A stretch of 64,000 nucleotides of DNA from Acidaminococcus hominis. Lineage in GTDB: Bacteria; Bacillota; Negativicutes; Acidaminococcales; Acidaminococcaceae. The notes beneath the pieces were generated by a model. It had not been told where the DNA came from and ran no database searches. It saw only the letters and a program-made list of their open reading frames with translations. Both the position numbers and the translations under genes were made by a program. Of the stretch, positions 1 to 64,000 are shown in pieces. Location of the stretch: positions 428,118 to 492,117 of the forward strand of contig NZ_OLMM01000004.1 of NCBI RefSeq assembly GCF_900291475.1, written 5' to 3'. How positions within the stretch are numbered: position 1 is the first letter of the stretch; each line of letters opens with the position of its first letter.

Positions 1-137
1 ATACGCTGAACCAGCGCCCACGTCGTGTTTTGGGCTACCATACGCCGTCAGAGCTATTTGATGCATTCCTCGATGAAGTTTATGCTATTGAGTGTGTTTC
101 TTGATTATAGTTGTTCAAATTCAACTTGCAATTTACC
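1..137 (+). mobile_element. 3' end of an IS30-family insertion sequence
   Basis: The window opens inside the last codons of an IS30-type transposase (stop at 102-104). It is followed by AT-rich DNA (about 111-136) resembling the terminal inverted repeat of IS30 elements (GTTCAAATTCAACTTGC...). The other end lies outside the window, so boundary and target duplication cannot be verified. Confidence 0.6.
3..104 (+). CDS. IS30-family transposase, C-terminal fragment (5' end outside window)
   Basis: Frame 3 encodes 33 residues before TGA. They include the NQRPRRVLGYHTPSELF segment typical of the C-terminus of IS30 (DDE) transposases, usually written LNxRPRKxLGxxTPxE. The enzyme cuts and joins the element ends during transposition. 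Only the tail is visible, so it is unknown whether the full gene is intact. Confidence 0.75.
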   Translation, partial: TLNQRPRRVLGYHTPSELFDAFLDEVYAIECVS

Positions 138-140
138 ATA

Positions 141-177
141 AAAAAACATCGACTCTATAAAGGAATCGATGTTTTTC
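141..177 (+). terminator. Rho-independent terminator behind the IS30 element
   Basis: AACATCGA and TCGATGTT pair around a loop of about 12 nt. They are flanked by an A-run on the left and a T-run on the right, so the hairpin could stop transcription from either side. It lies just outside the inferred IS end. Confidence 0.6.
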
Positions 178-556
178 TTTCATTTTGTAATAATATTTAC
201 AGTTTTTGTATTTTATTTTTGTACTACAGATAAGAACATGTAGGCTTGCTGGAGCAGTTCCTCCAAACCCACAGCCGGCGGTCTTAAACAAACTTTTCAG
301 ATATTTCTCTTTGTCTCTTTTTCACTTTATCCCGTTAGAGTGATAAATAAGAGGGGTCGCACCAAACTATGCTTTTCTTATTTATTTTTTCTTGCGCTAT
401 TAGTATATCCGTCAACCGTCCAGAAAGAGTCCATAAAATGAAATTCACCCTTATTTTTCCATATTTTGCCATTCCTGATGGATATACCAGATGGCATAGC
501 CGCTTACTCGGATATCCTGCCATTTAAAGCCATTTTTGTATCCTTAATACAGAATA
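178..556. other. Intergenic, AT-rich, no convincing gene
   Basis: Between the IS30 tail and the lyase gene I see no homology-bearing ORF. A 62-codon minus-strand ORF (335-523) has no recognisable motif and no good ribosome-binding site. The stretch may be decayed DNA next to the insertion. Confidence 0.5.
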
Positions 557-596
557 CAGGAATCCAGACCTTCCTGCTGGAGAGTCTGGATTCCTG
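557..596 (-). terminator. Hairpin downstream of the lyase gene
   Basis: A perfect 13-bp stem (CAGGAATCCAGAC with GTCTGGATTCCTG) lies 35 bp past the lyase stop codon. There is no clean U-tract on the minus strand, so it may be a weak terminator or an mRNA 3'-end stabiliser. Confidence 0.5.
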
Positions 597-630
597 AAAA
601 TAATTTTATGCGGTTAGGGAGAAAAACCAT

Positions 631-2160
631 TTACAGCAGCTTTTTGCCCATCCCCTGCTCTGCCCAGGCAATGATTTTCCCTTCATGAATGGCCTGTCTC
701 AGATATTCGATGCAGGGATACAGGTACATATCCTCTTCCATGGGCGGCACCTGCTTGGCCACCTGGGCCAGCACTGCTGCGCTGGCGCTGCTGCGGGCTT
801 TGCCAGGCGCCGCAAAAGGCTGGGCCTGGTAGACGGACAGTAGTTCGATGGCCAGGATGTATTCCAGTTTTTCCGCCACGGACAGGGATTTCTTCCCGGC
901 GTTATACCCCATGGCCACGTAATCTTCCTGGTTGCCGCAGGTAGGGGTATTATCAATGACCGCTGGGGTGCACAGAATCCGCATCTCGTTGAGCAGCCCG
1001 GCCTGGGTATACTGGGGAATCATCAGCCCGGAATTAAGCCCCGGCTTCTTGATCATGAACCAGGAATAGCCGGACAGGCTGCCGTCAATCAGCCGGTTGT
1101 TCCTGCGCTCGGACATTTTGGCCAGCATGGTAGCGGCAATGCAGGAGGAATCCATGGCAATCCCCACGTAAGCAGAGTCGGCATTGCAGGCGGAAATCAC
1201 TTCTTCCTCCCCGGCTTCCGGCCAGATAATGGGATTGTCGCAGCGGGAATTCATTTCGATTTCCAGAGTCTTTTTGGCATCCAGCAGGGTCTTTTTGGCG
1301 GCCCCGTGGAGCTGGGGAATGCAGCGCAGGGACAGGGCATCCTGAACACGGGTTCCCTTGGCCGCTGCAATCACCTGGGAATCTGCCAATAGGTTCCGGA
1401 CGTTTTCTGCGGTCTTCCCCTGGTCTTCATGGGGCCGCACCGCCATAACCCGAGGATCAAAAGCGTTCATGACTCCCTGAAGGGCTTCCAAACTCAGAGC
1501 TCCCACCACATCGGCCGTTTTGGCGGCCTGGAGCATATCATAGAGACCGATAGCCCCCATGGCTGTTACCGCCGTGGTGCCGGACACCAGCGCCAGGCCT
1601 TCCTTGGACGCCAGCTGGATAGGGCTAAGGCCGGCTTTTTCCAGGGCTTCCGCCCCAGGGAGCAGCTCTCCCTGGTAATAGGCCTTGCCCCGGCCGGTAA
1701 TCACCAGAGCCATATGGGCTTCCGGGCTCAGATACCCCACACTGCCGTCCCCCGGTGCCCAAGGCACCAGGTTCCGGTTCAGAAACTGCCGGTACTGTTC
1801 CAGCACTTCCAACCGCACGCCGCTGTAGCCCTGGCCCAGGTTCTGGAGCACCATCAAAAGGGTTCCCCGGACCGTTTCTTCGCTCAGGGGCTTGCCCACA
1901 GAGGTGGAATGGGACAAAATGATGTTCTTTTGGAGCTGGGCCGTTTCGTCCTTGTCAATGGCCTTGGTGCACAGGGCCCCGAAGCCCGTGGTCACCCCGT
2001 ACATAACCTTTTCCTCTTCCACCCACTGCTCCACCAGGGCCCGGGACTTGTTGACCCGAGCCTTATAGGCTTCACTGAAAGTTACCTGCGCCTTGTCCCG
2101 GACCACTGCCAGGAAGTCCTCCAAATCAATTTTACCGCCCAATTCAATTGTCCGTGCCAT
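631..2160 (-). CDS. HAL-fold lyase lacking the MIO cofactor tripeptide; candidate ergothionase
   Basis: A 509-residue member of the histidine/phenylalanine ammonia-lyase family. The start is ATG at 2160 (MARTIELGG) behind GGAAGG/AGGAAAG. YGVTTGFG (about 54-61), a His in ILSHS, SLRC and NQED (Glu about 412) match the family. The Ala-Ser-Gly that forms MIO is missing: at about 139-148 it reads GSVGYLSPEA, where canonical enzymes have GSVGASGDLAPL. The usual Asn of ALxNGT is Ser, and the Tyr before SLRC is Leu. A lysine pair (about 371-372) sits just before GLNSG. Ergothionase of Treponema denticola is a HAL-fold enzyme without MIO that eliminates trimethylamine from ergothioneine. The upstream betaine-type (BCCT) transporter gene, 4 bp away, fits that substrate class. 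The family and the missing triad are seen; the substrate is inferred. It could act on hercynine or another trimethylated amino acid. No hydratase gene follows. Confidence 0.7.
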   Translation of the reverse strand: MARTIELGGKIDLEDFLAVVRDKAQVTFSEAYKARVNKSRALVEQWVEEEKVMYGVTTGFGALCTKAIDKDETAQLQKNIILSHSTSVGKPLSEETVRGTLLMVLQNLGQGYSGVRLEVLEQYRQFLNRNLVPWAPGDGSVGYLSPEAHMALVITGRGKAYYQGELLPGAEALEKAGLSPIQLASKEGLALVSGTTAVTAMGAIGLYDMLQAAKTADVVGALSLEALQGVMNAFDPRVMAVRPHEDQGKTAENVRNLLADSQVIAAAKGTRVQDALSLRCIPQLHGAAKKTLLDAKKTLEIEMNSRCDNPIIWPEAGEEEVISACNADSAYVGIAMDSSCIAATMLAKMSERRNNRLIDGSLSGYSWFMIKKPGLNSGLMIPQYTQAGLLNEMRILCTPAVIDNTPTCGNQEDYVAMGYNAGKKSLSVAEKLEYILAIELLSVYQAQPFAAPGKARSSASAAVLAQVAKQVPPMEEDMYLYPCIEYLRQAIHEGKIIAWAEQGMGKKLL

Positions 2161-2164
2161 ACGC

Positions 2165-3778
2165 TCACTTTCCTTCCTCAGCATTTTCCACCACGGTATT
2201 TTCTACCTGGCTTTCACTGTCCACAATGTCCTTTTTGGTTTCCTTGTCCATAAAGAAGACCTTCCCGGCGGCCAGCACCTGCAAAATAAAGATGGCCAGC
2301 ACCACAAAACCACCGCAGGCGGACAGGTACTTAACGCCGTCCACCCCCTGCTCACCGCCGCCAAAAGCTACCATGATGGCAGAAATAGCGCCGATGGATA
2401 CACCCCAGACCACCTTCTGCCACAGGGCCGGTTCTTCATCGTGCCGGGCACCCTTGGTGCACAGGGCCGCAATGGTGGTGGACATGGTGTCCGCCGTAGT
2501 GGAGAACGCCGCAATCAGCGTAATAATGATAATGGGGATCAGGATACTGCCCAGGGGCACCGCTTGAAGGAACGCCCAGATGCCGGATACGGCACCACCG
2601 GCCTTAATGGCAGCTACAATATCCACTCGGCCGTTGATCTGCCACTGGAGGGCCGTACCGCCCCAAACCGCAAACCAGATCATGCCAAAGACCGCCGGCA
2701 AAATCCAGTTGATGATCAGGAATTCCTTAATGGTCCGGCCATAGGCAATCATGGCGAAGAAAATTCCCATCAGCGGAGCATAGGCAATCCAAATGGCCCA
2801 GTCGTACATGGTCCACCAGGTAACCAGTTCCTTGCCGCCCACCGGATAGGGATCCAGACCCCAGGTCCAGAAATGATCCAGCCAGTAGCCCATGCCGATG
2901 TTGCCCATATTCATAATGTACACCGTAGGGCCAATGATGATTAACAGGAACAGCAGGGCGTAGAAAATCTTGGTGGTCAGATTGGCCAGCCATTTGATGC
3001 CCCGGTCAATGCCCAGCACGGAAGCAATGGTAAAGGTGGCCGTGATAATGGCCGTCAGCACAAACCAGACCAGAGGTCCCTGTTTGATGCCGTAGGCTGC
3101 CGTAAGGCCGGTTCCGATCAGGGCAAGTCCCGCCCCCAGGGAAGCTGCCAGTCCCAGGGCAATGGCCAGTACGGATAGTACGTCCACCAGGGAACGCCAA
3201 AACCCTTTGTTGACCTTTTCCCCAAACAACGGGGTCAGGGAAGCTGCTACGGACAATTCCTTATTCCGGTTATAGTATAAATAGGCCATGATTACGCCGG
3301 TCAAGGCATAGATGGCATAGGGAATAAAAGTCCAGTTATAAAATACCCGGCCCATGGAGAAAAAGGCCGCTTCCGGTGTAAAGGGTTTGATGCCCGAAGC
3401 ATTCAGCTCCCCGTAAATATTGCCGTAATAAATGATGGGTTCATTGACCCCGTAGGTAATCAGGCCCGTAGCAATGCCCCCGGTCAGGGTCATGGCAAAC
3501 CAGGCGCCAAAGGAGAATTTGGCTTTGGCATTGGGTCCCCCAAAGCGAATCTTCCCCAAAGGAGAAAAGGTTAACAGGGCAATCATAATCAGGGTGCCAA
3601 TGGCCACCCATTGATACAGCCAGCCAAAGGTTTCCAGGGACCAGCCGAAAATGGCCTGGGTAACCTTGGTCAGCCATTCATTGTGGAGGACCCCCAACAG
3701 GGCAGAACCCCCAATGACTACAAAACAGGGGATGAACACATCCCAGCGTACGCCTTTCTTGACTTCTTTTTCTTCCAC
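2165..3778 (-). CDS. BCCT-family betaine/carnitine/choline-type transporter
   Basis: A 537-residue protein with about 12 membrane helices and the BCCT layout. The helix-3 segment GGIATGLITYGVNEP resembles BetP's glycine-rich stretch. The helix-8 segment YDWAIWIAYAPLMG corresponds to the Trp-rich quaternary-amine box, with one Trp changed to Ile and one to Tyr. GRTIKEF follows, as in the family. The start is GTG at 3778 behind GGAGGGAG. BCCT carriers move quaternary ammonium compounds by Na+ or H+ symport or by exchange. The lyase gene begins 4 bp after the stop, so the pair is almost certainly co-transcribed and the carrier probably supplies its substrate. Substrate identity is inferred. Confidence 0.85.
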   Translation of the reverse strand: MEEKEVKKGVRWDVFIPCFVVIGGSALLGVLHNEWLTKVTQAIFGWSLETFGWLYQWVAIGTLIMIALLTFSPLGKIRFGGPNAKAKFSFGAWFAMTLTGGIATGLITYGVNEPIIYYGNIYGELNASGIKPFTPEAAFFSMGRVFYNWTFIPYAIYALTGVIMAYLYYNRNKELSVAASLTPLFGEKVNKGFWRSLVDVLSVLAIALGLAASLGAGLALIGTGLTAAYGIKQGPLVWFVLTAIITATFTIASVLGIDRGIKWLANLTTKIFYALLFLLIIIGPTVYIMNMGNIGMGYWLDHFWTWGLDPYPVGGKELVTWWTMYDWAIWIAYAPLMGIFFAMIAYGRTIKEFLIINWILPAVFGMIWFAVWGGTALQWQINGRVDIVAAIKAGGAVSGIWAFLQAVPLGSILIPIIIITLIAAFSTTADTMSTTIAALCTKGARHDEEPALWQKVVWGVSIGAISAIMVAFGGGEQGVDGVKYLSACGGFVVLAIFILQVLAAGKVFFMDKETKKDIVDSESQVENTVVENAEEGK

Positions 3779-4120
3779 GATACTCCCTCCTTAATGGATG
3801 TAATTGGATTAGCTTGGCCTAGCACACTACTCTAATATTTTATACATCACACTCCTTATTGTTCGTATTTCTTTATTCCAGTAGATGGTTAAAGAAAAAC
3901 AGGCAAAAATTTTGTTTTGCTTCTATTTATTTGTATTTATGGGCATATGTATAGCTGATTTTCGTCCATAAAAGGTCAATTTTCCTTGTATACATGATTT
4001 TTAACGAATTTTTCTGTTTTCTAACGTTTGTACCATATAATAACTATAACATTCTTTACAATTTAATTGTTCGGTCATTTTGCACTGCCAGCCTCAGGTT
4101 AACCACGTCCAAAGGGCGTC
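3779..4120. promoter_or_regulatory. AT-rich control region upstream of the BCCT-lyase operon
   Basis: About 340 bp without a gene. It contains the palindrome TGTATACA at 3987-3994, the type bound by GntR/HutC regulators, with near-symmetric flanks (CTTGTATACATG). It also contains ACAAT-TTA-ATTGT at 4058-4070. I could not pick one clear minus-strand promoter: TTGACC (3974-3979) to TATACA (3948-3953) has a 20-bp spacer, and TTGTAA near 4054 is another possible -35. Confidence 0.4.
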
Positions 4121-4159
4121 AAAAAAAGGATGCCTGCCCAACTCTGGGCAGACATCCTT
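4121..4159 (-). terminator. Rho-independent terminator of the ftcD-fhs-fchA operon
   Basis: On the minus strand AAGGATGTCTGCCC pairs with GGGCAGGCATCCTT across a short loop and is followed by seven Ts. It begins about 16 bp past the fchA stop and separates this operon from the BCCT-lyase unit. Confidence 0.9.
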
Positions 4160-4175
4160 GAGAAGCAATCTGCAA

Positions 4176-4796
4176 TTACAGCTGTACTTTGTTCAGCAGG
4201 GCTTGTTCCCGTGCATCCACATCTTTTTCAATGGCAGCCATCTTTTGGCGCAGGTCTTCCGCAAAGGCCTGGTCCTTGATGCTTCCCAAATTGATTTTTA
4301 CATTCAGGAAGGCGCCCCGGACAGCAGCCCGGGCGTTCATGGCAGCTACCGCGCCGTCGGTGATGGCGTTGGCGTTGCCTTTTTCAATCACAATAGCAGC
4401 CAGGTCAAGCAGGCCATAGGCCGTTTCCCCCACCGTAAAGGGTACCAGGGCAGCGCCCTTGGTAGCTTCCTGGATGGCGGCAGAACGGGCTTTTTTGGCT
4501 TCGTCCGTATCCTTGGGTAGCTTGAAAGCGGCCATGATTTTGTTGAAGGCATTGCTGTCTTCGTCAATCAGTTCCAAGAAACGGGCTTTCAGGGCATGGG
4601 CCTTTTCAGCCACGTCCTTCATATCCTCCTGTACTGCTGCGTATTTTTCCTTGCCGATAGTCAGCTGAGCCACCATTTCGATCAGGGCTGCAGAGGAAGA
4701 GGCGTTCAGGGCAGCAATGGAGCCGCCGCCGGGCGCCGGAGAAGAAGATCCGGTTTCATCGATAAATGCTTCTACAGACAGTTTCCGCAATTCCAT
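4176..4796 (-). CDS. fchA: Cyclodeaminase/methenyl-THF cyclohydrolase family protein
   Basis: A 206-residue, mainly helical protein matching the C-terminal domain of mammalian FTCD and bacterial FchA. It shows the SSSPAPGGGSIAALNAS glycine motif near residue 20 and the NANAITDGAVAAMNARAA segment near 150. The family closes 5-formimino-THF to 5,10-methenyl-THF with release of ammonia; some members are the main methenyl-THF cyclohydrolase. The start has a GGAGG site. It is the last gene of ftcD-fhs-fchA. Because the FolD at 11739-12593 lacks the usual cyclohydrolase residues, FchA may perform both cyclodeaminase and cyclohydrolase steps here. That division of labour is inference. Confidence 0.88.
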   Translation of the reverse strand: MELRKLSVEAFIDETGSSSPAPGGGSIAALNASSSAALIEMVAQLTIGKEKYAAVQEDMKDVAEKAHALKARFLELIDEDSNAFNKIMAAFKLPKDTDEAKKARSAAIQEATKGAALVPFTVGETAYGLLDLAAIVIEKGNANAITDGAVAAMNARAAVRGAFLNVKINLGSIKDQAFAEDLRQKMAAIEKDVDAREQALLNKVQL

Positions 4797-4814
4797 GGGA
4801 CGTATTGCCTCCTA

Positions 4815-6485
4815 TCAGAACAGACCGTAAATCTTGCCGTCGTTGTCGATATCCATCTTCAGGGCAGCCGGTTGTTTGGGCAGACCGGGCATAACCATGA
4901 TGTTGCTGGTCTGGCAGACAATGAAGCCTGCGCCGTTGGATACCCGTACATCCTGTACGGTAATCTTGAAGTTCTTGGGTGCACCCAGGAGAGCCGGGTT
5001 GTCGCTCAGGGAGTACTGGGTCTTGGCTACGCACACCGGCAGTTTATCCAGGCCCCAATCCTGCAATTGTTTGATCTGTTTCTTGGCATTGGGCGTAAAT
5101 TCCACCCCATCGCCGCCGTAGATTTTCGTTACGATGGCATTCAGTTTGTTGGGGATGGTATCGTTGACATCGTACAGTTCCACTTTCTTGGGAGCTTGGC
5201 CTTCCAGGATTTCCACCAGCTTGTTGGCCATATCGATGCCGCCTTCGCCGCCCTTTTCCCAGCATTCGTTCAGGCTGACTTCTACACCGTAGCTGTTGCA
5301 TTTCTGCAGCAGCATATCGATTTCTGCCGGGGTATCGCTGGAGAACTTGTTGATGGCTACCAGTACGGGCAGGCCAAAGGTTCTCATATTTTCCACCTGT
5401 TTTGCCAGGTTGGTGAAGCCGTCGCTGACAGCCTGGACATTTTCCTTGCTCAGGTCTGCTTTGGCTACGCCGCCATGCATCTTCAGGGCACGGATGGTGG
5501 CAACCACTACCACGGCATCCGGATACAGATTGCCATAGTGGCATTTGATATCCATGAATTTTTCAGCACCCAGGTCAGCACCGAAGCCTGCTTCCGTAAT
5601 GGCGATATCGCCCAGCTTCAGGGCCATCTTGGTGGCCAAGAGGGAGTTGCAGCCATGGGCAATGTTGGCAAAAGGTCCGCCATGGATAATGGCAGGGGTG
5701 TGTTCCAGGGTTTGCACCAGGTTGGGTTTAATGGCATCCTTCATCAGCATGGCCATAGCCCCTTCGCAGCCCAGCTGATGTACATGCACCGGGTTGCCGT
5801 CCAGGTCGCAGCCGATAACAATGCGGCCGAACCGGGCTTTCAGGTCTTCCAGGTCCTTGGCCAGGCACAGGATGGCCATGATTTCAGAAGCCACGGTAAT
5901 GGTGAAAGCGTCCTGACGGGGGAAGCCGCAGACTTTGCCGCCCAGGCCCACTACCACGTTGCGCAGGGCACGATCGTTCATGTCCATAACCCGGCGCCAG
6001 GTGATTTGGCGGGCATCCAAACGCAGGGCGTTGCCGTGATGGATATGGTTATCGATCATGGCAGACAGCAGGTTGTTGGCTGCGGTAATGGCATGCATAT
6101 CACCGGTAAAATGCAGGTTGATGTCATCCATAGGTACAACCTGGGCATAACCGCCGCCGGCTGCACCGCCCTTAATACCGAAGACAGGTCCCAGGGACGG
6201 TTCCCGCAGAGCTACTACGGCCTTCTTGCCCACTTTGTTCAGAGCCTGGGCCAGGCCAATGCTGGTAGTGGATTTGCCTTCGCCAGCTGGGGTGGGAGTA
6301 ATGGCCGTAACCAGGACCAATTTCCCATTGGGTTTGTCTTGCAGGCGTTTCAGCACATCCAGGGAGATTTTGGCTTTGTAGTGGCCATATTGTTCCAGCT
6401 CTTCCGGCAGGATTCCCAAGCCGTCAGCAATCTTGCTGATGGGTTCCATCACATTTTTTTGGGCTATTTCGATATCGCTTAACAT
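4815..6485 (-). CDS. fhs: Formate--tetrahydrofolate ligase
   Basis: A 556-residue, full-length Fhs. The P-loop-like [13 protein letters not shown] lies near residue 66, followed by [21 protein letters not shown] and the characteristic [15 protein letters not shown] segment. It interconverts formate, ATP and THF with 10-formyl-THF. In amino-acid fermenters it can run backwards to make ATP from formyl groups. It lies between ftcD and fchA with 18-30 bp gaps, so in this operon it likely releases the histidine-derived carbon as formate. RBS GGAGGTG before ATG at 6485. Confidence 0.97.
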
Positions 6486-6515
6486 ATGCGCACCTCCATG
6501 CGGAATTTGTTTTAC

Positions 6516-7421
6516 TTACTCTTCCAATTCAAGCAGACGTTTTTCCAAGATTTCATCCATATCGAAGTTTTCGATCTGGAGATAGTATTCAGCAGCCATC
6601 AGCAGGGCTTTCATGGGCACCGTACCGATTACTTCGCTGCCGGCAATGGAAACGCCGTAGCGGCGGGCTTCCATTTTGATCATTTCAAAAGCTTGGTAAA
6701 CAGCGGTCTTTTCGTAGTTTACCAGGTTCATGGAAACCTGTACCTGGTTCCGTTCTTCCAGCTTTACGCCCATGGCCTTTACAAAGCGCAGGCCGCCGCC
6801 GATGTGACGGACTTTCCGGGCAATGGCGTTGGCCACTTCAATGTCGCTGCAGTGCAGGTTTACGTTGAAGGCAACCAGGGGAACCCGGGCGCCAATGGCA
6901 GAGCAGCCAGATTTTTCGTTCATGACAGCCGGACCGTAATCCGGTTTCCAGGCAGGATCCTTAATCTTTTCGAAGAAGCCTTCGTACTGGCCTTTCCGTA
7001 CAGCAGCCAGGTTCCGGCGTTCTTCCTTGGTGCAGGCATCTTCGTACAGGTAAACAGGAATGCCCATTTCCCCGTAGGCTTTGCCTACCGTATTGGCAAT
7101 GGCAACGCATTCGTCCATGGTTACGCCCATAACCGGGGTAAAGGGAACTACGTCCACTGCGCCAAAACGGGGATGTGCCCCATGATGGGTTCTCATATCA
7201 ATCAGTTCAATGGCGGTTTTGGCCATGTTGATGGCGGCTTCCGTCACTGCTTCGGGAGTGCCGATAATGGTGACCACGGAACGGTTGTGGTCTTCATCGC
7301 TGGAGTAATCCAAAATTTTCAAGCCTTTGATCTTGCGGGCTTCGTCAACAATCTTTTCTACCTTTTCCTTATCGCGACCTTCACTGAAATTTGGTACAAA
7401 CTCAACTAACTTTTTAGCCAT
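6516..7421 (-). CDS. ftcD: Glutamate formimidoyltransferase
   Basis: A 301-residue protein equal to the N-terminal formiminotransferase domain of FTCD. It begins KKLVEFVPNFSEGRD and has HHGAHPRFGAVDVVPF near residue 80. It transfers the formimino group of N-formimino-L-glutamate to THF, releasing glutamate in histidine breakdown. ATG at 7421 is chosen because GGAGGTG lies just upstream; the ORF extends 9 codons further without support. Monofunctional ftcD with a separate fchA is the usual split in anaerobes. hutU and hutI, which would make its substrate, are not in the window. Confidence 0.95.
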   Translation of the reverse strand: MAKKLVEFVPNFSEGRDKEKVEKIVDEARKIKGLKILDYSSDEDHNRSVVTIIGTPEAVTEAAINMAKTAIELIDMRTHHGAHPRFGAVDVVPFTPVMGVTMDECVAIANTVGKAYGEMGIPVYLYEDACTKEERRNLAAVRKGQYEGFFEKIKDPAWKPDYGPAVMNEKSGCSAIGARVPLVAFNVNLHCSDIEVANAIARKVRHIGGGLRFVKAMGVKLEERNQVQVSMNLVNYEKTAVYQAFEMIKMEARRYGVSIAGSEVIGTVPMKALLMAAEYYLQIENFDMDEILEKRLLELEE

Positions 7422-7451
7422 GACGGCACCTCCGTAATAGATAGTCAATCC

Positions 7452-7485
7452 GAACGGCAGGACTATGTCCCGTTCTGTTATTATA
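7452..7485 (-). promoter_or_regulatory. Probable -10 box and leader hairpin of the ftcD operon
   Basis: TATAAT on the minus strand at 7480-7485 is a good -10, but no clear -35 is seen; a T-run lies at about 7503. The leader then contains GAACGG/CCGTTC with an inner GGAC/GTCC pairing (7452-7475) ahead of the ftcD ribosome-binding site. It has no U-tract. Confidence 0.4.
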
Positions 7486-7618
7486 TTATTTTTTTCACGA
7501 CTAAAAAACGTCTGAATGGAAAAAAATCGGATTTTTTTATTTTTTGACCATCTACGGACGCCGTTTCGGTACTATGAAAGGCAAAATGTTCGCAAAATTT
7601 TGATTGTGAGGTGAGCTT

Positions 7619-8179
7619 ATGCAGATTATTCCCCGCTCCCAAGCTACAACCACGGCCTGGTCCGGCGGCACCACCACCGAGTTTTATCTGGACCCTGCCG
7701 ATGGCTCCTACGCCAAACGGCAGTTTACCTTGCGGATCAGCTCCGCCACCGTGGACCTGCCCGAATCAGATTTCACCCTACTGCCGGATTATCTCCGGAT
7801 CATTACCCCCCTCTCCGGCGGCTTTACCCTGACCTATCAGGAAAACCCTGCAGGTACCGTAACCCTAAAGCCCCTGGAAGAAGCATATTTTGACGGCGCC
7901 TGGCACACCCATTCGGTGGGAAAAGCCCTGGACTTTAATGTTATGTACAAAAAAGGCCTCACCGCTCAGTACACACTTTTGGCCGGGTCGCACACCCTTA
8001 CGCCGGCACCCCGGCGCTATGTGTACTTGCCGCCCCAGGCTGACCCAGAAAAAGCGCTGGGAGTCCTTTGCGGTAAGGTGCTAACCGCAGATACCCTGTA
8101 CGTACTGGAGGCAGAAGACGGGGCGGCTGCCCTAACCCTCGCATCCGGCGTCCAGGCCATTTACATTACCGTCCAGTAA
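7619..8179 (+). CDS. hutD: HutD-family protein
   Basis: A 186-residue cupin-like protein of the HutD family. The diagnostic start is RSQATTTAWSGGTTTEFYL, and FTLRISSATV follows near residue 38. HutD accompanies histidine-utilisation genes in many bacteria and has been proposed to limit or sense urocanate/formylglutamate flux; no reaction is established. It is divergent from ftcD with its own ribosome-binding site (GAGGTGAG) and is followed at once by a terminator, so it is a single-gene unit. Its presence supports histidine-type metabolism for the adjacent ftcD operon. Confidence 0.85.
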   Translation: MQIIPRSQATTTAWSGGTTTEFYLDPADGSYAKRQFTLRISSATVDLPESDFTLLPDYLRIITPLSGGFTLTYQENPAGTVTLKPLEEAYFDGAWHTHSVGKALDFNVMYKKGLTAQYTLLAGSHTLTPAPRRYVYLPPQADPEKALGVLCGKVLTADTLYVLEAEDGAAALTLASGVQAIYITVQ

Positions 8180-8192
8180 CCCATGCCCTTCT

Positions 8193-8227
8193 AGCCCGGA
8201 TGGCCTTTGGCCGTCCGGCTTTTTTTG
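8193..8227 (+). terminator. Rho-independent terminator of hutD
   Basis: AGCCCGGATGGCC and GGCCGTCCGGCT form a GC-rich stem followed by seven Ts, 14 bp after the hutD stop. Confidence 0.9.
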
Positions 8228-8232
8228 CAGAA

Positions 8233-8262
8233 AGGAGCTGCTCCAAAAAGGGAACAGCTCCT
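8233..8262 (-). terminator. Hairpin downstream of the SHMT-like gene
   Basis: AGGAGCTGTTCC pairs with GGAGCAGCTCCT (one G-U) 7 bp past the stop codon on the minus strand. The following U-tract is poor, so termination may rely partly on the convergent hutD terminator next to it. Confidence 0.6.
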
Positions 8263-8268
8263 GGCAAA

Positions 8269-9597
8269 TCAGAACTTCAGATGGCAGTACATTTTATCAA
8301 ATTCCTCCCGGATGCAGGGAGCTACCCATTCACTGGAGAACATAGGATGGGAAATGGCCAGTGCATGCACTCTTTCCTTGATTTCTTCCAGCACGGCAGG
8401 GTTGTCCTTGTTTTTCAGGGCCCGGCCCAGCAGATGGCCGATTTCCTTCATTTCCGCTTCCTTGGCGCCCCGGGTGGTCATGGTCGGAGAACCAATCCGC
8501 AGGCCGCTGCCCAGGCTGGGCGGCAGGGTATCGTAGGGGATCATGTTCTTGTTGGTAACCATGCCCAGGCTGCACAGCAGGGTTTCGGCTTCCTGGCCGT
8601 TGGCAATCACCGGCGTTACGTCCAGCATCACCATATGGGTATCGGTACCGCCGGTAATCAGGCGCATACCTTCTTCTTCACAGCCCTGGGCCAAAGCCTT
8701 GGCGTTCAGGCAGACCTGTTTGGCGTAGGTCTTGAATTCCGGCTGGAGCAATTCCAAGAACAGTACGCCTCTGGCCGCCAGCATATCCCCTTTGGGACCG
8801 CCCTGGAGCCGAGGGAAGACGCCCCGGTCAATTTTGGAAGCGATGGCTTGTTTGCACAGGATGACCCCGCAGCCCCGAGGACCCCGCAGAGTCTTTTGGG
8901 TGGACATGGTCACCACATCGGCATAGGGAACCGGGCTGGGAATGGCGCCGCCGGCAATCAGGCCGCAGTCATGGGCGCAGTCCACCCAGAAGTAGGCTCC
9001 CACTTCATCGCAGATTTCCCGGAAAGCTTTGTAGTCAATGGTCCGGGGATAGGAAGAAGCCCCAGTAACAATCAGTTTGGGCTGGTACTTATGGGCCATT
9101 TCCCGTACCTGATCCATATCAATCCGTTCCGTTTCCTTGTTGACCCCATAGTGGATAGCGTTGAATTCTCGGCCGCTGAAATGGAATTTGGCACCGTGGC
9201 TCAAATGGCCCCCGTTGTCCAGTTCCAACCCCAGGAAGGTGTCGCCTCTTTGCAGCAAGCCGTAAAGCACGGCCATATTGGCAATGGTGGCGTTGCCGGA
9301 CTGGATATTGGCGTGTTCTGCTCCAAAAACCTTCTTTACCCGCTCTACGGCCAGCTGTTCAGCCTTGTCCGCCAGTTCACAGCCCCCTACAAAGCGTTTG
9401 CCGGGGTACCCTTCCGTGTTCTTGTTGGTGAAGACGGAGCCCTCCAGCGCCGTACACAGGGGAGAAGCCACGTTTTCCGAGGCAATCAGACCGATGGTCT
9501 CAAACTGTCTTTTTTCTTCCTTGTGAAGCAGACCGGCCATTTCCGGGTCAAACACGTCCAGCAATTTGATGGCATCTTGTTTCGTAGGCATTTCCAT
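8269..9597 (-). CDS. Serine hydroxymethyltransferase-like PLP enzyme with an altered active site
   Basis: A 442-residue fold-type I PLP protein of the GlyA family. The start is ATG at 9597 behind AAAGGAG. Conserved parts are IASEN (about 38), EGYPGKR, NGGHLSHG, the PLP lysine in STQKTLRGPRG (Lys about 235), FPRLQGGP and GLRIGSPTMTTRG with the carboxylate-binding Arg. Several SHMT catalytic residues differ: the Tyr of TNKYAEG is Asn (about 60), the Tyr pair of KRYYGG is Phe-Val (69-70), PHSGSQAN reads SGNATIAN so the PLP-stacking His is lost, and the His before the PLP lysine is Gln. It follows a DUF3870 gene. It may be a true but divergent GlyA or an aldolase or hydroxymethyltransferase for another amino acid. 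The family is certain, the activity is not. Confidence 0.8.
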   Translation of the reverse strand: MEMPTKQDAIKLLDVFDPEMAGLLHKEEKRQFETIGLIASENVASPLCTALEGSVFTNKNTEGYPGKRFVGGCELADKAEQLAVERVKKVFGAEHANIQSGNATIANMAVLYGLLQRGDTFLGLELDNGGHLSHGAKFHFSGREFNAIHYGVNKETERIDMDQVREMAHKYQPKLIVTGASSYPRTIDYKAFREICDEVGAYFWVDCAHDCGLIAGGAIPSPVPYADVVTMSTQKTLRGPRGCGVILCKQAIASKIDRGVFPRLQGGPKGDMLAARGVLFLELLQPEFKTYAKQVCLNAKALAQGCEEEGMRLITGGTDTHMVMLDVTPVIANGQEAETLLCSLGMVTNKNMIPYDTLPPSLGSGLRIGSPTMTTRGAKEAEMKEIGHLLGRALKNKDNPAVLEEIKERVHALAISHPMFSSEWVAPCIREEFDKMYCHLKF

Positions 9598-9641
9598 TTT
9601 GTTTTCTCCTTTCAAGAGCAGCACAGGAACCGCAGATAGAC

Positions 9642-9681
9642 AAAAAGAAGGACGCACCAGCTGCAAACCGGTTTGTCCTTC
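9642..9681 (-). terminator. Hairpin with U-tract between the DUF3870 and SHMT-like genes
   Basis: GAAGGAC and GTCCTTC pair around a loop that itself contains AAACCGGTTT, followed on the minus strand by TTTTTG. It could partially terminate after the DUF3870 gene or attenuate the SHMT-like gene, whose start is 45 bp further on. Confidence 0.6.
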
Positions 9682-9734
9682 TCTAAATTGGTTGTCAGGG
9701 GCTGCCGGACAACCTTTAAAAAAGACCTATGGAG

Positions 9735-10082
9735 TTATTTCACGTACTTGGCATTGGGATACACCATCAGGTAGTGGTTCTGGGCATCCTTCAGGGCCGC
9801 AATCACAGCCTTTTGGGACAGGGCCAGGAACCGCTTCCGCAGGATTTCTGTCAGCGCATCAATGTCCGTCAGCAGGTTATGCCCCACCAGGATTTCCCGC
9901 AGGAACACATTGGTGGCTTCCATGATCATGTTGGCACTGGCATCGATGATGGTGTTGGTATGGACGTCCAGCACCAAACTCAGGGAAAAGATCCCGTACA
10001 TGGCGTTGATGGCGTCTTCCTTGGAAACCTTGGCTACACCCGTTACAAACACCGCATCCTCCGGATACTTTTTGGCAGTCAT
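9735..10082 (-). CDS. DUF3870-family protein, function unknown
   Basis: A 115-residue protein with the family pattern FVTGVAKVSKEDAINAMYGIFSLSLVLD, a DA(S/D) segment, FLREILVG and a conserved C-terminal helix ending in a Tyr-rich tail. No catalytic motif, signal peptide or membrane segment is visible. It is first in a two-gene unit with the SHMT-like gene and is preceded by a promoter and an attenuator-like leader. The context suggests a role beside that PLP enzyme, perhaps small-molecule binding; no function is established for the family. Confidence 0.7.
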   Translation of the reverse strand: MTAKKYPEDAVFVTGVAKVSKEDAINAMYGIFSLSLVLDVHTNTIIDASANMIMEATNVFLREILVGHNLLTDIDALTEILRKRFLALSQKAVIAALKDAQNHYLMVYPNAKYVK

Positions 10083-10118
10083 TGCTCTGCAATTCCCCTT
10101 TCTATTGGGTGGAATAAA

Positions 10119-10162
10119 GCAAAAAGCCGACCAAAAGAAGAGTCCTTCATTCTATGGTCAGC
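10119..10162 (-). terminator. Attenuator-like terminator in the DUF3870 leader
   Basis: GCTGACCA pairs with TGGTCGGC (one G-U) and is followed by a T-run on the minus strand. It lies between the promoter at 10219-10247 and the DUF3870 start, with no gene upstream. It must therefore act in the leader rather than close an operon. Confidence 0.65.
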
Positions 10163-10176
10163 CTAAAATACGTTGA

Positions 10177-10197
10177 TTTCAGGAGGTCATCCTGAAA
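10177..10197 (-). ncRNA. Leader hairpin upstream of the attenuator
   Basis: TTTCAGGA and TCCTGAAA form an 8-bp perfect stem with a 5-nt loop, just inside the predicted transcript from the 10219-10247 promoter. Together with 10119-10162 it gives a two-hairpin leader. I could not match it to a known riboswitch class. Confidence 0.5.
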
Positions 10198-10218
10198 CCC
10201 ATATGTTCGACTGGAATC

Positions 10219-10247
10219 AGCATACCATACCTGAAGAAAGATGTCAA
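10219..10247 (-). promoter_or_regulatory. Sigma-70 promoter for the DUF3870/SHMT-like unit
   Basis: TTGACA (10242-10247 on the minus strand), a 17-bp spacer and TATGCT (10219-10224) give a near-consensus promoter. Transcription would start near 10211, leaving a leader of about 130 nt. Confidence 0.8.
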
Positions 10248-10252
10248 CGGAT

Positions 10253-10282
10253 TTTACAGTATACTGTATGCATTCAGATAAT
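10253..10282 (+). promoter_or_regulatory. Sigma-70 promoter for gltS-folD
   Basis: TTTACA (10253-10258), an 18-bp spacer and GATAAT (10277-10282). It is back to back with the minus-strand promoter and gives a leader of about 205 nt before gltS. Confidence 0.7.
10255..10268. promoter_or_regulatory. 14-bp perfect palindrome, probable operator
   Basis: TACAGTATACTGTA is a perfect palindrome lying between the -35 and -10 of the plus promoter. It is 7 bp from the -35 of the minus promoter, which suits a dimeric repressor acting on both units. The regulator is not identified. Confidence 0.6.
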
Positions 10283-10346
10283 AGCACGTTTTCAGAAATC
10301 TTTATTGCTTTTTATTCCCTTTTGTGCTACGATGTTCCCAATTAAG

Positions 10347-10424
10347 GGGCAGGCAAGATTCCTGCCCAAACAGAACATATTCCTTATGTTCGCGGAAACA
10401 GCTGCCCTGTTTCCATCCGGCGAT
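10347..10424 (+). ncRNA. Structured gltS leader: three tandem hairpins, possible riboswitch
   Basis: Three perfect stems stand in a row: GGGCAGG/CCTGCCC (10347-10367), GAACATA/TATGTTC (10373-10391) and GGAAACAG/CTGTTTCC (10394-10414). A terminator follows immediately. This is the architecture of a cis-regulatory leader. I could not assign it to a known class by eye. Confidence 0.55.
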
Positions 10425-10473
10425 AAGGTCTGAATGCAGTACACAGTGGTGTGCTGGTTCAGGCCTTTTTTTA
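10425..10473 (+). terminator. Strong terminator in the gltS leader (attenuator)
   Basis: AAGGTCTGAA pairs with TTCAGGCCTT outside CAGTACAC/GTGTGCTG and is followed by seven Ts, ending about 23 bp before the gltS start. No plus-strand gene lies upstream, so it should regulate gltS by premature termination. Confidence 0.8.
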
Positions 10474-10495
10474 TTCCAAGAAAGAAGGGGAACGT

Positions 10496-11695
10496 ATGAA
10501 ACTGGCATTCAACCTGTACCAATCCATGTGCCTGGCAGTCGTGGTCTTTTACCTGGGCGCCTTTCTGAAAAAGCGCGTGAAGCTTTTCCAAACCTACTGC
10601 ATTCCCAGCCCGGTGATCGGCGGCATTATTTTCGCTGTGGTCAACCTGCTGCTGTACGAAGGACACATCCTGGATCTGACCCTGGACACCACCCTGCAAA
10701 GCGTCTTTATGAACATCTTCTTTACCAGCGTGGGCTTTACCGCCGGGTTTGGCATGCTGAAAAAAGGCGGCAAGACCCTGATCATCTTTATGGTCTGTGT
10801 GGCTCTCCTGATTACCATCCAAAATGCTACAGGCGCCCTGCTCTGCTCCCTGTTCGGTCTGAACCCGCTCCTGGGACTTTCCCTGGGTTCCCTGCCCCTC
10901 ACCGGCGGCCACGGCACCTCTGCCGCCTTTGGTCCCCTGCTGGAACAAATGGGGGTGGATAATGCCCTGACTGTCGCCATTGCTGCAGCCACCTACGGTC
11001 TGGTAGCCGGCAACGTCATCGGCAACCCCCTGGCCCGGAAACGGATTTTGCAGCTGCACCTGAAGAGCACCGACGCCCAGAATGTAGATACGGACGCTGT
11101 CGCTGAGCTGCGCCGGAACACGGAAATTACCCAAAAACTGGATCCGGAACGGGGCACCTGGGGCCTGTCCTTGATTTTTGTAGCCATGGGCTTGGGCACC
11201 TTGGTCAGTATGGCCCTGGATGCCGTCCACATTACCATGGCAACCTACGTAGGCGCCATGATCATCGGCATCATTATCCGCAATGGCTGTGATGCCAAGG
11301 GCCTTGAAGTACCCATCCAGGAAATCAGCACCATTGGCATCATCGGTCTGAACTTCTTCCTGGCGCTGGCCATGATGGGCATGAAGCTGTACCAGCTGGC
11401 GGGCCTGGCTACGCCCATGATTGTCATTCTTCTGGTGCAGACCCTGTTTACTGGTCTGTTCGTCTATTTCATTACCTTCAATCTCTGCGGCCGGGATTAC
11501 GATGCGGCCGTGCTGGCGGCGGGCCACTGCGGTTTCGGCATGGGTGCCACCCCCAACGCCATGGCCAACATGGACTCCCTGACCCAGGTGTATGGGCCTT
11601 CGGAAAAAGCCTACCTGATTATCCCCGTCTGCGGCGGGTTCTTTACGGATATTGTCAACTCGCTTCTGATTACAGCCTTCATGAACCTGCTGTAA
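10496..11695 (+). CDS. gltS: Sodium/glutamate symporter
   Basis: A 399-residue polytopic membrane protein of the GltS (ESS) family. Ten or more hydrophobic segments are visible, with the repeated GG(H)GTSAAFGP segment near residue 140 and GHCGFGMGATPNAMANM near 343. The start is ATG at 10496 behind AGAAGGGGAA. GltS imports glutamate with Na+, an obvious need for a glutamate fermenter. It begins right after a strong leader terminator and is followed 43 bp later by folD, so both are probably under one attenuated promoter. Confidence 0.93.
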   Translation: MKLAFNLYQSMCLAVVVFYLGAFLKKRVKLFQTYCIPSPVIGGIIFAVVNLLLYEGHILDLTLDTTLQSVFMNIFFTSVGFTAGFGMLKKGGKTLIIFMVCVALLITIQNATGALLCSLFGLNPLLGLSLGSLPLTGGHGTSAAFGPLLEQMGVDNALTVAIAAATYGLVAGNVIGNPLARKRILQLHLKSTDAQNVDTDAVAELRRNTEITQKLDPERGTWGLSLIFVAMGLGTLVSMALDAVHITMATYVGAMIIGIIIRNGCDAKGLEVPIQEISTIGIIGLNFFLALAMMGMKLYQLAGLATPMIVILLVQTLFTGLFVYFITFNLCGRDYDAAVLAAGHCGFGMGATPNAMANMDSLTQVYGPSEKAYLIIPVCGGFFTDIVNSLLITAFMNLL

Positions 11696-11738
11696 CCACC
11701 CATTTTACCTTGCATCCCATCAGAAAAGGAGTAATACT

Positions 11739-12593
11739 ATGGCACAAATCTTGTCTGGAAAAGAAGTGGCTGCCCAGCTGACAGCCCATTTAACGGAAGA
11801 AGTGGAGAAACTGAAACAGCAGGGTATCGTGCCCAAACTGGCCCTGGTCCGGATTGGGGAACACCTGAGCGACGTGCGCTACGAAAAAAGCGCCAAGAAC
11901 CGCTGCGCCAAGATTGGTATTGCCACGGAAAGCTACGTGCTCCCGCCGGAGGCTTCCCAGGACCAGCTGGTGGCCGTCATCCGCCAGATCAACAACGACG
12001 CCTCTATCCACGGCTGCCTGATTTTCCGGCCTTTCCCGCCCAGCTTTGACGATGCCTATGTACGGTCCTGCCTGGATCCCAGAAAAGACGTGGACGGCAT
12101 TACGGATACGTCCCTGTCCGGTTTGTTCACCGGCTCCTTTACAGGCTTCACCCCCTGCACGGCAGCTGCCTGCATGCATATCCTGGATACCTACCGCATC
12201 CCCGTTACCGGCAAGGATGTGGTGGTCATCGGTGCCAGCCTGGTGATTGGCCGGCCCGTAGCCATGGAATTTCTCAAACGGGAAGCCACCGTGTCCATTT
12301 GCCACATCAAGACCAAGGACGTGAAACACTACTGCCAGCAGGCCGATATTATCGTGGCAGCTGCCGGCCATGCCGGTCTGGTAACCCGGGATATGGTCAA
12401 ACCCGGCCAGGTCATCATCGACGTGGGCATTAACGCCACGCCCCAGGGCACCCTGTGCGGAGATGTGGACTTTGCCGCCGTCAGCCCTGTGGTGGCAGCC
12501 ATTACCCCGGTACCAGGAGGCGTAGGCTCGGTAACCACCTCCGTACTGGCCAGCCACGTAATCCGGGCAGCCCAGCTCCAAACCCAAAAATAA
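11739..12593 (+). CDS. folD: FolD-family methylene-THF dehydrogenase with altered cyclohydrolase residues
   Basis: A 284-residue protein with the FolD fold. It has KDVDG (about 116-120), the NADP-site GASLVIGRP (about 165) and PVPGGVGSVT near the C-terminus. The usual signature YVxxKxK reads YEKSAK at 48-53: Ala occupies the position of the catalytic Lys (Lys54 in E. coli), and Lys is one residue later. The VQLPLP motif reads IFRPFP, so the conserved Gln is Phe. Those two residues are needed for cyclohydrolase activity in characterised FolD. A mainly or only dehydrogenase function is therefore likely, with FchA (4176-4796) hydrolysing methenyl-THF. RBS AAAGGAG. Co-transcribed with gltS. Confidence 0.85.
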   Translation: MAQILSGKEVAAQLTAHLTEEVEKLKQQGIVPKLALVRIGEHLSDVRYEKSAKNRCAKIGIATESYVLPPEASQDQLVAVIRQINNDASIHGCLIFRPFPPSFDDAYVRSCLDPRKDVDGITDTSLSGLFTGSFTGFTPCTAAACMHILDTYRIPVTGKDVVVIGASLVIGRPVAMEFLKREATVSICHIKTKDVKHYCQQADIIVAAAGHAGLVTRDMVKPGQVIIDVGINATPQGTLCGDVDFAAVSPVVAAITPVPGGVGSVTTSVLASHVIRAAQLQTQK

Positions 12594-12611
12594 TCTTGTT
12601 TTTCCTTATTT

Positions 12612-12641
12612 TAGGAGACGCCCTGCGCCTCCTATTTTTTT
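12612..12641 (+). terminator. Rho-independent terminator of gltS-folD
   Basis: AGGAG-A-CGC pairs with GCG-C-CTCCT and is followed by a T-run, about 20 bp after the folD stop. Confidence 0.8.
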
Positions 12642-12688
12642 GCTGCCCCAGTGAACCTCCCAAAAATATAGTCTTTCTATTCTGAACA

Positions 12689-12697
12689 TGTTATAAT
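12689..12697 (+). promoter_or_regulatory. Extended -10 promoter for the 551-residue protein gene
   Basis: TG-T-TATAAT at 12689-12697 is an extended -10 element. The -35 region is poor, as expected for that class. Confidence 0.6.
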
Positions 12698-12745
12698 AGT
12701 TTTCTGTGAATCGGAGCCCCAGAGCTCCAGAACTAGGAGGCCACT

Positions 12746-14401
12746 ATGAATCCAATGACCAATTCCAACAGCATTTCTTTTCCTGCGTATCCCTTCAGCC
12801 ACAGCGGAGACAGTACTCCAGCCTGGACCCAAGGCACGGGAATTTTCGACTATGTAAAAGAAAATATTGACGCAGAAGGCTTTTTCACCAAGGAGATTCT
12901 GCCGGACAAACCCGCTGCAACCGGCGAGTTGGACTTCCAGCCGATGCTGGGTTCCTTCGATCCCTATCTGATGTCCGACCTTTCTGCAGACTCAACCCAG
13001 CAGCGGGAAATCCGTGCAGAAAACTTTTCCCGCCAGATACACACGGTACTCCAGGCATTTCTGGAAGACCCTACCCCAGTGCACGCAGCCGACTTTTACA
13101 TGAAAGCGGCCACCCTGCCCTGCATTCTCTATTACGATACCGTTATAGAAACCCTGAGCCAGGAGCCCATTCCCGCCTGTCTGAAGGATTTGACCCAGGA
13201 ATGGCTGTACAAGGCCGTCAACCGGGAAGCCGTCAAACTGGCCATTGTCATTACCGGGCTCTGCCTGCTAAATGAGGATAACCTGACCCTCTGCTGGCAG
13301 CTAAAAAAGGATCTTTTGCTCTTGGCCCGCTGTGAAGAATTTACCTGTTTCGTGGTCTACGCCCTAAAGCTCAGCCACCAACTGGAAAATTCCGACCTGT
13401 GGGACCTGATGACCCATACCAGAGGCTGGGGCCGGCTGGGAGCCATTGAGGCCTGCGAGTTCAACCTAATCAAGGAACGGAAATGGCTGCTCCACAATGC
13501 CTTTTTGCAAACCATCGATTATCCGGCCATGGCCCTGATGGTCTTCAACAAGCTGAATATCATGGACCTATTGGATCATGAGCATTTGCAAGAGGACACC
13601 TTCCAAGACCTGACCACCCTGATTCTCCACTACTTAATCTATTTGACCGAGGAACCTGAGGGACCCAAAGCCAACATCGACCTGTGGGAGCTGCTGGAAG
13701 CATACCTCCATCATGCAGAAGAACACCACACGGACCTTGTCACCGCCTCCGGCCTGACCAACCTGCGGGAATATCTGAAGCAATGGACGGAAAACCAGTA
13801 CTGGGATTATCTCACCAGCAACCAGCTCCACCTGCTGATTGGCAAAATCGAGACCCTGCTCCTGTCCACCGATTGGCTGCCCCAAATCAAAGCCCACCTG
13901 CTGGACAAAGACGGCAATGCCAATTTGGACACCATCCATATGGGCTTTGCCCTGGGGCTGGACCTGCACAAGGAGCTCTGGGCCATCCTGAAAAAAGATC
14001 CTCTGCAAACGGAATTGTATGGCTTTCTCCTGGACCCCAAACACAAAAGAATGGCCGGCATGGCAGCCAAATTTGCTTCTGCCCATGCTGACCTATATTT
14101 GGAACAGGAAGAGCCCTGCCTGCCCCTGCTGGATACCCTGCAATATTTCCCAGGGACCTGCGGCGACCTGGTGGAAAAAGCGTTGGTTTCCATCTACGAT
14201 TCCTGCCGTTCCCTGGCCCTGCAGGTCCTGGAGGCCTGGCCGGAAAGTACCTGGCCAAAGGATGCCCAATTGGCACTGCAAAAGGCCCGGACCATGACCA
14301 CCAGCCCCCTGCAAAAGCTGCAGATTGATGTGCTGCTGAAAAAACGGACTATGGAATATCAAGATTTTCTGGATGTCATCAGGGAATCCAAAAATAAGTA
14401 G
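12746..14401 (+). CDS. Large alpha-helical protein of unknown function
   Basis: 551 residues, starting at ATG 12746 after AGGAGG. I see no signal peptide or membrane span. The first 75 or so residues are low in structure (FPAYPFSHSGDS...). The rest is a run of amphipathic helices rich in Leu, Trp and acidic residues, resembling a helical-repeat scaffold. A few motifs recur (DLWDLM, DLWELLEAY, KELWAILKK). Similar proteins in anaerobes are sometimes labelled limonene hydroxylase, a name the sequence does not support. It has its own promoter and a strong terminator. No function assigned. Confidence 0.75.
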   Translation: MNPMTNSNSISFPAYPFSHSGDSTPAWTQGTGIFDYVKENIDAEGFFTKEILPDKPAATGELDFQPMLGSFDPYLMSDLSADSTQQREIRAENFSRQIHTVLQAFLEDPTPVHAADFYMKAATLPCILYYDTVIETLSQEPIPACLKDLTQEWLYKAVNREAVKLAIVITGLCLLNEDNLTLCWQLKKDLLLLARCEEFTCFVVYALKLSHQLENSDLWDLMTHTRGWGRLGAIEACEFNLIKERKWLLHNAFLQTIDYPAMALMVFNKLNIMDLLDHEHLQEDTFQDLTTLILHYLIYLTEEPEGPKANIDLWELLEAYLHHAEEHHTDLVTASGLTNLREYLKQWTENQYWDYLTSNQLHLLIGKIETLLLSTDWLPQIKAHLLDKDGNANLDTIHMGFALGLDLHKELWAILKKDPLQTELYGFLLDPKHKRMAGMAAKFASAHADLYLEQEEPCLPLLDTLQYFPGTCGDLVEKALVSIYDSCRSLALQVLEAWPESTWPKDAQLALQKARTMTTSPLQKLQIDVLLKKRTMEYQDFLDVIRESKNK

Positions 14402-14404
14402 CTA

Positions 14405-14445
14405 TAAAAAAAGCCTGGGAGAGCTAAGCTCCCAGGCTTTTTTGT
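14405..14445. terminator. Bidirectional terminator
   Basis: AAGCCTGGGAG and CTCCCAGGCTT flank a short loop, with A-runs on the left and T-runs on the right. It closes the plus-strand helical-protein gene and the minus-strand alcohol dehydrogenase. Confidence 0.9.
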
Positions 14446-14462
14446 GCGTTTTGCAGCCCCTC

Positions 14463-15680
14463 TTAGAAATCTACTTCCAGGTCGTAGTAGCAGGCCTTCA
14501 GCAGTTTTTCCATATCTTCCTGGCTGGGCTGACGGGGGTTGGATCCGGTGCAGGCATCCCCAATGGCTTCTGCCGCAATCTTGGGCAGTCTTTCCAGGAA
14601 CACATTTTCCGGTACAAACCCTTCTTCCGCAGGCAGGGAATCCTTGCCATAGAATTTGATGGCATGGGGGATGTTCAGTTTGGTCTGCATATCCCGAATC
14701 CAGGCAATGAGTTTGGCCACCTTTTCTTCATCGGTATTGCCGCCCAGTTTCATATAGTCCACAATGACCCCGTAGCGCTTCAGGGCTTCCGGATTCTTGG
14801 CGTTGTAGGCAATGACCTTGGGCAGGTACATGGCGTTGGCAGCCCCATGAATCAGGTGGGCACCGTAGTCGGCAAAGGCAGCCCCGGTCTTATGGGCCAT
14901 GGAATGGACAATCCCCAGCAGGGCATTGGAGAAGGCCATGCCGGCCAGGCACTGGGCAACGTGCATGTTGTCCCGGGCTTCCATATCCCCGTTGTAGGAG
15001 TTGGCCAAATCCCGTTCAATCATTTCAATGGCGTGGATGGCCAAAGGATCGGTGAAATCACAGTGGGCAGTGGATACGTAGGCTTCCACGGAGTGGGTGA
15101 AAGCGTCCATGCCCGTATGGGCTACCAGCTTCTTGGGCATGCCATGGGTCAGTTCCGGATCCACAATGGCAATATCCGGGGTAATTTCAAAGTCCGCAAT
15201 GGGGTATTTGATGCCCTTTTTATAGTCGGTAATGATGGAGAAGGAAGTTACTTCCGTAGCCGTCCCAGAGGTAGAGGAAATGGCTACAAAGTGGGCTTTT
15301 CTGCGCAGTTTGGGCAGGCCGAACACCTTTCTCATTTCTTCAAAGGTGATTTCCGGATATTCGTACTTGATCCACATGGCCTTGGCTGCATCAATGGGAG
15401 AACCGCCGCCGATGGCCACAATCCAGTCCGGCTGGAATTCTTCCATAACCTTGGCACCTTTCAGTACCGTTTCCACGGAAGGATCGGATTCTATCCCCTC
15501 ATAGATCTTCACTTCCATGCCGGCTTCCTTCAGGTAAGCTTCGGCTTTCCCCAAGGAACCATTCCGTCTGGCAGAACCGCCGCCAGTGCAGATGATGGCG
15601 CGTTTGCCCTCCAGGGTTTTCAGAACGTCCATGGCATCGTAGCCATGGTAAATATCTCTCGGCAAAGTAAATCTACTCAT
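14463..15680 (-). CDS. Iron-containing alcohol dehydrogenase
   Basis: A 405-residue group III (Fe) alcohol dehydrogenase. It has the nucleotide-binding GGGSPIDAAK (about 90), ISSTSGTATEVT, metal ligands in TGMDAFTHSVEAY (Asp and His), and the histidine-rich HSMAHKTGAAFADYGAHLIHG. The start at 15680 (MSRFTLPRD) is preferred because GGAGG precedes it; the ORF continues 6 codons upstream. The family reduces aldehydes or oxidises alcohols or hydroxyacids with NAD(P)H. The substrate is not evident; butanol- or 4-hydroxybutyrate-type enzymes are possibilities. Confidence 0.9.
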   Translation of the reverse strand: MSRFTLPRDIYHGYDAMDVLKTLEGKRAIICTGGGSARRNGSLGKAEAYLKEAGMEVKIYEGIESDPSVETVLKGAKVMEEFQPDWIVAIGGGSPIDAAKAMWIKYEYPEITFEEMRKVFGLPKLRRKAHFVAISSTSGTATEVTSFSIITDYKKGIKYPIADFEITPDIAIVDPELTHGMPKKLVAHTGMDAFTHSVEAYVSTAHCDFTDPLAIHAIEMIERDLANSYNGDMEARDNMHVAQCLAGMAFSNALLGIVHSMAHKTGAAFADYGAHLIHGAANAMYLPKVIAYNAKNPEALKRYGVIVDYMKLGGNTDEEKVAKLIAWIRDMQTKLNIPHAIKFYGKDSLPAEEGFVPENVFLERLPKIAAEAIGDACTGSNPRQPSQEDMEKLLKACYYDLEVDF

Positions 15681-15795
15681 ACGTTTGTCCTCCTTCATGA
15701 TACAGAAAGTTGATGATACAGACTATATTCGCCACCGCTTTATCAAATCCTTCCTGCGAGGTATACAGGTTTTCTATAATATGTATATTTTCAGT

Positions 15796-16968
15796 CTAAT
15801 ATTTCCGGCCATACCATTTCAGGTACAGCCCCAGCGCTGCCAAAATGTCCAAAGCCAGGAATACATACACCCCGCGAAAACTGGTTAAGGGAATCAAAGG
15901 ACCTAGGATAAAGGGGCCAAATCCCGTTCCCAATTCGGACACGGCAATGTAGGTGGAAGAGGCGATTCCCAGCTTATGGGGCGGCAGCCCCCGAACGGCA
16001 ATAGCCCGGCCCAGGGTGGAAAAATTTCCGAAGCCAAAGCCAATAAAGACGGCGGACAGCAGCAGCATCCATTCCCAGCGGGCCTGGCTTAAAAGCAGCA
16101 TCCCCAGGGAGAAAACCAAAAACGTGGGGATAATCACATAGGCGCCCTTCCTGTCGTACAGCCGGCCCATGGGCGGCCGGGAAACAATAATCAAGATGGA
16201 ATACACCAGGAAAAACAGGCTTCCAGCGTGAACCAGATGAATCACCTTCACATAGGATGCCAGGAAACTGCTGAGTCCGGAATAGGCAAAGTACATTAAA
16301 ATGCTGATATAAGAAATGGGCAGGGCGCTTTTCTCAAAGAGTCCGGAAATCCCCTTGCCAAAATCCTTCAGTTTGGAAGGATCCACCGTCAAATCCGGAA
16401 TCTTGGCGGTCAGCAGAACCACAGCACTCAAGACTCCCAGTATCATACAAGCGTGGAGAATCATCTGGAAACTGTAGTTGGCGTACAGATACATCCCCAA
16501 CATGGGTCCTACCGCCATAGCCAGGGTGGTGCTCAGGGAAAAGAAACTGAGCCCTTCCCCCTGCCGTTCCGGAGGCAAAAGATTTACCACGATGGTTGCA
16601 ATGGCCGAGGTGGATACCCCCAGCCCCAGGCCGTGCAGCAGCCGCAGGGTAATAAAAAACGGAGCGTTGGTCACAAAATAGTACAGGGGTACCACCAGGA
16701 TGTAGAACAGACTCCCCCAGACCATCATCCGCTTCTTCCCCAGTTGTTCTATGTAGCGGCCGGTAAACAGCCGGGCCACCATGGCTGACAGCAGGAAGCA
16801 GCCTGCGGCAATCCCCGCCAGCCAGGGTGCTCCTCCCAAAATATCCATGGTGTAGGCTGCCGCCACCATCATTTGCAGATAAAAAATCCCGTACAGCAAA
16901 AAATTCAGTGCAGACAAAGCCATAAAGGGCCTTGTCATATAACTGGGTCTCCCCTTTTCATGTTCCAT
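15796..16968 (-). CDS. Major facilitator superfamily transporter
   Basis: 390 residues with about 12 hydrophobic helices. The MFS loop 2-3 signature appears as GRYIEQLGKKRMMVWG and the symmetric one as GRLYDRKGAY. The start is ATG at 16968 behind GGAGG. The general form resembles drug or metabolite exporters of the AraJ/YfcJ type. No substrate can be read from sequence or neighbours. It is upstream of the alcohol dehydrogenase on the same strand with a gap of about 115 bp and no terminator. Confidence 0.85.
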   Translation of the reverse strand: MEHEKGRPSYMTRPFMALSALNFLLYGIFYLQMMVAAAYTMDILGGAPWLAGIAAGCFLLSAMVARLFTGRYIEQLGKKRMMVWGSLFYILVVPLYYFVTNAPFFITLRLLHGLGLGVSTSAIATIVVNLLPPERQGEGLSFFSLSTTLAMAVGPMLGMYLYANYSFQMILHACMILGVLSAVVLLTAKIPDLTVDPSKLKDFGKGISGLFEKSALPISYISILMYFAYSGLSSFLASYVKVIHLVHAGSLFFLVYSILIIVSRPPMGRLYDRKGAYVIIPTFLVFSLGMLLLSQARWEWMLLLSAVFIGFGFGNFSTLGRAIAVRGLPPHKLGIASSTYIAVSELGTGFGPFILGPLIPLTSFRGVYVFLALDILAALGLYLKWYGRKY

Positions 16969-17051
16969 ACCATTTCCTCCTTCAGCTAAACACCCTCTTA
17001 CAATTATTATAAAGAAATGCCCTGAAAGAAACAATCTGAATTTTCTTAGCG

Positions 17052-17088
17052 AAAAAAAACACCCTGAACAGGAAATCCTGTCCAGGGT
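17052..17088 (-). terminator. Rho-independent terminator of ftsH
   Basis: ACCCTGGACAGG pairs with CCTGTTCAGGGT, followed by eight Ts on the minus strand, 12 bp past the ftsH stop. Confidence 0.9.
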
Positions 17089-17099
17089 ACGGTTCTTGC

Positions 17100-18977
17100 T
17101 TAGCTTTCTGTTGTGGCGGTGGTATCCACCGTTTCTGCTTCTGCCGGAGCATCCGGGTTGTTGCCGTTTAAGATGGCCATGAACTCGTCCCCGGTAATGG
17201 TTTCTTTCTTCAGCAGGTACTGGGCCAGCTCGTCCATTTTGGCCCGCCGGCTTTCCAGGATTTCCCGGGCTTCCTTATGGGCCTTCTTCACCAGCTGGAA
17301 CACGGCTTCGTCAATCTTGGCTGCGGTTTCCGGTGCGCAGGCCAGGGAGGTATCCCCGCTAAGATAGGCACTATTCACGGATTCCAGGGCAACCATATCG
17401 AACTCATCCGTCATGCCAAACCGGGTAATCATGGCCCGGGCCAGCTTGGTGGCCTGCTCAATATCGTTGGAGGCGCCGCTGGTTACCAGGTTGAACACCA
17501 CTTCTTCGGCGGACCGGCCGCCGGTCAGGGTAACAATCTTTTCGTACAATTCCTTCCGGCTCATGAGCACCTTTTCCTGGGTATCCACCTGCATGGTATA
17601 GCCCAGGGCTCCGGAAGTACGGGGGATAATGGTAATCTTGTGAACGGGGGCAGAATTTTTCTGGGAAGCTGCCACCAGGGCGTGGCCGATTTCGTGGTAG
17701 GCAATCACGTTCTTTTCGTCCTGGGAAATCACCGCACCCTTTCTCTGGGCCCCGGCAATAACCACTTCCACGGATTCTTCCAGGTCCTCCTGGGTCACTT
17801 CCGTCCGGCCCATCCGCACCGCCCTAAGGGCGGCTTCGTTGACAATGTTAGCCAGTTCAGCACCGGAGGCCCCGCTGGTAGCCAGAGCCACCGTGTGGAA
17901 GTCCACCTGGGGATCCATGCGTACATCGTGGGAATGGACCTTCAAAATAGCTTCCCGGCCCTGGAGGTCCGGCAATTCTACCGGTACCCGCCGGTCAAAA
18001 CGCCCCGGCCGCAATAGCGCCTTATCCAGCACTTCCGGCCGGTTGGTGGCGGCCAAAATGATGACGCCCTTGCTGCCGTCAAACCCATCCATTTCGGAAA
18101 GCAGCTGGTTCAGGGTCTGTTCCCGTTCATCATTGCTGCCAAATTGGCCGCTGTCACGCTTTTTGCCGATGGCATCAATTTCATCAATGAACACAATACA
18201 GGGAGCCTTTTCCTGGGCCTGCTTAAACAGGTCCCGAACCCGGGCGGCGCCCATGCCCACAAACATTTCAATGAACTCGGAGCCGGAAATGGAGAAGAAC
18301 GGTACCTTGGCTTCCCCAGCTACGGCCTTGGCCAAAAGGGTCTTACCAGTCCCAGGAGGTCCTACCAGCAATACGCCCTTGGGCATCACCGCACCAATGG
18401 CCGTGTACCGGGAGGGATTATGCAGGTAGTTGACGATTTCCTGGAGGGCTTCCTTGGCCTCGTCCTGGCCAGCCACATCCTTGAAGGTGGTGCCGGTCTG
18501 GGCTTCGATATACACCTTGGCGTTGCTTTTGCCAAAGCTCATCATATTGCCCCCGCCCATTTTGGGGCCCAAATACCGCATAATCAGCTGGCCGATTACC
18601 ATGAAAATCAGGAAGGGCAAAATCCAGTTGTTGAAGAACCGGGTAATGGGAGATTCTTCCTTAGGAATCACCTGGGAGAACTCCACCTTGGCCTTCACCA
18701 GCCGGCTCACCAGTTCCGGGTCGTCCACCCGGCCGGTAACGTAAATCTGTTCTTTTCCGTCCTGATTGCACAGCAGGGCAATCCTGTCCTTGGTGATTTC
18801 CACCTTGGAGGCCTTTCCCTCGTCCACCATGCTCAGAAAATTGGTATAGCTGACCTCATGCACCTGGGGTTTAAAAAACAGCGGGGTGATGATGGTATTG
18901 ATGATCAGGATGATCAAGATGGCAGCAATATAATAATATTGCTTGCTTTTATTGGGGTTGCGGTCGGATTCATTCAT
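17100..18977 (-). CDS. ftsH: ATP-dependent zinc metalloprotease FtsH
   Basis: A 625-residue membrane-anchored AAA+ protease. It has an N-terminal transmembrane helix ([19 protein letters not shown]), a short extracytoplasmic domain, and a second helix near 105-125. The ATPase carries GPPGTGKT and [13 protein letters not shown], with the second region of homology [20 protein letters not shown]. The zinc motif is HEIGH. It degrades misfolded and short-lived membrane or cytosolic proteins. ATG at 18977 is preferred, 10 nt after AGGA; a TTG 9 nt upstream is too close to that site. The gene is monocistronic here, without the tilS/hpt partners common in Bacillota. Confidence 0.97.
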
Positions 18978-19025
18978 CGCAATCAATTCCTTTCTGCCTG
19001 GTAATAGGAAACTTTGATAAGTTTT

Positions 19026-19054
19026 ATTATAGCACAGAACGGCCCCTTTGACAG
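19026..19054 (-). promoter_or_regulatory. Promoter of ftsH
   Basis: TATAAT (19026-19031, minus strand) is preceded at 17 bp by CTGTCA (19049-19054). The -10 is perfect and the -35 weak. Confidence 0.6.
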
Positions 19055-19084
19055 AACTGTACAGTCAGTTTGTACGAGAAGTGC

Positions 19085-19128
19085 AAAAAGAAGGAGCGGA
19101 GGAAAAGTTTTCTTCTCCTCCGCTCCTT
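19085..19128 (-). terminator. Terminator of the sugar-acid operon
   Basis: AAGGAGCGGAGGA pairs with TCCTCCGCTCCTT and is followed by a T-run on the minus strand, just past the pdxA-like gene. Confidence 0.85.
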
Positions 19129-19140
19129 GAAACTACCCAA

Positions 19141-20232
19141 TCAGGCTTGTTTTTTCCGGTGAATGCCCAGCTGGATGGCATAGGAAATGGCGTTTTCCAG
19201 GCTCAGCTCGTTGGCATTGCCGCTGCCTGCATGGCCAAAGCCGGTGCCGTGGTCCACACTGGCCCGGATAATGGGCAGGCCCAGGGTAATGTTGACCCCG
19301 GCCACTGCATCCCAGCGGCCCAGTTCATGGTTGTACACGAAGCCCTTGACCTTCAGGGGAATATGGCCCTGGTCATGGTACATGCAGACCACAATGTCGT
19401 ACCAGCCGCCCAGTGCCTTGGAGAACACTGTATCTGCCGGAGTGGGCTTGCCGTCCGGTATGCAGATGCCTTCTGCCATAGCTTCATCAATGGCGGGCTG
19501 GATTTCCTCGATTTCTTCCCGGCCAAACAGGCCCCCTTCCCCGCAGTGGGGGTTCAGACCAGCTACGGCGATTTTAGGTTTCTCAATACCCAAAGCCTTG
19601 CAGCCAGCATCGGCAATCCGGATGACTTCCAGCACCCGGGGTTTCTTTACCCGTTCAATGGCTTCCCGCAGGGAGACGTGGGTGGAAACGTGGACCACCC
19701 GCAGGTTATCGTGGGCCAGCATCATGGTGTAATGCTGGGTATGGGTATATTCGGCGTAGATTTCCGTGTGGCCGGAGTAATGGTACCCTGCCATATTGAT
19801 GGCTTCCTTGCTGAGGGCGTTGGTAACTGTAGCATCCACCTGATTCTTCATAGCCAGGTCGATGACCTTGATTACGTATTGGAAGGCAGCTTCCCCGCCC
19901 AGGGCGCAGGCCCCCACCCCAAAGGGAGCGGGTTTCCCGTCCTTTTCGTGCTGGGGAATTTGTTCCGGTTTCACCAGATCCAGACTGATCAGGTCAATGG
20001 TGCCATATTGGAACAGGGCATCCTTTACGTCTTTGATGGTATGGAGTTTCAGGGTAAAACCGCTGACCTTTTCCGCCACCTTTAAAGCGTATTCCATGCA
20101 GGACGCATCGCCTACCACCAGGGGACGGCATTGTTCATAGATTTTCAGGTCGTGCAGAGCTTTTACGGTAATTTCCGGGCCGTTGCCAAAAGGATCTCCC
20201 ATGGTAATGGCCACAATGGGTTTTTCTTGCAT
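19141..20232 (-). CDS. pdxA2: PdxA-family 4-phosphate dehydrogenase (PdxA2 type)
   Basis: A 363-residue NAD-dependent dehydrogenase of the PdxA family. It has ITMGDPFGNGPEI at the start, SGHTEIYAEYT, NPHCGEGGLFGREE, MYHDQGHIPLK with a metal-ligand His, and SVDHGTGFGHAGSGNAN. PdxA oxidises 4-phosphohydroxy-L-threonine in B6 synthesis. PdxA2 proteins next to DUF1537 kinases oxidise and decarboxylate D-threonate or D-erythronate 4-phosphate to DHAP. The gene abuts the DUF1537 gene (stop 20233, start 20232), which argues for the catabolic role. The exact acid sugar is not determined. Confidence 0.85.
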   Translation of the reverse strand: MQEKPIVAITMGDPFGNGPEITVKALHDLKIYEQCRPLVVGDASCMEYALKVAEKVSGFTLKLHTIKDVKDALFQYGTIDLISLDLVKPEQIPQHEKDGKPAPFGVGACALGGEAAFQYVIKVIDLAMKNQVDATVTNALSKEAINMAGYHYSGHTEIYAEYTHTQHYTMMLAHDNLRVVHVSTHVSLREAIERVKKPRVLEVIRIADAGCKALGIEKPKIAVAGLNPHCGEGGLFGREEIEEIQPAIDEAMAEGICIPDGKPTPADTVFSKALGGWYDIVVCMYHDQGHIPLKVKGFVYNHELGRWDAVAGVNITLGLPIIRASVDHGTGFGHAGSGNANELSLENAISYAIQLGIHRKKQA

Positions 20233-21495
20233 TTATTTTTCCTCCTTCGTCGTGGTTTGCAGGGTATCCAACAGCCGCAGAATCACATCCGGGTCTCCAA
20301 AACCCCCGGACTTGGAAATCAGCAGCTGGGTCTTGCCATCAAGCTGCACTGTGGACAGCACAGTGCCGGTAAACAATTCCCGAATAGGGGTAATCTCGTA
20401 GGTTCCCAGAGCCTGTACAAAGCCCATGAGAATGTCCCCTCCGGTTACCATCAGGGTAGTCCGGACCTGCCGGTCCAGCAAGCCCTTGATCAGGGCCCCC
20501 ATATCCTCCGGAATCCGGCTGCGCACATCGGACAGGTTCAGGCCCCGATCGGCGGCGTAGGCTTCCACCGGTTCTTCTCCGGGAATATCATTGGTATCCA
20601 CCAGGCACTGCCGGCCCTGTTTCAGCTGCTCCGCCAGGTCGTCCAAAAGCACGGCGCCGTCCGTGGTGGCAAAATACCCTGGGGTCAGGCTTTGGGCGAG
20701 TTTTAAGGGATAATACACCATCCTTCCACTGTCCACTGCCTGCTTTACCTGGGTGCGGGTAATGGGATTCACGCTGCCGCAGACCAGAAGAAACGCTTTT
20801 TCGGCCTTGGGCAGCGGCGGGCGCTTCCCGGTAATTTCCATCAGCCGGGCCAGCACCGAAGCAAAACCGGCACAGCCAGCCAGGACTTTTAAGCGTCCCA
20901 ACTTTTTCAGTTCCAGCCCCCGGTTCAGGATATCCTCCTGGGTCACGGCATCGTACACCTGGATGCCGGGCTGCTCCCCGGCCATTTCCCGAAGACCAAC
21001 GCTATGCACCGTAAAATCCGTCTGGGTATGGAGCACATCGGCTACTCGGGAATACTTCACCGGATCAAAGGGATCCTGGCCAAACACCGAGTCCGCCACG
21101 GGAACTCCCTTAATATAATGGATTCCGTCTACTGTAGTCCGCTCCGTTTTGGGATAAGCGGGAATAAAATGCAGCTGGGTACTGCCGCTAGCGTCCAGCA
21201 GAGCGCCCAATTCCGCGCCTACATTTCCCCGGAGGCCGGAGTCCGTCTTCTTATAGATGCAGGCCACCCCCAGGGCCACCGCCTGTTCCGTAATGGAACG
21301 GACCAGGTCCGCAGCCTGGGCGGGAGGAATATGCCGGGATTCCGTATCAATCACCAGGACCTGTACCTGGGGATCCAGGGCTTCCAAAGGATATTGGGGA
21401 TCCAGCACCACCCGGGTATTGGCCCCTTCATCTACAAATTGGATGCCGGTATCCAGGGCCCCCGTCAGATCATCGGCCAAAATCAATAGTTCCAT
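20233..21495 (-). CDS. Four-carbon acid sugar kinase (DUF1537 family)
   Basis: A 420-residue two-domain kinase. The N-terminal domain begins LLILADDLTGALDTG and contains KKTDSGLRGN (about 104). The C-terminal nucleotide-binding domain shows TGGDILMGF and SKSGGFGD near the end. The family phosphorylates D-threonate, D-erythronate or related acids at O4, giving the substrate of the PdxA2-type dehydrogenase encoded directly after it. The start is ATG after GAGGAG. The pair has its own promoter (21549-21577), so it can be expressed without the upstream dehydratase/permease genes. Confidence 0.88.
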   Translation of the reverse strand: MELLILADDLTGALDTGIQFVDEGANTRVVLDPQYPLEALDPQVQVLVIDTESRHIPPAQAADLVRSITEQAVALGVACIYKKTDSGLRGNVGAELGALLDASGSTQLHFIPAYPKTERTTVDGIHYIKGVPVADSVFGQDPFDPVKYSRVADVLHTQTDFTVHSVGLREMAGEQPGIQVYDAVTQEDILNRGLELKKLGRLKVLAGCAGFASVLARLMEITGKRPPLPKAEKAFLLVCGSVNPITRTQVKQAVDSGRMVYYPLKLAQSLTPGYFATTDGAVLLDDLAEQLKQGRQCLVDTNDIPGEEPVEAYAADRGLNLSDVRSRIPEDMGALIKGLLDRQVRTTLMVTGGDILMGFVQALGTYEITPIRELFTGTVLSTVQLDGKTQLLISKSGGFGDPDVILRLLDTLQTTTKEEK

Positions 21496-21548
21496 AGTTT
21501 CAGCTCCTCTTTTGTGCGCTTCCTTTGTTTGGAGTACTTGCTCTTCCT

Positions 21549-21577
21549 ATTGTAGGGGTTTTCTCCCCTTCGTGCAA
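21549..21577 (-). promoter_or_regulatory. Promoter of the DUF1537 kinase-pdxA2 pair
   Basis: TTGCAC (21572-21577), 17 bp, TACAAT (21549-21554) on the minus strand. It lies just beyond the upstream operon's terminator. Confidence 0.65.
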
Positions 21578-21606
21578 TCCTTTGCTCCCTTTTTGCCGGG
21601 TTACAA

Positions 21607-21647
21607 AGAAAAGGGGCTGTATCAACGAAACCTCTTGATACAGCCCC
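21607..21647 (-). terminator. Terminator after kdgT
   Basis: GGGGCTGTATCAA and TTGATACAGCCCC form a 13-bp perfect stem followed by TTTTCTTT on the minus strand. Confidence 0.9.
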
Positions 21648-21668
21648 AAGGCTTAGCCAGCCCTAGGC

Positions 21669-22626
21669 TTATTTGTAATCTTCCGGATGGGTTGCCATCT
21701 CATGCTTATGCAGCATAGTGACCAGCAGCGGGCACAGGAGAGCCGTGGTAATAATGGCGGCAGAAACCTGTACCGTAGCCGCATCGCTGAGAGCGGTGGA
21801 AATAACCCCAGCAGCAGCCACAGCCGCCGGCGTGCTGGCAGCGTTGCCTGCGGTGGTACCGATGGCGGCACCGACTTCGGCATGTTTGTAATGCATCAGT
21901 TTGTAGCCTGCGTACCCGGCAAGACCAGTGAGCACCGTGGAGGCAACCCCCAAAAGGATACCGGCAGGGCCGGCCTTCACAATGGAAGTCAGGGTCAGGC
22001 CAGCGCCCAGCGGGAAGGCAAAGAAAGGAATCAGCAGGCTGGCCCCCGGTTCACAGAACTTCTTGATATCCGGGTCCAGGTTGCCCAAAATGCAGCCTAC
22101 CACAATGGGGATTACGCAGCCAATCAGTACTTCAACAGGAACTGCATAGCCTGCAGCCCCCAGAGCCAGCAAAGTGAAGAAAGGACCATCGTTGATGGAC
22201 AGGATGGAAACAGCGCCTACGTCGGTGGCATCGCCGTATTCCCCAGCCAGAGCCGCATACAGGCCCCCGTTGGAGTTGGCAATGGCGGCAATAATGGCAA
22301 TGGGTGCCAGGCCAAAGATACCGGCTTCCCCAAAGGTATAGCTGACCGCTACCCCGATACCCATGCCCACCAACACCTTAATGGCCGTCAGCAAAACGCC
22401 TTTGGTCAGGGTGGTTCCGGCTTGCTTCACATCAATGGTTGTCCCCGTTACAGAACAGGAAAGCTGCCAAAAGCGGCATGGCGCCAGTTTTCCATAAGTA
22501 GGTAGTAAAGGTCCCTTTGAAGATTACCCAAAATTCAGGAACGCAGGTATTCACCAGGGCACCCAAGAGCAGCGGAACAATCATCAAACCGCCCGGACAT
22601 TTCTTTACAGTCTGTAATATTTTCAT
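21669..22626 (-). pseudogene. kdgT: 2-keto-3-deoxygluconate permease, frameshifted
   Basis: Two adjacent reading frames make one KdgT. 22432-22626 encodes the start (MKILQTVKKCPGGLMIVPLLLG up to AAFLFCNG, then a false stop). 21669-22430 plus a few upstream codons encodes the remainder from TIDVKQAGTTL. Removing one base from the C4 run at 22443-22446 (G4 on the coding strand) joins them into a continuous protein of about 318 residues with about 10 helices. The family imports 2-keto-3-deoxygluconate or similar acids with H+. The break may be real inactivation, a slippage-based switch or an assembly error. All neighbouring genes are intact. Confidence 0.8.
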
Positions 22627-22644
22627 AATAGCCCCCGTCCTTGC

Positions 22645-23811
22645 TTAGAATGTGCCAGATACTTTGTAGATACCAAACTCCCGGTGCCCCAGGGCTTCTG
22701 CCTTGGTCAGCTTGCCGTTGCAAACGTCCAGCAGCAGCTGGAAGGTTTCTTCACCGATATCTTTGATGGTTGCGCCTTCGGTAATGATCTTGCCAGCGTT
22801 CACATCAATGTTGTCCGGCATATTGTTGTAGGTATCCGTGTTGCCCGTAATCTTGATGACCGGAGCAATGGGGCTGCCCGTAGGCGTGCCGCGGCCGGTG
22901 GAGAATACAACTACCGTAGCGCCGCCGGCTACCATGCCGGTAATGGATTCAATATCCTGGCCCGGGGTATCCATGAAATACAGGCCTTTCTTTTCCAGAG
23001 GCAGCATTTCGGAATAATCCAGGGCGCCCATGAAGGGAGCTTCCGTCCCTGCTTTGTACATGCAGCCCAGGGATTTTTCTTCGATGGTGGACAGGCCGCC
23101 GGCTTTGTTGCCCGGAGTAGGTTGGCCGGTACGCAGATCTTCGCCCAGTTTCAGGGCCCGTTCTTCCACGTTATGCACCATGGTCAGGAATTTTTCCCGC
23201 TGATCCGCATCCACAAACCGTTTGGCCAGGATGTGTTCAGCCCCGATAACTTCAGTGGTTTCGCTGAGGATGCTGCTGCCGCCCAGGCTGCACAGCTTAT
23301 CGGACACATAGCCGATGGAGGGGTTGGAAGCCAGACCGCTGGTGGGGTCAGAACCGCCGCATTCCATGCCCAGAATGATTTCGCTGATGTCCCCTTCGGT
23401 CCGTACTTGGGTAGACAGTTTGGCAGCCATGGCGCAGGCAATTTCCCCGCCCCGGGAAATTGCTTTCAGGGTGCCGCCGCAGCCTTGAATGGTAATGGCG
23501 TCCACAGGTTTACCCGTAACGGCAATCCGTTTGGCCAGGTCATCAGCCTGAATACCGTCGCAGCCCAGACCTACCACCAGTACAGCGCCTACGTTGGCGT
23601 TCATGCCAAAGCCGGCCAAAGTGCGTTCGGTCTGTTCCTGGTCGGAACCGATCTGGCAGCAGCCATGTTCATTGCTTACATACACAGCGCCGGGTACCTG
23701 AGCTGCAATTTTGGCAGCCGTATCCGTAGCGCACACGGAGGTGGGCAGAATCAGCAGATGATTCCGTACGCCGAAAGTTCCATTTTCACGTCTATAGCCT
23801 AAAATTTTCAT
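22645..23811 (-). CDS. UxaA-family sugar-acid dehydratase, large (catalytic) subunit
   Basis: A 388-residue protein with the altronate/galactarate dehydratase catalytic domain. It has GYRRENGTFGVRNHLLILPT, NEHGCCQIG (about 47), IQGCGGT, MECGGSDPTSGLASNPS (about 150) and VVFSTGRGTPTGSPIAPVIK. Enzymes of this group remove water from aldonic or aldaric acids using Fe2+. The small SAF subunit is encoded 18 bp upstream, so the enzyme is split rather than fused. With KdgT and a C4 acid kinase/dehydrogenase nearby, the substrate is probably a sugar acid, but which one is not readable from sequence. Confidence 0.9.
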   Translation of the reverse strand: MKILGYRRENGTFGVRNHLLILPTSVCATDTAAKIAAQVPGAVYVSNEHGCCQIGSDQEQTERTLAGFGMNANVGAVLVVGLGCDGIQADDLAKRIAVTGKPVDAITIQGCGGTLKAISRGGEIACAMAAKLSTQVRTEGDISEIILGMECGGSDPTSGLASNPSIGYVSDKLCSLGGSSILSETTEVIGAEHILAKRFVDADQREKFLTMVHNVEERALKLGEDLRTGQPTPGNKAGGLSTIEEKSLGCMYKAGTEAPFMGALDYSEMLPLEKKGLYFMDTPGQDIESITGMVAGGATVVVFSTGRGTPTGSPIAPVIKITGNTDTYNNMPDNIDVNAGKIITEGATIKDIGEETFQLLLDVCNGKLTKAEALGHREFGIYKVSGTF

Positions 23812-23829
23812 GATAGCTCCCCCTGTTCC

Positions 23830-24108
23830 TTATGCCTTCAAGTCGCCGCGGCCGCGGGTGCTGGCCAGATTGTGTACGTGTACATAATCGCCAGGATGCA
23901 GATCCGTCAGGGCTTCCCCAATGATCTGGCCGTATTTGTAGCAGTACTCGTCTTTTTTGATTTCTGCTACTGCCATTTTGTGAAACTTGGGAATGTCGCT
24001 GGTGGCCGTGTACTCCTTGCCTTCAAACGTAATGGTTTCGCCCTTGGCAATGGGACGCAGGCAGGTGACCAAATTGTCCTTGCTGTTTACATGAATAACC
24101 GCATTCAT
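23830..24108 (-). CDS. UxaA-family dehydratase, small SAF-domain subunit
   Basis: A 92-residue SAF domain, equal to the N-terminal portion of fused UxaA proteins. It has a conserved DNLVTCLRPIAKGE segment and ends in GDYVHVHNLASTRGRGD, the family's terminal signature. It is thought to cap or gate the active site of the large subunit. First gene of the operon behind the promoter at 24156-24184. Confidence 0.88.
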   Translation of the reverse strand: MNAVIHVNSKDNLVTCLRPIAKGETITFEGKEYTATSDIPKFHKMAVAEIKKDEYCYKYGQIIGEALTDLHPGDYVHVHNLASTRGRGDLKA

Positions 24109-24155
24109 TCTGATACCCCCTCTGAATTCGGACCTTCGTCCGTTTTGACGTCTTT

Positions 24156-24184
24156 ATTGTAACAAGTGCAGGAAAATGGTTCAA
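24156..24184 (-). promoter_or_regulatory. Promoter of the dehydratase-kdgT operon, with a possible operator
   Basis: TTGAAC (24179-24184), 17 bp, TACAAT (24156-24161) on the minus strand. TGTAACA (24158-24164) overlaps the -10. Its reverse complement TGTTACA recurs at 24263-24269 just before the divergent regulator gene, suggesting a paired binding site. Confidence 0.65.
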
Positions 24185-24291
24185 GAATACAAAATCCAAA
24201 AATCGTTTAAATCTGAAACATATTTTTAAATTGTTCAGAACATTGTAATTTGCTTGTATATATGTTACATTATGAAACAGGAGGAATCCCT

Positions 24292-26079
24292 ATGAACCAT
24301 AAAATCCAATTGCTGGCCATTGCGCCCTATGAAGCCCTGAAACATGTAATCCTGGAAACGGCCAAAGAATTTCCCCAGCTCCAGGTTACGGTGGAAGTCG
24401 GCACCATTTATGAAGGCGTAGAAAAACTGAAACAGCACCACCTGGAAAACTACGATGCCGTCCTGTCCCGGGGCGGTACCAAAATGGAAGTGGAAAAGAA
24501 CACCACCCTGCCGGTTTTCGGCATCCCCATTTCCTACTACGACCTGCTCCACATCATCAAGCTGGTGGAACACTACCAGGGGAAGGCCGCCATCCTGTCC
24601 TACGAAAATATTGCCAACTCGGCCCGGGTGCTCTGTGACGTATTGCAGCTGCATTTTGACATTTATAATATCGACCAATGGCATAATGCTGCCGAAAAAG
24701 TAACCCAGTTAAAGGAAATGGGCTACACTCTGATTATCGGGGACGCCGTATCCGTGGAATATGCGGAGAAACTGGGCATGCAGAATGTCCTGCTGACCTC
24801 CGGCCGGGAAAGCGTCCGGGAGGCCCTGACCCAGGTCACCCAGGTTACCACCTATCTGCGCCGGGCCACCGCCGAAAACACCCTGTTCCATGCCGGACTC
24901 AGCCGGCAGGGCGTACACCTGCTCTGTTATGACGAAACGGGAGAGCTGCTCTACGACGACCTGCCCAAGAACCTGCACAAACTGCAAACCTTCTGCCGGC
25001 GGCTGCTGCCTGCAATCCGCACCGAAGGGGACAAAACCGTGTACCGCAAACTGCCGGAGGGCTTTTTTGAAATCAGGGCCCAGCGCCACCACTATCGGAA
25101 CGCCCCCTACAGCCTGTTTTTCATCCAGCCCCAGCGCTTCTTTACCCAGTCCGGGACCCCGCCCTATCTAACCTTTTACGAAGCCTCCTCCGGCCACAGT
25201 GAGCAGCGGGGCCTGCCCAATTTTTTGCAGATTGTTTCCCCGACCGCCTGGACACAGGCCCTGGAAATGGCCAAAAGCGTCCAGCCCCTGTGCATTACCG
25301 GGGCCCCCGGCACAGAAGGGGACATTTTCTGCCAGCAGCTCTACGAAAAAAGCGGCCGCACCCAAACGCCCCTGCTGCAGCTGGACTGCCGGCTGCTGCA
25401 CCAGGAGGACATTCTCCATTTCTGCACGGACCCCCATTCTCCCTTGTTTTTGGAGCAGGGTTCCCTCTGCTTTAGGAATCTGGAAGGCTTGGCACCGGAG
25501 CTATTTACCCTGCTGGTAGATGAACTGGCCGCTGCCCGCTACAGCGCCACCGGCCGGCTGTACTTTCAGCTGACCGGCAGCCCGGAAGATCCTCTGCTCC
25601 AGGAAAGGCTTACCGTCCTGAGGGAAACCTTCCGGGTCTTCCACATCCCCCTGCCGTCCCTGGCCCACAAGGAGGACAAAATCCTGAACTACGCCCTGCT
25701 CTACCTCCAGCACCACAACCACCTATACGATACCAAACTGGTGGGCATGGATCCTGAGGCTGTAACCCTCCTGTGCCAATACAGCTGGCCCCAAAACACC
25801 AGCCAGCTGCGCCAGGTGCTGCGCCGGGCCATTGTACTTTCTACGGAGACGCCCTGGATCCGGGCCCACACCATCCGGCAGCTGCTCCGGCACGAGGAAG
25901 AAATCTTCCGGCCATCCCTAAGGCAGCCCCTGCCCCTCCACCAAACCCTGGACCAGCTTATCCAGGCCGTGGTCCAGAAAACCCTGGAAGAAGAAAATAT
26001 GAACCAAAGTGCCGCAGCAAGGCGGCTGGGCATCAGCCGTACCACCCTGTGGCGGCTGCTCAAAAAGAAAAAGGAATAA
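24292..26079 (+). CDS. PrpR-like transcriptional regulator with a degenerate AAA+ domain
   Basis: 595 residues. The N-terminal PrpR sensory domain runs to about 175 (DAVLSRGGTKMEVEK, GIPISYYDLLHIIKLVE). A linker region of about 170 residues follows, then a shrunken AAA+ region (about 315-500) and a C-terminal Fis-type helix-turn-helix (NQSAAARRLGISRTTLWRLLKKKKE). The Walker A site reads ITGAPGTEGD, without the GKE/T lysine. The GAFTGA sigma-54 loop is deleted and the Walker B aspartates are missing. It should therefore bind DNA without ATP-driven sigma-54 activation, as TyrR-like regulators do. ATG at 24292 follows AGGAGG. Its divergence from the dehydratase operon suggests it controls that operon in response to an organic acid. 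Confidence 0.85.
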   Translation: MNHKIQLLAIAPYEALKHVILETAKEFPQLQVTVEVGTIYEGVEKLKQHHLENYDAVLSRGGTKMEVEKNTTLPVFGIPISYYDLLHIIKLVEHYQGKAAILSYENIANSARVLCDVLQLHFDIYNIDQWHNAAEKVTQLKEMGYTLIIGDAVSVEYAEKLGMQNVLLTSGRESVREALTQVTQVTTYLRRATAENTLFHAGLSRQGVHLLCYDETGELLYDDLPKNLHKLQTFCRRLLPAIRTEGDKTVYRKLPEGFFEIRAQRHHYRNAPYSLFFIQPQRFFTQSGTPPYLTFYEASSGHSEQRGLPNFLQIVSPTAWTQALEMAKSVQPLCITGAPGTEGDIFCQQLYEKSGRTQTPLLQLDCRLLHQEDILHFCTDPHSPLFLEQGSLCFRNLEGLAPELFTLLVDELAAARYSATGRLYFQLTGSPEDPLLQERLTVLRETFRVFHIPLPSLAHKEDKILNYALLYLQHHNHLYDTKLVGMDPEAVTLLCQYSWPQNTSQLRQVLRRAIVLSTETPWIRAHTIRQLLRHEEEIFRPSLRQPLPLHQTLDQLIQAVVQKTLEEENMNQSAAARRLGISRTTLWRLLKKKKE

Positions 26080-26119
26080 AAAAACAGGAGAAACCGGACT
26101 TGCGGTTTCTCCTGTTTTA
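26078..26119. terminator. Bidirectional terminator between the regulator and mutY
   Basis: AAACAGGAGAAACC and GGTTTCTCCTGTTT form a 14-bp stem with an A-run before and T-rich DNA after it. It serves both converging genes. Confidence 0.9.
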
Positions 26120-26129
26120 TTTTCGGCTT

Positions 26130-27194
26130 TTAAAATTCCAGTACCGGAGCCAATTCCCCCTGGCAGATTTTCTCCGCCAGCTTGGCGTGAGGCCCGGCCA
26201 GCGGCAGGCGCTGCCATTCTTCAGGGCTGAGCCAAAGATATTCCCCCTCCGGCACCTGGCTGCCGTTCAATAGATACCCGGTCATCAGCCAAATCTGGTG
26301 GGTAAATACGTGCTTGTGGCTCCACACGGCTGCTTCCGTCCGGCCTCCCAGCAGCTGTTCCAGCCCTGCCTTGGCAGCCGATTCCGCGGCCTCCAGCACC
26401 ATGGGAAATTCCCACATGGACGCCAGCATGCCCTTTTCCGGCCGCTTGTGCAGCAGGTACCGTCCCTCCTGTTCCCACAGGGCACAGGCTGCATAAAACA
26501 CCTTCTGGGGGGCTTTTTTGCTTTTGACGGGCAGTTCTTCCTCCCGGCCTTCCGCTCTAGCCTGGCAGACCCCTGTCAGGGGGCAAAGAGAGCAGCGGGG
26601 ATGCCGGGGAATGCAGACTTCCGCGCCCAGATCCATCATGGCCTCGTTAAAGTCCCCTGGCCGCTCCCCGGGAATGGCCTTTTCAGCCAGCCGGGTCAGG
26701 GTATTTTTCCCCGCAGTGCCGGCAATATCCTCGTCCACCCCGTACAGCCGGGCCAGCACCCGCAGCAGATTTCCGTCCACGGCGGGGATTTTCTGCCCGT
26801 AGGCCATGGACAGAATGGCCCCTGCAGTATAGGCTCCAATCCCCGGCAGGCTGCGCAGGGCTTTCTCCTCCTGGGGCACCTGTCCCCCGTACTGGACCAG
26901 CACCTGCTGGGCCGCCTTGTGCAGGTTCCTGGCCCTGCTGTAGTAGCCCAGCCCCTGCCAGGCCCGAAGCACCTGTTCTTCGCTGGCCTGGGCCAAGGCC
27001 TGAAGCGTTGGGAACTGTTGCCGCCAGCGGGCAAAATATTCCTTGACCGCTTCCGTCCGGGTCTGCTGGAGCATGATTTCCGATACCCACACCTGGTAGG
27101 GATCCCGGGGGCTCTTTTCCCGCCAGGGCAAGTCCCGCCGGTTCTGGTCAAACCAGGTCAGCAGCAGCTGGGGCCAGTTACTTGCCGGGGTCAA
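26130..27194 (-). CDS. mutY: A/G-specific adenine glycosylase
   Basis: About 355 residues with the MutY order. LPWR..DPYQVWVSEIMLQQTR is near the N-terminus, with the catalytic Glu in SEIMLQQT. The helix-hairpin-helix LPGIGAYTAGAI carries the family VDGN motif after it. The 4Fe-4S ligands are in CIPRHPRCSLCPLTGVC. A C-terminal NUDIX-like domain recognises 8-oxoG. It removes A mispaired with 8-oxoG. I place the start at TTG 27194 because GGAGG sits 6 nt upstream; ATGs at 27209 or 27218 lack a site. It overlaps the end of mutT, so the two are translationally coupled, a sensible anti-oxidative-mutation pair. Confidence 0.93.
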   Translation of the reverse strand: MTPASNWPQLLLTWFDQNRRDLPWREKSPRDPYQVWVSEIMLQQTRTEAVKEYFARWRQQFPTLQALAQASEEQVLRAWQGLGYYSRARNLHKAAQQVLVQYGGQVPQEEKALRSLPGIGAYTAGAILSMAYGQKIPAVDGNLLRVLARLYGVDEDIAGTAGKNTLTRLAEKAIPGERPGDFNEAMMDLGAEVCIPRHPRCSLCPLTGVCQARAEGREEELPVKSKKAPQKVFYAACALWEQEGRYLLHKRPEKGMLASMWEFPMVLEAAESAAKAGLEQLLGGRTEAAVWSHKHVFTHQIWLMTGYLLNGSQVPEGEYLWLSPEEWQRLPLAGPHAKLAEKICQGELAPVLEF

Positions 27195-27663
27195 GATGAA
27201 CCTCCGCATACACGTCATGGATTACGTGGTTGCAGTCCTCGTCAAACTGCACCGTGCCCCGGAGCTGTTTTCCCTGAAGCAGCAGAGGCAGCCAGCGTTT
27301 ATCCGCTTCCCACATCTCCTCATAGGGCAGATCCTTCACCGCAAACCACCGGGGCTCCATTTCTTCCGTTGCCCGGACCTGCCCCTGCCAACGGCGGACA
27401 AAGTACACCATGCCCACATGGGACCAGTTTCCATCAGAAGGCTGGTCAAAATAAATATCCCCCACCAGCTCCAGATCCTCCGGGCGGACCGTAAGTCCGC
27501 TTTCTTCCCACAGTTCCCGGACGGCACACTGCCGCAGGGTTTCCCCCGGTTCAAGCTTGCCCCCGAAACCGTTCCATTTGTTCACGCCCATGCCCCGCTT
27601 CTTCCGGCCCAGCAGTACCCGGCCCTGGGCATCAATGGGGTAAACCAAAGAAGTATCCCGCAT
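27178..27663 (-). CDS. mutT: MutT/MTH1-type 8-oxo-dGTP diphosphatase
   Basis: A 161-residue NUDIX hydrolase. The NUDIX box GGKLEPGETLRQCAVRELWEE is complete, with the GxxxExxxxxxxREUxEE spacing. The NKWNGFGGK approach and VHDVYAEVHL-like tail resemble MTH1-type enzymes that sanitise oxidised purine nucleotides. It overlaps mutY downstream and follows the M20 peptidase gene 9 bp upstream on the same strand. Substrate specificity is inferred from the family and from the partner mutY. Confidence 0.88.
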   Translation of the reverse strand: MRDTSLVYPIDAQGRVLLGRKKRGMGVNKWNGFGGKLEPGETLRQCAVRELWEESGLTVRPEDLELVGDIYFDQPSDGNWSHVGMVYFVRRWQGQVRATEEMEPRWFAVKDLPYEEMWEADKRWLPLLLQGKQLRGTVQFDEDCNHVIHDVYAEVHLDPGK

Positions 27664-27672
27664 ACCCGCCTC

Positions 27673-28794
27673 CTACTCCGTCAGCAGCGTTTTCACCAAC
27701 GCTGCAAGAAAGGCAAACCGGGGTTCCAGGCTGGAAATCAGCCCGTATTCCGTAACGGCGTGGCCATCTCCCCCAATAGGACCCATCCCGTCAATGGTGG
27801 GAATGCCCAGGGCAGAGGTAAAGTTGCCGTCACTGCCGCCCCCGGCTGCCTGCCAGTGGAAACGCAGCCCCAGATGCCCAGCCACCTGCTCCGCCTGCCG
27901 GCAGAAAGCCAGGGATTTTTCCGTAGGCAGCATGGGAGGCCGGGCTACCCCGCCGTCCACGTCCACCTTCACCCGACTGTCAAAGGGAGCAGCCTGCAGC
28001 TGCCGCAGGGCCTTGTCAATTCTCTCCCCCTCTGCCAGGGTCTTGATCCGCACATCCAGGACACAGGTGCATTCTGCCGCCAGCACATTGGCTGCAGTGC
28101 CGCCGTTCACCAGGCCAATATTCACCGTGGTGCCTGCTTCTGGGCTGGCCAAAGCTATAATTTTTTCTCCCCAGCGGATAAATTCGTTAATGGCACTGGC
28201 GCCTTTGTCCGGGTTTACCCCCGCATGGGAAGCAATTCCGTGGAAGGTCAGCCGGTACTTGGCAATGCCCTTCCGTTCGTTGACCAGATCCCCATTGGGC
28301 CGGGCCGATTCCATAATCAGTGCATGGTCCGCCTTTTGGGCTTCCCGCTCTATAATAGGCCGGGAAAACCGGGAGCTGATCTCTTCGTCCGGGTTAAACA
28401 GCAGGCAGACACTGCCCTTGGCCTTTTCCGCGCTGAGCAGCTCCGCCAGATATACCATGAACAGGTCCCCGCATTTCATATCCGAAGCCCCAGGACCCTT
28501 AAACTTGTCCCCTTCCGTAGAAAACGGCCGCTGGGCCGCCGTGCCCGGGGGGAATACCGTATCCATATGGCCCAAAAGAATTACATCATAGTGGTCCTCC
28601 CGACCCCATACCGCCTTCAGACAGGGTCCCACTTCCTCCCCAACGGGAATCAGGGTCGTTTGCCAGCCCGCCTTGTCCAAGCGGTTTTGCAGCCAGGCCG
28701 CCACCTTGGCCGTTCCTTCCGGATACCGGCTAAAAGACTCCAGACCCACCAGCTCCGCCAAATCCGCCAAATATTGCGTTACATCCAGTGCCAT
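27673..28794 (-). CDS. M20-family metallopeptidase (carboxypeptidase G2-like)
   Basis: A 373-residue zinc amidohydrolase. The first metal motif is LLGHMDTVFPPGT (about 73). ASDMKCG follows, then NPDEEISS with the catalytic Glu. The dimerisation (lid) domain contains GIASHAGVNPDKG. The C-terminal part has GGGSDGNF and GDGHAVTEY with the last metal His. The family removes C-terminal glutamate from folates or peptides, or cleaves N-acyl amino acids. A folate or peptide role would fit the glutamate-centred metabolism but is inference. No signal peptide. Confidence 0.88.
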   Translation of the reverse strand: MALDVTQYLADLAELVGLESFSRYPEGTAKVAAWLQNRLDKAGWQTTLIPVGEEVGPCLKAVWGREDHYDVILLGHMDTVFPPGTAAQRPFSTEGDKFKGPGASDMKCGDLFMVYLAELLSAEKAKGSVCLLFNPDEEISSRFSRPIIEREAQKADHALIMESARPNGDLVNERKGIAKYRLTFHGIASHAGVNPDKGASAINEFIRWGEKIIALASPEAGTTVNIGLVNGGTAANVLAAECTCVLDVRIKTLAEGERIDKALRQLQAAPFDSRVKVDVDGGVARPPMLPTEKSLAFCRQAEQVAGHLGLRFHWQAAGGGSDGNFTSALGIPTIDGMGPIGGDGHAVTEYGLISSLEPRFAFLAALVKTLLTE

Positions 28795-28810
28795 CGCTTT
28801 GCTCCTTTAC

Positions 28811-28842
28811 AAAAAAGTACCCTGCAGGAAACTCCTGCAGGG
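28811..28842 (-). terminator. Terminator between pxpC and the M20 gene
   Basis: CCCTGCAGGA pairs with TCCTGCAGGG, followed by CTTTTTTG on the minus strand. An extended -10 element lies just upstream (28872-28880), so it may also act as an attenuator for M20-mutT-mutY. Confidence 0.8.
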
Positions 28843-28871
28843 CAAGGTTTTACTACTGCAGTTCTCACTGC

Positions 28872-28880
28872 ATTATACCA
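28872..28880 (-). promoter_or_regulatory. Extended -10 element ahead of M20-mutT-mutY
   Basis: TG-G-TATAAT reads on the minus strand (TATAAT at 28872-28877), with no good -35. The transcript would pass through the hairpin at 28811-28842 before the M20 start. Confidence 0.45.
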
Positions 28881-28894
28881 TATGAACAAAAATC

Positions 28895-29884
28895 TTACCG
28901 AGCGGTCATCAAGGCCGCTTCTTTTAGAAATTCCCGCTGCTTGGCCAACGCTCCTTCCGCTTCTGTCAGTGTCACCAATTTAAAGCGGAGCTTTTCTCCC
29001 GGGCGCAGCTGGGCCAGCCGGGGCAGATCTGCTTGAACTACCTGGCCAATTTTCGGATAGCCCCCGGTGGTTTGCCGGTCCGCCATCAGGATGATGGGAT
29101 TCCCGTCCGCCGGTACCTGGATGGACCCGAAGGTTACCGGTTCAGAAATCAGGGACTTGCCCTTTTCCTTGTAGGTAAGAGGTTCTTCCCCGGACAGCCG
29201 GTACCCCATCCGGTCCGATTGGGGCGTAATGGTGTAAGGCCGGCCAAAGAAGATGTTGTAACTCTCTTCCGTAAACCAGTCGTACTGTAGCCCTTCCGCT
29301 ACCCGAATGGGGCCAGGCTCCAGTACGCCTCCATTAGGGAGGGACCAGCCCATACTGGAGAAGGCCTTGCCTCCCTGTTTGGAAAGCTCTGCGGCAAAGG
29401 CTTTTTGGCTTTCCATCAGCGCTCCCACCGCCAGCTCTTCTCCGTCCTTTAAGGGTGCGCCTCCGACTCCGCCCAGCTTAGCCCGCAGGTAGGTGCTTTT
29501 GCTGCCCATAACCAGGGGCACGTCAAAGCCCCCAGCTACAGTAAGATAACCACGGGTTCCCGTTTTTGCCATGCCAAAAAGCAGGGTGCTGTCTTCTTTT
29601 ACATAAATGGCCCGGTTCATAGGCACGGGCACACCGCCCAGTTTGGCCTGGAGGTCAGCACCCGTCAGGGCAAAGACCAGCCCTGCCGGCAGCTTTAGTA
29701 CGGGCCCGCCCATGGTCATTTCCAGAGCCCCTTCCCCCGGCTTGTTCTGCACCAGTAGATTGCCCAATTCCAGGGACAAGGAGTCCATGGCTCCGCTGAC
29801 CAGTACTCCATATTTTTGGTAGCCATACCGCCCCAGATCCTGCAGGGTCGTCAAAGGGCCGCCTTTCTTCACAAGGATGTTCAT
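28895..29884 (-). CDS. pxpC: 5-oxoprolinase subunit C (biotin-dependent carboxyltransferase fold)
   Basis: A 329-residue protein of the KipA/PxpC family. It has GPLTTLQDLGRYGYQKYGVLVSGAMD at the start, GGPVLKL, AVAGGFDVPLVMGSKST-like (about 117) and LMADRQTTGGYPKIGQV near the end. With PxpA and PxpB it hydrolyses 5-oxo-L-proline to glutamate using ATP. Its start overlaps the pxpB stop by 4 bp. It feeds the organism's glutamate pool from pyroglutamate, a damage product of glutamine and glutamate. Confidence 0.92.
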   Translation of the reverse strand: MNILVKKGGPLTTLQDLGRYGYQKYGVLVSGAMDSLSLELGNLLVQNKPGEGALEMTMGGPVLKLPAGLVFALTGADLQAKLGGVPVPMNRAIYVKEDSTLLFGMAKTGTRGYLTVAGGFDVPLVMGSKSTYLRAKLGGVGGAPLKDGEELAVGALMESQKAFAAELSKQGGKAFSSMGWSLPNGGVLEPGPIRVAEGLQYDWFTEESYNIFFGRPYTITPQSDRMGYRLSGEEPLTYKEKGKSLISEPVTFGSIQVPADGNPIILMADRQTTGGYPKIGQVVQADLPRLAQLRPGEKLRFKLVTLTEAEGALAKQREFLKEAALMTAR

Positions 29885-30651
29885 TGTACGGCATCTCCCT
29901 TCTCTTTGGCTGCAATCTCGGCATACTCTTCCGGCGTAATGCTGTAAAATTCAATTCTATCCCCTGCCTGGAGCACACTGGGATGCTCCGGATCCTGAGG
30001 CCGAAACAGTTCTAGGGGCGTCCGGCCAATCAACTGCCACCCACCAGGGGTTTCCAACGGGTAAGCCCCGGTCTGGGTACCGGCAATACCTACTGTCCCT
30101 TTGGGAATTACCAGTCTGGGCGTATCTCGGCGAGGGGTGGCAATGGCTTCCGGCAATCCCCCAATGTAGGGGAAACCGGGAGCAAAACCAATCATGTACA
30201 CCAGATAATCACCGCTAGTGTGAATTTTCACCACTTCTTCCGGCGTCATATGGTGGTACTCTGCCACATACTCCAGGTCCGGTCCAAATTCCCCGCCGTA
30301 GCAGACAGGAATCCGCACCTTTTCTGTTTCAGCAGCTTCGCTGATTTCCAGTTTTTTTAATCTCTTTTTTAATTCCATAGCTGCTTCCCGGTAGCCCTTG
30401 GACAGCACCGGATCCTCGGGCAACTGGGATTTCTGGGCCAGAACCAGGGGATCATAAAAAATGGTCACCCCCGTATAGGAAGCTTCAAATTCCTGGATAC
30501 CCGGGAAGGGGTCCTCTTCCAGTGCCTTTACCAAAGCCCGGGCACAGCGCAGCAATTCCGGGTTGATGACATTTCCAAAAGACACCATAATGGCCGCCTC
30601 TCCCACAGGATGAATTTGGGCAGCCTGTAAATAGTCTTCTGCTTTATTCAT
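29881..30651 (-). CDS. pxpB: 5-oxoprolinase subunit B (KipI fold)
   Basis: 256 residues. The KipI/PxpB signature HPVGEAAIMVSFGN is near the start, YTGVTIFYDP follows, and GFAPGFPYIGGLP (about 150) and GIAGTQTGAYPLETPGGWQLIGRTP are downstream. ATG at 30651 is preferred, 8 nt after GGAG; a GTG 9 nt upstream is the alternative. In Bacillus the homologue was first described as an inhibitor of KinA, but with PxpA and PxpC it is the oxoprolinase. It lies between the NRAMP-like gene and pxpC. Confidence 0.92.
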   Translation of the reverse strand: MNKAEDYLQAAQIHPVGEAAIMVSFGNVINPELLRCARALVKALEEDPFPGIQEFEASYTGVTIFYDPLVLAQKSQLPEDPVLSKGYREAAMELKKRLKKLEISEAAETEKVRIPVCYGGEFGPDLEYVAEYHHMTPEEVVKIHTSGDYLVYMIGFAPGFPYIGGLPEAIATPRRDTPRLVIPKGTVGIAGTQTGAYPLETPGGWQLIGRTPLELFRPQDPEHPSVLQAGDRIEFYSITPEEYAEIAAKEKGDAVQ

Positions 30652-30663
30652 GGCCTTCACTCC

Positions 30664-31851
30664 TTATCCCAAAAGCTGGGGCAGCATATGCAGCACGGTC
30701 TGCACGCCCATATACAGCATTACTACAAAGACAATCCAACCTGTGATAATCAACAGCTGAGAATGGTGATATTCTCCCACAATTTTCTTATTCCGGGCAG
30801 CCAGCAGCAGGGAGCCCAGGATAATGGGCAAAATCAATCCGTTCAGGGCACCTACTACTACCAGCACGGTAACCGGCCGTCCAATAAAGGAAAACACAAA
30901 GGACGATACCAGGATAAACGCAATAATCAAGTAGCGATGGTATTTTTCCAAAGTAGGGCTGAAGGTCCGGATAAAGGAAACGGAGGTGTAGGCACAGCCC
31001 ACTACAGAAGTAATGGCAGCTGACCACATGACAATCCCGAAGATTTTATACCCTACATCCCCTACCGCCAACTGGAAAACAGAAGCCGGCGGGTTGGCAG
31101 GATCCAGGGTAAAGCCCTGGGCAATAACCCCCAAAGTAGCTAGGAACAGCAAAATCCGCATCAAGCTGGTAATACCAATGCCCATGAGAGAGCTGCGGTT
31201 TACCTGGTCCATATTTTCCACCCCGGAAATCCCCGCATCCAGCAGCCGATGGCCGCCGGCAAAGGTAATATAGCCGCCCACGCTGCCCCCAACCAAGGTC
31301 ACAATGGACATCACGTCTATGGTATCCGGCATTACGGTCTTGGAAATGGCCAGTCCCAGAGGCGGATGGGATGTAAAGGCTACGTAGATGGTCAGCAATA
31401 CCATCAGTCCCCCTACACACTGGGCAAATTTGTCCATGAGACTGCCAGCTTCCTTATTCAGGAAAATAAACACGGCAATTACTGTACTGATTAAAGCTCC
31501 TGCCACCGGAGAAATGCCAAACAGCACGTTAAGCCCCAGGCCAGCCCCACCAATATTGCCAATATTAAAGGCCAAGCCCCCGGCTACCACCAGTGCGGAC
31601 ACAAAATACCCCAATCCCGGCAGCACCAGGTTGGCAATATCCTGCCCTGGCTTTTTGGCTGCGGCAATAATGCGCCAAACGTTCAGTTGGGTAATGGCAT
31701 GAATAATGATGGTAGCCAAAATCACGAAGCCGAAGCTGGCTCCCAATCTTCCCGTAAATACAGTGGTTTGGGTTAAAAAACCGGGCCCGATGGCAGAAGT
31801 AGCCATCAAAAAAGCAGCTCCAAGCAGAACACTCAAATTCGACTCTTTCAT
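30664..31851 (-). CDS. NRAMP-superfamily transporter, YcsG-like, without metal-site motifs
   Basis: A 395-residue protein with about 11 hydrophobic helices and the NRAMP/APC fold. Helix 1 reads AIGPGFLTQTT where metal-transporting NRAMPs have DPGN. I see no MPH motif in helix 6; the nearest segment is FAGGHRLLDAG. The metal ligands are thus absent. The gene lies between pxpA and pxpB, the same neighbourhood as Bacillus ycsG. A role in importing 5-oxoproline or a related solute is more plausible than metal uptake. That is inference from context. Confidence 0.82.
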   Translation of the reverse strand: MKESNLSVLLGAAFLMATSAIGPGFLTQTTVFTGRLGASFGFVILATIIIHAITQLNVWRIIAAAKKPGQDIANLVLPGLGYFVSALVVAGGLAFNIGNIGGAGLGLNVLFGISPVAGALISTVIAVFIFLNKEAGSLMDKFAQCVGGLMVLLTIYVAFTSHPPLGLAISKTVMPDTIDVMSIVTLVGGSVGGYITFAGGHRLLDAGISGVENMDQVNRSSLMGIGITSLMRILLFLATLGVIAQGFTLDPANPPASVFQLAVGDVGYKIFGIVMWSAAITSVVGCAYTSVSFIRTFSPTLEKYHRYLIIAFILVSSFVFSFIGRPVTVLVVVGALNGLILPIILGSLLLAARNKKIVGEYHHSQLLIITGWIVFVVMLYMGVQTVLHMLPQLLG

Positions 31852-31926
31852 AACTAGGTTTCCTCCATTTCACGATTGGGTCAAAATTTAGAATGCAAAC
31901 GGGTATTCCTTGGCTGCAAACCACCT

Positions 31927-32694
31927 TTAGCGCAGGAACGTACCAGCAGCGGCAATTTCTACGCCATTCTCAGCCAATGCCTTACGGATTTTCTGGGTGA
32001 ACTGCAGCGCTTTTGGTCCATCCCCATGGACACAAATGGTATCAGCCTTTACAGGAATCACCTTGCCGCTAAGGGTGGTTACCTTCTTATCCAGTACCAT
32101 GGACAGCACCTGGGCAATGGATTTGTCTTCATCGGTAATCATGGCACCGGGCTGGGTCCGGGGCGTCAGGGAGCCGTCTTCCTGGTAGCTTCTGTCCGCA
32201 AATACTTCGGAAGCCACTACCAGACCTACCTTTTCCCCTGCCTTGACACTTTCGCTGCCAGCCAGGGCATAGAGAATAATTTCCGGGTCTACATCATAGA
32301 TGGCTTGGGCAATGGCTTCTGCCAGTTTGGGATCCTTGGCAGCCATATTGTACATGGCCCCATGGGGCTTTACATGCTGCAGTTTGGTGCCATGGGTCTT
32401 GGCAAAAGCGGACAAAGCCCCTACCTGATACACCACCATGGCGTACACATCAGCCGGAGATACAGCCATTTTCCGGCGGCCAAAGCCTACCAGGTCCGGA
32501 TACCCAGGATGGGCTCCCAGGGCCACGCCTCTTTTCACAGCTAGGTCCACGGTCTTTTTCATCACGGACGGATCACTGGCATGGAAGCCGCAGGCAATAT
32601 TGGCGGACGTAACCAGAGGCAGCACCTCTTCATCCAAGCCAATCTTGTAGGCACCAAAGCTTTCACCCAAGTCGGAATTCAAATCGATTTTCAT
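31927..32694 (-). CDS. pxpA: 5-oxoprolinase subunit A (LamB/YcsF family)
   Basis: A 255-residue TIM-barrel-like protein with the YcsF signature: [11 protein letters not shown] at the start, [11 protein letters not shown] (about 34), [15 protein letters not shown] (about 62), and VCVHGDG-type motif ([10 protein letters not shown]) near the end. It supplies the ring-opening subunit of ATP-dependent 5-oxoprolinase. First gene of pxpA-NRAMP-like-pxpB-pxpC, with AGGAGGG upstream and a promoter at 32744-32772. Confidence 0.95.
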
Positions 32695-32743
32695 ACCAAT
32701 CCCTCCTAATTTGTATTTTGTATATAATATCCAGTATCAGTAT

Positions 32744-32772
32744 ATCGTATAAATCGACATTGATTCATTCAA
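32744..32772 (-). promoter_or_regulatory. Promoter of the pxp operon
   Basis: TTGAAT (32767-32772), 17 bp, TACGAT (32744-32749) on the minus strand, about 50 bp before pxpA. AT-rich repeats of GATA/TATAC lie downstream. Confidence 0.55.
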
Positions 32773-32860
32773 ATATTTCATGTATTCTGTTTGCTTTCTG
32801 ATTTAATGAAATAACAAGTTAGTTCCAAATCCATTGTTTTACTTTTTTACATTTTTACAA

Positions 32861-32900
32861 ACAAAAAGCAGGCCAAGCTGCGCTGCTTGGCCTGCTGCCT
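32861..32900 (-). terminator. Terminator of the MacAB-type exporter operon
   Basis: AGCAGGCCAAG pairs with CTTGGCCTGCT, with a T-run on the minus strand and a shorter one on the plus strand. Confidence 0.9.
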
Positions 32901-32907
32901 TTTTAGC

Positions 32908-33072
32908 TTATTTAACCATACGTACCAGTTCCATCAGACCCTTCACCACAATAGCAAAGAGTATCAATGCCCGGGTGCGGTCCTTTACGTCAAATTTCGT
33001 CTTGGGCCGGTGGCAAAACTCCACAAAACCCCGCCATTTCTGTCCCAAAGTGGGTTTTTGCTGCGCTGTCAT
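32908..33072 (-). CDS. Small hypothetical protein with a C-terminal hydrophobic segment
   Basis: 54 residues from ATG 33072, only 4 bp after the permease stop, so probably translated by coupling. The N-terminal half is basic (QKWRGFVEFCHRPKTKFD). The C-terminal half is a short hydrophobic stretch (ALILFAIVVKGLMELV). A longer in-frame start (33153) would overlap the permease gene. No family recognised. It may be an accessory peptide of the exporter; coding status is uncertain. Confidence 0.5.
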   Translation of the reverse strand: MTAQQKPTLGQKWRGFVEFCHRPKTKFDVKDRTRALILFAIVVKGLMELVRMVK

Positions 33073-33076
33073 GGCA

Positions 33077-34291
33077 TCACTCGTAGCGCAGGGCATCAAT
33101 GGGATCCAGAAGGGCTGCCTTCTTGGCTGGGTACAGTCCAAAGAACAGGCCAATACCCACGGAGAAGAGAACGGAGATTACAATGGCAAGCCCCGAAATC
33201 ACCACTTTCCACCCAATCACATGGGCTACAATGGAGGATACAATAACCCCCAGGATCATGCCCGTGGTTCCGCCAGTGACCCCGATAACCATGGATTCCA
33301 CCAGGAACTGGAGGAGGATATCCTTGTAGGTGGCCCCCAGGGCTTTCCGTATGCCGATTTCCCTGGTCCGTTCGGTAACCGAAACCAGCATGATATTCAT
33401 AATCCCGATGCCGCCTACCAAAAGGCTGATAGCAGCCACAATGGCCAGCAGCAGGGTAATGGACCCTGTGGTTTCCTGGGCAGTCTTGATGATTTCCGCC
33501 AGGTTTCGGACGGTAAAGTCATCGTCCTCCCCATTCCTGATCTTGTGCCGGGTCCGCAGCAGGGTAATTACATCGGATTGGACCTGATTGATGGTATTTT
33601 CATTTTCGCACTGGATGGTAATATTCCGGACGCTGGTAAGACCCATCAGTCTCTGCATAGCCGTGGTCAGGGGGATGAATACCACATCATCCTGATCCTG
33701 GCCCATGGAAGACTGGCCCTTGGCTCCCATTACCCCAATCACCTGGAAAGGAGCTTTGTTGATCCGCACCAGCTGGCCTACGGCATTGCCGTCAGGATAC
33801 AGGTTGTCCGCCACGGTTTTCCCAATAACGCACACCCGGTCCCGGCTGCTCATTTCCCGTTCCGTAAACATCCGGCCATCTGCAATGGTATAGTTGCGGA
33901 TTTCGATGATGTTGGGGGTATACCCCTGTACCGAGGTATTCCAGTTCTGGTTGCCGGCAACCAGCTGGTAGCTGCTCTGCACGCCAGGAGCCACATACTT
34001 GATACCGTCCACGTTTTTCTCAATGGCCTTGGCATCTTCATAGGTCAGCTTGGCGCCGCTGCCGCTGGCAATCCGCTGGCCATTGGCCGTCCGGCCGCCG
34101 CTCATGACAATCAGCAGGTTGCTGCCCATACTGCTGATGTTCTCCTTGACCTGTTCCTGCATGCCCAGGCCCAGGGACACCATGGCAATCACCGAGCCAA
34201 CCCCGATGATAATACCCAGCATGGTAAGAAAGGTTCTCAGCTTATTGGACACCATACCTTCCAGTGCCATTTTCACACATTCTCGAAACAC
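33077..34291 (-). CDS. ABC transporter permease, MacB type
   Basis: A 404-residue protein. One helix at the N-terminus (KLRTFLTMLGIIIGVGSVIAMVSLG) is followed by a large extracytoplasmic MacB-PCD domain of about 230 residues. Three C-terminal helices form the FtsX domain, with the signature VTERTREIGIRKALGAT. MacB-type systems use mechanical transmission to export macrolides, peptides or lipids through a partner adaptor rather than moving substrate through the membrane. The ATPase is encoded 4 bp upstream and the adaptor before that, giving a complete tripartite inner unit. Confidence 0.93.
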   Translation of the reverse strand: MFRECVKMALEGMVSNKLRTFLTMLGIIIGVGSVIAMVSLGLGMQEQVKENISSMGSNLLIVMSGGRTANGQRIASGSGAKLTYEDAKAIEKNVDGIKYVAPGVQSSYQLVAGNQNWNTSVQGYTPNIIEIRNYTIADGRMFTEREMSSRDRVCVIGKTVADNLYPDGNAVGQLVRINKAPFQVIGVMGAKGQSSMGQDQDDVVFIPLTTAMQRLMGLTSVRNITIQCENENTINQVQSDVITLLRTRHKIRNGEDDDFTVRNLAEIIKTAQETTGSITLLLAIVAAISLLVGGIGIMNIMLVSVTERTREIGIRKALGATYKDILLQFLVESMVIGVTGGTTGMILGVIVSSIVAHVIGWKVVISGLAIVISVLFSVGIGLFFGLYPAKKAALLDPIDALRYE

Positions 34292-34295
34292 CTTT

Positions 34296-34979
34296 CTACC
34301 CCTTCCGTTCGTCTTGGATCAAACAGCCATCCCGCATGGTCAGGATCCGCTGGGTCATTGCCGCCAGTTCCGGTTCATGGGTAACCATGATAACCGTTTT
34401 GCCGTCATGGTTCAGCTGTTCAAAAATATCAATGATTTCCAAGGTTGATTTTGTGTCCAGGTTGCCGGTGGGTTCGTCGGCCATAATAATGGCCGGGTTG
34501 TTGATCAGGGCCCGGGCAATGGCCACCCGCTGCCGCTGGCCGCCGCTCATCTCGTTGGGCTTGTGGTACAGCCGCTTGCCCAGCCCCACCGCTTCCAGGG
34601 CTTTTTCCGCCCGCTCCGTCCGCTCCGCCAGCTTGACCCCGGCGTAGATCAGGGGCAGGGCTACATTTTCCACGGCCGTCAGCCGGGACAGCAGGTTGAA
34701 ACTCTGAAACACAAAGCCAATCCGCTGGTTCCGGGTTCGGGCCAATTCATCGTCCGAGTATTTGGCAATGTCCTTGCCTTCCAGCAGATAATGGCCGGAA
34801 GTGGGACGGTCCAGGCAGCCCAGGATATTCATCATGGTGGATTTGCCGCTGCCCGAAGGGCCTACAATGGAAGTGAATTTGCTCTGCTCAAACTTCACAG
34901 AAACGTGATTCAGGGCCATAACCACTGTGTCGCCCATGGCGTAGCTTTTTACAATGTCCTGCAATTCGATTACATCCAT
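34296..34979 (-). CDS. ABC transporter ATP-binding protein, MacB/LolD type
   Basis: A 227-residue nucleotide-binding subunit. Walker A is GPSGSGKST, the Q-loop follows in FQSFNLL, the ABC signature is MSGGQRQRVAIARAL, and Walker B is IIMADEPTGNLD with the H-loop in MVTHEPE. It powers the permease encoded directly downstream. Start GGGAGGCAGACGGG-like region before ATG; operon spacing to the adaptor gene is 20 bp. Confidence 0.95.
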   Translation of the reverse strand: MDVIELQDIVKSYAMGDTVVMALNHVSVKFEQSKFTSIVGPSGSGKSTMMNILGCLDRPTSGHYLLEGKDIAKYSDDELARTRNQRIGFVFQSFNLLSRLTAVENVALPLIYAGVKLAERTERAEKALEAVGLGKRLYHKPNEMSGGQRQRVAIARALINNPAIIMADEPTGNLDTKSTLEIIDIFEQLNHDGKTVIMVTHEPELAAMTQRILTMRDGCLIQDERKG

Positions 34980-34999
34980 TCCCGTCTGCCTCCTTTCCC

Positions 35000-36070
35000 T
35001 TACATGGGAGGACCCATCCGCTTGTTGCTGGTGGAGGTTGCCGACGTGGTTCTCACCAGCAGCTCATCCCCCGGCTGAAGATCGCCTTCTACGGCAATCC
35101 GGTCTTCCCCGGTAAGCAGTACCTTTACCGGCACATCCTTGCTGGTGTTGGTCTTCTTGTCGTAGACCTGAACGTAATTTTTCCCGTCCTTGGTCCGCAG
35201 GCATTTGCTGGAAATGGTCAGGGCATCCTGCACCTGGTCAACAATGACGTTGGCCCGGGCAGTCATGGTGGGCATCAGCTTGCCTTCCGTATTTTCTACA
35301 TCCACGTAGCAGGTGTAGTAGTTTACGTTGTTGGTAGTGGTAGCACTGCGGCTGACCAAAGAAATAATCCCTTCAAAGGTGGTATCCGGGTAGGCATCTA
35401 CCGTAAATTCCACCTTTTGGCCCACCTTGATCTGGCCAATATCGGATTCGTCCACCATCAGATAGATCTGCATCTTGTCCAGGGTGGCTACGGTCATCAG
35501 TACCTGAGGCGTAGAAATACCGGAGGATACCGTCTGGCCTACAGGCGTCGGTTTGCCAATGACAGAACCATCAATAGGCGTAGAGATTACTGTATCGTTT
35601 ACATTGGAGGTTGCCTGTTCATATTCGGCCTTGGCCACCAGATAATCGGCTTCCGCGGTATCAAATACGCTTTGGGCAATGGCCCCCTGTTCCAGCAGCT
35701 GCTGGTCACGGCGGTAGGTCACTTCCTTATCCGCCAGGGTGGCCCGCTTCATTTCCTGGGTGGCCTTTAAAGAAGTATCATCCAGTTTTACCAAGGGCTG
35801 GCCTGCCGTTACGTGCTGGTTTTCCTTTACGTACACCTGCACAATACGGCCGGTAATTTTGGAGTTGATTTCTACGCTGTCCACAGCGTTCAGGGCACCG
35901 GTGGCAGAAATGGTTTTCCGCACGTCGCCCCGGGTTACGGCATCCGTCCGGGTAGCCGCCACCGTTTCCTCCAATTTTTTATTCTGGTAGTACTTATAGC
36001 CGCCCAGGCCGGCGATGATCAGCACCACCAGCACAATCAGCAGCGTTTTGTACTTTCGTAGTTTGTCCAC
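35000..36070 (-). CDS. Periplasmic adaptor (HlyD/MacA family) of the exporter
   Basis: 356 residues. A short basic N-terminus and one membrane anchor (LLIVLVVLIIAGLGGY) are followed by barrel-sandwich halves (ATGALNAVDSVEI, GQPLVKLD), a coiled coil (about 105-160) and a beta-barrel region (VDAYPDTTFEGIISLVS). I choose GTG 36070 because AGGGGAG precedes it. A longer frame to 36127 is open but lacks a site. A 9-codon ORF (METEVVEEL) with a good AGAGGG site lies just upstream. It links the ABC unit to an outer-membrane channel, as expected in a diderm Negativicute. Confidence 0.88.
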   Translation of the reverse strand: MDKLRKYKTLLIVLVVLIIAGLGGYKYYQNKKLEETVAATRTDAVTRGDVRKTISATGALNAVDSVEINSKITGRIVQVYVKENQHVTAGQPLVKLDDTSLKATQEMKRATLADKEVTYRRDQQLLEQGAIAQSVFDTAEADYLVAKAEYEQATSNVNDTVISTPIDGSVIGKPTPVGQTVSSGISTPQVLMTVATLDKMQIYLMVDESDIGQIKVGQKVEFTVDAYPDTTFEGIISLVSRSATTTNNVNYYTCYVDVENTEGKLMPTMTARANVIVDQVQDALTISSKCLRTKDGKNYVQVYDKKTNTSKDVPVKVLLTGEDRIAVEGDLQPGDELLVRTTSATSTSNKRMGPPM

Positions 36071-36153
36071 ACTCTCCCCTGCTTTCTTCGCTAAAGTTCT
36101 TCCACGACTTCCGTTTCCATAATACACCCTCTTTGTGAAGGTTTCATGAAAAC

Positions 36154-37410
36154 TCAGCCCCGTACCTGCCCATTCCCATTAATCAGGTACTTGGTGGTAG
36201 TCAGTTCCGGCAGGCCCATAGGTCCCCGGGCGTGGAGTTTCTGGGTGCTGATGCCGATTTCCGCCCCGAAACCGAATTCAAAGCCATCGGTAAACCGGGT
36301 GGAAGCATTCACATACACCGCCGCTGCGTCCACCAGCAATTGGAATTTCCGGGCGTTTTCGTAGTTTTCCGTGACAATGGCTTCAGAATGGCCAGTGCCG
36401 TAGCGGCGAATATGGGCCACCGCTTCTTCCAGGCTGTCCACCACTTTGACGCTGAGCCGCAGGTCCCCATACTCCGTAGCCCAATCTTCTTCCGAAGCAG
36501 GCTGCACCTCTGCGCTGTAGCTTTGGGTCTTGGCGTCGCCCAAAATGGTCACCCGGGCCTTTTTGTAGGCCTCCAGCATGGCCGGCATAAAGGTATCGGC
36601 AATGTTTTTGTGCACCAGCAGGGTTTCCATGGCGTTGCAGGTGGAAGGCCGGTTCACCTTGGCATTCAGGGCAATATTTACGGCCATGGGAATCTGGGCG
36701 TATTCGTCCACATAGGTATGGCAGACCCCGGCACCGGTTTCAATCACCGGTACGGAGGCGTTGCGCACCACGCTTTGAATTAGCCCGGCGCCGCCCCGGG
36801 GAATCACCACATCCACCAGACCGTTCAGATGAATCAGTTCCGTTACGGCATCCCGTTCCGGCACGTTCACAAATTGGATGGCACCCTTGGGCAGGCCCAC
36901 CTTTTCCCCGGCAGCAATCAGCACATCGCTGACCGCCTTGTTGGAATGGAGGGCTTCCCGGCCGCCCTTCAGGATTACGGCGTTGCCGCTTTTCACGCAC
37001 AGGGCAATGGCGTCCGCCGTTACATTGGGCCGGGCTTCGTAAATGATGCCAATAACCCCCAAAGGCACGGTGATTTTGGTCAGGGTAAGGCCGTTGGGCA
37101 GCATGGAACCGCTGAGGATTTTCCCCACCGGATCCGGCAGCGCCGTTACCTGGCGGATGCCCTTGGCCATTTGTACCAAACGGTCGTGGGTCAACAGCAG
37201 CCGGTCCAGCAGGGAGTCCTTCAAGCCCCCGGCTTTTCCCTTCTCCATATCCAGCTGGTTGGCTTTCAAAATAACTTCTTCCTGCTCCAGCAGGCTGTCA
37301 GCCATGGCCAGCAAAATATCATTTTTCACCTTCGTATTGAGAATTCCCAGGGTCACTTCTGCGTCTTTGGCAGCAGCAGCCTGTTCCCGTACCAACCCTT
37401 CCTTATACAT
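36154..37410 (-). CDS. proA: Gamma-glutamyl phosphate reductase
   Basis: A 418-residue NADPH-dependent aldehyde-dehydrogenase-fold enzyme. It has IYEARPNVTADA (about 125), KSGNAVILKGG, the catalytic Cys in VNRPSTCNAMETLLVH, and STRFTDGFEFGFGAEIGIST-like end motifs. It reduces glutamyl-5-phosphate to the semialdehyde in proline synthesis. It follows proB by 11 bp in an obg-proB-proA unit. RBS AAGGAGGTG. Confidence 0.97.
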   Translation of the reverse strand: MYKEGLVREQAAAAKDAEVTLGILNTKVKNDILLAMADSLLEQEEVILKANQLDMEKGKAGGLKDSLLDRLLLTHDRLVQMAKGIRQVTALPDPVGKILSGSMLPNGLTLTKITVPLGVIGIIYEARPNVTADAIALCVKSGNAVILKGGREALHSNKAVSDVLIAAGEKVGLPKGAIQFVNVPERDAVTELIHLNGLVDVVIPRGGAGLIQSVVRNASVPVIETGAGVCHTYVDEYAQIPMAVNIALNAKVNRPSTCNAMETLLVHKNIADTFMPAMLEAYKKARVTILGDAKTQSYSAEVQPASEEDWATEYGDLRLSVKVVDSLEEAVAHIRRYGTGHSEAIVTENYENARKFQLLVDAAAVYVNASTRFTDGFEFGFGAEIGISTQKLHARGPMGLPELTTTKYLINGNGQVRG

Positions 37411-37421
37411 GGCGCACCTCC

Positions 37422-38546
37422 TTACAAGATCACCAGGTTATCCCGGTGAATCGCTTCATCATAGTGTTTGGCTCCCAGAATATTGGCAATTTCCTCGGAC
37501 TTGGCACCCTTGATCTGTTCCAGTTCCTCGGAGCTGTAGAAAGTCAGCCCCCGGGCCAGCTCGTGATGCTCCTTGTCCTTGACGCTGACCGTCACGCCGC
37601 TTTCAAAATTGCCTTCCACGGCGGTAATGCCCACCGGCAGAATGCTGCAGCTGCCCTTTTCCCGGATGACCTTGGCCAGGCCGTCATCCACAATCAGGGA
37701 ACCGCAGATCTTGGCCCCAAAGGCCAGCCACTGGTTCCGGAACCGCAGATGGTTTTCCCGGGGAACAAACAGGGTCCCCACTTCGTCGCCCCGGACAATT
37801 TTCCGGAGGATTTCCGGGTCTTCCCCGGAAGCGATAATCAAATAGATGCCGGAGCTCATAGCCGTTTTGGCAGCCTGGAGCTTGGTCAGCATACCGCCGG
37901 TAGCGTTTTTGGAACCTACGCCTCCAGCTGTAGCTTCGATTTCCGGCGTCACCTTTTCCACTTCGTGGACCATCTGGGCGTCCGGATGGGTTTTGGGGTT
38001 TGCCGTGTACAGGCCGTCAATATCCGACAGCAGAATGTCCAAATCCGCATCGGCCATACTGGCCACCAGGGCGGACATATTGTCGTTGTCCCCGATTTTC
38101 ATTTCATCCACCGCCACCACGTCATTTTCATTGACAATGGGAATCACGCCCCATTTGATCAGTTCCTGGAACGTATTCCGGGAATTGGAGTAGCGATGCC
38201 GGTCGATGGTGTCAATCCGGGTCAAAAGGACCTGGGCCACCACTTGACTGTATTCCGCGAAAAGACGCTCGTAAATGTTCATCAGGATGCCTTGGCCTAC
38301 GGCAGCGCAGGCCTGCTTGCCCGGCAGGTCCGAGGGCTTTTCTTTAAGGCCCAGCCGGCCTACCCCGGCTGCTCCGGCGCCGGAAGATACCAGAATCATT
38401 TCCTTGCCCTGATTCTGCAAATCTGTCATCACCCGTGCCAGTTTCTCAATCTTCTCGTAGTTGATTTTCCCGTTGGGATACGTAATGGTGCTGCTCCCTA
38501 CTTTCACAACAATCCGTTTGACGTCCTTTAGTTTATCCCGGTTCAT
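37422..38546 (-). CDS. proB: Glutamate 5-kinase with PUA domain
   Basis: 374 residues. The amino-acid kinase domain carries RIVVKVGSSTIT, SSGAGAAGVG, NENDVVAVDEM and SDIDGLYTANPK. The C-terminal PUA domain (from about 280) begins near GSCSILPVGITAVEG. It phosphorylates glutamate as the first proline step. The PUA form is usually feedback regulated by proline. ATG at 38546 is preferred; a GTG four codons upstream is possible. Confidence 0.96.
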   Translation of the reverse strand: MNRDKLKDVKRIVVKVGSSTITYPNGKINYEKIEKLARVMTDLQNQGKEMILVSSGAGAAGVGRLGLKEKPSDLPGKQACAAVGQGILMNIYERLFAEYSQVVAQVLLTRIDTIDRHRYSNSRNTFQELIKWGVIPIVNENDVVAVDEMKIGDNDNMSALVASMADADLDILLSDIDGLYTANPKTHPDAQMVHEVEKVTPEIEATAGGVGSKNATGGMLTKLQAAKTAMSSGIYLIIASGEDPEILRKIVRGDEVGTLFVPRENHLRFRNQWLAFGAKICGSLIVDDGLAKVIREKGSCSILPVGITAVEGNFESGVTVSVKDKEHHELARGLTFYSSEELEQIKGAKSEEIANILGAKHYDEAIHRDNLVIL

Positions 38547-38597
38547 ACAATCACCCACCCATCTAGATAGTTATATAAAATTATTGCACTAGCAAAC

Positions 38598-39923
<1,326 letters not shown>

Positions 39924-40071
39924 TTAATATCTCATTTTACCATATCCAAGACGTTTCTACACGCCAATAATAACAATTCGCTTCTATATCATAGACTTTT
40001 TACAAATACTTGTGAGTTTTGCCCCTGCTCCCCCCTCCCAAAAAATTCTTTGAGAAAGTTTTAAAAAAATG

Positions 40072-40100
40072 TTGACAAGAAACCCAAAAACCGCTATACT
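40072..40100 (+). promoter_or_regulatory. Promoter of the tRNA-Arg gene
   Basis: TTGACA (40072-40077), 17 bp, TATACT (40095-40100): near-consensus, about 18 bp before the tRNA. Confidence 0.85.
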
Positions 40101-40117
40101 AATCCTTGTTCGGTTAT

Positions 40118-40194
<77 letters not shown>

Positions 40195-40205
40195 TTTGAA
40201 TATTG

Positions 40206-40236
40206 AATCCGCAGGAGCTTCCTGCGGATTTTTTAT
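40206..40236 (+). terminator. Terminator after tRNA-Arg
   Basis: AATCCGCAGGA pairs with TCCTGCGGATT over a 3-nt loop, followed by TTTTTATT. Confidence 0.9.
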
Positions 40237-40281
40237 TTGTGTAAAACATTCTCTATTTTAGTAAAATTTCCTGATTTTGTA

Positions 40282-40310
40282 TTGTATTTTACACTTTAAA
40301 ACGGTACAAT
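40282..40310 (+). promoter_or_regulatory. Promoter of hydG
   Basis: TTGTAT (40282-40287), 17 bp, TACAAT (40305-40310). It gives a leader of about 130 nt. Confidence 0.65.
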
Positions 40311-40380
40311 GAGGCCATTACGCTCCCTGCATACAAGGAATCCTCCGAGTATTAAGGCGGTGAATCGACCCGTTCTTTTC

Positions 40381-40406
40381 GCATGCCTATTTGGCATGCT
40401 TTTTTT
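40381..40406 (+). terminator. Attenuator-like terminator in the hydG leader
   Basis: GCATGCC pairs with GGCATGC over a 5-nt loop and is followed by seven Ts. It lies between the hydG promoter and its start codon, so it can only act within that leader. The preceding 60 nt (from about 40320) hold short complementary pieces but no class I recognise. Confidence 0.7.
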
Positions 40407-40449
40407 ATGGAAGAACCCGGTGAGCAGAACAGGAAAGAAGGAAATTATC

Positions 40450-41877
40450 ATGACAAACATCCCCTACAATCCCCATTCTACCCAGGCAGAAGAATTCATC
40501 AACCACCAGGAAATCCTGGACTCCCTGACCTATGCCGACAGCCACAAGGAGGACAAGGCCTACTGCCTGTCCCTGGTGGAAAAAGCGGCCCAAATGCAGG
40601 GGCTGACCCACCGGGAAGCAGCCACCCTGCTGAGCTGTGAGGCTCCTGAAGTGACCGAAGCCATTTACGACCTAGCCCGGAAAATCAAGGACAAAATCTA
40701 CGGTCAGCGCATTGTCCTGTTTGCTCCCCTATACCTGTCCAACTACTGCGTCAACGGCTGTGTGTACTGCCCCTATCATGCCAAGAACAAGCACATCGCC
40801 CGGAAAAAACTGAGCCAGCAAGAAATCATCAGGGAAGTCACGGCCCTCCAGGATATGGGACACAAACGTCTGGCCCTGGAAGCCGGGGAAGATCCGGTAA
40901 ACAACCCCATTGAATACATTCTGGAGTGCATCCGCACCATCTACAGCATCAAGCACAAAAATGGCGCCATCCGCCGGGTAAATGTGAATATCGCAGCCAC
41001 CACCGTGGAAAACTACCGGAAGCTCAAGGAAGCCGGTATCGGCACCTACATCCTGTTCCAGGAAACGTACCACAAGGAAAACTACGAAAAACTCCATCCC
41101 CAGGGCCCCAAGCATGATTATGCCTACCATACGGAAGCCATGGACCGGGCCATGACCGGAGGCATTGACGATGTGGGCGTAGGCGTTTTGTTCGGTCTCA
41201 ATATGTACCGCTACGACTTTGTAGGCCTCCTGATGCATAAGGAACACCTGGAAGCCAACTTTGGTGTAGGCCCCCACACCATCAGTGTGCCCCGGATCCG
41301 TCCGGCAGACGACATCTCTGTCCAGTCCTTCCCCGATGCCATTGACGACCAGCTATTCAAGAAAATCGTGGCCATCCTGCGGATTACCGTGCCCTACACC
41401 GGCATCATCGTTTCCACCCGAGAATCGGCAGCCACCCGGAAAGCTGTGCTGGACGTAGGCGTTTCCCAGATCAGCGGCGGTTCCCGCACCAGTGTAGGCG
41501 GCTACGCTGAAGAAGGGGAAGAAGAGGATTCCTCCCAATTTGAAGTCAATGACAACCGGACCCTGGACCAGGTCATCAACTGGCTCCTGTCCGATGGGTA
41601 TATTCCCAGCTTCTGCACCGCCTGCTACCGGGCCGGTCGTACCGGGGACCGGTTCATGGCCCTGGCCAAAACCGGAGAAATCTCCAACTGCTGCCAGCCC
41701 AATGCCCTTCTGACCCTCCGGGAATACCTGGACGATTACGCGTCCCCGGACACCCGGGCAAAAGCCCTGGACGCCATCCAAAAGGAGCTGGAACACATTC
41801 CCAGCGCCGTGGTCCGTGCCACCTGTGAAGGGTACCTGGAAAAGATTGACCAGGGGGAAAGAGATTTCCGTTTTTGA
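40450..41877 (+). CDS. hydG: [FeFe]-hydrogenase maturation radical SAM protein HydG
   Basis: A 475-residue radical SAM tyrosine lyase. The SAM cluster motif is CVNGCVYC (about 98-105). The family body has LALEAGEDPVNNPIEYI, and the C-terminal second cluster motif CTACYRAGRTGDRF is followed about 20 residues later by NCC. It splits tyrosine to p-cresol, CO and cyanide for the hydrogenase H-cluster. ATG at 40450 is used; upstream in-frame codons lie in the leader and lack homology. hydE, hydF and the hydrogenase are not in the window. Confidence 0.95.
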   Translation: MTNIPYNPHSTQAEEFINHQEILDSLTYADSHKEDKAYCLSLVEKAAQMQGLTHREAATLLSCEAPEVTEAIYDLARKIKDKIYGQRIVLFAPLYLSNYCVNGCVYCPYHAKNKHIARKKLSQQEIIREVTALQDMGHKRLALEAGEDPVNNPIEYILECIRTIYSIKHKNGAIRRVNVNIAATTVENYRKLKEAGIGTYILFQETYHKENYEKLHPQGPKHDYAYHTEAMDRAMTGGIDDVGVGVLFGLNMYRYDFVGLLMHKEHLEANFGVGPHTISVPRIRPADDISVQSFPDAIDDQLFKKIVAILRITVPYTGIIVSTRESAATRKAVLDVGVSQISGGSRTSVGGYAEEGEEEDSSQFEVNDNRTLDQVINWLLSDGYIPSFCTACYRAGRTGDRFMALAKTGEISNCCQPNALLTLREYLDDYASPDTRAKALDAIQKELEHIPSAVVRATCEGYLEKIDQGERDFRF

Positions 41878-41937
41878 TATAATTGTTACAAATTTATAAT
41901 CTTTTTCCATATTTTTCCCTGTAAAAACGCTTTTTTC

Positions 41938-41966
41938 TTGTATTCTCTCCCGTAACACATTAATAT
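41938..41966 (+). promoter_or_regulatory. Possible promoter of the secreted PepSY-like protein gene
   Basis: TTGTAT (41938-41943), 17 bp, TAATAT (41961-41966), about 34 bp before the start codon. Confidence 0.45.
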
Positions 41967-41999
41967 TAAGGTATAAAAGTATTGAATGGGGGTATGATT

Positions 42000-42527
42000 A
42001 TGGATATGAAGAAAAAAGCAGCTATGGCTGCCGCCGCAGGGATGATTGCTCTGTCTACCTTGGGTACTGCAGTACCGGCTTTTGCCGCTCCGGCAGATTT
42101 TACTGATTTGGTCACCGAAAAACAGGCCGCCGTCAATTCCGCCGCTGCCGTAGTGCCTTCCGCTGCCGTTCTTACCAGCGCCAAGACCGGCGAAAATGCC
42201 TTTGAAATGGAATTCCTGGATCCCAACACGCTGCAGCGCTTCCATGTAACTGTGGACCGTGCCACCGATAAGGTTGCCAAGGTGGTTATCGATTCCTCCA
42301 ATTACCCTGGTTCCGTAACAGTCAGCAAGACGGAAGCCGATGCCAAGGCTACCATCCTGCAAACCTATCCGGATGCTACCGACATTGTGGTTACGTCCGT
42401 GAAAGACAGCTCCAGCGGTACGCCTTTTGTGGTGTACAAGGCTACCTTCAAGACCAAGGAATTTACCGGTACGGCCCTGCTGAACCCGGCTACCTGCCTG
42501 ATTGGCCATCAGGAATTGGTATACTAA
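42000..42527 (+). CDS. Secreted hypothetical protein, PepSY-like
   Basis: 175 residues. A clear Sec signal peptide (MDMKKKAAMAAAAG..., cleavage likely after AFA near residue 30) precedes a small mixed alpha/beta domain. Its pattern (VDRATDKVAKVVIDS, SKTEADAKATILQTYPDATDIVV) resembles PepSY domains, which modulate peptidases or bind periplasmic partners. ATG at 42000 is chosen since GGGGGT lies 7 nt upstream. It is a single-gene unit with its own terminator. Function not known. Confidence 0.7.
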   Translation: MDMKKKAAMAAAAGMIALSTLGTAVPAFAAPADFTDLVTEKQAAVNSAAAVVPSAAVLTSAKTGENAFEMEFLDPNTLQRFHVTVDRATDKVAKVVIDSSNYPGSVTVSKTEADAKATILQTYPDATDIVVTSVKDSSSGTPFVVYKATFKTKEFTGTALLNPATCLIGHQELVY

Positions 42528-42540
42528 GCACAAACCCGAA

Positions 42541-42576
42541 AACAGGTACTGCCCTTTGCGCAGTACCTGTTTTTTC
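42541..42576 (+). terminator. Terminator after the PepSY-like gene
   Basis: AACAGGTACTGC pairs with GCAGTACCTGTT, followed by a T-run. Confidence 0.9.
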
Positions 42577-42650
42577 TCACCCTTCTTCACAGTTTCTTGA
42601 CAGTTTCAAATCTTTTCACATTCTTTTAGGCTCCAACTGTTTCCCTTCTA

Positions 42651-42680
42651 TTGACAAGGGTCCCGCCTATCCGATACGAT
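42651..42680 (+). promoter_or_regulatory. Promoter of lemA-TPM genes
   Basis: TTGACA (42651-42656), 18 bp, TACGAT (42675-42680), about 55 bp before lemA. Confidence 0.65.
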
Positions 42681-42735
42681 ACTATTGTAAATAAGTCTTT
42701 TGGCACCCTAAAAAACCTAGAAATGAGGAATATCC

Positions 42736-43290
42736 ATGAAAAAAGTATTGATTGGCATCTTGGTTGTACTCTTGCTCTGTGCAGGCTGGATCTTCGGCTC
42801 CTACAACGGCCTGGTTTCCGCCAACGAAAACGTCAACGGCAAATGGAGCCAGGTAGAAACACAGCTGCAGCGCCGTTCTGACCTGATTCCCAACCTGGTA
42901 AATACCGTCAAGGGCTATTCCGCCCACGAAAGCCAGATCTTTACGGATGTGGCCAACGCCCGGGCCAAACTGGCCGGTGCCCAGAATGTTGCCGATACGG
43001 CCCAAGCCAGCGGTGAACTGTCTAGTGCCCTGACCCGGCTGCTAGCCCTCCAGGAAAACTATCCCAACCTGAAAGCCAACACCAACTTCCTCCAGCTCCA
43101 GGATGAGCTGGCCGGCACGGAAAACCGCCTGGCAGTAGCCCGGAAGGACTACAACGATGCAGCCCAGGCCTACAATGCCAAAATCAAAAGCTTCCCTACG
43201 GTCATCATCGCCAATATGATGGGCTTTACGTCCCGGTCCTATTTCCAGGCCGACCAAAACGCCCAGGCGGCTCCCCAGGTGAAGTTCTAA
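42736..43290 (+). CDS. lemA: LemA-family protein
   Basis: 184 residues. One N-terminal membrane helix (VLIGILVVLLLCAGWIFGSYNGLV) is followed by the LemA helical bundle: NGKWSQVETQLQRRSDLIPNLV, RLLALQENYPNLKAN and the conserved TEN-R-AVARKDYNDAAQAYN stretch. LemA proteins expose a coiled helical domain outside the membrane and usually travel with TPM-domain proteins, as here. The molecular role is not settled. RBS GAGGAA. Confidence 0.93.
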   Translation: MKKVLIGILVVLLLCAGWIFGSYNGLVSANENVNGKWSQVETQLQRRSDLIPNLVNTVKGYSAHESQIFTDVANARAKLAGAQNVADTAQASGELSSALTRLLALQENYPNLKANTNFLQLQDELAGTENRLAVARKDYNDAAQAYNAKIKSFPTVIIANMMGFTSRSYFQADQNAQAAPQVKF

Positions 43291-43321
43291 GCCCGCTGAC
43301 CCTGCCCGAGAGGAGAATGCC

Positions 43322-44113
43322 ATGAAAAAAATATTGCTCTGGCTGCTGCTCCTCTGCCAGCTGGTCTTCTCTCCCCTGACCGCTCTGGCAGAACCCCAGA
43401 TTCCGCCCCGTCCCACCACCAGTATCTACGTGCAGGACCGGGCCGGGGTACTCTCCGCCAGCACCAGAAACACCATCAACGCCTATGGCTCCGCCCTCCA
43501 GCAGAAAACCAAGGCCCAAATCGTAGTGCTGACCGTTCCTACCCTGGGGGATGCCACCCCGGAAGAATACGGACTGGCCGTACTCCGGGGCTGGGGCATT
43601 GGGGACAAGAACCTGAACAACGGCGTACTGCTGCTGGTAGCCGTCAACGACCGGAAAAGCCGGATTGAGGTAGGCTACGGCCTGGAAGGGGCCCTGCCCG
43701 ATGGGCTCACCGGCCGCATCCAGGACCAGTATATGCTGCCCTATTTCAAGAACGGCAACTACGATAAGGGTATCCTGAACGCCTACGGGGCCCTGCTCCA
43801 AACGGTGTTAAAGGAATACAACCTGTCCGTAGAAGACCTGGGCGTCCAGCGCAGTGCCCAGGCCGCTGCGGCCCAGAATCCCGGCAGCAGCGATACAGCC
43901 TGGAATCCCTTGAATATCCTGCTGCTGGCCGGCGTCTTGCTGCTGATTATTGTAGACCAGCTGCTTTTCGGCGGCGCCATTCTCCGTTTCCTGCTGTACC
44001 TGTTCTTTTTCCGGGGCGGCGGCAGAGGCGGCGGCTTTGGCGGCGGTGGTTTTGGAGGCGGCTCCTACGGCGGAGGTTCCGGCGGCGGAGGCGGTTCCAG
44101 CCGCAGCTGGTAA
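43322..44113 (+). CDS. TPM-domain membrane protein with a glycine-rich tail (YgcG family)
   Basis: 263 residues. A signal peptide (LLWLLLLCQLVFSPLTALA) precedes the TPM domain (YVQDRAGVLSASTRNTINAY to about 165), with GVLLLVAVNDRKSRIEVGYGLEG. A transmembrane segment (about 198-230) follows, and the last 30 residues are nearly all Gly and Ser. The family, paired with LemA, is linked to envelope maintenance or photosystem repair in other organisms; phosphatase activity is reported for some. 31 bp downstream of lemA. Confidence 0.9.
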   Translation: MKKILLWLLLLCQLVFSPLTALAEPQIPPRPTTSIYVQDRAGVLSASTRNTINAYGSALQQKTKAQIVVLTVPTLGDATPEEYGLAVLRGWGIGDKNLNNGVLLLVAVNDRKSRIEVGYGLEGALPDGLTGRIQDQYMLPYFKNGNYDKGILNAYGALLQTVLKEYNLSVEDLGVQRSAQAAAAQNPGSSDTAWNPLNILLLAGVLLLIIVDQLLFGGAILRFLLYLFFFRGGGRGGGFGGGGFGGGSYGGGSGGGGGSSRSW

Positions 44114-44122
44114 GACAAAATC

Positions 44123-44164
44123 CTAAAAAAACACGGTGTACCTAAAGGCACACCGTGTTTTTTT
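44123..44164. terminator. Bidirectional terminator
   Basis: AAACACGGTGT and ACACCGTGTTT flank a short loop with A-run and T-run on opposite sides. It serves the lemA-TPM unit and serC. Confidence 0.9.
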
Positions 44165-44169
44165 GCGCG

Positions 44170-45255
44170 TTATTTATTTTTCTTCCAGAACCGTTCCATA
44201 TAGGCGGCCAGCGCTTCGCAGCCGTCCAGGGGCATGGCATTGTAAATGGACGCCCGGATGCCGCCAATGGATTTGTGACCCTTCAGGCTCACCAGTCCAT
44301 GTTCGGCCCCTTCGGCCACAAACTTCTTTTCCAGTTCCGGCGTAGGCAGGTTGAAGGTAACATTCATCAGAGAACGGCTTTCCGGCTGGGCGTGGCCCTT
44401 GTAGAATTCCGGATGGCTGTCCAGAACGCCGTACACCAACTTGGCCTTTTCCTTGTTGCGCTTTTCCATGGCAGCAAGACCGCCCTGGGCCAGCAGCCAT
44501 TTGGCCATAAGACCTACCATGTACACCCCAAATACCGGCGGGGTATTGTAGACGGAATCGTGGCCGCTGAAGGTTTCATAATTCATCATGATGGGCAGAT
44601 TGGGATCCATGCCGGTGACAAAATCCTTTTTGGCCATGACCACGGTAACCCCAGCCGGCCCGATGTTCTTCTGGGCCCCGTTGTAGATCAGGGAGAACTT
44701 GTCTACGGGAACGGGCCGGGACAGAATATCCGAAGACATATCCGCAATCAGGGGTACCTCCCCGGTATCCGGATATTTGTGGTATTCCGTGCCTTCCGCC
44801 GTGTTGTTGGCAGTAATATGCAGGTAGGCGCAATCCTTGGGCAGTACCAGCTCCTCCGGCTGGGGAACCCGGTCGAGGCCGGTGGGTTTGCTGGTAAAGA
44901 CTTCTACTGCGTCCCCGACCTTTTTGGCTTCGGCAATGGCCTTTTCCGAGAACGTACTGGTAATGGCGTAGGCCCCTACTTTCCCCGGTTTCAGGAAGTT
45001 CATGGGAATCATGGAGAACTGGAGGGTTGCCCCGCCGCCCATGAACATCACCACCCAGCTGTCATCCATCCCTAGCAGCTTTTTGATATCGGCCTGGGCT
45101 TCGTCGTTGATTTTTTCATACAAGGCACTCCGGTGGCTGATTTCCAGCACGGACATGCCGCTGCCTTCATAGTCCAGCAGTTCCTTCTGTACTTCTTTCA
45201 AGACCGCCAAGGGGAACATCGAAGGCCCCGCACCAAAATTATAAACTCTTTCCAT
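44170..45255 (-). CDS. serC: Phosphoserine aminotransferase
   Basis: A 361-residue fold-type I PLP transaminase. It has VYNFGAGPSMFP at the start, MGGGATLQFSMIPMN, the PLP lysine in IYNGAQKNIGPAGVTVV (about 195), and GGIRASIYNAMP near the end. It converts 3-phosphohydroxypyruvate and glutamate to phosphoserine. ATG 45255 has GGAG 8 nt upstream; the ATG 9 nt earlier is too close to it. It overlaps the end of the DUF1015 gene by 17 nt, so the two are coupled. Confidence 0.96.
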   Translation of the reverse strand: MERVYNFGAGPSMFPLAVLKEVQKELLDYEGSGMSVLEISHRSALYEKINDEAQADIKKLLGMDDSWVVMFMGGGATLQFSMIPMNFLKPGKVGAYAITSTFSEKAIAEAKKVGDAVEVFTSKPTGLDRVPQPEELVLPKDCAYLHITANNTAEGTEYHKYPDTGEVPLIADMSSDILSRPVPVDKFSLIYNGAQKNIGPAGVTVVMAKKDFVTGMDPNLPIMMNYETFSGHDSVYNTPPVFGVYMVGLMAKWLLAQGGLAAMEKRNKEKAKLVYGVLDSHPEFYKGHAQPESRSLMNVTFNLPTPELEKKFVAEGAEHGLVSLKGHKSIGGIRASIYNAMPLDGCEALAAYMERFWKKNK

Positions 45256-46504
45256 TTTTTCCATCTCCGATCAGGTGTATAGTCAGTGCGTCACGCAGTT
45301 TGGGTTCGAACCAGGTAGATTTGGGCGGCATCACAAGCCCCTCGTCCGCCGCAGCCATCAGCTGGTACATGGAAGTGGGATACAGGGAGAAAGCCAGGGT
45401 GTAATCCCCGCCGTCCACAGCTTCTTCCAGGGCCGAAAGGCCCCGAATGCCTCCCACAAAATCAATGCGTTCATCAGTCCGGGGATTCTCAATGCCCAGA
45501 ATGGGGGAAAGCACATTGCTTTGCAGAATGCTTACATCCAGGGAAGCGATGGGATCCGTCAGCGGGAAGGTATCGTCCAGAGCCTTTAAGCTATACCACT
45601 GGCCGGCCAGATACAACCCAAAGGTATGGAGGGTTTTGGGCTCCACGGCCCGTTCCGCCTTTTCCACCTGGAATTTTTCCCGGAGCAGCTCCAAAAATTT
45701 TTCCTGGGACAGTCCGTTCAAATCCTTGACCACCCGGTTATAGGGCAGAATGTGCAGCATATTTTCCGGGAAAATCACGGAAAGCACATAATTGTACGGT
45801 TCCTCCCCGGTTTGGCCCGGCCGGGCACCCAGTTCCTTGGCCACCCGCAGGGCTGCCGCGCAGCGGTGATGCCCATCAGCGATGTAGAGGGCCGGCACCT
45901 GTTCAAACAGGTGGGTGATTTCCCGCACCTTGAGGGGCTCCTGGATCACGTACAGGGTATGCCGCACCCCGTCTTCCCCGGCAAAATTGTACACCGGCGT
46001 ATGATTGCCCATGTACTGGAGCAGTACGGCCGTCAGCACCCCTTTGCTCCGGTAGGCCAAAAACACCGGTCCCGTTTGGGCCCCGGTCGCCAGGATGTGG
46101 TTGACCCGGTCCGTTTCCTTGACTTCCCGGGTCAGTTCGTGCCGCTTGATAATGCCTTCTTCATAGTCCTTCAGGGAAGCCACGGCCACCAGGCCAATCT
46201 GGATATAAGCCCCCATCTGCTGCCGGTAAATATAGTAGCAGGGCTGGGGATCCTGTTTCAGCTGGCCTTTGGCAATGTAGTCTTCCAGGTTTTCCCGGGC
46301 CTTGGCGTAGACCTGGGGATCCGTTTCGGCAATGCCTTCCGGCAGATCGGCTTCTGCCCGGCTGACCCGGACAAAGCTCAGGGGATTCTTTTTCAGGATT
46401 TCCCGGGCCTCGGCAGTGCTCATTACATCATAGGGTAATTCTGCGATTTGGCTGACCAGCTCCGGTGTAGGCCGCAAGGCAGCAAAGGGTTTGATATGAG
46501 CCAT
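45239..46504 (-). CDS. DUF1015-family protein, possible serine kinase
   Basis: 421 residues beginning IKPFAALRPTPE, the family signature, with DRVNHILATGAQTGPVFLAYRS and a central ADGHHRCAAALR (DGHHR at about 210-214). DGHHR is the nucleotide-binding motif of the ParB/sulfiredoxin fold, shared with serine kinases such as archaeal SerK and SbnI. It overlaps serC and so probably acts in phosphoserine metabolism, for example making O-phosphoserine from free serine. The link to serine is inferred from motif and neighbour; biochemical evidence for DUF1015 is not known to me. Confidence 0.8.
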   Translation of the reverse strand: MAHIKPFAALRPTPELVSQIAELPYDVMSTAEAREILKKNPLSFVRVSRAEADLPEGIAETDPQVYAKARENLEDYIAKGQLKQDPQPCYYIYRQQMGAYIQIGLVAVASLKDYEEGIIKRHELTREVKETDRVNHILATGAQTGPVFLAYRSKGVLTAVLLQYMGNHTPVYNFAGEDGVRHTLYVIQEPLKVREITHLFEQVPALYIADGHHRCAAALRVAKELGARPGQTGEEPYNYVLSVIFPENMLHILPYNRVVKDLNGLSQEKFLELLREKFQVEKAERAVEPKTLHTFGLYLAGQWYSLKALDDTFPLTDPIASLDVSILQSNVLSPILGIENPRTDERIDFVGGIRGLSALEEAVDGGDYTLAFSLYPTSMYQLMAAADEGLVMPPKSTWFEPKLRDALTIHLIGDGKNGKSL

Positions 46505-46653
46505 AGTATCACTCCAAACTTGTTCTTTTTCCCATCAAAGGTAATACAAATTCTTTACAAAACCATGAATTACATTCCCTTATTATATCATATTTATGTA
46601 AAAGTAGTAGGGGCATGGACAGTGTTCCTTAAAATTTTCTTGATAGCCAAACG

Positions 46654-46700
46654 CAAAAAAGGATTGGGCGTCAGACAAACCGACGCACCAATCCTTTTTC
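46654..46700 (-). terminator. Terminator overlapping the end of folT
   Basis: AAAGGATTGG-(T)GCGTC and GACG(C)CCAATCCTTTTTT pair on the minus strand with a clean T-run. The folT stop codon (46671-46673) lies inside the stem. Confidence 0.85.
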
Positions 46701-47189
46701 CATTGCAGGCAGGGCAAGGCGCAGTACCAGCACCTTCACCACCAGCCCGCCAAAACATTGAAACAAGCGCAGCCACAATAAGGTTCTCCAGGGCACCTGA
46801 TACAGCAGGCTCAGCCAAAAGGTATTTAAGACCAGGCTCAGCCCCAGCTGCACCGTAACCACTGCCCCGAGAATTTCCTTGAGGCCGGTTCTCTTTCGGA
46901 AAAACAGTCCGTACACAGCCCCATCCAAAAAGGCCGTCAGGGTAAACCCGGGAAAATACGTGCCCACCGGAAACAGCAGTGCCCCAATCAGGTCCCCCAA
47001 AAGGCCGGTCAGGCCCCCGGCCAGGGGACCTCCCCAGTAGGCCGCAGCCACCACCGGCAGGAAGCTGAAGCCGATTTTCAGATTCCAGGTATGCAGGGAC
47101 AAGAACCGGGCCAGAATCACTTCCATGGCCACACAGAGGCCAAGGGTAGTCAGCCATGCCCCTGGATGCCGGGACTGCCGCATTTCCAT
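46671..47189 (-). CDS. folT: Folate ECF transporter S component
   Basis: A 172-residue membrane protein with five to six helices. The ECF S-component start is seen (GLCVAMEVILARFLSL), with KIGFSFLPVVAAAYWGGPLAGGLTGLLGDLIGALL and PVGTYFPGFTLTAFLDGAVYG, typical of FolT. It captures folate and docks on a shared energising module (EcfAA'T), not in the window. It starts 1 bp after the ureohydrolase stop, so the pair is co-translated. Folate import fits the heavy folate use nearby. ATG 47189. Confidence 0.85.
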   Translation of the reverse strand: MEMRQSRHPGAWLTTLGLCVAMEVILARFLSLHTWNLKIGFSFLPVVAAAYWGGPLAGGLTGLLGDLIGALLFPVGTYFPGFTLTAFLDGAVYGLFFRKRTGLKEILGAVVTVQLGLSLVLNTFWLSLLYQVPWRTLLWLRLFQCFGGLVVKVLVLRLALPAMEKGLVRRFV

Positions 47190-47190
47190 G

Positions 47191-48156
47191 TTATCCCTTC
47201 TTTTCCCGTGCTTTGGTAATAAAGCCCAGTTCATCAGAAATCAGCCGGGCTGCCAGGTAACCGGTGGTACCGCCCACGTCATCAAAGGGGGGAGCCACTT
47301 CCGTCATCACCATGGCAATGGGATCCGTATAGTCCGTCAGAGCTTCCAGAATGTCCACTGCCTCATCGTAGGTAAAACCGCCGAACATGGGAGAGCCCGT
47401 AGCCGGTGCGTACACCGCATCCATGGCATCAATATCAAAGCAGATGATGCTGTGGGCCTGGGGTTTGAACTCCTCCAGAATAGCCTGGATGCCCTTTTTC
47501 CGAATATCCCGTACGGAATAGATACCGTCCCCGTGGGAGCGGGCTTCCGCAAAATCTTCCGGACCGCTGCTGCCGATGCCCCGGATTCCCAAATGGAGAA
47601 TCCGCCCTACATAGGGCAGCCCTGCGGCGTTGCGCATGGGAGAGCCGTTGAAGTATTTCTGTCCGTCCAAGGGTTTGGTCCAATCCAAATGGGCATCGAT
47701 ATGGATGATGTCAAAAGGACCGGCTGCTTCCATACCCTGGAGTACCGGATAATCCACGGCGCAGTCCCCGCCCAGTACCACCGGCATAATGCCCTGGTCC
47801 TGGAGGATCCGGACGGCTTCCCGCAGGTTGTCCATAGTGCCCTTCAAATCTCCGGGAATATAGTCCACGTCCCCGCAGTCCACCACTTTCCAGCGGTTGG
47901 CGTCCATATAGAATTCCTGGCGTTCGGAATCGTAGGTCCCGCCCTTTTTGTAGCTGAACCGGGTAGAACCCAGGCGGATGCCCCGGGGTCCCAGGCGGCA
48001 ACCCGTCCGGCCTTGGATGGCCAGGTCAAAGGGAGCGCCCAAAACGGCGATATCCCCTTTCACATGGTACATATCCGTTGCCAGTTCGGTTTTGGCAAAA
48101 GTAGCAATGCCCGTAGGGGCCATATTTAAAGGTTTGCGTAAGCTGAAGTTGTCCAT
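47191..48156 (-). CDS. Ureohydrolase-family protein (agmatinase/arginase fold) with a Cys in the metal site
   Basis: 321 residues. The binuclear Mn site segments are LGGDCAVDYP (about 128-137), IDAHLDW (about 153-159) and FDIDAMDAVYAPATG. In agmatinase, arginase and formimidoylglutamase the first motif is GG(D)H; here that His is Cys132. The other four ligands are present. Members split guanidino or formimino groups. Without the His, the metal or substrate may differ. It precedes folT and is divergent from iclR, which probably regulates it. ATG 48156 follows AAAGGAG. Confidence 0.85.
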   Translation of the reverse strand: MDNFSLRKPLNMAPTGIATFAKTELATDMYHVKGDIAVLGAPFDLAIQGRTGCRLGPRGIRLGSTRFSYKKGGTYDSERQEFYMDANRWKVVDCGDVDYIPGDLKGTMDNLREAVRILQDQGIMPVVLGGDCAVDYPVLQGMEAAGPFDIIHIDAHLDWTKPLDGQKYFNGSPMRNAAGLPYVGRILHLGIRGIGSSGPEDFAEARSHGDGIYSVRDIRKKGIQAILEEFKPQAHSIICFDIDAMDAVYAPATGSPMFGGFTYDEAVDILEALTDYTDPIAMVMTEVAPPFDDVGGTTGYLAARLISDELGFITKAREKKG

Positions 48157-48190
48157 ACTGTATCTCCTTTGTTTCCCTTTTCTGTTGCCC

Positions 48191-48219
48191 ATTATAGGAG
48201 GGGGCACCGGGTAAGTCAA
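48191..48219 (-). promoter_or_regulatory. Promoter of the ureohydrolase-folT operon
   Basis: TTGACT (48214-48219), 17 bp, TATAAT (48191-48196) on the minus strand. Confidence 0.8.
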
Positions 48220-48221
48220 TG

Positions 48222-48258
48222 AATTTGGACACTATTTAGCAATTTGTGCACTATAATG
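48222..48258. promoter_or_regulatory. Imperfect direct repeat between divergent promoters; candidate IclR-type operator
   Basis: AATTTGGACACTATTTAG (48222) and AATTTGTGCACTATAATG (48241) are copies offset by 19 bp, with CACTAT fully conserved. They sit exactly between the -35 boxes of the two promoters. Confidence 0.45.
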
Positions 48259-48270
48259 AAACTAACCCCC

Positions 48271-48299
48271 TTGACGCTCTCCCCTGTCCTTTTTATAAT
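48271..48299 (+). promoter_or_regulatory. Promoter of iclR
   Basis: TTGACG (48271-48276), 17 bp, TATAAT (48294-48299), about 40 bp before the iclR start. Confidence 0.8.
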
Positions 48300-48339
48300 A
48301 GGGGCATCTTCAGCGTCTAAACAGAAAGGAAGCGCCTCT

Positions 48340-49089
48340 ATGGAAACCACTCCCCTTGTCCATTCCGTGCTCCACGCCACCCGGCTGTTGGAGCTGTATG
48401 CGGCCCAGCGCAAGGAATCCCTGAGCCTGACGGAGATCAGCCAGGCCCTGGGCCTCCACAAAACCACCGTATACCGGCTGCTGCGCACCCTCCAGTACGC
48501 CGGTTGGATTGAGCAGTCCGCCAAAAGCAGCCGCTACCGGCTGGGCACCGGGATACTCCTGGTGGCCTCCGCCGTATCCGTCCACAATACCACCCGGGAA
48601 ATCCTCAGCGAGGAGATGCACCGGCTGGCCAACCAGTTCAACGAAACCGTGGTCCTGTCCGTACTGCTGGGCCATACGGGCATCTGCGCCGACATGGCCA
48701 AATCCCGGCACACCCTGGGCCTGGCCCGGGAACGGGGCTACATCGTTCCCTTGGACCAGGGTGCTTCCGGCAAGACCCTTTTGGCCGCCCAGCCCCCAGA
48801 ACTCCGGGACAGTATTATCCAGGAAATCGGTGGGGACCGGACCCAGCAGCGGCTGCTCAAGAACCAGCTGCTCCACATTCTCCAGACCGGTTATTGCATT
48901 TCCGAAGGAGAAGTGGACCCGGGAATTGCCGCAGTAGCCGTGCCCCTTGTGATGAAGGACCGGATCTATGCCCTGAGCATTTCCGGTCCCCTGGAGCGCC
49001 TGAAGGCCCTGGGCTACACCCAGCTGGCAGACGGGCTCCTCCTGGCCGCCCAGCGGCTGGAGCAGAAAAGCGCCCTGCTGTCGGATTAG
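48340..49089 (+). CDS. IclR-family transcriptional regulator
   Basis: 250 residues. The N-terminal winged helix-turn-helix (LSLTEISQALGLHKTTVYRLLRTLQYAGWI) is followed by the IclR effector domain (ISEGEVDPGIAAVAVPL near the end). The family usually binds small carboxylates and controls adjacent or divergent genes. The intergenic region to the ureohydrolase holds back-to-back promoters and a repeat. ATG 48340 has AAAGGAAG upstream; earlier in-frame codons overlap the promoter. Confidence 0.92.
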   Translation: METTPLVHSVLHATRLLELYAAQRKESLSLTEISQALGLHKTTVYRLLRTLQYAGWIEQSAKSSRYRLGTGILLVASAVSVHNTTREILSEEMHRLANQFNETVVLSVLLGHTGICADMAKSRHTLGLARERGYIVPLDQGASGKTLLAAQPPELRDSIIQEIGGDRTQQRLLKNQLLHILQTGYCISEGEVDPGIAAVAVPLVMKDRIYALSISGPLERLKALGYTQLADGLLLAAQRLEQKSALLSD

Positions 49090-49100
49090 GCCGGATAAAG

Positions 49101-49147
49101 AAAAAACGGGATGCATCCCCACGTTTGTGGGGCACATCCCGTTTTTT
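49101..49147. terminator. Bidirectional terminator
   Basis: AACGGGATG-(C)-ATCCCCAC pairs with GTGGGG(CA)CATCCCGTT. A-runs and T-runs flank it, serving iclR and ridA. Confidence 0.9.
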
Positions 49148-49160
49148 GTTGCCTGATAGC

Positions 49161-49544
49161 TCAGTCTTTTACGGCAAACGCTTCAATTTCCACCAAAGCG
49201 CCTTTGGGCAGGGCTACTACCTGGAAGCAGGCTCTGGCCGGGCAAACGCCGGTAAAGAAGGTTCCATACACTTCGTTCATGGCACCAAAATCGGCAATGT
49301 CTGCCAGCAGCACCGTGGTTTTTACCACGTCATCCAGGGTATACCCGGCAGCTGCCAGGATATTTTTGACGTTGGTCAAGGATTGCTTGGTTTGGCTCAC
49401 AATATCCTTGCCAGCAAATTCACCGGTAGCCGGATCAATGGGAATCTGGCCGGAAACATAAACGGTTTTGCCTGCGGCTTCAATGCCTTGGGAATACGGT
49501 CCAATGGCGCCGGGAGCGTTTTTCGTGCTGATTTCTTTTTTCAT
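49161..49544 (-). CDS. ridA: RidA-family enamine/imine deaminase
   Basis: 127 residues with the family signature: APGAIGPYSQGI, VYVSGQIPIDPATGEF, and CPARACFQVVALPKGALVEIEAFAV with the conserved Arg. RidA hydrolyses reactive 2-aminoacrylate and similar imines made by PLP enzymes, protecting transaminases and SHMT. It follows the GarR-like gene by about 42 bp on the same strand. Confidence 0.95.
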   Translation of the reverse strand: MKKEISTKNAPGAIGPYSQGIEAAGKTVYVSGQIPIDPATGEFAGKDIVSQTKQSLTNVKNILAAAGYTLDDVVKTTVLLADIADFGAMNEVYGTFFTGVCPARACFQVVALPKGALVEIEAFAVKD

Positions 49545-49586
49545 GGAAAGCCTCCTAAAGGGTATTTCTGGCTATTCTGCCAGAAA

Positions 49587-50462
49587 TTATTTTTTTTGAT
49601 AATACGTGAACAGAGCCTGGGTGCCCAGGTTTCCTTCTCCTGCCTTTTCCAGTTCCAGGTACTCGGAAAGTACTTGGGCCAGCACCGGCAGCTGCAGGTC
49701 TTTCTTGTCCGCTTCTTCCTTAGCCAGGCGCATATCCTTGATGAAATGCTTCAGGAAAAACCCCGGAGCATAATCCCCATGGACCATCTTGGCCCCAAAG
49801 GCGTTCAGCTGGGCACTGCCGGCAGCCCCAGTAGAAACAGCTTTTAACAGGGTGTCCAGATCCAGGCCGTTCACCTTGGCGTAGTTCAGGGCTTCGCAGA
49901 TACCGCTCATGGCACCGGCAATCATGATCTGGTTGGCCATCTTGGCGTGTTGGCCATTGCCGGCAGCCCCCATATAGTTGATGTTGGTGCCCATGCCCTG
50001 GAAAATCGGCAGCAGGGTTTCATAAGCTTCTTTGTCACCGCCCACCAGGATGGACAGGGTACCGTTTTTGGCGCCGGTGTCACCGCCGGTAACGGGAGCA
50101 TCCAAAACCGGCAAGCCCTTCTTTTTGCCTTCCGCATACAATTTCTGGGCCAGGGTGGGGCTAGTGGTGGTCATATCCACCAGGTAGGTACCGGGGGCTG
50201 CACTGTCAAAAATGGCCCCTGGAGCAAAATATACTTCTTCCACATCCTTGGGGAACCCTACGATGGTAATCATCACCTGGCAGGCCTTGACGCAGTCAGC
50301 AATGGTGGAATGAACCGTTACCCCTTCGGCAGCCAAATCTGCCACCTTTTCCGGATGACGGGCATAGCAATGCATGGTATAGCCAGCTTTTTTCAGATTC
50401 CGCAGCATGGACTTGCCCATGATACCTGTGCCGATAAAACCAATATTCTGTAGTTTTGTCAT
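49587..50462 (-). CDS. Beta-hydroxyacid dehydrogenase, GarR-like (tartronate semialdehyde reductase family)
   Basis: A 291-residue NAD(P)-dependent reductase. It has the Rossmann IGFIGTGIMGKSMLRNL, the substrate motif DAPVTGGDTGAKNGTLSIL (about 118), and the catalytic lysine in GNGQHAKMANQI (about 170). Members reduce tartronate semialdehyde, 3-hydroxyisobutyrate or similar acids. With the sugar-acid dehydratase locus elsewhere in the window, a glycerate-type role is possible but not proven. RBS GGGAGAAG. Confidence 0.9.
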   Translation of the reverse strand: MTKLQNIGFIGTGIMGKSMLRNLKKAGYTMHCYARHPEKVADLAAEGVTVHSTIADCVKACQVMITIVGFPKDVEEVYFAPGAIFDSAAPGTYLVDMTTTSPTLAQKLYAEGKKKGLPVLDAPVTGGDTGAKNGTLSILVGGDKEAYETLLPIFQGMGTNINYMGAAGNGQHAKMANQIMIAGAMSGICEALNYAKVNGLDLDTLLKAVSTGAAGSAQLNAFGAKMVHGDYAPGFFLKHFIKDMRLAKEEADKKDLQLPVLAQVLSEYLELEKAGEGNLGTQALFTYYQKK

Positions 50463-50535
50463 AATCGCTTCTCCCTTCTACCCTCATACAACCTGATTAT
50501 ACAATGAATAAGGCAATTAGACAAATATCCCCCCA

Positions 50536-50569
50536 AGAAAAAACTCCTGGCAGAATTCCTGTCAGGAGT
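50536..50569 (-). terminator. Terminator after the lipoprotein gene
   Basis: ACTCCTGACAGGAATTCTGCCAGGAGT forms a long imperfect hairpin followed by six Ts on the minus strand. Confidence 0.85.
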
Positions 50570-50582
50570 AGGTCCAGCAGGC

Positions 50583-51338
50583 TTATTTTGCCTCGCTGGC
50601 GGTGATTTTCAGGGTATTGACCAACTTTTTGTACAGGGGACGGCTTTCGTCCTCCCAGTAGGCCTTATCCTGCTTGCGGCTGGTTACCGTCAGGGTATGG
50701 ACCCGGTCCCGGTTAAAGAAGGTCCACCGCTCTACGTGGAAGGTCACCTGGAGCTTGTTCTGATATACAACGTCTTCCTCATAGGAGGTATATAAGCTCT
50801 CCACCCCGTTAATGATGACACTCTTCATGGGCTGCCAATCGTGGAAATTTAGGCTGTAGCCTTCCGGCAGGTCCTTTTGGGCCATGCCCGTCAGGGCCTT
50901 TTGGGTAATATCCCCAAAGTCCTTGATTTCCGCAGCCTTCAGGCCCAAATTTTGCCCATATTTCGGCAATTTTTCCGGAGTGGGCATGGTCTTGAATTCC
51001 ACCCGGGCATAATGGTTGTCCCCTTCCCAGGGCAGGGCCGTTACATCCGTTGTCTGGGCAATAACGCACCCGGCACTTTTGCCGGTAATCTGGTCTTCCG
51101 TCAGCCATTTCCGAAGCAGGGGATTCAAATCCTCTTTCTGCAGCTGGGCCGTCACGTATTCCTGGGATTCTTCCGCCAGTTCTGGAGGCACCGAGAAGGA
51201 AGCCTGCTGGCCGGCATTTACCTGAATCCAGCCAGGATAAGAAGCCACCTGGGTATTATCTACTTTCTGGGTACTGCCGCAGCCTGCCAGAAGAAACAGG
51301 GACAGACAGCAGCAGAACAATGCAAGCTTTTTAAACAT
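50583..51338 (-). CDS. Lipoprotein of unknown function
   Basis: 251 residues from ATG 51338, with a lipoprotein signal (LALFCCCLSLFLLAGC) and lipidated Cys near residue 20. The mature part is an alpha/beta domain with many aromatic and charged residues (YPGWIQVNAGQQASFSVPPELAE, DRVHTLTVTSRKQ). I do not recognise the family. The much longer open frame upstream is antisense-like low-complexity Gly/Pro/Ala and is not coding. Downstream of tlpA-ccdA with no terminator between, so perhaps part of the same envelope redox unit. Confidence 0.75.
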   Translation of the reverse strand: MFKKLALFCCCLSLFLLAGCGSTQKVDNTQVASYPGWIQVNAGQQASFSVPPELAEESQEYVTAQLQKEDLNPLLRKWLTEDQITGKSAGCVIAQTTDVTALPWEGDNHYARVEFKTMPTPEKLPKYGQNLGLKAAEIKDFGDITQKALTGMAQKDLPEGYSLNFHDWQPMKSVIINGVESLYTSYEEDVVYQNKLQVTFHVERWTFFNRDRVHTLTVTSRKQDKAYWEDESRPLYKKLVNTLKITASEAK

Positions 51339-51388
51339 CACTTCACCACTTTCTGCGTTTAGCTCCCCTATTATACCATGGAGCCGGC

Positions 51389-52072
51389 CTAAAGGCGAAG
51401 AAGAAAAGCGTTGAGCCGCAGGGCATACCCAAAAAACAGGGCAAGCCCCAGCACCAAAAGGAAGATTCCCGCCGCCTTTTGTAAAAGTGGCAGGTACCGG
51501 TACAGGGGCCGGATTCTGGGCGCCACTTGGTTCCAGACCAGGGCCAGCAGGAAAAAAGGCAGGGCAAAACCCAGGGTATACATGCCCAGCAGCAGCAGCC
51601 CCGCTCCCACCGTAGCCTCGTGTCCCGCCAGCAGCAAAATCGCCGCTAAGATTGGTCCCGTGCAGGGCGTCCAGCCCAAGGTAAAGGAAAGTCCAAGCAG
51701 AAAGCAGCCCAGGGGCCCTTTCGCCTGAGTCTGAAGAAAGGGCCTTCTGTCCCTGACCAAAAACAGGGGCTGCCACAGTCCGGAAAGGAAAAGCCCCAGG
51801 AGCACCAAAAGGATACCCCCCAGCTTTTCCCAAAAGGCCAGATGCCCCAAAAGCAGACGCCCCACCAGGGTGGAAGCTGCGCCCAAAGCCATAAATACCA
51901 CGGCAAATCCCAACAGGAAAGCCGTAAGATTCACCCCTAGCCGGCTTTTTCGCCCGGTACCGCTGCCGGCCAACAGCAGCAGCAAAGTGGGCAGCAGGGG
52001 CAGTACGCAGGGGGACAGAAAAGAAGCCAGCCCGCCCACAAAGGCCGCGCCAAAAGTTAAGGACGCATGCAT
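51389..52072 (-). CDS. ccdA: CcdA-type thiol:disulfide transmembrane protein
   Basis: A 227-residue protein with six helices. The paired cysteines are in FLSPCVLPLLP (helix 1) and LGWTPCTGPIL (helix 4), the hallmark of CcdA. It passes electrons from cytoplasmic thioredoxin across the membrane to extracytoplasmic thioredoxin-like proteins. It begins 1 bp after the tlpA stop, so TlpA is its likely acceptor. Confidence 0.92.
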   Translation of the reverse strand: MHASLTFGAAFVGGLASFLSPCVLPLLPTLLLLLAGSGTGRKSRLGVNLTAFLLGFAVVFMALGAASTLVGRLLLGHLAFWEKLGGILLVLLGLFLSGLWQPLFLVRDRRPFLQTQAKGPLGCFLLGLSFTLGWTPCTGPILAAILLLAGHEATVGAGLLLLGMYTLGFALPFFLLALVWNQVAPRIRPLYRYLPLLQKAAGIFLLVLGLALFFGYALRLNAFLLRL

Positions 52073-52073
52073 C

Positions 52074-52595
52074 CTACTGCTCCAGCCCTTTGAGGACCTT
52101 TTCCAGTTCCTGGGAAGTAGTTCCCCCCACCTTCCGGAACACTTCCTGGCCGTTCCGGTTCAAGATCACCGTGGTGGGAATCCCCCGGACCCCGTACTGC
52201 TGGGCCACCTTGCCGCCCACGTCCAGCAGCACCGGGAACTGGAGCTGCTGCTTCTCCAGGAAACCCTTCACGTCCCCCTCCGGTTCATCCAGATCGATGC
52301 CGTAGAACCGCACGTCCTTTGCATGGGCGCTGGCAAAAGCGGCGATTTCCGGCAGTTCAGCCCGGCAGGGCGGACACCAGGTGGCCCAGAAATTCAGCAC
52401 GTAGAGGGCTCCGTCCTGGGCCGGGCTTACAGCAACAGTTCCCGCCCCCAATTGTTTTAGGCGAAAGCCAGGAGCGGCAGCAGTCCGGGTCTGGGCCGCG
52501 GGCTTAACCGACTCCGGGGTTTGGGCCGTGCCGGCACTGCAGCCGGCGGACAGAGCGGCCAGCACAGCCGCCAGACAAAACAGGGTCTTTTTCAT
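52074..52595 (-). CDS. TlpA/ResA-like lipoprotein thioredoxin
   Basis: 173 residues. A lipoprotein signal (CLAAVLAALSAGC) is followed by a thioredoxin fold with the active site FWATWCPPCRAELPEI (about 70-85) and the cis-Pro segment VRGIPTTVIL. It is an extracytoplasmic reductant for protein disulfides or peptide methionine sulfoxide systems, fed by CcdA encoded next to it. Start ATG 52595. Confidence 0.93.
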   Translation of the reverse strand: MKKTLFCLAAVLAALSAGCSAGTAQTPESVKPAAQTRTAAAPGFRLKQLGAGTVAVSPAQDGALYVLNFWATWCPPCRAELPEIAAFASAHAKDVRFYGIDLDEPEGDVKGFLEKQQLQFPVLLDVGGKVAQQYGVRGIPTTVILNRNGQEVFRKVGGTTSQELEKVLKGLEQ

Positions 52596-52681
52596 AAAAG
52601 GTTCCTTTCCAAAGCAGAATGATTTTCCTTTAGTATACCATAAGCCCCTGCCCTGCTCTGTGAAGAAAGTGCAAAAGCGGC

Positions 52682-52711
52682 AAAAAAAAACTGTAGCATC
52701 TCTGCTACAGT
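52682..52711 (-). terminator. Terminator of the ribosomal-protein operon
   Basis: CTGTAGCA pairs with TGCTACAG and is followed by nine Ts on the minus strand, 15 bp past rplQ. Confidence 0.9.
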
Positions 52712-52725
52712 CTTTCTTTATGTCG

Positions 52726-53064
52726 TTAGATCAGCTCTAAAATTGCCATTTCAGCAGCGTCACCGCGGCGAGGAGCTGTTTTGTAAATACGGGTGTAACC
52801 ACCGTTGCGGTCCTTGTATTTGGGAGCAATGGTGTCAAACAACTTCGTGGTAGCTTCTTCATCAGCGAGGAATGCCAAAACCTGACGACGGGCATGCAGG
52901 TCACCTTGTTTAGCCAGGGTGATCAATTTAGCAGCCAGACCGCTAATTTCTTTAGCTTTCGTTTCGGTGGTTTCGATTTTCTCGTTTTTGAAGAAGGCGG
53001 TCAAGATGCTGCGGAACATAGCTTTCCGGTTGCTGGAGTTCCGGCCCAATTTTCTGTATGCCAT
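52726..53064 (-). CDS. rplQ: 50S ribosomal protein L17
   Basis: 112 residues. The typical start [18 protein letters not shown] and the [11 protein letters not shown] segment identify L17, which lines the exit-tunnel side of the 50S subunit. Last gene of the long operon, 14 bp after rpoA. Confidence 0.98.
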
Positions 53065-53078
53065 CTTTCGTCTTCCTC

Positions 53079-54050
53079 CTATTCTTCATCGGAATTGCGC
53101 AGGTGCAGGCCCAATTCCTCAATCTTGTTCTTGACTTCTTCCAGGGATTTGCTGCCCAGGTTGCGGACGCAGATGAGTTCATCTTCCGTCTTGTTGATAA
53201 TATCTTCTACCGTATTGATGCCGGCCCGTCTCAAGCAGTTGTTGGAACGAACGGTCAGGTCCAGATCGTCAATGGACATCTGGTATACGGAGGATTTACT
53301 ACCCTCTTCGCTGGTCTTGGCGCTATCCTCATTCCCTTGGATCTTGGGAATGTTGGTGGTCTTGAACAAGGCCAAATATTTAATCAAAATTTCAGCTGCA
53401 GAAGTTACAGCTTCATCAGGTCCCAGGCTGCCGTCGGTCCATACTTCCAAGGTCAGACGGTCATAGTTGGTTACATTGCCTACCCGGGTATCGGTAACAC
53501 CGAATTTCACACGGGTAATGGGAGAGTAGATGGAGTCAACAGGAATAAAGCCAATGGGCTGATCCTTGCTCTTGTTCTTCTCTGCCGGCACGTAACCGCG
53601 GCCCACGTCAACGTAGATTTCCATGTTCAGGACGGCGTTCTTGTCCAGGGTTGCAATATGCAGCTCGGGGTTCAGAACTTCCGTGTCCTGATCGCAGATT
53701 ACGTCAGCGCCGGTCACTTCACCTTCGCCGGACTTCTTGATATAGAACGTCTTGGGCTCAAAGGTGGTGCTGTCATCCATACCCACCTTGAAGCACAAGG
53801 ACTTGATGTTTAATACGATATCTGCAACGTCTTCTCTGACTCCCTCAATGGTAGCGAACTCATGGAGCACACCATCAATCTTGATGCCGGTAACAGCCAT
53901 ACCGGACAGGGAAGAAAGCAATACACGGCGCAGACTATTACCTAAAGTAATACCGTATCCACGTTCCAAAGGTTCCCAGACGAACTTGCCATAACGCCCA
54001 TCGGGGGAAATTTCGTCGATAACCAGGCTAGGTTTTTCGATTTCCTTCAT
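53079..54050 (-). CDS. rpoA: RNA polymerase alpha subunit
   Basis: 323 residues. The N-terminal domain ([27 protein letters not shown]) directs assembly, and the C-terminal domain ([27 protein letters not shown]) contacts UP elements and activators. The linker near 235-250 is Ser/Lys-rich. Position between rpsD and rplQ is standard. RBS AAAGGAGG. Confidence 0.99.
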
Positions 54051-54112
54051 GCGGAAGCCTCCTTTCGCGCATTACCACAATACGCGGTATAAATAGTGGA
54101 GAACAGTATCAA

Positions 54113-54706
54113 TTACTTGGAGTACAGTTCGATGATCAGCTGTTCTTCAACAGGAACATCAATATCATCGCGTACAGGCAGACGGTCAACCTTTCCGCTG
54201 AGGTTCTGTGCGTCTACAGAGATCCAGGCAGGAACAGAAGCCTTGCCCAGAACATCAGCCATACCCTTGAAGTAGTTGGAGCTGCGGCTGCTTTCCATAA
54301 CGGAAACAACATCGCCGGCTTTTACCAGGGCAGAGGGAATATCCAGGCGCTTGCCGTTAACGGCAATGTGGCCATGGGTAACCAGCTGACGAGCTTGACG
54401 ACGGGTGTTAGCCAGGCCCAGACGGTATACAACGTTGTCCAGTCTGCGTTCCAACAGGATTAACAGGTTGGCACCAGCGATACCTTCCATTTTCTTGGCT
54501 TTTTCGTAGTAGCCACGGAATTGTTTTTCCAGAACACCGTAGATGAATTTAGCCTTTTGTTTTTCAGCCAACTGCATACCGTATTCGGATTTCTTTTTGA
54601 ACTGGCGTTTCGGCTGACGATGGGATTCTTTCATAACACCCACGAATGCCGGAGACATGCCCAGAGATCTGCATCTTTTCAGAACAGGAGTCTTATCAAT
54701 TGCCAT
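54113..54706 (-). CDS. rpsD: 30S ribosomal protein S4
   Basis: A 197-residue S4 with the S4 RNA-binding domain ([28 protein letters not shown]). The N-terminus lacks the zinc-type cysteine cluster. It nucleates 30S assembly. It is placed in the alpha operon (rpsM-rpsK-rpsD-rpoA-rplQ), as in Proteobacteria. Confidence 0.98.
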
Positions 54707-54725
54707 TCTATTATTTCACCTCCAA

Positions 54726-55118
54726 TTATACTCTTCTGCGTTTCGGCGGACGGCAGCCGTTATGAGGAATCGGAGTCACGTCTTTAATGGATTCCACTTC
54801 CAGGCCTGCAGCCTGCAGAGCACGGATGGCAGCTTCACGGCCGGCACCGGGGCCCTTTACGAAAACTTCAATTCTCTTCAGACCATGTTCCATAGCAGCC
54901 TTGGAAGCTTGTTCAGCTGCCATTTGGGCTGCAAACGGGGTGCTCTTACGAGAACCACGGAAGCCCATGCCGCCGGCAGATGCCCAGCTCAGGACACTGC
55001 CGTTCAGGTCGGAGATCGTAACGATCGTGTTATTAAAGGTGGAGCGAATATGTGCCACACCAGCTTCTACATTCTTGCTTACTTTCCGTTTGTTACGGAC
55101 AACTTTTTTCCCAGCCAC
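54726..55118 (-). CDS. rpsK: 30S ribosomal protein S11
   Basis: 130 residues. It contains [16 protein letters not shown] and the terminal [14 protein letters not shown]. It lies on the 30S platform near the mRNA exit. 20 bp from both neighbours. Confidence 0.99.
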
Positions 55119-55138
55119 TCGTCTAATCCCTCCTTAAA

Positions 55139-55504
55139 TTACTTCTTTGCGCCGGCCGCTTTTTTCGGGCCTTTACGGGTACGAGCATTATTTTTGGTGT
55201 TTTGACCGCGAACAGGCAGGCCTGCACGATGTCTGCGGCCGCGATAGCAGCCGATTTCCACCAAACGTTTGATGTTCAAGGATTCCTCACGGCGGAGGTC
55301 ACCTTCTACTTTGTATTCATGATCCAGAATTTCACGGAGCTTTGCGATTTCAGCTTCCGTCAAATCCCGAACACGGGTATCCGGGTTAATACCGGTCTTA
55401 CCCAGGATTTCCCGGGAAAGAGTCAAACCAATACCGTAGATGTACGGCAGGGCGTATTCGATACGTTTATCTCTCGGCAAATCTACACCGGCGATACGAG
55501 CCAT
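55139..55504 (-). CDS. rpsM: 30S ribosomal protein S13
   Basis: 121 residues, starting [19 protein letters not shown] and ending in the basic tail [14 protein letters not shown]. It contacts the P-site tRNA and the intersubunit bridges. Confidence 0.99.
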
Positions 55505-55520
55505 TCAAAGCACCTCCTTT

Positions 55521-55634
55521 TTAACCTTGTCTTTGTTTATGTTTCGGGTTTTCGCAAATGACCATAACACGGCCTTTGCGTTTAATGATCTTGCATTTTT
55601 CACAAATGCGTTTTACAGACGGTCTTACTTTCAT
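55521..55634 (-). CDS. rpmJ: 50S ribosomal protein L36
   Basis: A 37-residue gene read directly from the DNA: ATG at 55634, stop at 55521-55523. It starts [14 protein letters not shown] and ends KHKQRQG. The CxxC...C...H zinc-ribbon residues are present, so it is the zinc-binding (C+) form. It sits between infA and rpsM. Confidence 0.96.
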
Positions 55635-55663
55635 GTTGCTGAACCTCCTCTTGCCAATCCTCT

Positions 55664-55882
55664 TTATTTAAACCGATAAGTAATCCGGCCGCGGTTCAGG
55701 TCGTAGGGCGTCAGCTCTACGGTTACCTTATCCCCAGGCAGGATTTTAATAAAGTTCATACGTATTTTTCCGGAAATGTGGGCCAGGATCTCATGATCGT
55801 TTTCCAATTTCACACGGAACATAGCATTGGGCAAAGATTCCAAGACAGTACCTTCTACTTCGATTGCATCTTGTTTCGACAC
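55664..55882 (-). CDS. infA: Translation initiation factor IF-1
   Basis: 72 residues, an OB-fold with [31 protein letters not shown]-type sequence ending [11 protein letters not shown]. It occupies the A site during initiation. It follows adk directly; map, often found between them, is absent. Confidence 0.99.
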
Positions 55883-55895
55883 TTGTAATGCCTCC

Positions 55896-57807
<1,912 letters not shown>

Positions 57808-58248
57808 TTAGATCACCTCTACTTTACCGCCGGCAGCTTCGATCTTTGCCTGTGCAGTTTTGCTGAAGCCCATAGCTCTTACGGTAACCTTTTTGGTTAC
57901 TTCGCCATTGCCCAGCACGCGGATGCCGTCACGGATATTTTTAACCAGACCGCATTCAATCAGGGAAACAGGATCGATTACAGCACCGTCGTCAAAGCAG
58001 TTCAGTACATCCACATTGATTTCAGTGTAATGCTTACCGAATTTATTGTAGAAACCGCGTTTCGGCAGACGCAGGTATAACGGCTTTTGACCACCTTCGA
58101 AACCAGGACGCTTTACCCCGCCGCTACGGGATTTCTGTCCTTTTTGGCCTTTGCCGGATGTTTTGCCCAGACCGGAACCAAGACCGCGGCCTACACGGAC
58201 GCGAGCTTTTTTGGAACCAGGAGCGGGAGCCAATTCATGCAAATACAT
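57808..58248 (-). CDS. rplO: 50S ribosomal protein L15
   Basis: 146 residues, with [22 protein letters not shown] at the start and the [12 protein letters not shown] basic extension; the C-terminal globular part ends [10 protein letters not shown]. Assembles late into the 50S. Confidence 0.98.
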
Positions 58249-58263
58249 TTGCAGCCCTCCTTG

Positions 58264-58452
58264 TTAAGCCTTGACTTCTTCTACTTTAACCAGGTGGCTC
58301 ACTTTATGGAGCATACCTTGCAAAGTGGAATTGTCTTCTTTTACTACGCTGGTGTTGATCTTACCCAAGCCCAAAGCTCTCACGGTTGCGCGTTGGTCTT
58401 TCGGATAACCGATTAAGCTACGGGTCAGCGTGATTTTTACTTGTGCCATCAT
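58264..58452 (-). CDS. rpmD: 50S ribosomal protein L30
   Basis: 62 residues, [25 protein letters not shown] and then [10 protein letters not shown], the standard bacterial L30. Confidence 0.98.
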
Positions 58453-58461
58453 GCTACCTCC

Positions 58462-58962
58462 TTAGCCTAATAACTCTTCAACAGTTTTGCCGCGCAGGGC
58501 AGCAACTTCTTTAGCGTTCTTCAGGTTTTCCAGACCTTTCAACGTAGCGCGAACCACGTTGTTGGGGTTGGAAGTACCCTGGGATTTCGTCAGGATATCA
58601 CGCACGCCGGCCAGTTCCAATACGGCACGAACAGGGCCGCCGGCAATAACACCAGTACCTTCGGAAGCCGGTTTCAGCAGAACTTGGCCTGCGCCAAAGA
58701 TGCCGATAACTTCGTGGGGAATGGTGGTTCCTCTCAGAGGAACAGTGATCAGGTTCTTTTTGGCATCATCCACACCCTTGCGGATTGCTTCAGGAACTTC
58801 GGCAGCTTTGCCCAGGCCCATGCCAACATGACCATTTTCATCACCAACAACAACCAAAGCAGAGAAGGAGAAACGACGTCCGCCTTTTACGACCTTAGCT
58901 ACGCGGTTGATGAAGACTACTCTTTCTTTGAAGCCATCATCTTGTTTTTCGTAATTAGCCAC
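58462..58962 (-). CDS. rpsE: 30S ribosomal protein S5
   Basis: 166 residues. The double-stranded-RNA-binding fold has [28 protein letters not shown] and [23 protein letters not shown]. It affects decoding fidelity and the S4/S5 interface. Confidence 0.99.
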
Positions 58963-58980
58963 TCTAATGTCCTCCCTCTG

Positions 58981-59343
58981 TTAAAATTCCAGACCGGCTT
59001 CGCGGGCTGCTTCAGCTAAGGCTGCCACGCGGCCATGGTACAGATAACCACCACGGTCGAATACAACAGTTTTAATGCCTTTTTCCAGGGCTTTTTGAGC
59101 GATTTCAGTACCAATCGCTTTGGCAGCTTCAATGTTGCCGCCGTAGTTTTCCTTGTTGCCTTTTTCTACGGTGCTGGCGGAAACCAGAGTTTCACCAGTA
59201 ACATCATTGATGATTTGAGCATAGATGTTGCTCAGGCTGCGATATACATTGAAACGGGGTTTTTCAGCCGTTCCTACAATATTTCTCCGCATACGCAGAT
59301 GCCGTTTTTGGCGAGCTGCGTTTTTATCTTTCTTGTTCAGCAA
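58981..59343 (-). CDS. rplR: 50S ribosomal protein L18
   Basis: About 120 residues. I place the start at TTG 59343 (then [14 protein letters not shown]), 8 nt after AGGAG; a GTG at 59352 is too close to that site. The 5S rRNA-binding body contains [19 protein letters not shown] and [15 protein letters not shown]. Confidence 0.95.
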
Positions 59344-59368
59344 GAGATTCACTCCTTCCTTCTAGAAA

Positions 59369-59917
59369 TTATTTCTTGCCTTTGGCGCCCGCTTTACCAA
59401 CCTTACGGATGATATGTTCGCCAGCGTATCTGATACCTTTGCCCTTGTAGGGTTCGGGAGCACGCAGGCTGCGGATTTCAGCAGCAACAGCACCGACTTT
59501 TTCCTTGTCGATACCGGAAACTACGATTTGGCTCGGTACGGGAACTTCGAAGGTAATGCCTTCGGGAGGATCCATTACGCAGGGGTGGGAGAAGCCCAGG
59601 TTAAAGCTGATTGCTTTGCCTTGCTTCGTTGCACGATAGCCAACGCCTTGAATTTCCAGGGATTTGGAATAGCCTTCCGTAACACCAATGATCATGTTGT
59701 TGATCAGGGTCCGGGATAAGCCGTGGAGGCTGCGATGTACTTTATCATCGCTGGGACGAGTCACAGTGATGACGCCGTCTTTCAGTTCCACGGTCAATTC
59801 TTTACTGATCTGACGGCTCAGTTCGCCTTTAGGTCCCTTAACGGAGACCAGGTTATCTTCTACCGTTACCGTTACCTTATCAGGCACAGTAATGGGAGTT
59901 TTTCCGATTCTTGACAC
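59369..59917 (-). CDS. rplF: 50S ribosomal protein L6
   Basis: 182 residues: [12 protein letters not shown] at the start, [20 protein letters not shown] in the middle and [13 protein letters not shown] at the end. Binds near the sarcin-ricin loop. Confidence 0.99.
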
Positions 59918-59949
59918 TTATAAGCACCTCCGGTCCTTTAGGATTGATC

Positions 59950-60348
59950 TTACCAAACGTATGCGACAACTTCGCCGCCCAGTCCAGCCTTCCGGGCTGC
60001 TTTATCAGTCATCATGCCCTTGGAAGTGGAAATTACTGCAATACCCAGGCCGCCCAAAACGCGGGGCAGTTGGTCTTTTTGCGTGTAAACTCTCAAACCG
60101 GGTTTGGAGATACGTTTGATGCCGGAAATAACTTTTTCCTTGTTAGGACCGTATTTCAGCTGTACACGGATCACATTCTGATGTTGTCCGGGAACGACTT
60201 CGAAATCTTTAATGAATCCTTCGCTCTTCAAAATTTCTGCAATGGCAGTTTTAATTTTGGAGCAGGGGATTTCAACTTTATCGTGATGCACCGAGTTGGC
60301 GTTACGAATTCTCGTAAGCATATCGGCAATCGGATCAGTCATAGTCAT
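59950..60348 (-). CDS. rpsH: 30S ribosomal protein S8
   Basis: 132 residues: [15 protein letters not shown] at the start and [26 protein letters not shown] at the end. Start at 60348 follows GGAGGG; a second ATG two codons later is possible. S8 also represses spc translation in other bacteria. Confidence 0.98.
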
Positions 60349-60380
60349 TTACAAATACCCTCCTTCCTTGTAATCCGCTC

Positions 60381-60566
60381 TTACCAGCTTGCCTTCGTTA
60401 CACCGGGAATAGCGCCTTCGTAGGCGTATTTCCGGAAGCAAATACGGCAAATGCCGAATTTACGCATGTAAGCGTGCGGTCTGCCACAAATTTTGCAGCG
60501 GTTATATTTACGAACCTTGAATTTCGGTTCAGCTTTCCATTTTTCGATCAATGCGGTCTTTGCCAC
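60381..60566 (-). CDS. rpsZ: 30S ribosomal protein S14, type Z
   Basis: A 61-residue zinc form with [21 protein letters not shown] (two CxxC pairs), unlike the long zinc-free S14. Located between rplE and rpsH. Confidence 0.98.
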
Positions 60567-60578
60567 GGTTTTCCCTCC

Positions 60579-61121
60579 TTATGCCCCAAACGGCATACCA
60601 AGAAGCTTCAGCAGTTCTCTGGCTTCTTCGTCGGTCTTAGCAGTAGTAACAATGATTACATCCATGCCGCGAACCTTGTCGACCTTATCATAGTCGATTT
60701 CAGGGAAAATCAGCTGTTCTTTCAAGCCGATGGAATAGTTGCCGCGGCCGTCGAAGGACTTGGGGTTAACACCTCTAAAGTCACGTACACGGGGAAGGGC
60801 AATATTCATGAATTTATCCAGGAACTCGTACATCCGGCTGCCCCGCAGCGTAACTTTTACGCCGATAGGCATGCCTTCACGCAGTTTGAACGCAGCGATG
60901 GATTTTTTAGCTTTGGTGATAATGGGCTTTTGACCAGCAATCATGGTCATGTCTGCTACAGCAGAATCAATAGCCTTGCTGTTGGTCACAGCTTCGCCAC
61001 AGCCGATGTTCAGTACAACTTTTTCCAGTTTAGGAATTTCGTTGACGTTTTTATAGTTGAATTTTTCCATTAAGCCTTTAACAGCTTCGGAAGTATATTT
61101 GTCTTGCAGTCTCGTTGCCAT
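60579..61121 (-). CDS. rplE: 50S ribosomal protein L5
   Basis: 180 residues from ATG 61121 ([14 protein letters not shown]), behind GGAGG. It has [25 protein letters not shown] and the terminal [16 protein letters not shown]. Binds 5S rRNA. The ORF extends upstream into the rplX gap without support. Confidence 0.98.
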
Positions 61122-61144
61122 CTGATATCCTCCTTTCCCACAAA

Positions 61145-61474
61145 TTATTTGTCGATTACTTCGCCGCATTTTTTGCAGGCTCTGACGTATCCTTCGCCTA
61201 CAGCTACTTTCTTAATGCGGGTGGGTTTCTTGCAGGACGGGCATACCAGCATTACGTTGGAAACACTGATCGGTGCTTCTTTGGTAACAATGCCGCCCTG
61301 GGGGTTGCTTTGGGAAGGTTTCGTATGGCGCTTAACTTCGTTGACGCCTTCTACAGTAACCTTGGATTTCTTCGGGAAAGCAGCGATTACTTTGCCTTCC
61401 TTGCCTTTATCTTTACCAGCCAATACCACAACGGTATCGCCTTTTTTAACGTGCAATTTTACGGCCTCAGCCAT
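61145..61474 (-). CDS. rplX: 50S ribosomal protein L24
   Basis: 109 residues. A KOW motif ([20 protein letters not shown]) and a C-terminal zinc-ribbon-like CPSCKKPTR...CKKC region. Early assembly initiator of the 50S. Confidence 0.97.
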
Positions 61475-61504
61475 GTCTGCAACACCTCCTTATTGTGCTT
61501 GTTC

Positions 61505-61873
61505 TTAGAGCACTTCCGGTGCCAGGGAAATGATCTTCATGTAGTCTTTTTCACGCAGTTCGCGGGCAACAGGTCCAAAAATACGGGTGCCCCGCGGGGT
61601 CTTATCATCTTTAATCAAAACGGCTGCGTTTTCATCGAAACGGATGTAAGAACCATCCGGACGACGGGTTCCCTTTACGGAACGAACCACAACGGCCTTT
61701 ACAACTTCACCTTTTTGGACAACGCCACCGGGTGTAGCATCCTTAACAGAAGCCACAATTACGTCACCAATGTTAGCATATTTACGATAGGAACCGCCTA
61801 ACACACGGATACACATAATCTTTTTGGCACCGGTATTGTCCCCAACATTCAGCACAGTCTGCTGTTGAATCAT
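61505..61873 (-). CDS. rplN: 50S ribosomal protein L14
   Basis: 122 residues: [27 protein letters not shown] at the start, [13 protein letters not shown] near the end. Contacts 16S rRNA at an intersubunit bridge. Confidence 0.99.
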
Positions 61874-61912
61874 GGTTTACCTCCCTTGCCAAGCAATGCT
61901 CAGCAGTATCAC

Positions 61913-62173
61913 TTATTTCGCCCGTTCTACGATTTCTACAACGCGCCAGCATTTATCCTTAGACAAAGGACGGGTTTGGGTAATCTTCACAGTATCGCCA
62001 ATATGGGCATCATTGTTTTCGTCATGAGCTTTTAATTTAATGGTATGCATTACGCCTTTTTTGTACAGAGGATGCTGTACCAAACGTTCGATAGCCACAA
62101 CAACGGTTTTCTGCATCTTGTCGCTAACGACCTTACCAGTACGCGTAACACGCATATTTCTCTCTTCAGCCAC
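61913..62173 (-). CDS. rpsQ: 30S ribosomal protein S17
   Basis: 86 residues: [27 protein letters not shown] and [11 protein letters not shown]-type end ([12 protein letters not shown]). Early 30S binder. Confidence 0.98.
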
Positions 62174-62207
62174 GGAATTTTCCTCCTTCGCTTAGGATTA
62201 ACTCGGA

Positions 62208-62402
62208 TTAGGAGTTAATTTCGCGTTCCCGTTGGATAGTTTTGATCTGGGCAATGGACTTCTTGACTTCTCTGATTTTCATCGGATTTTCCAATTGTCC
62301 GGTTGCCATCTGAAAACGCAAGTTAAACAATTCATCTTTTAAGCCTGCCAGCTTCGTATCCAACTCTGCAACAGACATTTCTCTAATTTCTGTAGTTTTC
62401 AT
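62208..62402 (-). CDS. rpmC: 50S ribosomal protein L29
   Basis: 64 residues: [18 protein letters not shown], then [16 protein letters not shown], the standard helical hairpin at the tunnel exit. Its start overlaps the rplP stop by one base. Confidence 0.98.
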
Positions 62403-62860
62403 TAAGCTTCACCACCTACTCCATTTTCACGCGCGGTGACTTCGGCATCCAACTGAGCTTTGGTTACGAAACGGCTCTTGATCGGCAGTTTGTTGCCAGC
62501 AAGACGCATAGCTTCTTTAGCAATGTCTTCCGTTACACCGGCCATTTCGAACATAACCCGGCCCGGTTTCACCACTGCTACCCAGTATTCAGGAGAACCT
62601 TTACCACTACCCATACGGCTGCCAGCGGCTTTGGCCGTTACAGGTTTGTCAGGGAAAATCTGGATCCATACTTGACCGCCACGTTTGATGTAACGGGTCA
62701 TTGCAATACGGGCTGCTTCAATCTGACGGTTGGTAATCCAAGCGGGTTCCAGTGCAACCAGACCAAATTCACCATGAGCAACTCTGTTGCCACGCATTGC
62801 ACGGCCTTTCATGCGGCCTCTATGTTGTTTACGATGCTGTACTCTCTTCGGTAATAACAT
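62402..62860 (-). CDS. rplP: 50S ribosomal protein L16
   Basis: 152 residues: [19 protein letters not shown] start and [26 protein letters not shown]. Slightly longer than E. coli L16 (136), by a C-terminal extension. Shares one base with the rpsC stop. Confidence 0.98.
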
Positions 62861-63537
62861 TATTTCGCCCCTCCTTCTTGCGCTTCAGGAGCTTCTTTTT
62901 TCACAGTTCTGGTAGGCAGAACTTCACCTTTGTAGATCCATACCTTTACGCCGATACGGCCATAAGTGGTATGAGCTTCTGCAGTCCCGTAGTCGATATC
63001 GGCACGCAGGGTGTGCAGAGGAATGCTGCCATCACGGTAGCTTTCGGTACGAGCAATTTCAGCTCCGCCCAGACGGCCTGCGCATTGGATTTTGATACCC
63101 TTTGCACCCAGACGCATGGTACGGCCAACGCACTGCTTCATGGCACGGCGGAAAGCGATCCGGCGTTCCAGCTGGGAAGCAACGTTTTCAGCAACCAGAG
63201 TAGCATCCATATCCGGGGATTTAACCTCGATGATGTTGATGTCCAGCTTGCTGTCAGTCAGCTTAGCCAGGTCTTTCTTCAGCAGTTCGATGTTGCTGCC
63301 TTGGCGACCGATTACGATGCCCGGTTTAGCAGTATAGATGCTGATGCGCATCTTTTGTTCCGTTCTTTCGATGGTAACCCGAGAGATACCAGCTTGGAAT
63401 TGTTTATCTTTAATGAAGTCACGAATCTTGATGTCTTCCAAAAGATTTTTTTGATAGTCTTTGTCGGCGTACCACTTAGAATCCCAATCAGCAATAACGC
63501 CCACTCTGAAACCATGTGGATTAACTTTTTGCCCCAC
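62860..63537 (-). CDS. rpsC: 30S ribosomal protein S3
   Basis: 225 residues: [15 protein letters not shown] start, the KH motif ([18 protein letters not shown]) and [16 protein letters not shown] at the C-terminus. Part of the mRNA entry site. Confidence 0.99.
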
Positions 63538-63564
63538 TATTCATTCCCTCCTTCTGTCAGGATG

Positions 63565-63900
63565 TTATTTTTCTGCAACAGCCACGGTCACATGGCTGGA
63601 ACGTTTCAGGATCTTGAAAGCCTGTCCACGAGAACGCGGATGAATTCTCTTCATGGTAGGGCCCTGATCAACGAAACAGCTGGAAACAACCAGGTTGTCA
63701 ACGTTCATGTCGAAATTATGTTCAGCATTGGCAACAGCGGAACGCAGAACCTTTTCAATAACCTCAGAACCAACCTTCGGGGTGAATTTGAGGATTGCAA
63801 AGGCTTCGTTTACGGACTTGCCGCGGATCAAATTGATTACGATACGCAGTTTGCGCGGTGCAATGCGGATGTATTTAGCAACTGCTTTAGCTTCTTCCAT
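63565..63900 (-). CDS. rplV: 50S ribosomal protein L22
   Basis: 111 residues: [23 protein letters not shown], then [14 protein letters not shown] and [13 protein letters not shown] with the tunnel-lining hairpin, where macrolide-resistance mutations occur in other bacteria. Confidence 0.99.
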
Positions 63901-63923
63901 CTATATTATCCTCCTTCCCCTTC

Positions 63924-64000
63924 TTATTTAACGGCTCCGGCTTTATCGCCATGGCCCTTGAACAAACGGGTGGGAGCGAATTCGCCTAATTTATGGCCGA
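63924..64000 (-). CDS. rpsS: 30S ribosomal protein S19, C-terminal part (5' end outside window)
   Basis: The last codons read GHKLGEFAPTRLFKGHGDKAG then AVK and TAA (stop 63924-63926), the invariant S19 tail. It precedes rplV, as in the S10 operon; the rest lies beyond position 64000. Confidence 0.95.
   Translation of the reverse strand, partial: GHKLGEFAPTRLFKGHGDKAGAVK

Follow-up and report, generated by a model that had tools for sequence, protein, structure and literature searches.

The enzymes closest to the one described here are the canonical serine hydroxymethyltransferases (SHMTs; GlyA, PF00464) and the alpha-methylserine/2-hydroxymethylserine hydroxymethyltransferases (mSHMTs; EC 2.1.2.7), as in TRIS-degradation cluster II. 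The two groups reportedly part at Y55 and Y65, positions described as setting donor specificity, and the substitution Y55T allows SHMT to use D-Ser (PMC6411801, PMC4761611, PMC6546723). As a set of mSHMTs for comparison we used the TRIS-degradation cluster enzyme of CP065422.1 (L189), the record that PMC10848231 names, together with Ensifer, Klebsiella and Rhodobacteraceae relatives that have similar clusters (L191, L195 and L196). All four sequences carry T55, F64, H65 and T228, and the mSHMT clusters combine FolD, PurU and D-serine dehydratase with a transporter. On the regulatory side, the nearest parallels are antitermination systems of the PyrR, BglG/LicT and ANTAR types, whose RNA-binding proteins compete with terminators and in which, as at the locus described here, the 3′ part of a hairpin overlaps the 5′ arm of an intrinsic terminator upstream of catabolic genes.

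The locus lies in a stretch of 64,000 nucleotides (the window) on contig C4 of a 2.6-Mb Acidaminococcus genome, congeneric with A. fermentans. It encodes a variant SHMT paralogue, SHMTv, whose membership of the SHMT family, proposed in a first-pass annotation of this DNA, is borne out by a profile score far above the cut-off and by the PLP lysine K229 in a TxK motif (Table 1). The best start is the ATG at 9597, rather than the TTG at 9666 in the list of open reading frames. The DUF3870 gene lies upstream of SHMTv on the same strand, and genes for GltS, one of seven paralogues in this genome, and for a second FolD (the other copy is at C7:284111) diverge from the pair. Beyond SHMTv is a series of histidine/formimino-glutamate C1 genes encoding HutD, FtcD, Fhs, FchA, BCCT and HutH. 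Elsewhere in the window, a match to His_leader at 14292-14446 scored 32.8 bits against a gathering score of 49 and is probably due to chance.

Table 1 Features of the SHMTv locus, in window coordinates
Feature	Position	Strand	Basis
HutH	631-2184		Pfam
FchA	4176-4796		Pfam
Fhs, formate-THF ligase	4815..6485	(-)	own sequence and position in window and related loci
FtcD	6519-7421		Pfam
SHMTv, variant SHMT paralogue, 442 aa	8269..9597	(-)	PF00464 416 bits (cut-off 27), alignments, tree
Intrinsic terminator 2, overlaps P1 of element 2	9641..9683	(-)	folds
Attenuator element 2 (CAGCC loop), SHMTv leader	9676..9725	(-)	covariance model
DUF3870 (PF12986) protein, 115 aa	9735..10082	(-)	PF12986 105.5 bits (cut-off 22)
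Intrinsic terminator 1; 5′ arm takes up 3′ strand of P1	10119..10164	(-)	folds, descriptor
Attenuator element 1 (P1, 2-nt bulge, 10-bp P2, UGACC loop), DUF3870 leader	10161..10210	(-)	covariance model, 58.5 bits
Sigma70-like promoter TTGACA-17-TATGCT, TG before -10	10219..10247	(-)	10/12 consensus matches; consensus match only
Related attenuator element (P2 8 bp, CUGCC loop), GltS-FolD leader	10382..10428	(+)	spotted by eye
Terminator overlapping GltS leader element	10425..10475	(+)	fold
GltS-family sodium/glutamate symporter	10496..11695	(+)	TIGR00210 358 bits (cut-off 310.75)
Second FolD paralogue	11739..12593	(+)	PF02882/PF00763

Alignment assigned to SHMTv the substitutions Y55N, A56T, Y64F, Y65V and H228Q and the replacement of PHSGSQ by SGNATI. 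The changes at Y55, Y64, Y65, PHSGSQ and H228 are identical across all five members of its clade, except that the protein of an Oscillospiraceae MAG has Cys for the initial Ser of SGNATI. The canonical donor-site signature Y55/Y65/H228 is replaced by N55, V65 and Q228 in every one of the five sequences, while position 64 remains aromatic; among 55 canonical SHMTs, Y55 and Y65 are near-invariant. The first-pass annotation had read these changes correctly as Asn for the Tyr of NKYAEG, Phe-Val for the tyrosines of KRYYGG and Gln for the His before the PLP lysine, and had rightly seen that this lysine survives, together with the Arg that binds the substrate carboxylate (R363 in the literature). 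It went astray in taking the change in PHSGSQ, which is real, for loss of the PLP-stacking His: that residue is H126 of GGHLTHG, retained in SHMTv as GGHLSHG. K229, T230, D200, H203, S175, E57 and R235 are likewise kept, as are the positions checked at which the E. coli enzyme touches folate (L121, G124, G125, L127, N347 and E57). The E. coli GlyA row of the alignment has one extra residue at 361, a gap in the other rows, and E. coli numbering after 360 is one too high both in this alignment and in the analysis of near-invariant positions below. The earlier argument from lost catalytic residues is partly wrong, since the catalytic and folate residues checked are retained. SHMTv should accordingly be active and folate-dependent, not crippled, although its donor pocket is altered, and this donor site has probably been remodelled away from serine.

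SHMTv has the PLP lysine, H126, D200, H203, E57 and the carboxylate Arg in common with canonical GlyA, being about 47% identical to the copy in its own genome, and differs from canonical GlyA in the three replaced donor-site residues and in having its own attenuator-controlled operon. With mSHMT it shares the SHMT fold, alterations at 55, 64, 65 and 228, and the folate residues. However, SHMTv has N55, F64, V65 and Q228, that is, N/V/Q where mSHMT has T/H/T, and these diagnostic residues, which depart from the Thr55/His65 signature, rule out filing it as mSHMT. At 82 near-invariant positions SHMTv alters 11 and mSHMT alters 7, with 55, 56, 65 and 228 in common (hypergeometric p = 0.005, in a test that assumes independence). 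In a maximum-likelihood tree, SHMTv and a paralogue 57% identical to it from C. transplantifaecale formed one clade (support 100/100) apart from mSHMT, which was placed with alphaproteobacterial GlyA (100/99). A single origin of SHMTv and mSHMT was not rejected by the AU test (p = 0.131). Judged on these sequences, convergence is likely, though not proven, and is a better reading than one origin. That gut anaerobes possess SHMTs with a donor site rebuilt along mSHMT lines hints at an amino-acid substrate that has so far been overlooked.

The clade is small. Its five loci fall in four genera, with proteins from C. transplantifaecale, Faecalispora jeddahensis, A. fermentans and the Oscillospiraceae MAG that are 86%, 85%, 84% and 76% identical to SHMTv, respectively, and all other SHMTs found were at most 57% identical. 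Searches with the protein and the RFx motif returned one carrier among 398 Bacillota genomes, and searches for SHMTv one among 348 genomes of the C. transplantifaecale family and one among 345 of the Faecalispora order, in each case a genome already known to carry it. The clade is rare, and its high identity across families indicates horizontal transfer between them. SHMTv is present in one of eight congeneric genomes, that of A. fermentans, and four (G002, G005, G006 and G007) gave no SHMT match at E 1e-40; the genus Acidaminococcus can apparently do without SHMT.

Two PF00464 copies are present in the window's genome, SHMTv and a canonical GlyA at C7:708257-709489, the second glyA for which the first-pass annotation had recommended a search. 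This bears on whether SHMTv has remained a serine hydroxymethyltransferase that is under separate control, to balance C1 units and glycine, next to the histidine/formate C1 genes. The retained catalytic and folate residues and the adjacent FtcD, FchA and Fhs genes are compatible with such a role, and C. transplantifaecale, which has SHMTv and the 57% paralogue but lacks canonical GlyA, might still make glycine with one or the other. Nevertheless, the remaining four of the five SHMTv genomes also carry canonical GlyA, several congeners manage with no SHMT at all, and SHMTv has altered two tyrosines that canonical SHMTs hardly vary; we consider a serine enzyme unlikely. The presence of canonical glyA, the rarity and mobility of the clade and the changes at donor-specificity residues, which are those that differ in mSHMT, instead argue for the specialised, non-housekeeping reaction that the earlier annotation had favored. 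A third variant SHMT lineage (T55, F64, Q65 and T228; motif NKT[TL]EG..RFQAG) was seen in two genomes from the window's family, a Negativicutes MAG and a Desulfobacteraceae MAG (L104 2794-4047, L105 5599-6879, L086 6476-7698 and L081), and its neighbors in L086 include an M20 peptidase-like gene and others that look catabolic.

Genes around SHMTv recur across the clade. GltS and a FolD paralogue adjoin it in three loci, in differing gene order; in Faecalispora, the fourth, Fhs follows it directly, and Fhs is nearby in the window. The C. transplantifaecale cluster additionally holds MurI and GDH, whereas murI is outside the SHMTv cluster within the window, and the murI of this genome lies elsewhere with the same attenuator. 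Similar to the mSHMT clusters, SHMTv loci therefore bring together FolD, an enzyme for disposal of C1-folate and an amino-acid transporter; by contrast, they are without D-serine dehydratase and PurU and have GltS, MurI and GDH nearby instead, MurI being a potential consumer of a D-amino acid. Behind the 57% paralogue come genes for a GltP-like symporter and a further FolD, which makes a second cassette with the logic of the SHMTv cluster. This cassette (L103 8333-13604) adjoins a cupin-PocR-histidine kinase and an AraC-type response regulator. Near the SHMTv cluster of the same species, an Rfam glycine riboswitch lies upstream of a sodium:alanine symporter (L061 18907-19013, minus strand).

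The neighbors GltS, second FolD and Fhs, joined in one relative by MurI and GDH, suggest that an alpha-hydroxymethyl amino acid is broken down. We propose that SHMTv is an active hydroxymethyltransferase, dependent on PLP and THF, with a donor pocket opened up to admit an alpha-substituted (quaternary) amino acid. Running most probably in the catabolic direction, it would convert an alpha-hydroxymethyl amino acid and THF to a D-amino acid and 5,10-methylene-THF, the dedicated FolD and then Fhs would oxidise the C1 unit, giving formate with ATP, and import of the substrate would fall to the adjacent GltS. That the substrate is quaternary and releases a D-amino acid is, in our estimation, an even call. 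A glutamate-like substrate would fit the neighbors best, yielding D-glutamate to be racemised by MurI. Because GltS has so many paralogues in the window's genome, such a substrate is only a lead. We hold an acidic substrate to be rather unlikely. To our knowledge alpha-hydroxymethylglutamate is not a common metabolite, and a text search of the literature for it returned a single match, in another natural-product context.

The same neighborhood could serve a THF-independent aldolase or transaldolase that cleaves a beta-hydroxy amino acid, for example GltS-imported beta-hydroxyaspartate or 3-hydroxyglutamate, to glycine and an aldehyde. SHMTs do cleave beta-hydroxy amino acids, transporters for acidic amino acids are adjacent, and SHMTv has gained basic residues, R259 and K265, in a loop that contributes to the neighboring active site. 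R259 is missing from the 57% paralogue, however, and both this paralogue and SHMTv are accompanied by a dedicated FolD, for which an aldolase would have no need, any more than for the folate contacts that SHMTv has kept. We regard an aldolase as very unlikely.

The leaders of the DUF3870-SHMTv operon contain tandem copies of an RNA element of about 50 nt, one before each gene. The hairpin of the DUF3870 leader is conserved in four loci, with compensatory change at 7 of 16 pairs, and a covariance model of these four leaders, built without element 2, found that element in the SHMTv leader with 28.4 bits (E = 3.4e-4). All five SHMTv leaders carry it. The nine copies have an 11-bp P1, a two-base 3′ bulge, a 10-bp P2 and an NNNCC loop, which in one copy is a six-base loop. 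Their alignment has compensatory change at 15 of 21 pairs, and 91% of cells are paired, as against 71% in shuffled and 44-56% in slid controls; in a wider set, which was fitted to the model, compensatory change rises to 19 of 21 pairs. In the cases examined the 3′ strand of P1 is also the 5′ arm of an intrinsic terminator, so that the two structures are mutually exclusive; the exception is the Faecalispora DUF3870 leader, in which folding showed no clear terminator. The related element before GltS, missed by the strict descriptor described below, folds with z = -3.4 alone and -5.8 with its terminator.

This attenuator RNA is almost certainly real. An Rfam scan of the leaders placed no family near its gathering score, and the combination of hairpin and terminator is previously undescribed and without an Rfam family. 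Compared with the PyrR, BglG/LicT and ANTAR systems, its hairpin sequence and loop differ, and no such regulator gene was seen in the operon. The earlier annotation had inferred an attenuated promoter of the operon's own; a sigma70-like promoter followed by terminators is indeed there, but that description understates two covarying attenuators, one per gene. Co-transcription of SHMTv with DUF3870, also claimed, would need read-through of the terminator inside the 137-nt gap between them.

Of 299 genomes sampled from the phylum, 41 encode DUF3870. It is directly 5′ of SHMTv in all five variant loci, the conserved pairing that had been proposed as a check, and the first-pass annotation had treated this pairing as a clue to the reaction. 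Across the family, DUF3870 adjoins CoA transferases, oxidoreductases, racemases and transporters, with 93 Pfam families among 92 neighbor proteins. Because its neighbors are so varied, the pairing alone says nothing about the chemistry of the SHMT and diagnosis of the SHMTv reaction from them is ruled out; DUF3870 looks more like a regulatory partner. An AlphaFold model (pLDDT 84.8) has an IscU-like beta-beta-beta-helix topology and aligns with IscU/SufU (Z 8.3, 96 residues aligned, rmsd 3.9), but at 14% identity, without Cys cluster ligands in this DUF3870 and with a score common among unrelated small folds. A role as an Fe-S scaffold is accordingly unsupported. DUF3870 has also been linked to pore-forming-toxin-like Bacteroides domains (PMC4387736); we set this link aside, those domains being C-terminal parts of lipobox proteins, unlike the 115-residue protein here. 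In the searches made, homology of DUF3870 to a known RNA-binding family was not found.

The distribution of the RNA element offers a first concrete functional lead for DUF3870. We searched with a descriptor drawn from the SHMTv copies (P1, bulge, P2, NNNCC and overlapping terminator), for which SHMTv loci count as matches by construction. It matched at 15 of 69 distinct DUF3870 genes, compared to 0-2 for other loop endings and 0-1 for dinucleotide shuffles; at the other 54 the strict descriptor detected no element. Eight of the 15 positive loci have neither SHMT nor MurI, and four of these eight are CoA-transferase operons of one family (f39). With that family shared and the five SHMTv loci of common ancestry, independent associations number fewer than 15. 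Leaders at or just after DUF3870 contained the element in 11 of 73 cases and other leaders in 2 of 197 (Fisher p = 1.5e-5; element-DUF3870 p-values are indicative, the loci overlapping and being partly related). Both of these other leaders, of MurI and FolD, belong to divergent neighbors of DUF3870. Over 2.2 Mb scanned, 18 of 23 distinct matches were within 241 bp of a DUF3870 gene. The 1.69 Mb scanned of the window's genome (~65%) held four descriptor matches scoring at least 20, against 0-3 for other loop endings: two in the SHMTv operon, a third in the leader of murI on C7 and a fourth resembling a plain terminator.

Because the element is enriched at DUF3870 genes, DUF3870 is a candidate RNA attenuation protein that would bind the hairpin, a proposal we hold tentatively and place just short of an even chance; the varied catabolic neighbors fit a local regulator. 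Expression of DUF3870, SHMTv, GltS-FolD and murI would then be governed by transcription attenuation, with the NNNCC P1/P2 hairpin competing against the overlapping terminator and DUF3870, the likeliest binder, setting the switch in response to a substrate. The main rival is that the elements are riboswitches to which a small molecule, glutamate or a folate for instance, binds directly, with DUF3870 only a metabolic neighbor. A covarying, aptamer-like hairpin that competes with a terminator would suit a riboswitch, as would copies before murI and GltS, where the target gene is not DUF3870. Yet the few conserved unpaired bases (the NNNCC loop and the 2-nt bulge) are more reminiscent of a protein-binding hairpin, and the strong association with DUF3870 extends across unrelated operons, making direct ligand sensing by the RNA rather unlikely. 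We therefore prefer DUF3870 as the binder. The overall picture, SHMTv acting on an alpha-substituted amino acid under NNNCC-hairpin attenuation with DUF3870 bound, seems to us as apt to be right as wrong, and together the lineage and the attenuator make two unknowns testable. A broader and improbable extension is that DUF3870 proteins form a new family of attenuation regulators that bind RNA and respond to metabolites, each governing an adjacent catabolic operon through this hairpin and here coordinating SHMTv, GltS-FolD and glutamate racemase for an unrecognised alpha-hydroxymethyl, glutamate-like amino acid.

In congeners, the glutamate racemase gene is divergent from DUF3870 at five loci (L184, L185, L186, L026 and L008). 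The strict descriptor missed the MurI leaders of L185 and L186 and detected the attenuator in those of L184 and L026, and the covariance model detected it in that of L008 with 20.6 bits.
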